A DNA stretch of 31,335 bases, taken from a virus. Both the position numbers and the translations under genes were made by a program. The notes under the pieces were generated by a model that was not told the DNA's origin, made no database searches, and saw only the letters and a program-made list of their open reading frames with translations. Shown here piece after piece: positions 1-31,335 of this stretch. Position 1 is the stretch's first letter. Each line of letters starts with the position of its first letter. Location of the stretch: positions 1 through 31,335 of IMG/VR virus record IMGVR_UViG_3300036772_000568. One strand, given 5' to 3'.

Positions 1-1023
1 TCAACTACCCCCTAAAACCCTCTCATTGCCTCTAATGTGTGGACGCAATGTGGACATTTCACTAAGGGGGTTATAGCTCACTGCATCCAACAAATAATCA
101 GGAGCAAAATGAGCGTAAACCATAGTCTGTGAAATATCGGCATGACCCAAAATCCTTTGCAGAGCAATAATATTGCCGCCTTTCATCATGAAGTGCGTTG
201 CAAAAGTATGTCTTAAAGCATGTGCAGCTTGTCCATCTGGCAGATTGGGTTTTGCCTCTTTCATTTTTAGGCGAAACCTCATGTAACTAACACGGAATAG
301 ACGCCCAGATTCACGATCTTTAACTATGTTGATAACTTCATCTGATACCGGAACGACGCGACGTTCACCATTTTTTGTGATGGTGAACATGACTCTGTTC
401 CCTACAATGTTTTCGGCCTTAAGTTGATACGCCTCACCCCAACGAGCACCAGTAGCCAAAAGCAAAACAGCAATGCGGTAGTAGTCCCCTTTTGCGATAG
501 ATAGCAAGCGTTGTACTTCATCCTGAGTAAGGTAGCTCATTTCTGTTTTGGGCTCTTTTAATGCCTTGATTGCATTAACTGGGTTTTCTCCGTGGAACTC
601 GTCGATCTCTGCCATTGATTTGAATATTCCACTAAGCGCAAATAAATCATGGTTAATGGTGGATGCTTTGATCCCTTTTTCTAATCTATAAGCTCGGTAT
701 TCAATGAGACTTCTGGAATCAATCTGGTAAATCATCGGATCACCCATATCATTACAAATGCAATTAATCGCGCTAAGACGGCGATTTGCATAGTTCTTGT
801 TGCGACCGATGAGCTGCCACCATAGTGCAATGAATTCGCTTAGCCTACGCTTGTCTGCTGGGCGGTTCAGATACTCATTATTTTGGTACTTCGCAATAAT
901 GCTTCGCTCAAAAGCATGTGCATCTGCTTTGCGTTCAAACTTCCTTCGGATGCGCTTTCCGTCGCGTCCCCGAGGTCTAACGTCCACTTCATAGCGACCA
1001 TCTTCGAGTTTCTTAACTGACAT
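1..1023 (-). CDS. int: Phage integrase (tyrosine recombinase), P2 Int family
   Basis: Site-specific recombinase that integrates and, with Cox, excises the prophage at att. The protein is 340 residues if it starts at the ATG at 1023, which has a GGAGG ribosome-binding site 8 bases upstream; an in-frame ATG at 1038 would add five residues but has no such site. Seen: an N-terminal arm-binding region (about 1-55), a SAM-like core-binding region (about 60-155) and a catalytic domain with Arg194, His268-x-x-Arg271, His294 and nucleophile Tyr303, the full tyrosine-recombinase set. The stop codon lies on the first bases of the window, so attP/attL lies just outside. It follows repressor C on the same strand, as in P2, where C and int share the lysogenic transcript. 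Confidence 0.97.
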   Translation of the reverse strand: MSVKKLEDGRYEVDVRPRGRDGKRIRRKFERKADAHAFERSIIAKYQNNEYLNRPADKRRLSEFIALWWQLIGRNKNYANRRLSAINCICNDMGDPMIYQIDSRSLIEYRAYRLEKGIKASTINHDLFALSGIFKSMAEIDEFHGENPVNAIKALKEPKTEMSYLTQDEVQRLLSIAKGDYYRIAVLLLATGARWGEAYQLKAENIVGNRVMFTITKNGERRVVPVSDEVINIVKDRESGRLFRVSYMRFRLKMKEAKPNLPDGQAAHALRHTFATHFMMKGGNIIALQRILGHADISQTMVYAHFAPDYLLDAVSYNPLSEMSTLRPHIRGNERVLGGS

Positions 1024-1042
1024 AAGAAATCCCTCCAACGGT

Positions 1043-1075
1043 CATTTCACTATCTTGGTAACAAATAGTGAAAAT
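1043..1075. repeat. Inverted repeat between C and int
   Basis: TTTCACTAT at 1045-1053 and its complement ATAGTGAAA at 1065-1073 form 9-base arms around an 11-base loop. It lies in the C-int gap, just upstream of the int ribosome-binding site on the leftward transcript. There is no T-run, so it is not a typical intrinsic terminator. It could be a protein-binding palindrome or an mRNA hairpin that tempers int translation; which one is unknown. Confidence 0.5.
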
Positions 1076-1092
1076 GTAATGTTTATATACTG

Positions 1093-1392
1093 TTACCCAG
1101 TCTGTTTCTCTGAGTGGCCTGATTGAGTTTTTTCGGGCCCATTGTGTGCGAGAGCCGGTGCTATTTGGCCTCGGCTCGGATCTGTACGGTCGTACATGAA
1201 CCAATCCTGATACTTATGAAACCTGGGATGCCCGAATATTTTGATTGCGGACTCAAGAGTCATTCGTGATTTATCTCTTTCATAACCATGATATGTTGTG
1301 TAATTAAGTCCAACTAAATCAACAAGTTGCTGTTTTGTTAGTCTTTCTGAATCACGAATAAGCGCTAATTTATCACCTTGTGAAATTGACAT
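1093..1392 (-). CDS. C: Lysogeny repressor C, P2 type
   Basis: Immunity repressor that holds the early promoter off and maintains lysogeny. It is 99 residues, the same length as P2 C as I recall it, with a helix-turn-helix of the Cro/C1 type at about residues 16-40 and the family's C-terminal pattern GQIAPALAH followed by a short polar tail ending in Lys-Gln-Thr-Gly. It has no LexA-like self-cleavage domain, unlike lambda CI or 186 CI, so the prophage is expected to be non-SOS-inducible like P2; this is inference from the family. The start has GGAG about 11 bases upstream. It is transcribed leftward toward int and divergently from the cox-like gene; its operators should lie in the 1393-1514 gap. 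Confidence 0.93.
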   Translation of the reverse strand: MSISQGDKLALIRDSERLTKQQLVDLVGLNYTTYHGYERDKSRMTLESAIKIFGHPRFHKYQDWFMYDRTDPSRGQIAPALAHNGPEKTQSGHSEKQTG

Positions 1393-1514
1393 GATTACGA
1401 GATCTCCATATAGTTACCCATAAATGACATAATTACCTTGTCTAGAGACTATGTCGCCAATGCCATAAATGAACTTAACAAGCCTCATTGATGGCCAACT
1501 ATGGAGTCTATCAA
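1393..1514. promoter_or_regulatory. Divergent C/cox switch region with a 10-base direct repeat
   Basis: This 122-base AT-rich gap separates repressor C (leftward) from the cox-like gene (rightward), the position of the P2 Pc and Pe promoters and the C operators. Seen: the direct repeat CCATAAATGA at 1418-1427 and again at 1463-1472, 45 bases apart. P2 C binds a pair of short direct repeats in this region, so these are the natural operator candidates. I could not pick convincing -35/-10 pairs by eye. Confidence 0.6.
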
Positions 1515-1982
1515 ATGAGAGAATCACGAGATATCGAATTAATAACGGACACTCAATATTTTCGACAGTTCCCGTTGGACAATGCCCGCATAACTCGCGT
1601 GTGCAAAATGACAACGACTCAAGCCAATGCCATCCGTGATATGAGCACTGACGAATTGCAAAAGCAGATTTACGTTACTCCTGCTGAGTTCTCATATCTG
1701 ACGGGGCGAACTCTGAAATCCGTACGCAACTTAATGGACCGCGTACAGGTGCCTGTACATCGCGAAGGCATGATTGGCTCAAAACGCCCGAAACGTTTCA
1801 TCATGCTTCAAGAATATTGGGAAGCTGTTGCGCACTGCAGAGCACTTATTACGCCAGAGGAAAAAAACTTTATCGACAGACTGATGCGCGATAAGGCCAC
1901 CTATCGACGCACTACTGGAAACAAACATAATGCGCTTAAGCGTACCAGTCACTCAGCGTTGCAAAGTAGCCATCGCTCTTAA
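1515..1982 (+). CDS. Cox-like early regulator / excisionase (probable)
   Basis: First rightward early gene, opposite repressor C, where P2 has cox: repressor of the lysogenic promoter and directionality factor for excision. I chose ATG 1515 because GGAG lies 8 bases upstream, giving 155 residues; in-frame ATGs at 1488 and 1608 are alternatives. The region around VTPAEFSYLTGRTLKSVRNL reads as a winged-helix/excisionase-like helix-turn-helix and is followed by a basic stretch and an aromatic EYW, matching the general layout of P2 Cox. The protein is clearly longer than P2 Cox (91 residues), with extra sequence at both ends, so it is a diverged member or a functional analogue. Position makes the role likely; sequence alone would not. 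Confidence 0.6.
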   Translation: MRESRDIELITDTQYFRQFPLDNARITRVCKMTTTQANAIRDMSTDELQKQIYVTPAEFSYLTGRTLKSVRNLMDRVQVPVHREGMIGSKRPKRFIMLQEYWEAVAHCRALITPEEKNFIDRLMRDKATYRRTTGNKHNALKRTSHSALQSSHRS

Positions 1983-2000
1983 TGTGAGTAGGGACACTAA

Positions 2001-2204
2001 ATGAAATCTCAATTGGTTCAGTTAAGCCGCCACTCATATATATATCGTGGGTTTACTATTCATAAGTGCCCAAGAAATTCAGTAACGTTAAAAACAGCTT
2101 ATAGCGTTACGAATGATGGTAACTATTTAGGGCGGGACTTTGCTTTAGCTGAGGCAATGCAAACAATAGATAATTTAAAAAGAGATGAAAATTATGAAAG
2201 TTGA
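2001..2204 (+). CDS. Hypothetical early protein, 67 aa
   Basis: I do not recognise this small protein. It is polar, with a Tyr-rich N-terminal half (SYIYRGFTIHKCP) that looks like short beta strands, then a probable helix ending in Lys-Arg-Asp-Glu-Asn. An AGGGA ribosome-binding site precedes ATG 2001, and the 3' end overlaps the start region of the next gene, supporting translation as part of the early operon. Small, fast-diverging early genes are usual between cox and A in P2-like phages. No function can be assigned. Confidence 0.6.
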   Translation: MKSQLVQLSRHSYIYRGFTIHKCPRNSVTLKTAYSVTNDGNYLGRDFALAEAMQTIDNLKRDENYES

Positions 2205-2367
2205 AATGATCATCGGTCTTTTTATTTTTGCAGTACTGTTTTTGAATTTCATTCAATTCTTGATTAGGCGGCGTAGTGAAAAAATCAGAGAGCAGAAATT
2301 AAAGGTGCTTTTTGATCTTAAAAGACGCCGAGAAGAAGTTGAGCGCAAGGCCAGAAGACAACTGTAG
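2194..2367 (+). CDS. Small single-pass membrane protein, 57 aa
   Basis: Hypothetical. One hydrophobic segment at about residues 6-24 (IIGLFIFAVLFLNFIQFLI) is followed by a strongly basic, probably helical cytoplasmic tail rich in Arg, Lys and Glu. By the positive-inside rule the N-terminus would be outside. I chose ATG 2194 because an AGAG motif lies 9 bases upstream; ATG 2185, which adds three residues, is too close to it. It overlaps the preceding gene by 11 bases. A role in superinfection exclusion or membrane anchoring is possible but is a guess. Confidence 0.6.
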   Translation: MKVEMIIGLFIFAVLFLNFIQFLIRRRSEKIREQKLKVLFDLKRRREEVERKARRQL

Positions 2368-2379
2368 CAGGTATTCAAT

Positions 2380-2598
2380 ATGAGCAATAATTCTCCATCG
2401 CTTGCCAGCCTGCTTAAGCAGGGTTGTCAGGTTACACATTTCAAAAATAATCACGGATGGCTCGAAACACCAGACGGGCGATTTTTTCAACCAAAAGTTG
2501 CAGATGTTCAATTTATAAAAGGTTGCAGAAAGCCTTTTATGTCCACCCCACGAAATAAGCGCCGATGGTTCACGTGGCTTATGGGTATATTTTCCTAA
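2380..2598 (+). CDS. Fil-like / DUF2724-type early protein, 72 aa
   Basis: Small early protein resembling, from memory, the DUF2724 family that includes the phage 186 filamentation protein Fil, which blocks host cell division when expressed. Seen: an N-terminal helix (SLASLLKQG), a central GWLETPDGRFFQP motif followed by DVQFIKG, and a basic, aromatic C-terminus (NKRRWFTWLMGIF) that could sit on the membrane surface. The ribosome-binding site is weak (AGGT). It lies in the early operon 12 bases after the preceding gene. The family call rests on pattern memory and is moderate. Confidence 0.55.
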   Translation: MSNNSPSLASLLKQGCQVTHFKNNHGWLETPDGRFFQPKVADVQFIKGCRKPFMSTPRNKRRWFTWLMGIFS

Positions 2599-2696
2599 GC
2601 CAATTAATAACCGAATTAATTAATTTCAGAATCAAAAAATGATTCACCGCTGCATAAGTGGTGAAGGATTCGTGCATCAAAAATAAGGGTTTTGAT
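2599..2696. other. AT-rich early gap with two inverted repeats
   Basis: A 98-base gap in an otherwise tightly packed early operon. It holds an AATTAATTAATT palindrome and a hairpin with TTCACC at 2643-2648 and GGTGAA at 2660-2665. There is no T-run, so no intrinsic terminator. It could be an RNA structure or operator; nothing else was found. Confidence 0.35.
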
Positions 2697-2900
2697 ATGT
2701 ACAACATTCGAAGCACAACAGCACGCGCTCATATTTTTGGAATTATGTTCCCTGAAATATCACGCAGAGGAATGACCATCAAATGCAATGAGGGTGAACT
2801 CACTCTCAGCGCTAGCAACCCCGCAGTTATCGCTTTCATTGATGCTTTGCGCCGCGAATTAGACCAGCCGCAACCGCAACACAATTCCGTTTCATTCTAA
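2697..2900 (+). CDS. Hypothetical early protein, 67 aa
   Basis: I do not recognise a family. ATG 2697 is preceded by an AAGGG ribosome-binding site; a longer reading from GTG 2658 would include the upstream hairpin and is unlikely. The sequence suggests two short strands (RGMTIKCNEGELTLSA) and a C-terminal helix (AVIAFIDALRREL), then a Gln/Pro-rich tail. Compact acidic-basic proteins of this size are common in P2-like early regions. It sits 11 bases before the exonuclease gene and is probably co-transcribed with it. Confidence 0.6.
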   Translation: MYNIRSTTARAHIFGIMFPEISRRGMTIKCNEGELTLSASNPAVIAFIDALRRELDQPQPQHNSVSF

Positions 2901-2911
2901 GAGGCCGCTTT

Positions 2912-3493
2912 ATGAATCACGTCATGATTGATATTGAAACTTTAGGTACCAACACCAATGCACCCATTGCCAGTATTGGTGCTGTTTTCTTTGAGCCATC
3001 AACCGGAATTACAGGCGCGCGCTTTTATGTTCGTGTTGATGCTGAAAACGATGAATTAAACGGCGCTGTTGCCAGCGTTGCAACGCTCAAGTGGTGGCTT
3101 CAGCAATCACGCGAGGCGCAAGCAGAGCTATTAGCAAGTGATGCAATACCGCTTTGGGATGCCTTGTGTAAATTTGATAAGTTTCTTACTGATCATGCAG
3201 TTCCAGAGGATTTAGACTTATTACAAGTCTGGGCTAACTCACCAACATTTGACTGTTCCATTTTACGTGCCGCTTATGCCCGCGCTGATCTTGAAGGGCC
3301 GCTCTGGAAGTTTTGGAACGAGCGCGATTGTCGAACAATGGTTGAACTAGGCAAAGTCATTGGCTTTAATCCAAAGCATGACATGTCTTTCAGGGGAGAA
3401 CGCCATAACGCCCTAGCTGATGCAGTGCATCAGGCACAATACGTTTCTCATATTTGGCAGCACCTTACAGCAGATAAGGAGCCAATGTTATGA
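2912..3493 (+). CDS. DEDD-type 3'-5' exonuclease (phage exo, Rv2179c-like)
   Basis: Predicted nuclease of the RNase H-like DEDDh superfamily found in many temperate phage early regions. The 193-residue sequence shows Exo motif I Asp7-Ile-Glu9, motif II around Asn109 to Asp114 (VWANSPTFD) and motif III His165-Asn-Ala-Leu-Ala-Asp170, the four metal-binding acids plus the catalytic histidine. The start has GAGG 8 bases upstream. It overlaps the dam gene by ATGA, so the two are translationally coupled. Likely substrates are DNA or RNA 3' ends; a role in phage DNA metabolism or host takeover is inference. Confidence 0.88.
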   Translation: MNHVMIDIETLGTNTNAPIASIGAVFFEPSTGITGARFYVRVDAENDELNGAVASVATLKWWLQQSREAQAELLASDAIPLWDALCKFDKFLTDHAVPEDLDLLQVWANSPTFDCSILRAAYARADLEGPLWKFWNERDCRTMVELGKVIGFNPKHDMSFRGERHNALADAVHQAQYVSHIWQHLTADKEPML

Positions 3494-4377
3494 GCCGCCC
3501 GATCATCAAGTGGGCAGGCGGTAAAACGCGCGTCCTTCCAGATTTACTGCCATTTTTGCCTAATGCTGATTGCTTAGTTGAACCATTTGTTGGCGGTGCG
3601 TCAGTATTTCTAAATACGGATTATCGCCGCTATATCCTTGCAGATATTAATCCTGATTTAATCGGTTTGTATCGGGCTGTAAAAAAAGATCCAGAGTTAT
3701 TTATCACGATTGCTCGTGCCATGTTTATGGCGGGTAACACGCAAGAAGCATATACAGAATTCCGTAAAAAATTTAATGCATTACCGCAAGGTGAAGAACG
3801 CGCCGCCTTTTTTCTGTATCTAAATCGTCATGGTTATAACGGTGTGTGCCGTTACAACAGCCGAGGCGGTTATAACGTGCCTTATGGTAAGTACAAAAGC
3901 ATTTACTTCCCTGAAGTAGAGATCCGCCAGTTCGCTGAAAAAGCCAACGACACAAAGACTATTTTTTTGTGCTCTCCATTCGAAAGAACCCTGCAAGTTA
4001 TAGAAGGGGTGAGTTGTGCTATCTACTGCGATCCGCCTTATTTACCAGCCAGTAAAACCGCTAATTTTACCCAATACCACAGCGGCACCTTTGCAGCCGA
4101 ACAGCATCGCCAACTAGTAAAGGCGTTAATTGGTGTAAATAAAAAATTCGGCCTTCCAGTCGTGATTTCCAATAGCGATACACCCGCCACACGCGAAATT
4201 TATCACCCCTTTGATTTACATGAAATTACGGTAAATCGCTCTATCAGTGCAAATACAGCTACGAGGGGTACAGCCAAAGAAGTGATCGGCTCATTGCCTC
4301 AGCGTCGCGTTCTGTTTATGGGGTTTGATCCAACTGAATCAGGTGCCGATTACTCGGTGGTTTCCTATGGCAAGTAA
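3490..4377 (+). CDS. dam: DNA adenine methylase (Dam family)
   Basis: N6-adenine methyltransferase of the Dam (D12 class) family, normally methylating GATC. It has 295 residues against 278 for E. coli Dam. Seen: the N-terminal KWAGGK SAM-binding start (7-12), EPFVGG motif I (31-36), the Dam-type LNRHGYNGVCRYN segment (111-123) and the catalytic DPPY tetrad (181-184). It starts inside the exonuclease stop (ATGA) and is followed by the DUF3850 gene. In a phage it can protect DNA from GATC-sensing host enzymes or alter regulation of methylation-sensitive promoters; which applies here is not visible. Confidence 0.95.
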   Translation: MSRPIIKWAGGKTRVLPDLLPFLPNADCLVEPFVGGASVFLNTDYRRYILADINPDLIGLYRAVKKDPELFITIARAMFMAGNTQEAYTEFRKKFNALPQGEERAAFFLYLNRHGYNGVCRYNSRGGYNVPYGKYKSIYFPEVEIRQFAEKANDTKTIFLCSPFERTLQVIEGVSCAIYCDPPYLPASKTANFTQYHSGTFAAEQHRQLVKALIGVNKKFGLPVVISNSDTPATREIYHPFDLHEITVNRSISANTATRGTAKEVIGSLPQRRVLFMGFDPTESGADYSVVSYGK

Positions 4378-4399
4378 AAAAAGGGTGGAGATAAACGCG

Positions 4400-4783
4400 A
4401 TGAAAATTCATGAGTTAAAGATACTACCTGAATATTTTGAGTCAGTTGTCAGTGGCAAGAAGAAAGCAGAGCTAAGGCGCAACGATCGTCATTTCTCTGC
4501 TGGCGACAAACTTTTCCTTAGAGAGTGGAGTTTAGAACATGAATATTCGGGGCTTATCGTAGGGTGCACCATCACTGATGTAGCAGACGTTAGCTCATTG
4601 GCTAAGGGCTATGTGCTTTTGAGTATTGAGCTTCCAGTATTGTCCGGCTCAGATGATGTGGACCATTTTGAATGTTGGTCTTGCAATAAGGTGGTTACAT
4701 ACAAGCAACTCGCTGAAGCTGATGGTTTCTGCCCTTTTTGCTATGCAGAGATAGAGCTTCAACTAAAACCAGCAGACAAGTGA
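4400..4783 (+). CDS. ASCH-like DUF3850 protein with C-terminal zinc ribbon
   Basis: The N-terminal ~75 residues carry the DUF3850 signature (HELKILPEYFESVVSGKK, then ELRRND, then GDKLFLREW), an ASCH/PUA-like fold thought to bind RNA or modified nucleotides. The C-terminal part is different: Cys-x-x-Cys (ECWSCNK) and a second Cys-x-x-Cys (FCPFCYA) about 18 residues later, a probable zinc ribbon. I chose ATG 4400, with GGAG about 9 bases upstream, giving 127 residues; the in-frame ATG at 4367 lies inside dam. It lies between dam and the replication initiator. The biochemical role of DUF3850 is not established; the added ribbon suggests nucleic-acid binding. Confidence 0.75.
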   Translation: MKIHELKILPEYFESVVSGKKKAELRRNDRHFSAGDKLFLREWSLEHEYSGLIVGCTITDVADVSSLAKGYVLLSIELPVLSGSDDVDHFECWSCNKVVTYKQLAEADGFCPFCYAEIELQLKPADK

Positions 4784-4794
4784 TCGGCGCGATA

Positions 4795-7326
4795 ATGGCT
4801 GATATACGCGGACGATATGCCCCAACCCCACCACCAGATTACCCCGGAAGCACATCCGTGCTTACTGGGCCTTATGCGTGGAATGCTCCAGCAAAATCAA
4901 TTAATCCGCTACAGGATGAAACGGATTATGTAGAAACTCCGCTCACCAAAATGATTGCGGATTACCAGCATGATGAAGCTGTCTCGCGCATGATGCGCAT
5001 AGCCGCCATGACTGAAGAAGAAAAAAAAGCCATCAATAAGCGGCAGTACCAAATTGATTTGTCCGAAGAGCATGAGAATGAACTCAATTTGCATCTTGCC
5101 CGTCTCGCGGAGTCTAAAAAGGCGTTACGACTTAGTCCATTATTAGAGATTGCGGCTAACTTAAACGCGCAACCAAAGTTTATACGCCAGCCACTACAGC
5201 AGCGGATTGAGTACCTACGCAGAGAGCATGGCGAACATCGAGCCAATATATTTTTGACTGAAATAGTCGAGAGTGCATTGTCGCGGTTAGAAGCCGTCAG
5301 AGAGAAACAGCTGACTATAGGCTACCGTCATATTGCAGGCCGAGAGCGTCTAGACGAGCTTTTGCGCTTACCGGAGCTGAACAAGCGCGAAGTGCAGACG
5401 CTTGCCGCAATGGTGGCTGCGCATATGGATATGATTTTTTGTGCTCAGGTCGAGTCTAACCTTACTCATGACCATACCCTCGACGCGATTCTACGCGTAT
5501 ATCACGTGGTCGCCGCTGAAGCGCAGCGCTTATGTATACAACCGCCTTACTGGGATTCTCTCAATCCCTATATTCGCCATCGAGAACGTGCCCCCTATGA
5601 CCTATTGCCGGGGGCGTTCTTGCGTCTGCGCTGTGCTGATTGGTGGAAAGGTAAGCTATGGCGATTACGCAATGAATGGCGGGAAGAACAATTACGCGCC
5701 GCGTGCCTTGTTCATAAACATGTTTCCGCCTATGCCAGTCACGATGCGATAGAACGCCAGCGTGAGCAATACCGCCGAACGCTTGAATTCATGCGTATGC
5801 ATGAGCTGGAAAATGAAGACGGTTTCAAGATTGATTTAGAGCAGGTCATGCTGTCCAGTACCAGCAACCCTTATTTACGATATATCGAAATGATGACTAC
5901 CGTTAAGGGGCTGCAAAACTTGGCAGAAATGCGCGGCGATTACGCCATGTTCTATACCATTACGTGCCCGTCCAAGTATCACGCCACGCTTGCAAATGGC
6001 AAGCCTAACCCCAAATGGACTGAAAAAACCGTCCGTGAAAGCAGTGACTATCTGGTTAACGTCTTTTCCAGTATCAGGAAAAAGCTTCAGCGAAAGTGCT
6101 TGCCTTGGTATGGCGTGCGTGTGTCTGAGCCACATCATGACGGAACGGTTCACTGGCATTTGTTGTGCTTTATGCGCCATAGAGATCGCGCCGCCATCAC
6201 TCAGGTGATGCGTGAATTTGCCATTCGTGAGGATCGTGCTGAGTTAGGCAAGAACGTGAGAGCGCGGTTTGATGTTGTGCCAGTCACTAAAAGAAAAGGT
6301 TCACCTGCGAGTTATATCGCGACTTACATCGGTAAAAATATTGGTGGCGGCTCACTGGATAAGGCTCAAGACAAGAAAACGGGTAAACCGGCCATATGTA
6401 AAGAGACGGGTAAACCCCTTGCCGATAACAGTGATAATGCCGTCGCTTGGGCAAGTTTGCACAGGGTTAAGCAGTTTCAATTCTTTGGCGTTCCATCGCG
6501 TCAAACCTATCGAGAATTGCGCCGGTTGGCTAATCAGCTGCAGCGTGAACTTAAGCCCAAAAAAGGGGCTCAGCTTCTGCAAGATAAGCAGATGAATGAT
6601 GTGCTTGCAGCCGCAGATGCGGGATGTTTTGCAACTTACGCCATTAAGCAAGGTGGGGTTATGCGACCCCGCAACGAGCATGTGATCCGCACAGCCTACG
6701 CATTATCTGAAACCCCGAACGATTACGGCGAGATAAGCCCGCGTATCTATGGCGTCTATTCGCCGCGCCTGGGCGATGACTCTCGCATTTGTACCCATAG
6801 CGAAACGTGGAAGTTAGTCAAAAAATCAAAAAGCAGCGCCCATGAACTTAAAGCCAGCAAAGCTGGCGCAGGGGTTGACCTTGGCCCTTCAGGGGTTCCG
6901 CCCTCACTTGGACTCGTGGCAATAACTGTCCGTCCGTCTGAAAAACAACCAGTTCCAAAAGCAAAAAAAAGGACTGAAAAACATCTAAATTTGGAGAGTT
7001 TAGACGATCTAACTAGAGCTCAAAGGCGTGAGCTATTGCATCAGCTTAGGAAACAATCGAGAAAGCCTATGGCTGTTCAGCCAACTGAGGAAGGTGAAAA
7101 TAAAGCTCAGTTGATATCAAAGATTGATGGTTTCACCAAATCAATTGGCTGGCTGATTTCAAATCATGCATTACACCGGTTGGCATATGGTTATATTGTT
7201 AATATTGAAGGGAAAAGCTATCGTGCTGATCACCATGGCAATATTCGGCAATGTAAGCCTAGTTATGGGGAGCGTGCACGTAATTTAATGAAGGTAATTG
7301 CAAGAATCTCGCATAAGATTAGGTAG
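4795..7326 (+). CDS. A: Replication initiator gpA (HUH endonuclease, rolling circle)
   Basis: Starts rolling-circle replication by nicking the phage origin and joining covalently to the 5' end. The start at ATG 4795 gives 843 residues (P2 A is 761). Seen: the HUH metal motif as His453-Trp-His455 and the twin active-site tyrosines Tyr507 and Tyr511 (Y-I-A-T-Y), the P2/phiX174 two-tyrosine arrangement, followed by the Lys-rich region of the family. In P2 the origin lies inside A itself; I could not locate the nick site by eye. From about 6890 the base composition turns AT-rich and the C-terminal ~145 residues look poorly conserved, with a basic helix and a low-complexity Lys/Arg stretch, which suggests a variable or exchanged tail next to the accessory gene. 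Confidence 0.93.
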   Translation: MADIRGRYAPTPPPDYPGSTSVLTGPYAWNAPAKSINPLQDETDYVETPLTKMIADYQHDEAVSRMMRIAAMTEEEKKAINKRQYQIDLSEEHENELNLHLARLAESKKALRLSPLLEIAANLNAQPKFIRQPLQQRIEYLRREHGEHRANIFLTEIVESALSRLEAVREKQLTIGYRHIAGRERLDELLRLPELNKREVQTLAAMVAAHMDMIFCAQVESNLTHDHTLDAILRVYHVVAAEAQRLCIQPPYWDSLNPYIRHRERAPYDLLPGAFLRLRCADWWKGKLWRLRNEWREEQLRAACLVHKHVSAYASHDAIERQREQYRRTLEFMRMHELENEDGFKIDLEQVMLSSTSNPYLRYIEMMTTVKGLQNLAEMRGDYAMFYTITCPSKYHATLANGKPNPKWTEKTVRESSDYLVNVFSSIRKKLQRKCLPWYGVRVSEPHHDGTVHWHLLCFMRHRDRAAITQVMREFAIREDRAELGKNVRARFDVVPVTKRKGSPASYIATYIGKNIGGGSLDKAQDKKTGKPAICKETGKPLADNSDNAVAWASLHRVKQFQFFGVPSRQTYRELRRLANQLQRELKPKKGAQLLQDKQMNDVLAAADAGCFATYAIKQGGVMRPRNEHVIRTAYALSETPNDYGEISPRIYGVYSPRLGDDSRICTHSETWKLVKKSKSSAHELKASKAGAGVDLGPSGVPPSLGLVAITVRPSEKQPVPKAKKRTEKHLNLESLDDLTRAQRRELLHQLRKQSRKPMAVQPTEEGENKAQLISKIDGFTKSIGWLISNHALHRLAYGYIVNIEGKSYRADHHGNIRQCKPSYGERARNLMKVIARISHKIR

Positions 7327-7420
7327 ACATTATCAGTGTGTTAAGTATTGCAATGTGCGTTATCTCGCAGTAGAGGGGCAAGAAGTAGATGAAACATATG
7401 ACAAGATGATTAGTATTTAG
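7298..7420 (+). other. Possible 40-codon ORF or gene remnant overlapping A and the 961-aa gene
   Basis: A reading frame from TTG 7298 (or GTG 7355) to TAG 7418-7420 overlaps the end of A and meets the accessory gene at TAGTG. The peptide end (AVEGQEVDETYDKMISI) has ordinary protein-like composition, unlike random AT-rich sequence. It has no good ribosome-binding site. It may be a short leader that couples translation into the large gene, or the degraded end of a lost gene. Low confidence. Confidence 0.18.
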
Positions 7421-10305
7421 TGAGAATGGAAGTATCATTGGTAGTGCTACTGCTGATTCGCAGTACTTATGAGGCGAAATTAGTCAAAAAAATTGGGTCA
7501 ACGCTCGGTAATGAATTGGAATGGTTGGGGGAACAGGTGCAAGAAATAAATAGTAAGAAAATAAACTTCAGTCCTATTATTGGGGAGGTTAGAAGAATTA
7601 TATCCTTTTACTTAGTTATAACTTCATTGGGACTTTTAGGACTGTTTTTTTCTCAGTTTTTTTCTGTTCCATATAACTATTTATTTATTACACCTTCATT
7701 TTTTAATAGCGAATCTTTGAACTGGACTATGGGGGTATGGGGAACCGTACTAAGTTTGCATGGCACAATAGCTGCATTATCTATCACTTTCATGGGAGTG
7801 TTTGTCTCACAGGTGTCTGAGTATTCTGAGCACGGTTTTGAATCTGTATGCAGGGTCCTTTTGCTTCGCGAAAATAAGTTCCTCAATTTTAGCATTGAGT
7901 CTATAAGTGGTTTGATATGTGGGATTGTTTTGCTGGCTTTTGGTACAGGACTCATAGCCTACTTAACCTCAATGTTAATATCATTGTACTTTATAACTTC
8001 ATATGGAGTAATGTATTATCGACTTTATAATTTAACAGAGAGACCAGAGTTTATTACTGAATTGCTTTTTATGGATTTGAAAAGAACTGGATTGGAATAC
8101 GATTCAATATTATTGAAGAAGGTGAGTGTTAATGATGATTTCCATAAGCTTATTGCTAGTAAAATAAATCTGGCTGAAAGTGAAAATGCATATTCTTATC
8201 GTTCAATACCTTTAAATATATTCTCAGAATTAGATGGTGAGTTATTATCCGGCTTTTCTCCCGAACAATTTCAAAAAATTGATGATGAAGTCGGAAGGTT
8301 AAGGGGAACTCTAGACTTACATCTGGTTTTTAGATTGAACTTCTACTCTCCGCTAACAAGTTCTAGCATTGAAATTAGATTGCCGGAAGAGCAATGTGTT
8401 GATGACGCCATAATTTACAAATTAGAGGGGGTAGTTAAAGATGCGCTTTTTTTTGAAAACACTACTGATATATTTCAACGCTTTGAGCAGTTGGAGAAGT
8501 CATTAATCCAAAATATAAAAAATGCGTTGCTATCCGGTAATGAATGGGGATTAGAATTTGGTGTTAATGCATTTGGTGATCTTTCTTCTGGAGTCAGCTT
8601 TGTTCATACGTTACAAAAGTTAGATCTTTCAATAAGCTCATCAAGTAAAAAAAACTGTGTCGATTACAATATTCTTGTAAAATTCCTTGATAAATTACTG
8701 TTGAAGTCCTATGAACAGAAAAAAACAGACAATGCTTTGAATGCATTGAGGGGGATTATTGATTTTGCAAGATATATATATACTCATGAGTATTTTTATG
8801 AGTTTTACAAGGGGATTTCGCCTCATTTAGAGAATAGTGCAAGGTATAAGTCACCTGAGGGTGACGAGGGTTTTTTGGATTTCTATATCTCAACAACAAC
8901 ACAAAACTTAGTTGCAAAAAACTATAGAGCTTTTGATTTAAATACTAAATTTATTACTGAGCGAATGCAATATCTTAATAATAATGAAAGAGAGCATTTA
9001 AGTAGCATGCAGAGAAAATTACTCATGTGTGTGAAGGAAATTCTAACATTATTAATTATTAGAATGGAGCATGTGCGTAAAAATCAAAGTGATAATTTAG
9101 ATGAGATATCTACTTTGCAGGGGTTTATTAAATCTTGGGTTAATGCTAGTTTTTTAGTCGAGGTTTATTATAAAAGCGAAACATATGATATTTTATTTAA
9201 GATTCCTGATGATTTCTCAATGTTTAATGCTGAGCGATCTATGAGGGATGTTTCTGATGGTGAGGCGGCTTGGGTTTCCATTAGGAATGATACATACAAA
9301 ACACTTGCTATTATCTTGAGTGCGTCAGACTTTAATCGAAATAGATTAAATCTAATTTTTTTACGTGATACAGATGAGTTTTTGTCTAAAACAAAAATTA
9401 ATACTCATGATATAAAGTCAATTGTAGATTTTTTACGTGGAGATGATTATAAAGAGTTAATGTCTAAAATTTCAGCTAACGCTCTCACTAATAGTAATTA
9501 TAAGAACTTGACAGCCAAACTGGAAGAGTTAGTTAGTAACATAAACAAGATTATAATCAAGGGTATCTCACAAGAAGATTTAAAGCCTGATTTAGTTGAG
9601 AAGTATAAAACTGAATTTAATCTTTCTTTTGAGAGGTTTATTGGAAAAATAATCAAGCTTAATGACGTATCTTTTGGAGAGTTTGATAATGAAAAGATTT
9701 ATTCTTCATTAATCGATAAGAGGGAGGTTCTGAACTCTGTTGATGGAGTGCATTATTCAATGAATGCAGGTCATCATGGACAATCTGCTGTTTATTCATG
9801 GGTTAGAAAACTATTAGGAAGCCTTAGTGTAAAAGAAAATAATATTGTGAATTTATATAATATTAGTGAACTGCAAGGTAAGGAACTTGTTACTGTTGAG
9901 TATAAAATAAGTGATGGAGTGGATGTTTATCATTATAGTAAAGGGTTGAGGATGACAGATAAGGATGGTGTGTTAAGCTTCCCTCTCCCTGGTTTATATT
10001 ACGTGGACTTAACAGAGTGTTATTCTTTCTGGCGTAAGAAAGAGATTGTAGATGTTTATATTACTAAGATAAATAATGAAAACTCAGAAAGTTTTCAGGA
10101 TAGATTTAATTTGACAGGAGTTAACCCTCTTCTGTATGCATCTATAGATGCATTCATTAATATAAATGCAGAGTTAAGAGAATCATTTAATATTTATTAT
10201 TTGTCAGAGAGTAAATGTAAAACATTGAATGAGGAAAATACTGTAGAGATGCAACAACTTACAGATATGAGGAATCTACCAACAGAAGGAGATGAAATTT
10301 CTTGA
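7420..10305 (+). CDS. Unknown 961-aa membrane-anchored protein at the P2 tin/old accessory locus
   Basis: No family recognised. The N-terminal ~205 residues contain three to four hydrophobic segments (about 61-82, 108-129, 162-182 and 185-202). The remaining ~755 residues are soluble: a long, mainly helical, Lys/Glu/Asn-rich middle, then HHG (785-787) and a C-terminal part with beta-like strands (LSFPLPGLYYVDL near 865). I see no Walker, nuclease, protease, TIR or HEPN motif. GTG 7420 follows an in-frame stop at 7411; ATG 7426 is an alternative, and both have weak ribosome-binding sites. The gene is far more AT-rich than the structural genes, with frequent ATA and AGA codons. It is alone between A and the cos region, exactly where P2 has tin and old, so a phage-exclusion or lysogenic-conversion role is the best inference, by position and not by homology. 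Confidence 0.85.
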   Translation: MRMEVSLVVLLLIRSTYEAKLVKKIGSTLGNELEWLGEQVQEINSKKINFSPIIGEVRRIISFYLVITSLGLLGLFFSQFFSVPYNYLFITPSFFNSESLNWTMGVWGTVLSLHGTIAALSITFMGVFVSQVSEYSEHGFESVCRVLLLRENKFLNFSIESISGLICGIVLLAFGTGLIAYLTSMLISLYFITSYGVMYYRLYNLTERPEFITELLFMDLKRTGLEYDSILLKKVSVNDDFHKLIASKINLAESENAYSYRSIPLNIFSELDGELLSGFSPEQFQKIDDEVGRLRGTLDLHLVFRLNFYSPLTSSSIEIRLPEEQCVDDAIIYKLEGVVKDALFFENTTDIFQRFEQLEKSLIQNIKNALLSGNEWGLEFGVNAFGDLSSGVSFVHTLQKLDLSISSSSKKNCVDYNILVKFLDKLLLKSYEQKKTDNALNALRGIIDFARYIYTHEYFYEFYKGISPHLENSARYKSPEGDEGFLDFYISTTTQNLVAKNYRAFDLNTKFITERMQYLNNNEREHLSSMQRKLLMCVKEILTLLIIRMEHVRKNQSDNLDEISTLQGFIKSWVNASFLVEVYYKSETYDILFKIPDDFSMFNAERSMRDVSDGEAAWVSIRNDTYKTLAIILSASDFNRNRLNLIFLRDTDEFLSKTKINTHDIKSIVDFLRGDDYKELMSKISANALTNSNYKNLTAKLEELVSNINKIIIKGISQEDLKPDLVEKYKTEFNLSFERFIGKIIKLNDVSFGEFDNEKIYSSLIDKREVLNSVDGVHYSMNAGHHGQSAVYSWVRKLLGSLSVKENNIVNLYNISELQGKELVTVEYKISDGVDVYHYSKGLRMTDKDGVLSFPLPGLYYVDLTECYSFWRKKEIVDVYITKINNENSESFQDRFNLTGVNPLLYASIDAFININAELRESFNIYYLSESKCKTLNEENTVEMQQLTDMRNLPTEGDEIS

Positions 10306-10358
10306 GGCGACTAAGGGGCTAACGCTTTAACAAGTACTTTGTAGACTCTATAGATTTA

Positions 10359-10455
10359 TGCACAAAAGTGCACAGATTTGCACAATTTTTTTGATGCTGT
10401 TTATGCACTTTCTACCCTTTGGTGGTGCGGTCTGGCTCCAGATCGGCAAATGCAC
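10359..10455. repeat. Iterated TGCACA sites, three on an exact 10-base phase
   Basis: TGCACA starts at 10359, 10369 and 10379, one DNA helical turn apart, with further TGCAC at 10404 and TGCACA at 10451. They lie within 130 bases upstream of the candidate cos cut site and between genes. Phased short repeats on one face of the helix usually mark a multi-subunit protein-binding site. Here terminase (gpM/gpP) docking, equivalent to lambda cosB, or replication control are the likely roles; this is inference. Confidence 0.6.
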
Positions 10456-10481
10456 AAAAAACGAAGCGAAAGTCGCGCGCA

Positions 10482-10500
10482 GGTGACGGGGGGACAGCCC
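10482..10500. other. cos: Candidate cos site (19-base cohesive end)
   Basis: The sequence GGTGACGGGGGGACAGCCC matches the P2/P4 19-base cohesive end (GGCGAGGCGGGGAAAGCAC, from memory) at 14 of 19 positions, with the same length, G-rich centre and ending. It lies in the only gene-free stretch longer than 300 bases (10306-10683), directly beyond the end of gene Q, as in P2. The bases that follow (GCGCGGTGGGGG) are again G-rich. Terminase would make staggered cuts here to give packaged linear DNA. The rest of the 378-base gap shows only the TGCACA repeats and a small hairpin. Confidence 0.75.
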
Positions 10501-10660
10501 GCGCGGTGGGGGGGATAGGGGGATGGTCTCAAATATTGATAAATTGGCGTTCTTTTGGCGTAATGCGGCGTTTTTGGTGTGTGGGATGGGTAGGGGTGAG
10601 ATTAAGGATAGGTGTGCTTAGAATTGCGCTGGTGCGCTGTGTGGCTGTGCGTGGATAGTC

Positions 10661-10676
10661 GCCGCCGGGTGGCGGC
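10661..10676. terminator. GC hairpin just beyond gene Q
   Basis: GCCGCC (10661-10666), loop GGGT, GGCGGC (10671-10676) forms a six-pair GC stem eight bases past the leftward Q stop. As far as I recall, P2 has a similar GCCGCC-type hairpin between cos and Q. There is no T-run in the leftward direction, so if it ends the P-Q transcript it is a weak or factor-dependent terminator. Confidence 0.5.
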
Positions 10677-10683
10677 TTCCGGG

Positions 10684-11739
10684 TTATTTACTGGTTTCAA
10701 GTAGGGCATAAGGTTTAAAGCGGATCACCTCTTCCCCAAGCCAGTCGTTTACATGCTTCAGCGCTTCCATTGCGGGCATCAGCTCATTGATAGCAAACAC
10801 GCGCGCGGCCTTTTCCACGTCACCGAATGAGCCATTACCATCAGGCATGGCCCCCATCAGTTGTGGTGGTACGCGGTGCGCCGCTAGGATGTCATCGCGG
10901 GTTACAGACTTGATATTAAGAAATTCATCTTTTGCGGAAATCTGGCTGAAGGGCATGAGTTGCACTCCATCTTTACCGCCGCCTGGTGCGTGTAATAGTA
11001 GGTTTTTAAATGCCCCTTTTCCACGTGCATCAGTGAGCGTTTTTTTAATACTCTTCATGCTCTCATCATCCACGGTTGAAGCACCAATGTAGAGAATGCA
11101 TCCAGCGTGAGAGCCATTTTCATAGTACATTTTACGGAACATATCGGCGGAGTGTGACAGACTGGCTGACAACAGCGCGCCCATGTATTCCGGCATTCCG
11201 TAGATCTCCTGGTGAATATCTGGGTTAAGAACGTGGCAAACCGAGCCAGTCTTAAAAGCAAATTCATCTTTCCATTGACGTATAAACCAATAAGTATCCA
11301 GATCACTTCCCCGGCGGGTGTATTTCGCTGGAGAGATACGCATGGGAAGCCGCCCGCCGAGGCGGTTTTTTCGTTCTTCCAAATAGAAATTACCAAATAC
11401 AAACCAATCGAGCGCAAGCGCGGAAAATGTTTGGCGTGATAACAGTGGGTGCGGTATGAAACAGCCAGCCAGGGCATTGCGTTTGAAGTACAGCGCCGAC
11501 TGATGCCACGATGCCTGACCAAACGAGCGAGCCAGGCCGTACCAGTCAACAGGGGTTTCATAGTATCTGCCGTTATCCGCACAGTACATATTATCGAGTA
11601 GGTCATGTGCGCCGGTGACCTGGTAAGGCCCATCAAACGTGAAGGCGCTGAGGGACGGATCGCGCTTTATCGTTTCGCCAATATCGGTTTTGTTATCAGT
11701 AAGCATTGTTAAGCCGCTTTCGTTTGTTGTTGTATTCAT
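10684..11739 (-). CDS. Q: Capsid portal protein gpQ
   Basis: Portal ring subunit at the unique capsid vertex, through which terminase packages DNA and to which the tail joins. It has 351 residues (P2 Q is 344). Family hallmarks seen: the region LLDNMYCADNGRYYETPVDW, the basic HQSALYFKRNAL segment, FGNFYLEERKNRLG, the HLLNPD-like VCHVLNPDIHQEIYG, and the C-terminal DDILAAHRVPPQLMG motif typical of PBSX/P2 portals. The start codon overlaps the P stop (TAATG), so P and Q are coupled and transcribed leftward from the late promoter in the P-O gap. Confidence 0.97.
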   Translation of the reverse strand: MNTTTNESGLTMLTDNKTDIGETIKRDPSLSAFTFDGPYQVTGAHDLLDNMYCADNGRYYETPVDWYGLARSFGQASWHQSALYFKRNALAGCFIPHPLLSRQTFSALALDWFVFGNFYLEERKNRLGGRLPMRISPAKYTRRGSDLDTYWFIRQWKDEFAFKTGSVCHVLNPDIHQEIYGMPEYMGALLSASLSHSADMFRKMYYENGSHAGCILYIGASTVDDESMKSIKKTLTDARGKGAFKNLLLHAPGGGKDGVQLMPFSQISAKDEFLNIKSVTRDDILAAHRVPPQLMGAMPDGNGSFGDVEKAARVFAINELMPAMEALKHVNDWLGEEVIRFKPYALLETSK

Positions 11740-13466
11740 TAAAACTCCATTACGGAACCGCCGCCGCCGCCGTTCTCGCGTCCGATTGGTTCGTTAATAA
11801 CGGCAAGCATGGTTGCCCAGGCTAAATCGCCATGACTGATGCCACGTGCGCGATCTGTGTCATAGGTGATTTGACCGCCTGGCGTAGTGATCTTTCTTAC
11901 CGCATTAAAAGCAGATACTAACGCCTGTTCACTTCGGTCATACTCCCAACGCCCAGCGCGGATCACTTGCTGCATTTTGAGTACTAACGTTCGCTTTGAA
12001 GACAGCGACATGATGAAACAGACCGCCGGTGGATAGAATTTTTTAACCAGTTGCCAGACCGCTTCACCAATCCCCGTGCCGTCAATAGCGATATGGCGAA
12101 CGTTATATTTAAAGGTCATTTCTTCAATGATTTTGGCCTGCTCTTCAAATTCCATACCGCGTAATTGGCGCGTTTCAATCGTGCGGAACTTACCCCCGGT
12201 GATTAGTGGTGGCGCAATGACTGAGATAGCCCCGCTATCACCATTACCTGAACCGCCGTTTGCGTCATAACCTAACCAGACCTCTCGATCACCCAATGGG
12301 CGGGATGCGTAAGGCTTCCAGTCTTGCCAATCGTCGTAACCATCCGCGCCGCATGTCAGTAATTGGTTGAGCGTGAAAACAGGATCGCCTTCTTTGACGA
12401 ATTCGCACATGTACAGATTGGCGTATTCATCCGGGTCGTTTTCTTCCTGAATTTCTTCCAAATCGGTGAATTCCCAACCGTGATCGATAACATCCTGAAG
12501 CGTGACAATTTGCCGCCAGGTTTTATCCGGGCATAACACGCCGCTGTTAAGCGTCTTCCAGCTTGTGTCGAATTCGACGCGGTTGGATTTGCTGCGCTTC
12601 TCATTCCAGCGCTTACCCGTCCAGAATGGATAGGCTTCATGATTTTCACTGGATGGCGTAGAAAAATAGGTACGGGTAAGCCCTTTCAGGGTTGCCATTG
12701 CGCCCGCAACTTTGCGAAGTTTGGCAAAATTACCCACCCAGAAAAATTCATCAAAAAACAGATTGCCGGTGTAGCTCTGCGCGGTGGCGGCTGAAGTACC
12801 CAGAAAATGCAATTCAGCACCGTTGGATAAAATAATTTTGTCACCGCCTTTTAGTTCAACGTCCACTTCTTCTGCCATCTTCTGGATGAAGCCTCTGAAC
12901 TGGTGCGCCTGGCGGCGTGATGCTGATAGAAAGATCTGGTTTCGTTGATAGCCATGCTTTACATCATCCCGCAATGCCTGCAACAGCGCTTCGCGGGCAA
13001 AGTACCAGGTGGCCCCAACCTGGCGACTTTTCAGGATCATGCGGTTACGAAGCCCGCGTTGTTCAAACCAGCCGCGTTGATGCCAAGCGAGAGACGCCTG
13101 AATCTTTTCCCGTAGGGCGGTTATTTGCACTTCTGAAAAATGATTTTTCTTTTTGCGCGTCCGCGTTTTTTTGCTGAATGGCTCCGCCGGTTGTCCGTCA
13201 GAAAGTTTTTTCATCTGTCGGGTGAGGGCGTCCATTTCTTTCAGATCACCGCCGGTTTTTGTCGGCTTTGCCGTCAATTGACATAACCGGGCATCAATAG
13301 ATTGTGTGACGCGCTGTATAGCGGGCGTTTCATCCCATTCGTCACGTTTTTTCCATGAATAAATCGTGTTTGAACTGATACCCATCAGGCGTGAGATCTC
13401 CGCTGGCGGGTAGCCCTGCCAGTAAAGCTGCTTTGCCCTCAGTCTTACAAATGCGTCCTGAATCAT
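11739..13466 (-). CDS. P: Terminase large (ATPase/nuclease) subunit gpP
   Basis: Packaging motor that cuts at cos and drives DNA into the prohead. I chose ATG 13466, with AGAGGA 6 bases upstream, giving 575 residues (P2 P is 590). A longer TTG-started frame to 13550 would run through the Ogr box and is rejected. Seen: an N-terminal helix-turn-helix (about 10-42, YWQGYPPAEISRLMGISSNT), Walker-A-like LKSRQVGAT (145-153), Walker B LFFDE (236-240), coupling motif FSTPSS (268-273), and the nuclease acids Asp401 (GYDANGG), Asp462 (IDGTGIG) and Asp547 (SHGDLAW). It is divergent from O. Confidence 0.97.
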   Translation of the reverse strand: MIQDAFVRLRAKQLYWQGYPPAEISRLMGISSNTIYSWKKRDEWDETPAIQRVTQSIDARLCQLTAKPTKTGGDLKEMDALTRQMKKLSDGQPAEPFSKKTRTRKKKNHFSEVQITALREKIQASLAWHQRGWFEQRGLRNRMILKSRQVGATWYFAREALLQALRDDVKHGYQRNQIFLSASRRQAHQFRGFIQKMAEEVDVELKGGDKIILSNGAELHFLGTSAATAQSYTGNLFFDEFFWVGNFAKLRKVAGAMATLKGLTRTYFSTPSSENHEAYPFWTGKRWNEKRSKSNRVEFDTSWKTLNSGVLCPDKTWRQIVTLQDVIDHGWEFTDLEEIQEENDPDEYANLYMCEFVKEGDPVFTLNQLLTCGADGYDDWQDWKPYASRPLGDREVWLGYDANGGSGNGDSGAISVIAPPLITGGKFRTIETRQLRGMEFEEQAKIIEEMTFKYNVRHIAIDGTGIGEAVWQLVKKFYPPAVCFIMSLSSKRTLVLKMQQVIRAGRWEYDRSEQALVSAFNAVRKITTPGGQITYDTDRARGISHGDLAWATMLAVINEPIGRENGGGGGSVMEF

Positions 13467-13484
13467 GCGGTGTCCTCTCGTTTC

Positions 13485-13597
13485 GGTGGAGAGATTAACC
13501 CGCGCGCGATAGCCGTTCCCGCTCTTTGGGGTGTGGGCTTTCTCTGACAACTAAAACGCGTTGAGACAATGACTTAGCAACTGACATCATGTGAAAA
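13485..13597. promoter_or_regulatory. Ogr-activated divergent late promoters PP and PO
   Basis: The box TGTGGGCTTTCTCTGACA (13532-13549) fits the P2 Ogr/Delta consensus TGT-N12-ACA, which lies near -55. Reading right, a -10-like CATCAT (13585-13590) would put a start near 13597 for O. Reading left, GTTAAT (top-strand 13494-13499) would put one near 13487 for P. Both are about 55 bases from the box centre, so one palindromic site can serve both operons. A 16-base core, TCTCTGACAACTAAAA, recurs at the FI-D gap. The -10 elements are weak by eye. Confidence 0.75.
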
Positions 13598-13622
13598 CAG
13601 AAACCAAACGGCAGGAACAAAC

Positions 13623-14462
13623 ATGAGTGCAACCACAAAACCTACCCGGAAAAAATTCCGTGTTGCCGTCTCCGGTGCAACCGTTGACGGACGTGAAATC
13701 CGACCTGATCACCTGCGTGATGCAGCGGCGAGCTACAGCCAGGACGTTTATGGCGCCCGCGTCAATGTTGAGCATTATCTTTCGCCATATCCAACCAGTG
13801 ACTTTGGCGCAATGGGCGACGTGACCGCGCTGAGTGCTGAAGATATTACCGATGGGCCGCTAGCTGGGCGCACGGCGCTCTATGCGGAAATTGAGCCTTC
13901 AGCACAAATGAAAGCGCTAACTGATGCAGGGAAAAAAGTTTTTTCCAGTATCGAATTACATCCGCAATTTGCGCTGAATGGTAAGGCGTATGTTGTTGGC
14001 CTCGCGATGACCGATACCCCAGCAAGCCTGGGAACTGAGCGACTTAAATTTGCCGCCCAGCAACGTCAACAGGTGCAAGCGTTCAATAAGCAACAGGGCG
14101 AATCCGCGATGTTCTCTGATGCTATTGAAGCGGAAGTTATCGAACTGGCGGAACAGCGCAGTGAAGAAGGAAAGCAATGGTTTAGCCGCGTTATGGGGAT
14201 TCTGACAAAAAACCATAAAACCGAAAGCGAGCAATTCAGCCAGGTGCGCCAAGTCGTTGAAAGCGTGACGACCTCCCAGGCTGAATTGATTGATCAGGTG
14301 GTAGAACTCACATCCCAGCGCACTGAAGACGCTCAGACCATTCAAAAGCTGTCGAGCGATCTGGAAAGCCTGAAGGGAACGCTGGCGCTACAGGATGCCA
14401 ATACCTTCAACCGCCAGCCCGCTCAGGGTGGTAACTCCGGCGTTGAACAGGCCAACTTCTAA
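13623..14462 (+). CDS. O: Capsid scaffold/protease gpO
   Basis: Internal scaffold for prohead assembly that also contains the maturation protease in P2. It has 279 residues (P2 O is 284), starting at ATG 13623 with AGGA upstream. The N-terminal half (FRVAVSGATVDGREI, then NVEHYLSPYP, GAMGDVTALSAED, FSSIELHPQF, GLAMTDTPASLGTERL) matches the P2 protease domain; the His and Ser in NVEH and FSSIE are the likely catalytic pair. The C-terminal ~120 residues are a helical scaffold rich in Gln and Glu with a predicted coiled coil. It leads the rightward late operon. Confidence 0.96.
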   Translation: MSATTKPTRKKFRVAVSGATVDGREIRPDHLRDAAASYSQDVYGARVNVEHYLSPYPTSDFGAMGDVTALSAEDITDGPLAGRTALYAEIEPSAQMKALTDAGKKVFSSIELHPQFALNGKAYVVGLAMTDTPASLGTERLKFAAQQRQQVQAFNKQQGESAMFSDAIEAEVIELAEQRSEEGKQWFSRVMGILTKNHKTESEQFSQVRQVVESVTTSQAELIDQVVELTSQRTEDAQTIQKLSSDLESLKGTLALQDANTFNRQPAQGGNSGVEQANF

Positions 14463-14481
14463 CTAAAAGAGAATCGAATAC

Positions 14482-15570
14482 ATGGAAAACAGCACCCGCG
14501 AACTATTTAACGGCTATATCGATCGCCAGGCCAATCTAAATGGTGTTCGCTCAGCCGATGTCGCTAAGTCCTTCAGCGTTGAACCTGCGGTACAGCAACG
14601 CCTAGAAAAGGCGTCAATGGAAAGCGATGATTTTCTAAAACAAATCAACGTATTCCCGGTGAAAAATCAGGAAGGCCAGAAAATCCTGATCGGGAGTAAA
14701 GGCCCAATTGCCAATACCAACAACAGCAGCGATGGCACTTCACGCCGTAATCCGGTAGACAATCATTCAAAAGAGCCTAACGACTATCGTTGCCGCAAGA
14801 CTAACTATGATTCCAGCATCAGTTATTCACAGTTGGATGCCTGGTCTATGCAATCAAATTTCCAAACGCTGATCAGTGAGTCCACGGCTCGTCAGATTGC
14901 CCTTGATCGCATCATGATTGGCTTAAATGGTACGTCATATGCCGAAAAGTCTGATCGTGTAGCCAATCCACTGTTACAAGATTGTGGTGTTGGCTGGCTG
15001 CAACAAATCCGTAATGAGGCGTCACACCGCATCATTAGCAATGTCACGCTGACCGCACGTGATGAAGATAACAAAATCACTGCCAAAGGCACTTATGGCA
15101 ATTTAGATGCCGCTGTGTTTGATGCCAAAAATACCCTGTTAGATCCCTGGCAGCGCAAAGCGCCTGATCTTGTCGTGATTATGTCTGCTGACCTACTGAC
15201 CAGTAGCTATTTCCCTAAGCTAAATGCGCTGAGTCAGACCAACCCAAACAGTGAACTGATTGCAGCACAGTTGATTGTTTCCAGTGAGAAAGTTGGTGGC
15301 TTGCCGGTGTATTTTGCGCCGTACATGCCAGATGACTGCGTGCTGATCACGTCACTTAAAAACCTGTCGGTTTACTACCTTCTGGGCTCTCTGCGTCGTT
15401 CTGTTATTGAAGAACCGCAGTACAACCGCGTAGCAAATTACCAGTCTTCTACTGATGCATTCGTTGTTGAAGATTACGGCAAAGTTGCCTTTATCGATGG
15501 GATCACTTTTGCCACGGCCCCGGAAAAAGAAGCTGCTGAACCTGAATCTGAAGAACACGCAGGCGCATAA
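14482..15570 (+). CDS. N: Major capsid protein gpN
   Basis: Main shell protein of the icosahedral head. It has 362 residues (P2 N is 357). It shows the family's N-terminal TRELFNGYIDRQANLNGV, a processed region (VQQRLEKASMESDDFLKQINVFPV), GTSRRNPVDNHSKEPNDYRC, and the conserved LIGLNGTSYAEKSD-like and VVIMSADLLTSSYFP segments. The C-terminus is extended by a Glu-rich tail (EKEAAEPESEEHAG). It begins 19 bases after O and is followed by a strong hairpin before M. Confidence 0.97.
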   Translation: MENSTRELFNGYIDRQANLNGVRSADVAKSFSVEPAVQQRLEKASMESDDFLKQINVFPVKNQEGQKILIGSKGPIANTNNSSDGTSRRNPVDNHSKEPNDYRCRKTNYDSSISYSQLDAWSMQSNFQTLISESTARQIALDRIMIGLNGTSYAEKSDRVANPLLQDCGVGWLQQIRNEASHRIISNVTLTARDEDNKITAKGTYGNLDAAVFDAKNTLLDPWQRKAPDLVVIMSADLLTSSYFPKLNALSQTNPNSELIAAQLIVSSEKVGGLPVYFAPYMPDDCVLITSLKNLSVYYLLGSLRRSVIEEPQYNRVANYQSSTDAFVVEDYGKVAFIDGITFATAPEKEAAEPESEEHAGA

Positions 15571-15578
15571 CTGATAGC

Positions 15579-15597
15579 GCGGGCGCACTGCGCCCGC
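15579..15597 (+). other. Perfect 8-bp hairpin between N and M
   Basis: GCGGGCGC, loop ACT, GCGCCCGC, directly before the M ribosome-binding site GGAG. There is no T-run, so it is not an intrinsic terminator. It lies just after the most highly expressed structural gene, so a role in protecting the N mRNA 3' end, or in lowering M translation, is plausible but unproven. Confidence 0.6.
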
Positions 15598-15613
15598 CAA
15601 CCGGAGATAAACA

Positions 15614-16411
15614 ATGCTTACCCCAGCGCAAAAACACTTTCAAAAAGTGATGGCTGATCGACGCGGAGAAAATGCCGAGCAACACGGCGTTGTACGGACT
15701 GCGCATGAGCAGATTTTGCACCGGCTGCGCCTCGATCAGGCGTCACTTAAACAGGTGCAATCCAACGAATCAAAAGCAGCGATAAAGCGCGATATGTTGC
15801 CAAATTATCAGGGCTGGATTGATGGCACTTTGGAAGGGGGCAGCGGTCGCCAGGATGAAGTGATCACAACCATGATGCTGTGGGCGATTGACTGCCAAGA
15901 CTATTCATTGGCGCTAAAAATCGGGCGTTATGTGGTGATGCATGGGCTGACCATGCGTGATGATTTCAAACGCACCGCCCCTGTATTCCTAGCTGAAGAG
16001 ATCAGCAATCAGGCGCTGAATGTTGCAACAACTGATGCCGGGGCTGATTTGTCCGATTTTATCGCCGTACTGGATGAGGTGGCTGAGATTGTCGAAGGCT
16101 GCGATATGCCAGATGAAGTATCTTCCAAACTCTGCAAGGCGCGCGGCTTTGCACGCCGTAATACGTCCGACAATGAGACGAAAGGTGACGCTTTAAAGTT
16201 GTTTCGTCGAGCCACCGAACTAAACCCAAACGCGGGTGTTAAACGCGAAATGCAGGCGATCACGCGTGAGCTGAAAAAGCTGGCAACAGAACAACCAGAC
16301 TCAGGCACAGCGCCCCCGGCGGCAAAGAAAGCGACAGCAAAAAAGCCACGCACCGTGAGCAAAGCGACAAAGCCAACCGCTAAAGCAGCAAAAGCAAAAA
16401 AAGAATCTTAA
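15614..16411 (+). CDS. M: Terminase small subunit gpM
   Basis: Partner of gpP in cos recognition and packaging. It has 265 residues (P2 M is 247), starting at ATG 15614 with GGAG upstream. The body (LTPAQKHFQKVMADRR, then the MLPNYQGWIDGTLEGG-type segment, QDEVITTMMLWAIDC, and ALKIGRYVVMHGL) is P2 M-like. The last ~35 residues are almost only Lys, Ala, Thr and Pro (AAKKATAKKP...KAAKAKKES), resembling a histone H1-type DNA-binding tail and longer than I recall in P2. A large hairpin with a T-run follows before L. Confidence 0.94.
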   Translation: MLTPAQKHFQKVMADRRGENAEQHGVVRTAHEQILHRLRLDQASLKQVQSNESKAAIKRDMLPNYQGWIDGTLEGGSGRQDEVITTMMLWAIDCQDYSLALKIGRYVVMHGLTMRDDFKRTAPVFLAEEISNQALNVATTDAGADLSDFIAVLDEVAEIVEGCDMPDEVSSKLCKARGFARRNTSDNETKGDALKLFRRATELNPNAGVKREMQAITRELKKLATEQPDSGTAPPAAKKATAKKPRTVSKATKPTAKAAKAKKES

Positions 16412-16429
16412 CGACTTCGGCCCGTCCGA

Positions 16430-16496
16430 CAGGCGGCACGCGCGGAGATCTGCCCATAACGGGTCTTTTCACCGCGTGTCCACCGCCTGGTTTTTT
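16430..16496 (+). terminator. Large hairpin with T6 between M and L (terminator or attenuator)
   Basis: CAGGCGG (16430-16436) pairs with CCGCCTG (16483-16489), and CACGCG (16437-16442) with CGCGTG (16473-16478), giving 13 pairs with a four-base bulge. The loop holds a smaller CCC/GGG stem. GG and six T follow directly. This has the form of an intrinsic terminator inside the head operon, 11 bases before the L start. Since L and everything downstream are needed, it must allow read-through or act as an attenuator that lowers downstream expression. Confidence 0.6.
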
Positions 16497-16507
16497 AAGG
16501 AACGTCC

Positions 16508-17005
16508 ATGAGTAGCCTGGTAGCAACAAAGCGCCCGTTTCCGAGCAGCGGTGATGTCACTGATGTTGATGATGGTAATGAAACCGTCACGGCGGGCAGA
16601 TTCTGGCCCGTTATCAAGTTGAAGGAATTACGCCTTGCCGCGCGTATTACCGGTGGCGTAACTACGACACGATTGATGCACGTCACCACTGAGGCTGTGG
16701 GTCATGTTATCGAACAGCTTGATGAATGGCAGGCCAATCAATGGGCGCTGGGCTATGAGGCGTTGCAGGATGTTCCCGCCGTAGAGTTGAACGGCGAGAG
16801 CGTGAAAGTGCATCGCTACCGCCGTGCGGTTTATGCCATTGCCCGCGCCCTAGTGCTTGAAGGTTACAGGGATGTCGATACTACGCCAAAAGGCGACAAA
16901 GACGCCGCCGCGCTGGATTTACAGCGGGATGATCTTTGGCGTGATGCTCGGTGGTGTATTTCAGATATTCAGCGCAAGCCGCGTATTTATGCGGAGTTGT
17001 GTTGA
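16508..17005 (+). CDS. L: Head completion/stabilisation protein gpL
   Basis: Closes and stabilises the filled head at the connector before tail joining. It has 165 residues (P2 L is 169), ATG 16508 with AAGGA 7 bases upstream. Seen: the acidic N-terminal region, FWPVIKLKELRLAARITGGVTTTRLMHVTTEAV, and the C-terminal RRAVYAIARALVLEGYRDVDTT...DDLWRDARWCISDIQRKPRIYAELC, all typical of the family. Its stop overlaps the X start (TGATG). Confidence 0.95.
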   Translation: MSSLVATKRPFPSSGDVTDVDDGNETVTAGRFWPVIKLKELRLAARITGGVTTTRLMHVTTEAVGHVIEQLDEWQANQWALGYEALQDVPAVELNGESVKVHRYRRAVYAIARALVLEGYRDVDTTPKGDKDAAALDLQRDDLWRDARWCISDIQRKPRIYAELC

Positions 17006-17205
17006 TGAAAGTGAAGGCACTGCAAGGGGATACGCTGGATCAACTCTGTCACCGTCATTACGGAACCACAAAAGGGGCCACAGAGCAGGTGTTAAGAGCG
17101 AATCCGGGGCTAAGTGGTCAAATATTTTTAGAAGCTGGGCAAGCGGTGGAGATGCCAGATATCAACACTCAGCCCGCACAGGAGATGGTGCAGCTATGGA
17201 GTTAA
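17005..17205 (+). CDS. X: Tail protein gpX (LysM-like)
   Basis: Small essential tail protein of 66 residues (P2 X is 67). The conserved ALQGDTLDQLCHRHYG opening and the PGL...G.AVEMPD ending match the P2 X family, which has a LysM-like fold thought to act in the baseplate or wall-binding region. I chose ATG 17005 because it overlaps the L stop and aligns with P2 X; an upstream in-frame start at 16951 lies inside L. It overlaps the holin gene by 10 bases. Confidence 0.93.
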   Translation: MKVKALQGDTLDQLCHRHYGTTKGATEQVLRANPGLSGQIFLEAGQAVEMPDINTQPAQEMVQLWS

Positions 17206-17495
17206 ATTCATTTCACCGGCTGTATGACTGGATTACCTGGATAACGTCATCAATCAGTGTGGGTGTTGGCGTGATGACCTGGAATGAAAAGTTAGGCATG
17301 GCTGGCTTAGTTTTGGGGGTTTTATCTGGTTGGCGCGCATGGGTACACCGCGCCCGCGTGGAAAAGGCTCAAGAAAAACGCAACGCACTGATTGAGCAGA
17401 TCCTCACGTTGGCTGAAAGCCGAGATTTAACTGATGTTGAGCGGCTGGAGTTAAAGCAACTCAAAGCGGGGATGGGTGATGAAGGCGGTTGTTAA
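17196..17495 (+). CDS. Holin (HP1-family type)
   Basis: Membrane protein that sets the time of lysis. The 99-residue product from ATG 17196 has two hydrophobic segments, about 10-30 (WITWITSSISVGVGVMTW) and 34-50 (LGMAGLVLGVLSGWRAWV), then a charged helical tail. This looks like the HP1-family phage holins rather than P2 Y, although it occupies the Y position. A longer reading upstream (to 16857) only shadows L and X. The end overlaps the endolysin start, as is usual for lysis cassettes. With a SAR endolysin next door, it may act as a pinholin. Confidence 0.75.
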   Translation: MELNSFHRLYDWITWITSSISVGVGVMTWNEKLGMAGLVLGVLSGWRAWVHRARVEKAQEKRNALIEQILTLAESRDLTDVERLELKQLKAGMGDEGGC

Positions 17496-18021
17496 ACGTT
17501 GTGCGATTGCGCTGGTTGTCGCGCTGGGTGTGTCGATGTCACCCGATGCATTGCGAACGTCGCCAGAAGCACAACAAAAAATAGCCTCCTGGGAGGATTG
17601 CCGCAACACGCCTTATTACTGTACCGCTGGCGTGCTGACTGTAGGGATAGGCTCAACTGGCAATGTCCAGAAGCGCGAATACAGCAATGCTGAGATTGCC
17701 CGCCGTTGGATCAATGACATGCAGCATTCTGAAAATTGCATAAACAGCAATTTTAACGGGGCAGAAATGCCGCAATCCGTCTTCGAAAGCATGGTTGATG
17801 GCGGGCTCAATGTGGGGTGTACGGGCTTGATGTGGTTCACGGATAAGAACAAACGCAAACAGAGAACAACACTCTGGAAAAACGCCCAGGCGCAAAATTG
17901 GGGCGGTGTATGTGACCGCCTAACTGACTTTGTGAACAGTGCTGGTAAACGGTCACAAGGATTAGCAAATAGACGCGCTGATTTTCAGACATGGTGCCGA
18001 AGAGATCTGGAGGTCAAATGA
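17479..18021 (+). CDS. K: Signal-anchor-release endolysin (lysozyme, GH24), P1 Lyz-like
   Basis: Degrades peptidoglycan at lysis. It has 180 residues from ATG 17479. Seen: an N-terminal weakly hydrophobic Ala/Gly/Ser-rich segment (about 9-21) after Lys-Arg-Cys, typical of a SAR domain; the catalytic triad pattern E-x8-C-x5-T as Glu39, Cys48 and Thr54; and the GGLNVGCTG-type lysozyme core. Cys8 in the anchor, Cys41 and catalytic Cys48 reproduce the cysteine spacing of P1 Lyz, where a 44-51 disulfide keeps the enzyme off until the anchor cysteine swaps in. So export would be Sec-dependent and activation follows membrane depolarisation by the holin. It sits in the position of P2 K. Confidence 0.9.
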   Translation: MKAVVKRCAIALVVALGVSMSPDALRTSPEAQQKIASWEDCRNTPYYCTAGVLTVGIGSTGNVQKREYSNAEIARRWINDMQHSENCINSNFNGAEMPQSVFESMVDGGLNVGCTGLMWFTDKNKRKQRTTLWKNAQAQNWGGVCDRLTDFVNSAGKRSQGLANRRADFQTWCRRDLEVK

Positions 18022-18389
18022 AAACTTTTTTGTGGTTAATCGCCATCAGTATTGGTGGTTTCGCCTCTGGCTATTACCGAGGATACGCGAGCGCCATTGC
18101 AGACGATAACGAAGAAAAATTGCAGCGCATGTTTGATGAAAGTGAAGCGGTGATCAGTGAAATGCGCACGCTAACCGCTCATGCACAGGCAGCGGTTGCA
18201 GGCGTTAGGAAAGCAGAACAGGAGCGAAACAGTGAAGGTGAAACCAGGCGTGAAAAAATTTCCACGGCGATGCGTACTGATAAATGCGCCGGTGCTGTTG
18301 TGCCTATCGCTGTCAGTAATGGGTTGCTCAGAAAAGATAAGAGTACAAACCCGGTTGATTCACGAGCCAGTGCCGCAAAGTCTGACTAA
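18018..18389 (+). CDS. lysB: Inner-membrane spanin subunit, LysB/Rz-like
   Basis: i-spanin that links the inner membrane to the lipoprotein o-spanin and fuses the membranes in the last step of lysis. It has 123 residues (P2 LysB is 141). One N-terminal transmembrane helix (about 3-22, FLWLIAISIGGFASGYYRGY) is followed by a periplasmic helical stretch rich in Glu, Lys and Ala (about 28-85) that should form the coiled coil. A GGAGG ribosome-binding site precedes ATG 18018. The o-spanin gene begins inside it in the +1 frame, the classic embedded Rz/Rz1 arrangement. Confidence 0.88.
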   Translation: MKTFLWLIAISIGGFASGYYRGYASAIADDNEEKLQRMFDESEAVISEMRTLTAHAQAAVAGVRKAEQERNSEGETRREKISTAMRTDKCAGAVVPIAVSNGLLRKDKSTNPVDSRASAAKSD

Positions 18390-18540
18390 CCCAACTCCTG
18401 CGCCGGTACTGAAAACGCCGGTCACCTGGGGAGGGGTCGCGATTTATGCCGATCAACTGCATGATGCGCTGGATACCTGCAACGCAGATAAGCGAGCAAT
18501 CAGCGTACTGAAGGTTAAATCATCAGCATCATGGGAGTGA
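18232..18540 (+). CDS. lysC: Outer-membrane spanin lipoprotein, LysC/Rz1-like
   Basis: o-spanin partner of LysB. I chose GTG 18232, with GGAG 7 bases upstream; the frame open from 18181 is longer but lacks a good start. The 102-residue product has a basic N-terminus, a hydrophobic signal (VLINAPVLLCLSLSVMG) and a lipobox at LSVMGC, so Cys32 is the likely lipidated residue. The mature part is Pro-rich at first (PVPQSLTNPTPAPV), as in Rz1. It overlaps lysB for about half its length and extends 150 bases beyond it. Confidence 0.82.
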   Translation: MKVKPGVKKFPRRCVLINAPVLLCLSLSVMGCSEKIRVQTRLIHEPVPQSLTNPTPAPVLKTPVTWGGVAIYADQLHDALDTCNADKRAISVLKVKSSASWE

Positions 18541-18545
18541 ATGAT

Positions 18546-18641
18546 ATGAACTTTTTTGAATATGCCAGCGCCCATCCGGTCTGGACTCTGATTTACCTGG
18601 TTGTTGTTTGTGTATTCATTTGCGCTGCATTGGGGCGATAG
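18546..18641 (+). CDS. 31-aa single-span membrane miniprotein in the lysis region
   Basis: A very short gene between lysC and R. ATG 18546 opens a 31-residue product with a polar aromatic start (MNFFEYASAHPVW) and one membrane segment (TLIYLVVVCVFICAALG) that ends almost at the C-terminus. It fills the gap between its neighbours almost exactly (5 bases after lysC, 7 bases before R), which argues that it is real. Single-span miniproteins in lysis cassettes can be holin modulators or antiholins. The function is unknown; the coding call is moderate because the ribosome-binding site is weak (GAGTGA). Confidence 0.55.
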   Translation: MNFFEYASAHPVWTLIYLVVVCVFICAALGR

Positions 18642-18648
18642 GTGCAAC

Positions 18649-19104
18649 ATGTTAAAAATAAATTCCCTGCGTGAAGCGCTAACCCGTTCAAACCAGTGGT
18701 GCAAGGCTAATCCTGAAGCCTTTAGCGTGTTTATTGAATCTGGGCATGTTGAGACATCCGGTGATACGGCTGATTTTGTATATAGCTATACGTTATGCCT
18801 GTTTGTGATGAATTTTGCGGGGGATCTGGATGATTTTACCCTGCCGTTGATGGTCTGGCTGTGGCAGGAACAGCCGCAACTGTTGCTGAATCCTGAAAAA
18901 AATAAAGATATTAAATTCACTACGGCGATCAACAACGACGATACAGCAGACTTATTTTTTGAATTACCTATCAGTGAACGCGTAATAGTCACGCGCAATG
19001 ATGATGGAACATTGAAGGCAGAGCATAAAGCCGAACCCCGCCCGCGTCTTACGCCTGAGTGGAGCGGGATCATTGAAGATGTCACCTGGAGTAACCCTAT
19101 ATGA
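18649..19104 (+). CDS. R: Tail completion protein gpR
   Basis: Tail-end protein needed to complete tails so that they join heads. It has 151 residues (P2 R is 155). ATG 18649 follows AGGTG, and the start MLKINSLREALT aligns with the P2 R start. Other family segments seen are YSYTLCLFVMNFAGDLD, LMVWLWQEQPQLL, and INNDDTADLFFELPISERV. The longer open frame upstream (to 18601) lies over the miniprotein. The stop overlaps the S start (ATGA). Confidence 0.93.
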   Translation: MLKINSLREALTRSNQWCKANPEAFSVFIESGHVETSGDTADFVYSYTLCLFVMNFAGDLDDFTLPLMVWLWQEQPQLLLNPEKNKDIKFTTAINNDDTADLFFELPISERVIVTRNDDGTLKAEHKAEPRPRLTPEWSGIIEDVTWSNPI

Positions 19105-19739
19105 GTGCTGAAGGTGTTCATGTGCTGGATCAGTATTTTGCAGACATTCTGGCAGGGGTATCACCTGCTGGGCGGGCACGAACAGCGCGCACTGTCGGGA
19201 AGATGCTACGCATTAGCCAACAGCAACGCATACGCGCACAGCGAAACCCAGACGGGAGCCAGTACCCTGCGCGTCGCCGAAAAAAACTACGCACGCAACA
19301 GGGGATCGCCTTCATCTGGGAAGGGCAGTTGCGACGTTTGAAAAATTGGCACAGTGGGCGCGGTAAGCACGGGCGAACCATTACCGGATTTGATGAAGAT
19401 AGGAATGAAGTCCGCACATTCTACCGAGAAGATATTGAGCGTTACACCGAGATCAACACGCGGGCAGGCCAGGCGGCGCGCACTCTCAAAGTACCGATGT
19501 TTGTGAAACTGCGTACATCACGCTTTATGAAGATGAAAGCTACAACTGAAGGTGCTGAGGTTGGTTTTGGCGGAATGGCTGCGCGTATCGCTCGCGTCCA
19601 TCAGTACGGGTTACGTGAACAGGTTAGGCCAGGCGCTTTTGCTAAGTATGCGCCCCGCGTATTGCTGGGTATTTCCAAAGCAGATGAGGCGTTGATCCGT
19701 AGTGGAGTCATTAACAGCCTGGGGAGTGCCGGAAGGTGA
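19101..19739 (+). CDS. S: Tail completion protein gpS (long form)
   Basis: Partner of gpR in tail completion. The product has 212 residues, against about 150 in P2. The two ends match the family (RTVGKMLRISQQQRIRAQRNPDGSQYPARR at the start; MFVKLRTSRFMKMKATTEGAEVGFGGMAARIARVHQYGLREQVRPGA and YAPRVLLGIS at the end), so the extra ~60 residues are an internal, basic and polar insertion (about 65-130, including KNWHSGRGKHGRTITGFDEDRNEV). Longer gpS variants occur in other P2-like phages as far as I recall. It is coupled to R and overlaps the V start. Confidence 0.9.
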   Translation: MSAEGVHVLDQYFADILAGVSPAGRARTARTVGKMLRISQQQRIRAQRNPDGSQYPARRRKKLRTQQGIAFIWEGQLRRLKNWHSGRGKHGRTITGFDEDRNEVRTFYREDIERYTEINTRAGQAARTLKVPMFVKLRTSRFMKMKATTEGAEVGFGGMAARIARVHQYGLREQVRPGAFAKYAPRVLLGISKADEALIRSGVINSLGSAGR

Positions 19740-20317
19740 GCGCCGAAATAATGAGACTCCTGGAAAACGTGTTACGCGTGGGTATTGTCGCAGAAATATC
19801 AAAAGACGGTAAAAGCGTGCGCGTACAGAGTGGAGAATTAAAAACAACCTGGCTTCGCTGGAAAACAGGCCGTGCAGGTGCTTTTAAAATTTGGTGTCCA
19901 CCGTCAGTGGGTGAGCAGGTGTTATTAGGCTGCATGGGCGGCAACCCGGAAACCGCAATTTTGCTGGGTAGTCTATACAGCAACGAGAATGATGCTCCGT
20001 CAGCCAGTCTGAAACAGATGGTTATTACTGCGCCTGATGGGGCCAGATTCGAATATGACGCGGAGGTTAGCGCACTGACCGCCAGCGGCATGAAAACGGC
20101 AACTATTCAGGCAGAAACGAAAATCACGCTCGATACGGCAGAAGTTGAATGCACTAATCACCTGATCGCGAAAACGTTTGATTTCACTCAGGGCGGCAAG
20201 ATGGCTGGCGACGTTACGCATTCTGGCGGCGCGCTTACCTCAAACGGCGTCCAGGTTGATAATCATGATCATGGTGGTGTTAAAAGCGGTGGTAGTTGGA
20301 CGCAGGGGGTTAAGTGA
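19736..20317 (+). CDS. V: Baseplate spike gpV
   Basis: Trimeric membrane-piercing tip of the contractile tail. It has 193 residues (P2 V is 211). Seen: an N-terminal OB-fold (RVGIVAEISKDGKSVRVQSGELKTTWLRW, then PSVGEQVLLGCMGGNPETAILLGSLYS), a beta-helical repeat region (APDGARFEYDAEVSALTASGMKTATIQAE) and a C-terminal His-x-His (NHDHGG) that in P2 V binds iron at the apex. I chose GTG 19736, overlapping the S stop; ATG 19751 is possible. No Ogr box for a PV promoter was found in the bases just upstream, so expression may rely on the O operon. Confidence 0.95.
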   Translation: MSAEIMRLLENVLRVGIVAEISKDGKSVRVQSGELKTTWLRWKTGRAGAFKIWCPPSVGEQVLLGCMGGNPETAILLGSLYSNENDAPSASLKQMVITAPDGARFEYDAEVSALTASGMKTATIQAETKITLDTAEVECTNHLIAKTFDFTQGGKMAGDVTHSGGALTSNGVQVDNHDHGGVKSGGSWTQGVK

Positions 20318-20664
20318 CAGCGAAATATACGGGCATGAATCAGGCTGGAACGGGAACGCTTTCCGATAGCGATCATCTTTGGCAGTCAATGAAAGATGTT
20401 TTATTGACGCCGTTAGGTTCGCGGGTGATGCGTCGCACGTATGGCAGCTTGTTACCTGACTTGCTGGATGAGCCACAGAATGAAACAACACGATTACAAC
20501 TAATGAGCGCCACGGTGATTGCTTTAACTCAGTGGGAGCCACGGATCGCCTTAAATCAGGTGAATGTGAATTTCTCAAAGTCCGGCGCAGTAAGTGTTGA
20601 ACTCGGTGGCCTTATTACAACAACCATGCAGGCGGCGACAGGCTCAATAAGTTTGAAGGAGTAA
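20314..20664 (+). CDS. W: Baseplate wedge gpW
   Basis: T4 gp25-like baseplate protein that nucleates sheath assembly. It has 116 residues (P2 W is 115). It starts at GTG 20314, overlapping the V stop. Conserved segments are YTGMNQ...GTLSDSDHLWQS, VLLTPLGSRVMRRTYGSLLPDLLD (the hallmark EPR/LGSR region of gp25 proteins), and QWEPRIAL. It is followed after four bases by J. Confidence 0.96.
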   Translation: MTAKYTGMNQAGTGTLSDSDHLWQSMKDVLLTPLGSRVMRRTYGSLLPDLLDEPQNETTRLQLMSATVIALTQWEPRIALNQVNVNFSKSGAVSVELGGLITTTMQAATGSISLKE

Positions 20665-20668
20665 GACA

Positions 20669-21565
20669 ATGGCAACAATTGATTTATCTGAACTGCCGCC
20701 GCCGGAAGTCATCGCAACACTGGATTATGAAATCATTTTGGATGAGGTGAAGGCGCTAGTTATTTCATCTTATCCAGCCGATCAGCAAAGCGCGATTGCG
20801 GCAGCAATGGCGTTGGAATCAGAGCCTTTGAATGTGATTGCTCAGGTATTGGCATACAGAGAATTGATGTTACGGCAGGTTATAAATGACGGTGCTGCCG
20901 CGTGTATGTTGAGCCACGCAACATCAACAGATCTCGATAACCTGGCAGCCAATAACAACACAGAACGCCTTATTGTGACTGAAGCGACAGACACAACTGA
21001 TGCTGAAATGGAAAGCGATACAAAGCTACGTTTACGCGCACAGGCGGCATTTGAAGGGTTGAGCGTAGCGGGGCCAACCGCCGCTTATGAACATTTTGCT
21101 AAAGGGGCGTCTGGAAAGGTTGCTGATGCTAAAGCATCAAGCCCTGCGCCTGCGGAGGTCATTGTTTCGGTGTTGTCTTCTGAAGGTGATGGCGCCGCTT
21201 CAGCCGAACTGATCGCTACCGTGAACGCGGCTTTATCTGATGAGAGCGTGCGCCCGGTTGGTGACCGGCTGACTGTCCAAAGTGCGGAGATTATCAGTTA
21301 TGACATCAGCGCCACACTCTATTTTTACCCTGGGCCGGAATCAGAGCCCATCGCTGATGCGGCTGAAGAGGCGTTGAAAAAGTGGCTGGAAGGGCAGGGG
21401 AACATAGGTCGTGATGTTGCATTGTCAGCAATCATGGCGGCGTTACATGTTCAGGGGGTGCAGCGTGTAGAGATTCAGTCACCGCCCGCTAATGTTGTGA
21501 TCAGCGATACCCAGGCCGCGCGCTGTTCTTCAGTGACTATCACCAGAGGGGGAACGGATGAGTAA
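20669..21565 (+). CDS. J: Baseplate wedge gpJ
   Basis: T4 gp6-like baseplate arm protein. It has 298 residues (P2 J is 302). It shows the family's N-terminal IDLSELPPPEVIATLDYEIILDEVKAL, AMALESEPLNVIAQVLAYRELMLRQ, ATSTDLDNLAAN, an ERAQAAFEGLSVAGPTAAYEHFAK-like segment, and the C-terminal strand-rich region ending SSVTITRGG. ATG 20669 has GGAG upstream. It overlaps I by 8 bases. Confidence 0.96.
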   Translation: MATIDLSELPPPEVIATLDYEIILDEVKALVISSYPADQQSAIAAAMALESEPLNVIAQVLAYRELMLRQVINDGAAACMLSHATSTDLDNLAANNNTERLIVTEATDTTDAEMESDTKLRLRAQAAFEGLSVAGPTAAYEHFAKGASGKVADAKASSPAPAEVIVSVLSSEGDGAASAELIATVNAALSDESVRPVGDRLTVQSAEIISYDISATLYFYPGPESEPIADAAEEALKKWLEGQGNIGRDVALSAIMAALHVQGVQRVEIQSPPANVVISDTQAARCSSVTITRGGTDE

Positions 21566-22172
21566 AAGCCTGTTACCCCCTTCAGCCAGCGACTTTATGC
21601 GCGGCGCGGAGGTGTGTACTCAGCGCATAACGGATATTCCAGTAGATCTGCGCACGCTATGGAATCCCGATAAGTGCCCAATTGCTCTCCTGCCGTATTT
21701 AGCCTGGGCGCTTTCGGTTGATCGCTGGGATAAAAGCTGGTCAGAGCAAACAAAACGCCAGGTAGTCAAATCAGCCTGGTTGGTACATCGCCAAAAGGGA
21801 ACTATTGCGGCGCTTCGGCGCGTGGTTGAGCCATTCGGATTCCTGATAAAGGTGATCGAGTGGTGGCAGACCGGCGGCGTGCCCGGAACATTTCAGCTAG
21901 AGATAGGCGTTTCTGAATCAGGCATTACCGAGGAAACCTATCTTGAACTTGAACGCCTGATTGCTGATGCAAAACCCTGTTCTCGCCACCTTACCGGCCT
22001 AGCTATTAATTTGCAGGTATCAGGAGAGGTCTACGCCCATGCAGGGTGCTATGGCGGTGACGTGATGACAATTTACCCCTATATGCCGGAAGCTGTGGAA
22101 GTGAGCGGTGGTTATTTTTCTGGGGGTGCAATCCATATTATTGACACGATAGAGGTAACAAATGGCGGCTAA
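21558..22172 (+). CDS. I: Tail protein gpI
   Basis: Baseplate-associated protein that links the tail fibre to the baseplate. It has 204 residues (P2 I is 176). Seen are LLPPSASDFMRGAE, the TLWNPDKCPIALLPYLAWALSVDRWDKSWSE segment (very typical of the family), HRQKGTIAALRRVVEPFG, and a longer C-terminal part with GEVYAHAGCYGGD and a Gly/Ile-rich end. It overlaps J by 8 bases and H by 11. Confidence 0.95.
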   Translation: MSKSLLPPSASDFMRGAEVCTQRITDIPVDLRTLWNPDKCPIALLPYLAWALSVDRWDKSWSEQTKRQVVKSAWLVHRQKGTIAALRRVVEPFGFLIKVIEWWQTGGVPGTFQLEIGVSESGITEETYLELERLIADAKPCSRHLTGLAINLQVSGEVYAHAGCYGGDVMTIYPYMPEAVEVSGGYFSGGAIHIIDTIEVTNGG

Positions 22173-23136
22173 ATTCTTTGCTCTGCTGACCCATCTGGGG
22201 GCGGCTAAATTATCAAATATGGCGGCACTGGGTGAAAAGCTGGAGATCACTTCACTTGCCGTGGGTGATGGCGGTGGTGTGTCACCTACACCAAACCAGG
22301 CCCAAACCAAACTTATTAACGAGGTGCGTCGCGCCCAGCTTAATTCACTGTCGGTTGATAAAAACAATGACAGCCAGATTATTGCAGAGCAGATCATTCC
22401 TGAATCTGCCGGTGGTTGGTGGATACGTGAAATTGGGCTGTTTGATGCAGACGGTGATTTGATTGCCATTGCTAACTGCCCGGAGACGTACAAGGCGACA
22501 ACGGAGGAAGGTTCAGGACGTACTCAGGTTATTAGGATGCTTCTCACTGTATCAAGTACAGACGCAGTGACCCTGAAGGTTGATCCGTCTGTGGTGCTTG
22601 CAACTCGTCAGTATGTTGATGCGGCGATAATCGAAGTTCGCCAGTATGCAGATGGTTTGATGATGGCGCATGAGGCTGATAAAAACCCGCATAAGCAGTA
22701 CCTACAAATTGCCAATGCATTGAAAGAAATTAAAGATGCAAATTTGGTGGCTAAGGTTTTTGAAAACCTTGGTTTGGGAGACGCCGCTAAACGGGCCGTA
22801 GGAAATACAGGAAATCAAATCCCTGACATGAGTTTTTTTACAAGTTCCTTTAATGGATCAAATGGGTTTTGCAAATTTCCAAACGGCGTGATTATGCAAA
22901 GTGCAGGGATTAACGCAATACCGGCTGGCGGATCGCTTGAAGTTTTATATCCCATACCTTTCCCTACTAATATGTTGTTTGTTATTGCTACGCCGGCTAA
23001 TTCTAATAATGGAACAATACCCATCTCTCTTGCAATAGATGCGGTAGCTGTAACCGATTCAAAGAAATCAATCATCATTAGAAATGCCTCAACAATTGCT
23101 AATGCCGGAACGCGCCTTTTTGCACTGGGTAGATAG
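22162..23136 (+). CDS. H: Short tail fibre gpH
   Basis: Host-range fibre that binds the bacterial surface. The N-terminal ~160 residues are the conserved attachment domain (KFFALLTHLGAAKLSNMAALG, TSLAVGDGGGVSPTPNQAQTKL, AGGWWIREIGLFDADGDLIAIANCPETYK). The whole protein is only 324 residues, half of P2 H (669), so most of the shaft is missing. After a helical linker (AAIIEVRQYADGLMMAHEADKNPHKQYL), the C-terminal ~90 residues (FCKFPNGVIMQSAG to the end RLFALGR) look like a gp53-type receptor-binding tip. The 3' third is more AT-rich than the start, as expected of a module exchanged between phages. Confidence 0.92.
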   Translation: MAAKFFALLTHLGAAKLSNMAALGEKLEITSLAVGDGGGVSPTPNQAQTKLINEVRRAQLNSLSVDKNNDSQIIAEQIIPESAGGWWIREIGLFDADGDLIAIANCPETYKATTEEGSGRTQVIRMLLTVSSTDAVTLKVDPSVVLATRQYVDAAIIEVRQYADGLMMAHEADKNPHKQYLQIANALKEIKDANLVAKVFENLGLGDAAKRAVGNTGNQIPDMSFFTSSFNGSNGFCKFPNGVIMQSAGINAIPAGGSLEVLYPIPFPTNMLFVIATPANSNNGTIPISLAIDAVAVTDSKKSIIIRNASTIANAGTRLFALGR

Positions 23137-23180
23137 AAAATCGATCCATAAATATATTTGTGTCGGTATTTGAGATTAAT

Positions 23181-23198
23181 TGTATAGGTATTGAGACA
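23181..23198 (+). promoter_or_regulatory. Possible third Ogr box, upstream of the fibre chaperone gene
   Basis: TGTATAGGTATTGAGACA fits TGT-N12-ACA and is followed by ACT, so it shares GACAACT with the boxes at 13532 and 29837. It lies in an unusual 133-base gap between H and G. A -10 element at the expected place (about 23233-23238) is poor. Chance matches to this motif are expected in a window this size, so confidence is limited. Confidence 0.35.
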
Positions 23199-23269
23199 AC
23201 TCATTAGAGGTGATTGGTTCTATTTGGATTGGTACTCTCGCAGGACTATATTTAGATTCTGAGGTCAAC

Positions 23270-23746
23270 ATGAAAACATGGTTTAGCCCAAGCACAGTTG
23301 CTTTTTATCCCGATAGTATTAAAGAGAGTTATAAAGCTGCCGGATCATTTCCTGATGATGCTATTGAAGTGAGTGAGGAAGTCTTTGCAGAATTTTCAGG
23401 AACGCCACCAGAAGGAAAGCAACGCGGCGTTGACAAGGGTCAGCCGTGCTGGATTGATATCCCTGCGGTAGTTGTCTCCCTCGATCAGCAAAAAGCCCGC
23501 GCCCGCTCATATCGGGATGCTTTCATTGCTTCCACTGACCGCCTTTTATTGGCTGATTATTCTATTGATGATAATTACATTACTGAAAACCAACGGGCAG
23601 AACTTATTGCTGCTAGAGAGTCATTTAAGAAATGGCCATTAGTTGAAGAGTGGCCCTTTGTTGAATTACCCGATATACCTCAGTGGCTATTAATTGAAGC
23701 GGTCAATAATGGTTATGTTGTAAACGATTGGCCCCCACAGAAATAA
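23270..23746 (+). CDS. G: Tail fibre assembly chaperone (Tfa/gpG-like)
   Basis: Helps gpH fold and trimerise. The 158-residue product starts at ATG 23270, with GAGG 5 bases upstream; an open frame to 23210 has no start signal. The opening KTWFSPSTVAFYPDS, the FPDDAIEVSEEVFAEF segment, and the Arg-Ala-rich helix followed by DRLLLADYSIDDNYITENQRAELIAARESF are typical of tail-fibre assembly proteins. A short TPP/WPPQ-type tail ends the protein. It is the last gene of the rightward tail operon and is followed by an intrinsic terminator. Confidence 0.88.
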   Translation: MKTWFSPSTVAFYPDSIKESYKAAGSFPDDAIEVSEEVFAEFSGTPPEGKQRGVDKGQPCWIDIPAVVVSLDQQKARARSYRDAFIASTDRLLLADYSIDDNYITENQRAELIAARESFKKWPLVEEWPFVELPDIPQWLLIEAVNNGYVVNDWPPQK

Positions 23747-23764
23747 GTCAAATAAGTCTAAAGA

Positions 23765-23784
23765 AAGCCCGTAAGGGCTTTTTT
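23765..23784 (+). terminator. Rho-independent terminator after G
   Basis: AAGCCC (23765-23770), loop GTAA, GGGCTT (23775-23780), then TTTT, 19 bases past the G stop. It ends the rightward late transcript, just before the end of the opposing U operon. Confidence 0.9.
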
Positions 23785-23808
23785 AATATCCACTAACTAA
23801 TGGTGAAG

Positions 23809-23833
23809 AAAAAAACCGCGCTAGGTCGCGCGG
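23809..23833 (-). terminator. Rho-independent terminator after U (leftward)
   Basis: On the minus strand CCGCGC, loop of six, GCGCGG (23816-23833), followed by seven T (the A-run at 23809-23815). It lies 13 bases past the leftward U stop and ends the FI-to-U transcript. Together with the terminator at 23765 it insulates the convergent operons. Confidence 0.9.
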
Positions 23834-23845
23834 CATTGTAAACGA

Positions 23846-24334
23846 TTAAAAAAGGCTTGATGCGGCTGTGCTTACGCTCTTATAGGCTGAATTGGCTGTG
23901 CTCTGTAGGTTGTTGAGTAAATCCCCCACGGATGATGACTGAAGGTTTTCCCTGAGATCTTCATCTTCTCGCTGAAAGGTAATTGAAAATTCTATTTTCT
24001 TAGCTTCTCCATACTGGTCGAATTCAGTATGTGTGGTCTGTAGTTGGGTAAGGGCGTACATCCCGAAAATTTGCCCTGTACCGCTAATGAGAGGCCAGGG
24101 CCGTCCGGTGTATGCCTGTGTATCAAGTACGGCAAGGCTAACTTTCCCCCCTGTAATCTGAGGGTATAGCACGCCGGAAAGTGTGATCTGATCATCACCA
24201 ACGCCAATATACTGCCATTTTGCAGAACGGTTTATGCGTTCATTTTTCACATGTCGCCATGTTTTTGACTGCTGCATTTGTTGGTGGGGAACCGTCTTCA
24301 ATTCAAAGACAAACATTCCGTAGACCATCATCAT
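23846..24334 (-). CDS. U: Tail terminator-type protein gpU
   Basis: Tail assembly protein of 162 residues (P2 U is 159). Seen: the MMMVYGMFVFELKTVPHQ opening, IGVGDDQITLSGVLYPQITGGK, RPWPLISGTGQIFGMYAL, and KKIEFSITFQREDEDL, all close to P2 U. The C-terminal ~35 residues form a polar Ser/Asn-rich helix. It begins 14 bases after T on the minus strand and is the last gene of the inverted FI-U block. Confidence 0.95.
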   Translation of the reverse strand: MMMVYGMFVFELKTVPHQQMQQSKTWRHVKNERINRSAKWQYIGVGDDQITLSGVLYPQITGGKVSLAVLDTQAYTGRPWPLISGTGQIFGMYALTQLQTTHTEFDQYGEAKKIEFSITFQREDEDLRENLQSSSVGDLLNNLQSTANSAYKSVSTAASSLF

Positions 24335-24348
24335 TTTTTCAATCCTCT

Positions 24349-27300
24349 TTAATCGTTGTCACTGAAGCTGCTACGTGAACGGAAACGCTTATCAAATTCT
24401 GTTTGTACTGCATCAGCGGCTGCGCGGGCAATATCGCGCTCGTTATCAGTGAAATTACCGTGAAGATGTATATGAACATGCATTTCACTAAATTCCGTGG
24501 TGGCTTGCGCCTGGGTTCTGCGTTCAGATCTGTCTAGTTGCCCCACTGCCGGTGCTGTTGCCGGTGGTTTTATAGGGGTAGAGGCCGCGGCAATGATTGG
24601 TCGTGCGCCAAGTTGTGCTAATTTCGCCTCTGATGCTGGGCGCTCTTTCAGCCATGCACCAAGTTGCGTAAGGTTCTCACTCGGTGTTGGGCGTTCTTTT
24701 TGCCATGCATCAAGTTGCGTAAGGTTCTCACTCGGTGTTGGGTGTTCTTTTTGCCATGCATCAAGTTGCGTAAGGTTTTCACTCGGTGTTGGGCGTTCTT
24801 TTTGCCATGCACCAAGTTGTGTAAGGTTCTCACTCGGTGTTGAACGTTCTTCCTGCCATGCACCATGCACGGCGATAGCCTGGGGTAAGTCTTTAAATAC
24901 AATGTCGCCAGGGCCAATCCGTTGTTTTTTAGTTTCATCGAGCATCCCGCCTGTGTTTTCAGCTATTTTTTGCAGGCGGCGTTGGGTTCCTGTTTCCCCT
25001 GCAATGACGGGGGATGGCGGTGCAGCAGAGGGGGCGGCTGGTTTGTTTTCATTTTTGGGTGACCAGTGCCATTCCTTTTGCACCATTTTTTTCTGTTTAT
25101 CATCCCATTCCCACGAAACGGGCTCTTTTGCCAACGCCTGTGCTTTGGCGTGCGCTGCATCAATGCCGTCTGGGATGATGTCGAGTTTCTTTAGTATCCA
25201 GCCAATCATTTTTGCCAGCCCGGTCAGAGGTAACATAAGCCCCTGAATAGCTAAGCCAAATACCCTGCCGAATGTCTCCCCTGCGCTGGCGCATTTATCC
25301 AGTGTTTCTTTGCTGGCATTCATGGGGGTAAATAGATTGGTAAACCACTGCCACAATTGCGAGACGGCATTAGCGATCACCCCAAAGACGGGAGCAAGAC
25401 CAGCGAAAGCATCACGGAACGGTGTCAGTGCTTGCATGACTCCGCTAAAGAAGCCTGCAAAAAACGCCTTGATGGGTTCCCAGAATCGCCAGATCAGTAA
25501 TCCAGTAGCGATAAATGCCGCGCCAATCAAGCCGATTGGACTAAGCAGCAATGAAAGTGCGCCACCCAATACACTCAGCGCTGAAGACGCGATCCCCATA
25601 ATGGCGGGTATGCCGGTTAATCTGAGAAGTAGGCCCCCTATGCCCTTAACAAGCCCACCAATCGCTGCACCAGGTGAAATAAACGCTGCCGCTAACATTC
25701 CCCGTAATGGCGCCAATACTCCTGTGAGCTTTCCGGCGCTTCCTGCCATCATGCCAAACGCATGACCCCAGCCACGAATGCTGCCGAGTGGCCCGGTAAT
25801 CACACTACCTAGGCGGGTGAACAAGGGGATTGCGCCACCCAGCCCGCTTGCGCTAGTTAGCAGGGTAAAGCCGAGCTGTAATTTTGCTAACGGGCCTAAT
25901 AACAGGCCAATGGCGAGAGAGGTTGCACCAATTCCGGCGGTCAGTGCCAGGGTGCTTCCGAGAGTCACTAACAGTGCTTTTGATAGTTGTGGGTTGTTGT
26001 GCGCCCACTCTGTCATTACCCCGATCGTACCGCTTAACCCCTGGGTTAATTTACGCAATGCACCATCTGCGAGTTCTTCGATCTGGATACGGAAAGCTTC
26101 CCAGGCGCTGTCGAGTTCTTTTAAATCACCATCGAGGTTGTCAGCCATTTTTTTTGCGACAGCGGCTGATTCACCGGCTGCGCCCTGAAGCTCTTTTGTT
26201 AGCTTTTGCAGTTCGCCAGAGCCCGCCGCCTGTACCAGTGTTTGTAGACCAACAAAGGCTTCTTCACCCGCAATATCTTTGAAAAATGATACTTTATCGA
26301 CATCACCAAATTTATTTGTAGCCTTAAAGAGATCCAGTAATACGGATTCCATCGGGCGCATTTTCCCATTCGCGTCAGCAACAGAAACACCAAGTTCAGT
26401 CAGGGCTTTAGCTGCGGCTTTGGGCGGTGATGCTAGGCGGGAAAGACTTGCTCGCATCGCTGTCCCGGCGTCACTTCCACGCAAACCATTATTAGCGAGC
26501 ATCCCCGCCATTGCTGCGGCCTGCTCAAGACTAATGCCCAAACCAGCAGCGACTGGGCCCGCGTATTTCATGGTATCGCCCAGGGCGCGCAAGTCGGTAT
26601 TCGAACGTGTAAATGCGGCGGTCAGCGTATCGCCAACTCTGTCCATTTGGTCTGAGGATAGTTTGAACTGCGTGAGCACATTTGAGCCAATATCGGCAGT
26701 CTCACCAAGTTCCATGCCACCGGCAAGGGCCATATTCAGAACACCGGGTAAAGCCGCCTGAATAGCCTGGGGGGTAAAACCAGCCATTGCGAGAAACGCT
26801 TGCCCGCTGGCGGCATCGCGCGTAGTGAAAGCTGTTTCAGCACCAAGTTTTTTGGCCTGTGCACGTAATGCAGCGTATTGTTCATCACCTTTATCAAGAC
26901 GTGTCAGCGCGCCTACGCGTGACATCTCTGCATCAAAGCCAACGGCTGGCGCAAGAAAGCGCCCGGCGGCATAGCCAGCCCCTACGCTTGCCCCAACAGC
27001 AACGGCCCCGCCTGTGCGAAGATTGCCAGCAGTAGCGCTGAGACGGTCATAGCGAGCGCGCGCATTCGTTACAGCGGCAAGTTGTCGCCTTTCTCTTTCT
27101 AACGTCTGGTTATACTGCTCAGTGCGCCTAATTGCGTTCTGGATAGTGCGATCCCCACCCGCGAGTGAAACGCCATGCGCGCGTAATGCCTGTGCTGCCT
27201 GCTGAAGTTTTGCCGTCTCTTTTGACCGGCTGGCGCTGAGGCGATCTATTTTTGCCGCCAGTGCGGTCATGCGTTCACGCTGTGCATCCGTCAGCGTTGC

Positions 27301-27552
27301 CCCGTCCTTTTGGGCTTTATTGAGCCCATCAAATGCACGCTGTGTGGTGGCGAGTTGCTGAGATGTTTTTTTAACGCGTTCGTTTAGGCGGGTAAATGCC
27401 TGGGATTGGGTATCCAGATCCTTAATTGAAGACTGGGTTTTTTTGAGAGATTCAGATAAACCGCCCACAGAATTGCGGGCGGCATTTACCGGGCGGGTGA
27501 GTTTATCAATCCCGCTGAAGGCGACACGAATATTAAGATCTTTCATCTTCAC
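24349..27552 (-). CDS. T: Tail tape measure protein gpT
   Basis: Sets tail length and is ejected with the DNA. The product has 1067 residues, longer than P2 T (815). Seen: an N-terminal region of long coiled coils (about 20-180), the TMP domain typical of the PhageMin_Tail family (about 230-430, DAASGQAFLAMAGF, GSNVLTQF, GLRGSDAGTAMRASL), several long hydrophobic segments (about 520-700, likely the membrane-passing part), a Pro-rich region, five tandem 17-residue repeats (about 896-982) and a His-rich end (HVHIHLHG). The start may be GTG 27552 or ATG 27546, which has a better position relative to GGAA. It overlaps the E' end by 20 bases. Confidence 0.95.
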   Translation of the reverse strand: MKMKDLNIRVAFSGIDKLTRPVNAARNSVGGLSESLKKTQSSIKDLDTQSQAFTRLNERVKKTSQQLATTQRAFDGLNKAQKDGATLTDAQRERMTALAAKIDRLSASRSKETAKLQQAAQALRAHGVSLAGGDRTIQNAIRRTEQYNQTLERERRQLAAVTNARARYDRLSATAGNLRTGGAVAVGASVGAGYAAGRFLAPAVGFDAEMSRVGALTRLDKGDEQYAALRAQAKKLGAETAFTTRDAASGQAFLAMAGFTPQAIQAALPGVLNMALAGGMELGETADIGSNVLTQFKLSSDQMDRVGDTLTAAFTRSNTDLRALGDTMKYAGPVAAGLGISLEQAAAMAGMLANNGLRGSDAGTAMRASLSRLASPPKAAAKALTELGVSVADANGKMRPMESVLLDLFKATNKFGDVDKVSFFKDIAGEEAFVGLQTLVQAAGSGELQKLTKELQGAAGESAAVAKKMADNLDGDLKELDSAWEAFRIQIEELADGALRKLTQGLSGTIGVMTEWAHNNPQLSKALLVTLGSTLALTAGIGATSLAIGLLLGPLAKLQLGFTLLTSASGLGGAIPLFTRLGSVITGPLGSIRGWGHAFGMMAGSAGKLTGVLAPLRGMLAAAFISPGAAIGGLVKGIGGLLLRLTGIPAIMGIASSALSVLGGALSLLLSPIGLIGAAFIATGLLIWRFWEPIKAFFAGFFSGVMQALTPFRDAFAGLAPVFGVIANAVSQLWQWFTNLFTPMNASKETLDKCASAGETFGRVFGLAIQGLMLPLTGLAKMIGWILKKLDIIPDGIDAAHAKAQALAKEPVSWEWDDKQKKMVQKEWHWSPKNENKPAAPSAAPPSPVIAGETGTQRRLQKIAENTGGMLDETKKQRIGPGDIVFKDLPQAIAVHGAWQEERSTPSENLTQLGAWQKERPTPSENLTQLDAWQKEHPTPSENLTQLDAWQKERPTPSENLTQLGAWLKERPASEAKLAQLGARPIIAAASTPIKPPATAPAVGQLDRSERRTQAQATTEFSEMHVHIHLHGNFTDNERDIARAAADAVQTEFDKRFRSRSSFSDND
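24606..24865 (-). repeat. Five 51-base tandem repeats inside T
   Basis: GCCATGCA recurs at 24651, 24702, 24753, 24804 and 24855, an exact 51-base period, so each unit codes 17 residues (AWQKERPTPSENLTQLD and variants). The three central units are nearly identical; the two outer ones have diverged (the last contains ERPASEAKLAQL). This is a coding minisatellite, so copy number can change by recombination without breaking the frame. Confidence 0.95.
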
Positions 27553-28005
27553 TGTTTCCGCTTCGGATAGCCGCCCGCTCGCGCCAGGCTATCACCTCAC
27601 TCAGGGACATAGTGAAAACCTCTGAGGGCGGCCAGTTGAAAATAACTGCAATATCAGCGACCAGATCATCGATCAGGTCGAAGTGCGGGGCGTTTACTCG
27701 TTCTCCGTCTCCGTCTCGTTCTTCGTGCCAGGCTCCGGCGGCGCTAAAAAAGGTGTGAGTACCTCACAGCACACAATAAAATCAGTGGTTGCCATTGCCG
27801 CGATCTCAGTCTGTTTGAGGCGCGGAGACGTGCAGCGGGTGAGTAATGTCGTGATGCTATCCACATCCATGTTCATGACGTTCACCAGGCGCAGGCCACG
27901 CAGAGAGCCAGCCTGTTTCACCTCATCGGTGATGGTGATAGTGGTAATTTCATTGCCGTCGCGCATGATTGGCTTAGACAGCGTTACAGTATTTTTTTCA
28001 ATCAT
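27533..28005 (-). CDS. E: Tail proteins gpE and E+E' made by -1 frameshift
   Basis: Tail assembly chaperone pair, like lambda G and GT. The E frame (27694-28005, 103 residues) starts at ATG 28005 with GGAG upstream. At 27745-27751 the minus strand reads T TTT TTA in the E frame, a classic slippery heptamer. Slipping back by one there continues for 70 codons to TAA at 27533, giving a 157-residue E+E' (P2 E+E' is 142). The E' frame has the expected MSLSEVIAWRERAAIR motif before its end, close to P2 E'. A GC-rich sequence follows the slip site. The ratio of the two forms usually matters for tail assembly. Confidence 0.92.
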
Positions 28006-28055
28006 CGTTCATGTCTCCGGGCGGCATTAAAATAATGCCGCGCCTATTGTTGTTA

Positions 28056-28571
28056 TCAGCTACCCATACCCAGCGCAGAGGTCACGCGGTCTGGGTAAAT
28101 ATTTTTTCCGTCACGTTTGTAAACGAAGTTCAAAAGATCAATTTCCCAAACAGGCTTGTCATCAATTGACAGCTTGTAATAGGTGTTTTTAATGGCATAG
28201 GTGACAGATGTGTCTTCACCCTGTTTGCTTTCGCCACCATCAAATTCAGTGAACTTGCCCCGCATTTCCACTTCAACAAGTTGGCTTTCACCAGAGGTGT
28301 AATACTCACCAACGAAGCGTAAAAGCGTGCCATCAAGATCACCGCCGTACTCAAGCAACAATTCTTTGACTAAACCGCCAATAATCATTGTTGAATCAAG
28401 CGCGCCACCATCAAGACCAAGGTCAACAGCAACAGAACCAATCATGCCGCCGCCCTGATAATCTTCAGTTTTGCGGGTTAGCTTCGGTAGGGTGATAGAT
28501 GTCACCTTGCCGATGTTGTTCGTGCTGTTAACAAAGCAGGTAAAAAGGCGCAGTTTTGCTGGAATTGCCAT
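28056..28571 (-). CDS. FII: Tail tube protein gpFII
   Basis: Subunit of the inner tube through which DNA passes. It has 171 residues (P2 FII is 172). Conserved parts include AIPAKLRLFTCFVNSTN, LPKLTRKTEDYQGGGMIGSV, the LDGTLLRFVGEYY segment, and KNTYYKLSIDDKPVWEIDLLNFV. It starts one base into the FI stop (overlap at 28571), so the two are coupled, matching equal need for sheath and tube. Confidence 0.97.
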   Translation of the reverse strand: MAIPAKLRLFTCFVNSTNNIGKVTSITLPKLTRKTEDYQGGGMIGSVAVDLGLDGGALDSTMIIGGLVKELLLEYGGDLDGTLLRFVGEYYTSGESQLVEVEMRGKFTEFDGGESKQGEDTSVTYAIKNTYYKLSIDDKPVWEIDLLNFVYKRDGKNIYPDRVTSALGMGS

Positions 28572-29761
28572 TACTCACCCCCAAGCGCTGAAAATGCAGG
28601 ATCAAAGTATTCATCGGTGAATGTCTGGATCAATGTCAGACTTTCCATTGGTGGAATTGGCGTGTATTTGTAACGAATGACAACTTGCCCCTGTCGTAAG
28701 TCAGTAGTTGCGTTGTCTACAATGTCAAACCAGCAATCAGCGCCAATAAGTTTGCCCGCAGTGACCAGCGCGCTGAGTTTCTTTTTAATCGCGCTTACCA
28801 CGTCTTTCACATTGGTTGGGGTCAGTGGGCCATCTATCGTTTCAAACTGTGCCTCTGCGATGGTGTCAGCCAGCATCTGAGCCGTGCGCGTGTACACCTC
28901 AAAAATAAATTCATTGGTGTCAGTGGTACGGTTGCCCCAGAAGCGGAAGCCATTACGTTTGATGATGGTGGTGATTTCATCATTGTTTAATGTCTGTGCG
29001 TCGCTGTCTTCTGCTTGCAGCGCCCAGAAAACGTCTTTTGACATCCCTAGAACATTACTTACTGCGATGTTAGATAACGAGCGATGCCAGCCATATTGAT
29101 TGTCAATGAATGCGCGAAGACCTACCGCGTATGCGGGGGCTGGGAAAACTTCATTTTTCCCTGATACCTGGTTATAGGTAATGTAATTGGGCCAAATCAC
29201 CATCAGTTCACGTGATGCAAAGGTTTCACGGTAAGTGCGAGCTTCAGCAATGGTTTCGCAACCGTTGCAACTTGCATAAACAAACGCGCGGAGTTGTTTT
29301 GCAATAACGCAAAGCTGGGATGTTACTTCTTCAGTGTCGAACTCCGGCACCGCCAGAATGCGTGGGCGATATCCTGTTTTTTGTTCTGCCGTTAGCAGGG
29401 CATACATCCCCGTATAATTACCATCTGCGTCAGAGCCACCGATGATCAATTGAGATTGCGTTTTTGCTTCAACACCTTCTTCAGGCGCTTTTGCTTCTGC
29501 TACGCGTACCACGATGATTTTCGGACTGCACTGGTCTGAAATGGCTTTCAGCGTTTTGTACAGAGATCCCGTTTTACCCGCCTTGCCCAGCATAGATTTA
29601 GCGCGTGTCACTAACGTTGGAGTATTAAGTGGGAATGCTTCTTCGTCTGCGTCATCAGCCACAGCAATCACACCAATGACGCTGGAATCAATGTCATTAA
29701 TTGCCGTAACGAGATCGGTTTCTTCTTTGGTGCGAGCACCGTGAAAACGTGTCTCAGACAT
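28571..29761 (-). CDS. FI: Tail sheath protein gpFI
   Basis: Contractile sheath subunit. I chose ATG 29761, with GGTGA 5 bases upstream, giving 396 residues, the length of P2 FI; ATG 29773 would add four. Seen: the N-terminal EETDLVTAINDIDSSVIGVIAVADDADEEAFPLNTPTLV region, YTGMYALLTAEQKTGYRPRILAVP, RELMVIWPNYI, GLRAFIDNQYGWHRSLSN, and the C-terminal YKYTPIPPMESLTLIQTFTDEYF arm that links sheath subunits. It is transcribed leftward and divergent from D. Confidence 0.97.
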   Translation of the reverse strand: MSETRFHGARTKEETDLVTAINDIDSSVIGVIAVADDADEEAFPLNTPTLVTRAKSMLGKAGKTGSLYKTLKAISDQCSPKIIVVRVAEAKAPEEGVEAKTQSQLIIGGSDADGNYTGMYALLTAEQKTGYRPRILAVPEFDTEEVTSQLCVIAKQLRAFVYASCNGCETIAEARTYRETFASRELMVIWPNYITYNQVSGKNEVFPAPAYAVGLRAFIDNQYGWHRSLSNIAVSNVLGMSKDVFWALQAEDSDAQTLNNDEITTIIKRNGFRFWGNRTTDTNEFIFEVYTRTAQMLADTIAEAQFETIDGPLTPTNVKDVVSAIKKKLSALVTAGKLIGADCWFDIVDNATTDLRQGQVVIRYKYTPIPPMESLTLIQTFTDEYFDPAFSALGGE

Positions 29762-29787
29762 GTTTGTCACCATTATGTTTTGTTGAG

Positions 29788-29901
29788 TTCGGCAACATAA
29801 TTGCTGATTGATTGCCTGCGTTCACGTGTTTACGGTTGTGCTATCTCTCTGACAACTAAAAGTAATTTTTCATCGCGCGCCCGCGTGGAATCATCCAGGC
29901 A
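29788..29901. promoter_or_regulatory. Ogr box between FI and D, probably bidirectional
   Basis: TGTGCTATCTCTCTGACA (29837-29854) fits TGT-N12-ACA and is followed by ACTAAAA; the 16-base core at 29846-29861 is identical to the one at the P-O gap. To the left, TATGTT (top-strand 29794-29799) gives a start near 29788 for FI. To the right, AATCAT (29889-29894) gives one near 29901 for D, with its ribosome-binding site directly after. Both lie about 55 bases from the box centre. P2 has only a one-way PF promoter here. Confidence 0.75.
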
Positions 29902-29914
29902 TACAGGAGGGGGT

Positions 29915-31048
29915 ATGAGTATTTCAGCAATAGGTAACAGTGTTTCTGATGCGGTTACGGGCGTAAACAACACGTTTACTGATGCGTGTAAAAGCCCGTC
30001 ATTCAGTATCAAGATAGGCGACAAGGTATTAAAAGAACTGGCTGATCGGGTTCTTTCGTTAAGCCTTACGGATAACCGAGGTTTTGAAGCGGATCAGCTT
30101 ACTCTAGAACTGGACGACAGCGCCGGTGATGTTGCATTGCCTGGACGAGGGGTGGCGTTGTCTTTGTGGTTGGGTTGGTTAGGGGAAGCGTTGATTTTTA
30201 AAGGCGTGTACACCGTTGATGAAGTGGCGCATAGCGGGCCACCTGACCGCATAACCGTTACAGCCCGTAGCGCAGATTTCCGCGAAGAGTTTAACGTTAA
30301 GCGGGAAGTGTCCTGGCATGATGTGACCGTTGAACGTGTTGTGTCTGCTATTGCTAACCGATACGGATTAAAAGCGCAAATCAGCGATATGTTGATGAAT
30401 ATCGGCATAGACCACGCCGACCAAACACAGGAAAGTGATATGTCATTTTTGACCAGAATGGCGGAAATGTTGGGGGCAATCGCCACGGTTAAAAATGGTT
30501 CTTTGTTGTTTATCGTGCCGGGTGGTGGTTTCACAGCATCAGGTAAGCCAATCCCGTCGATTGAAATCACGCGTAGTAGCGGTGATCGGCACCGTTTCAG
30601 AATTGCCGATCGTGATTCTTATACTGGCGTGCGGGCGTATTGGTTGGATCTTAATTTTGGCAAAAAGAAAAAGGTTAGCGTAAAGCGCAGGGCATCAACG
30701 AAAAAAGCCGACAAGAGCAGCAGCCGAGAAGGTGATTATATTGAAGGTGCTGATGGCAATGTTTTCATCATGCGTAAGACATTTCAGAATGAAGATGCTG
30801 CCAGGCGTGCGGCGGCTGCAAAGTGGCAGCAGTTGCAACGCGGTGCGGCTGAGTTTTCGATCACCCTGACGCGGGGCCGCGCTGACTTGTACCCAGAAAT
30901 GCATGCAACGGTGACGGGCTTTAAACCTGATATTGACGCGCAAGACTGGATAATCAGCAAGGTAGAACATGATGTTGATGGCAATGGATTTACTACACAG
31001 CTTAACTTTGAAGCAAAAATTTCTGACTGGATCGCAGAAACTGAATAG
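29915..31048 (+). CDS. D: Baseplate hub / tail protein gpD
   Basis: T4 gp27-like hub that joins the tube to the spike. It has 377 residues (P2 D is 387). I chose ATG 29915, with a very strong AGGAGGGGG upstream; the longer open frame (29801) runs through the Ogr box. Seen: FSIKIGDKVLKELADRVLSLSLTDNRGFEADQLTLELDD, the central VSAIANRYGLKA segment, and a C-terminal FEAKISDWI end, with a basic region (KKKKVSVKRR) near 220. In P2 D follows U on the same strand; here it is alone between FI and ogr, on the opposite strand from FI-U. Confidence 0.95.
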   Translation: MSISAIGNSVSDAVTGVNNTFTDACKSPSFSIKIGDKVLKELADRVLSLSLTDNRGFEADQLTLELDDSAGDVALPGRGVALSLWLGWLGEALIFKGVYTVDEVAHSGPPDRITVTARSADFREEFNVKREVSWHDVTVERVVSAIANRYGLKAQISDMLMNIGIDHADQTQESDMSFLTRMAEMLGAIATVKNGSLLFIVPGGGFTASGKPIPSIEITRSSGDRHRFRIADRDSYTGVRAYWLDLNFGKKKKVSVKRRASTKKADKSSSREGDYIEGADGNVFIMRKTFQNEDAARRAAAAKWQQLQRGAAEFSITLTRGRADLYPEMHATVTGFKPDIDAQDWIISKVEHDVDGNGFTTQLNFEAKISDWIAETE

Positions 31049-31086
31049 AATGATGGCGAGTTCAACTCCCGTGGGGAGTCATCATT

Positions 31087-31335
31087 ATGTTCAAATGTCC
31101 ACATTGCGGCGCTACGGCTCGTACTCGTACCAGTAAACCACTCAGTGAAGTCACCATCAGACAGTATCACCAATGTCAGAATATGGAATGCGGTCTGTCA
31201 TTCACCACGCTTAACAGCGTTGAAAAGATAGTCACCCGGCGTGAGAGAAGGGAAAAGCTAGACCCCGGATTTATACCGACGGGTGTTTTTCCTGCGTCAC
31301 ATTATGGGCGAGATCAATTAAGCCTATTGCTATAA
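31087..31335 (+). CDS. ogr: Late gene activator Ogr
   Basis: Zinc-finger transcription factor that binds TGT-N12-ACA near -55 and recruits host RNA polymerase through its alpha subunit to the late promoters. The 82-residue product (P2 Ogr is 72) has the invariant Cys4, Cys7, Cys30 and Cys35 of the Ogr/Delta family and the RYHQCQN-like segment (here RQYHQCQNMEC). Its targets are the boxes at 13532 and 29837, and possibly 23181. It lies 38 bases after D and ends on the last base of the window, where attP/attR is expected just outside. Confidence 0.97.
   Translation: MFKCPHCGATARTRTSKPLSEVTIRQYHQCQNMECGLSFTTLNSVEKIVTRRERREKLDPGFIPTGVFPASHYGRDQLSLLL

Follow-up and report, generated by a model that had tools for sequence, protein, structure and literature searches.

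A membrane protein with a predicted HK97 capsid-like domain between gpA and gpQ of P2-like phages: a candidate single-gene exclusion system

The stretch of DNA analysed here, referred to as the window, spans 31,335 nucleotides and is the IMG/VR record of a P2-like phage. Judged by head-region DNA, the nearest annotated relative is Enterobacter phage phiT5282H, with about 73% identity. The window carries a sole long gene, at 7420..10305 (+), between the gene of the replication initiation protein gpA (4738..7326, +; phrog_91, E 6.5e-226) and that of the portal protein gpQ (10684..11739, -; phrog_68, E 2.6e-148), the left and right anchors of the slot, respectively. With these flanks, the proposal of the earlier note that the gene stands alone in the P2 tin/old accessory slot is upheld as to both the identity of the slot and its single-gene content. 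Its description of the slot as a hotspot of antiviral genes in P2-like prophages also agrees with the literature, in which the gpA-gpQ slot of P2-like phages is a hotspot of anti-phage systems including tin and old (PMC9122126, PMC9519451). The position of the gene supports a defence role without proving it. The gene had further been placed between A and cos. The A side of this placement is correct; the canonical P2 cos 19-mer has no match in the window, though a GC-rich stretch lies where cos is expected, at about 10490..10520 (no strand assigned). Similarity between the window and its closest relative, locus L002, ends at this stretch, which is the probable cos region and recombination joint; the break was probably caused by recombination at or near cos.

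The ORF list gives the gene as a single open frame of 961 codons from GTG to position 10305. GTG 7420 is the upper bound of this frame, and the likeliest start is GTG 7537, which leaves a gene at 7537..10305 (+) for a protein of 922 amino acids. The later start is preferred because the TGG at 7523 in the window is an in-frame TAG in the 99%-identical L002, because alignments place the starts of relatives at the equivalent of GTG 7537, about 39 codons 3' of GTG 7420, and because GGGGGAACA lies directly upstream of GTG 7537. The first 39 codons are thus probably untranslated; the frame reported earlier stands, while its length of 961 residues gives way, in view of the L002 stop, to about 922. 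Residue numbers below refer to the 922-residue protein unless the 961-codon frame is stated. The gene had been noticed for its AT-rich composition, and it has indeed 32% GC compared with 48.5% in the remainder of the record. A chance ORF is ruled out since 11 more loci encode relatives and dN/dS in close pairs is about 0.10-0.14 overall, indicating purifying selection throughout. A promoter scan of the upstream region gave nothing better than chance. On the 3' side, GTGCACAGATTTGCACAATTTTTTTG at 10368..10390 (+) is a candidate intrinsic terminator, proposed from a consensus match only.

All 11 relatives are full length; their identity to the window protein is 99% for L002 and 25-43% for the other ten. 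Scans of IMG/VR with growing alignments yielded L002, L008-L014, L021, and L042, and the species genomes of GTDB added L015, from Pantoea allii. The family genes measured have 30-32% GC against 48-54% in their surroundings. Locus neighbours were recognised from ORFs by eye, and most of them also by alignment. In nine of the 12 loci (the window, L002, L008, L009, L010, L012, L013, L021, and L042), the gene has gpA on one side and the portal gene on the other. The tenth locus, L014 (5295-13735), is a prophage remnant in which gpA and an intact family gene are followed by a truncated gpD and then by host ptsG, the head genes being lost. In L011, the family gene (2686-5484, +) lies between an RdgC-like gene (1270-2085, -) and a tail sheath gene (7097-8290, -), an arrangement that reflects either prophage rearrangement or a second type of genomic location. 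L015 (8919-12742) belongs to the chromosome of Pantoea allii. A folD-like gene and tRNA-Arg (tct) lie upstream of it, and no P2 genes surround it; here the family gene adjoins a transposase-like ORF (both folD and the transposase were named by eye).

The earlier note had also suggested a new family. The absence of the protein from Pfam, NCBIfam, and PADLOC agrees with this suggestion, yet PHROGs already holds two function-less families that the window protein matches, phrog_10073 and phrog_18005 (E 1.8e-146 and 7.5e-72; residues 179-936 and 70-411 of the 961-codon frame, respectively). Searches of Pfam, NCBIfam, and PDB sequences with the whole protein as well as the C-terminal domain returned chance-level matches only. 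No member was found by tblastn in INPHARED phages or PLSDB plasmids, with divergent relatives also used as queries, or by blastn in E. coli genomes. The family is considered rare because a survey of Enterobacterales comprising 395 (order), 392 (family), and 61 (genus) genomes returned only the Pantoea allii seed. Proteins made of the membrane part alone or of the C-terminal part alone were looked for and none was found.

The content of the slot in relatives, which the earlier note had wished to see surveyed, was informative. In phiT5282H (NC_049429.1; L006, 15769-19052), PADLOC identified IetA (E 1.9e-88) and IetS (E 1.9e-41) in the gpA-portal slot, the same spot that is occupied by the family gene in the window. 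The backbones are closely similar, with 87% identity in gpA between L012 and phiT5282H and 99% identity in the portal protein between L002 and phiT5282H. IetAS is a known defence system, and because near-identical backbones have it in this slot, one cassette can take the place of another. Between the window and L002, identity is 98% in gpA and 99% in the family gene, compared with 72% in the portal protein; therefore, the left arm and its cassette travel as one unit relative to the head genes. The phiT5282H record annotates the IetA/IetS pair merely as AAA ATPase and S8 peptidase. In another P2-like relative, L025 (Klebsiella, CP052639), the slot has one small opposite-strand gene (6663-7115, -) without a PADLOC match.

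The family gene is missing from relatives that have full structural gene sets, and it is intact in the L014 remnant and in the Pantoea chromosome near tRNA-Arg; on this comparison of loci, it is dispensable for phage growth. These loci bear on the improbable explanation that the gene is non-defensive, serving lysogenic conversion or host fitness, or helping the phage, though not indispensably, to assemble its own heads at the membrane. Such a gene would not be out of place, as P2 hotspots also carry non-defence genes, for example partition genes (PMC9122126). However, the exchange with IetAS, the headless L014, the chromosomal L015 without P2 genes, and the absence of the gene from head-complete relatives all weigh against a role in the carrier's own assembly.

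The protein is predicted to consist of an N-terminal membrane part, a small alpha/beta segment, a helical-repeat region, and a C-terminal domain. Three to four N-terminal membrane segments had been noticed before; hydropathy, AlphaFold2 helices, and charge counts over 11 sequences agree on four, at residues of about 22-43, 68-90, 115-134, and 140-158 (7600..8010, +). The predicted topology is N-in/C-in with the remainder of the protein in the cytoplasm, in line with the membrane anchor and large cytoplasmic part envisaged earlier. The core of the second helix (TM2; residues 75-93, 7759..7815, +) is near-invariant and reads HGTIAALSITFM-x-x-FV-x-QV. Its 12 consecutive residues from H75 to M86, together with F89, V90, Q92, and V93, do not vary among 11 sequences whose overall identity goes down to 25%. 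By AlphaFold2 secondary structure, residues 216-310 (8182..8466, +) form the small alpha/beta segment, which is the least conserved part of the protein, and the AlphaFold2 model shows helical repeats at residues 311-640 (8467..9456, +). Within the latter region, residues 555-621 are modelled at low confidence, yet they are conserved. A ZorA/MotA-like channel was considered and rejected, as PADLOC matched ZorA in one of eight members (E 6.5e-4) and in none of the others, and the slot contains neither zorB nor other partner genes.

The soluble part had been described as lacking any recognisable motif, but its last approximately 210 residues carry a predicted HK97 capsid-like fold. This domain was delimited to residues 681-890 (9577..10206, +) by AlphaFold2 and structure searches. 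In the full-length model (pLDDT 71.2), the fold search returned mostly generic helical repeats, and residues 681-890 already matched encapsulin-type entries. Residues 640-922 (9454-10302) were also modelled alone, from a shallow alignment of 11 sequences, with a pLDDT of 87.5 and a pTM of 0.80. With this model, the 50 PDB entries listed by VIA-align are without exception proteins with the HK97 fold or engineered cages derived from such proteins, the encapsulin entries among them being many copies of one family. The best match among those listed is the Pyrococcus virus-like particle 2e0z, with Z 8.8 and 4.1 A over 161 residues, where a best Z of 7 to 8 is typical for models without a clear match. 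Encapsulin entries score about 6-8 (7bcv 8.2), followed by P22 (7.2), T7 (7.0), T5 (6.7), HK97 (5.3), and T4 gp24, phi29, and 80alpha (4.8 each). The listed matches have an rmsd of 4-6 A and about 10% identity. For comparison, a model of a true capsid protein is reported to match HK97 with a DALI z of about 17 (PMC9712102). Furthermore, a Foldseek search of predicted viral proteins in BFVD gave named matches that are nearly all capsid or head proteins; four matches reach E 1e-3 or better.

Both profile and structure-model searches had been proposed by the earlier note, and they diverged: the structures yielded these HK97-fold matches, whereas Pfam, PDB-sequence, and profile-profile comparisons yielded no capsid-protein similarity. 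When 11 members were scanned with Pfam up to E 10, Linocin_M18 (encapsulin) was not matched, and hhalign returned 0.25% for it. The domain scored 0.2% against gpN by hhalign, and the control pair of gpN and encapsulin also scored just 0.4%; since the control fails likewise, profile-profile comparison is powerless here. The HK97 match might still be a false resemblance of a mixed alpha/beta domain, in a membrane exclusion protein that senses by other means. The middling Z scores, the rmsd of several angstroms, the low identity, and the missing sequence support would all suit this explanation. It is nevertheless unlikely, because no other fold occurs among the 50 PDB entries listed, which span very different HK97 shells, because BFVD by a separate method gives nearly all capsids, and because the full-length model yields the same encapsulins. 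The C-terminal domain probably has an HK97-like fold, as modelled.

The rates of change differ along the protein. With the exception of window/L002, each close pair shows its highest dN/dS (0.15-0.20) in the C-terminal domain, and the value for the membrane part is the lowest or close to it. This pattern fits a recognition end at the C-terminus and an effector end in the membrane. Mean pairwise identity is 37% for residues 216-310, 45% for the HK97-like domain, 56% for the membrane part, and 58% for residues 520-640. Recognition could also lie in the alpha/beta segment 216-310 because it is more variable than the HK97-like domain; from its variability, this segment could be the recognition part or a second recognition element. 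HK97-fold subunits are known to form pentamers and hexamers. An anti-phage membrane protein could use its HK97-like domain as a ring-forming scaffold of five or six copies, with the helices forming a channel and the helical arm or the alpha/beta segment sensing another trigger. This alternative is not very probable, though it accommodates the greater conservation of residues 520-640 and the greater variability of residues 216-310 relative to the HK97-like domain, and the slot location and IetAS exchange fit it equally. However, a domain that served only as a scaffold would be less expected to change fastest of the three thirds, as the C-terminal domain does in most close pairs.

From the gene, its family, its slot, and its exchange with IetAS, all of which are observed, together with the predicted topology and fold, we infer defence activity, a capsid trigger, and membrane damage. 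The proposal of the earlier note, an exclusion system in which the cytoplasmic part may sense infection and the membrane part may act as effector, has partial support. The best reading, to which we give a probability of roughly 0.4, is a single-gene, membrane-anchored exclusion or abortive-infection protein that is carried as a swappable gpA-gpQ cassette and whose capsid-like domain engages the capsid protein of an invader. The four N-terminal helices would anchor the protein in the inner membrane and leave the rest in the cytoplasm, where the helical-repeat arm would present the C-terminal capsid-fold domain. Upon infection by another phage, this domain would pair with the invader's freshly synthesised capsid subunits or capsomers. 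The pairing would cluster the anchored molecules so that the conserved TM2 bundle leaks or depolarises the membrane, and the cell would stop before progeny release. Capture of subunits at the membrane may additionally spoil assembly directly. Co-assembly with invader subunits is proposed as the trigger because the predicted capsid-fold domain would sit in the cytoplasm, tethered to a membrane bundle. On this reading, the protein would need to ignore or tolerate the capsid of its own carrier phage. Newly made capsid protein is an established trigger of CapRel (PMC9712102) and of Thoeris ThsB1/B2 in Staphylococcus (PMC11312562).

The capsid-like fold tied to a membrane could also act without killing the cell, by poisoning the virion assembly of a competitor while the anchor keeps partial shells at the membrane. 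Assembly inhibition by a prophage has been demonstrated for the prophage Tab protein, which blocks tail assembly and has a comparable outcome (PMC10884400). However, the near-invariant TM2 core and the helical arm of 300 residues would be left unexplained, and the ORF list of the window contains no adjoining anti-protein gene to spare the carrier's own capsid. Simple assembly poisoning is considered improbable, and the exclusion or abortive-infection protein remains the preferred reading. The new element of the analysis is the predicted capsid-like domain, which is the best clue to what the protein senses or blocks. With this domain, the idea can be put to the test through escape mutants and the deletion of domains, and a cassette that is small and single makes the function easy to test. 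If the preferred reading is true, a virus structural fold has been turned into a weapon between phages. Its specificity would follow a simple rule, namely whose subunits can co-assemble. Moreover, deletions could separate sensing from membrane killing within a single-gene system.

Among known systems, the P2 gpA-gpQ cassettes (tin, old, IetAS, and others) resemble the family gene in location, and all are single, AT-rich, and exchangeable cassettes. As to a match with Tin or with Old (OLD-family nuclease/ATPase), the Pfam, NCBIfam, and PADLOC profiles gave the family protein nothing beyond noise. By profile, phrog_10073 and phrog_18005 are the same family, for which PHROGs gives neither function, topology, nor fold. 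Encapsulins (Linocin_M18) are stand-alone shell proteins of about 265-280 amino acids. Residues 681-890 share their predicted fold, along with that of HK97 capsids, and span nearly the whole encapsulin chain; unlike encapsulins, the family domain forms the end of a 922-residue membrane protein with a helical arm and four TM helices. Capsid proteins are known to set off several immune systems of bacteria; in the open literature searched, no defence protein with a capsid fold of its own, membrane-fixed or otherwise, was found. Fv1 is a mouse retrovirus restriction factor derived from viral Gag. It offers an analogy only, that of a capsid-derived host factor acting against invading capsids, as the fold and the virus realm differ and Fv1 has no membrane effector. 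By this analogy, the family might be a bacterial counterpart of capsid-derived restriction factors such as Fv1, with a domesticated HK97-fold domain serving as bait or sensor for rival capsids and capsid pairing leading to membrane damage, a tentative and rather doubtful proposition. The likeness to CapRel-SJ46 and Thoeris ThsB1/B2 lies in the proposed capsid-protein trigger (PMC9712102, PMC11312562). However, the CapRel-SJ46 and Thoeris sensors bind capsid protein via other domains, whereas the family sensor would itself be capsid-fold and its effector a membrane bundle.
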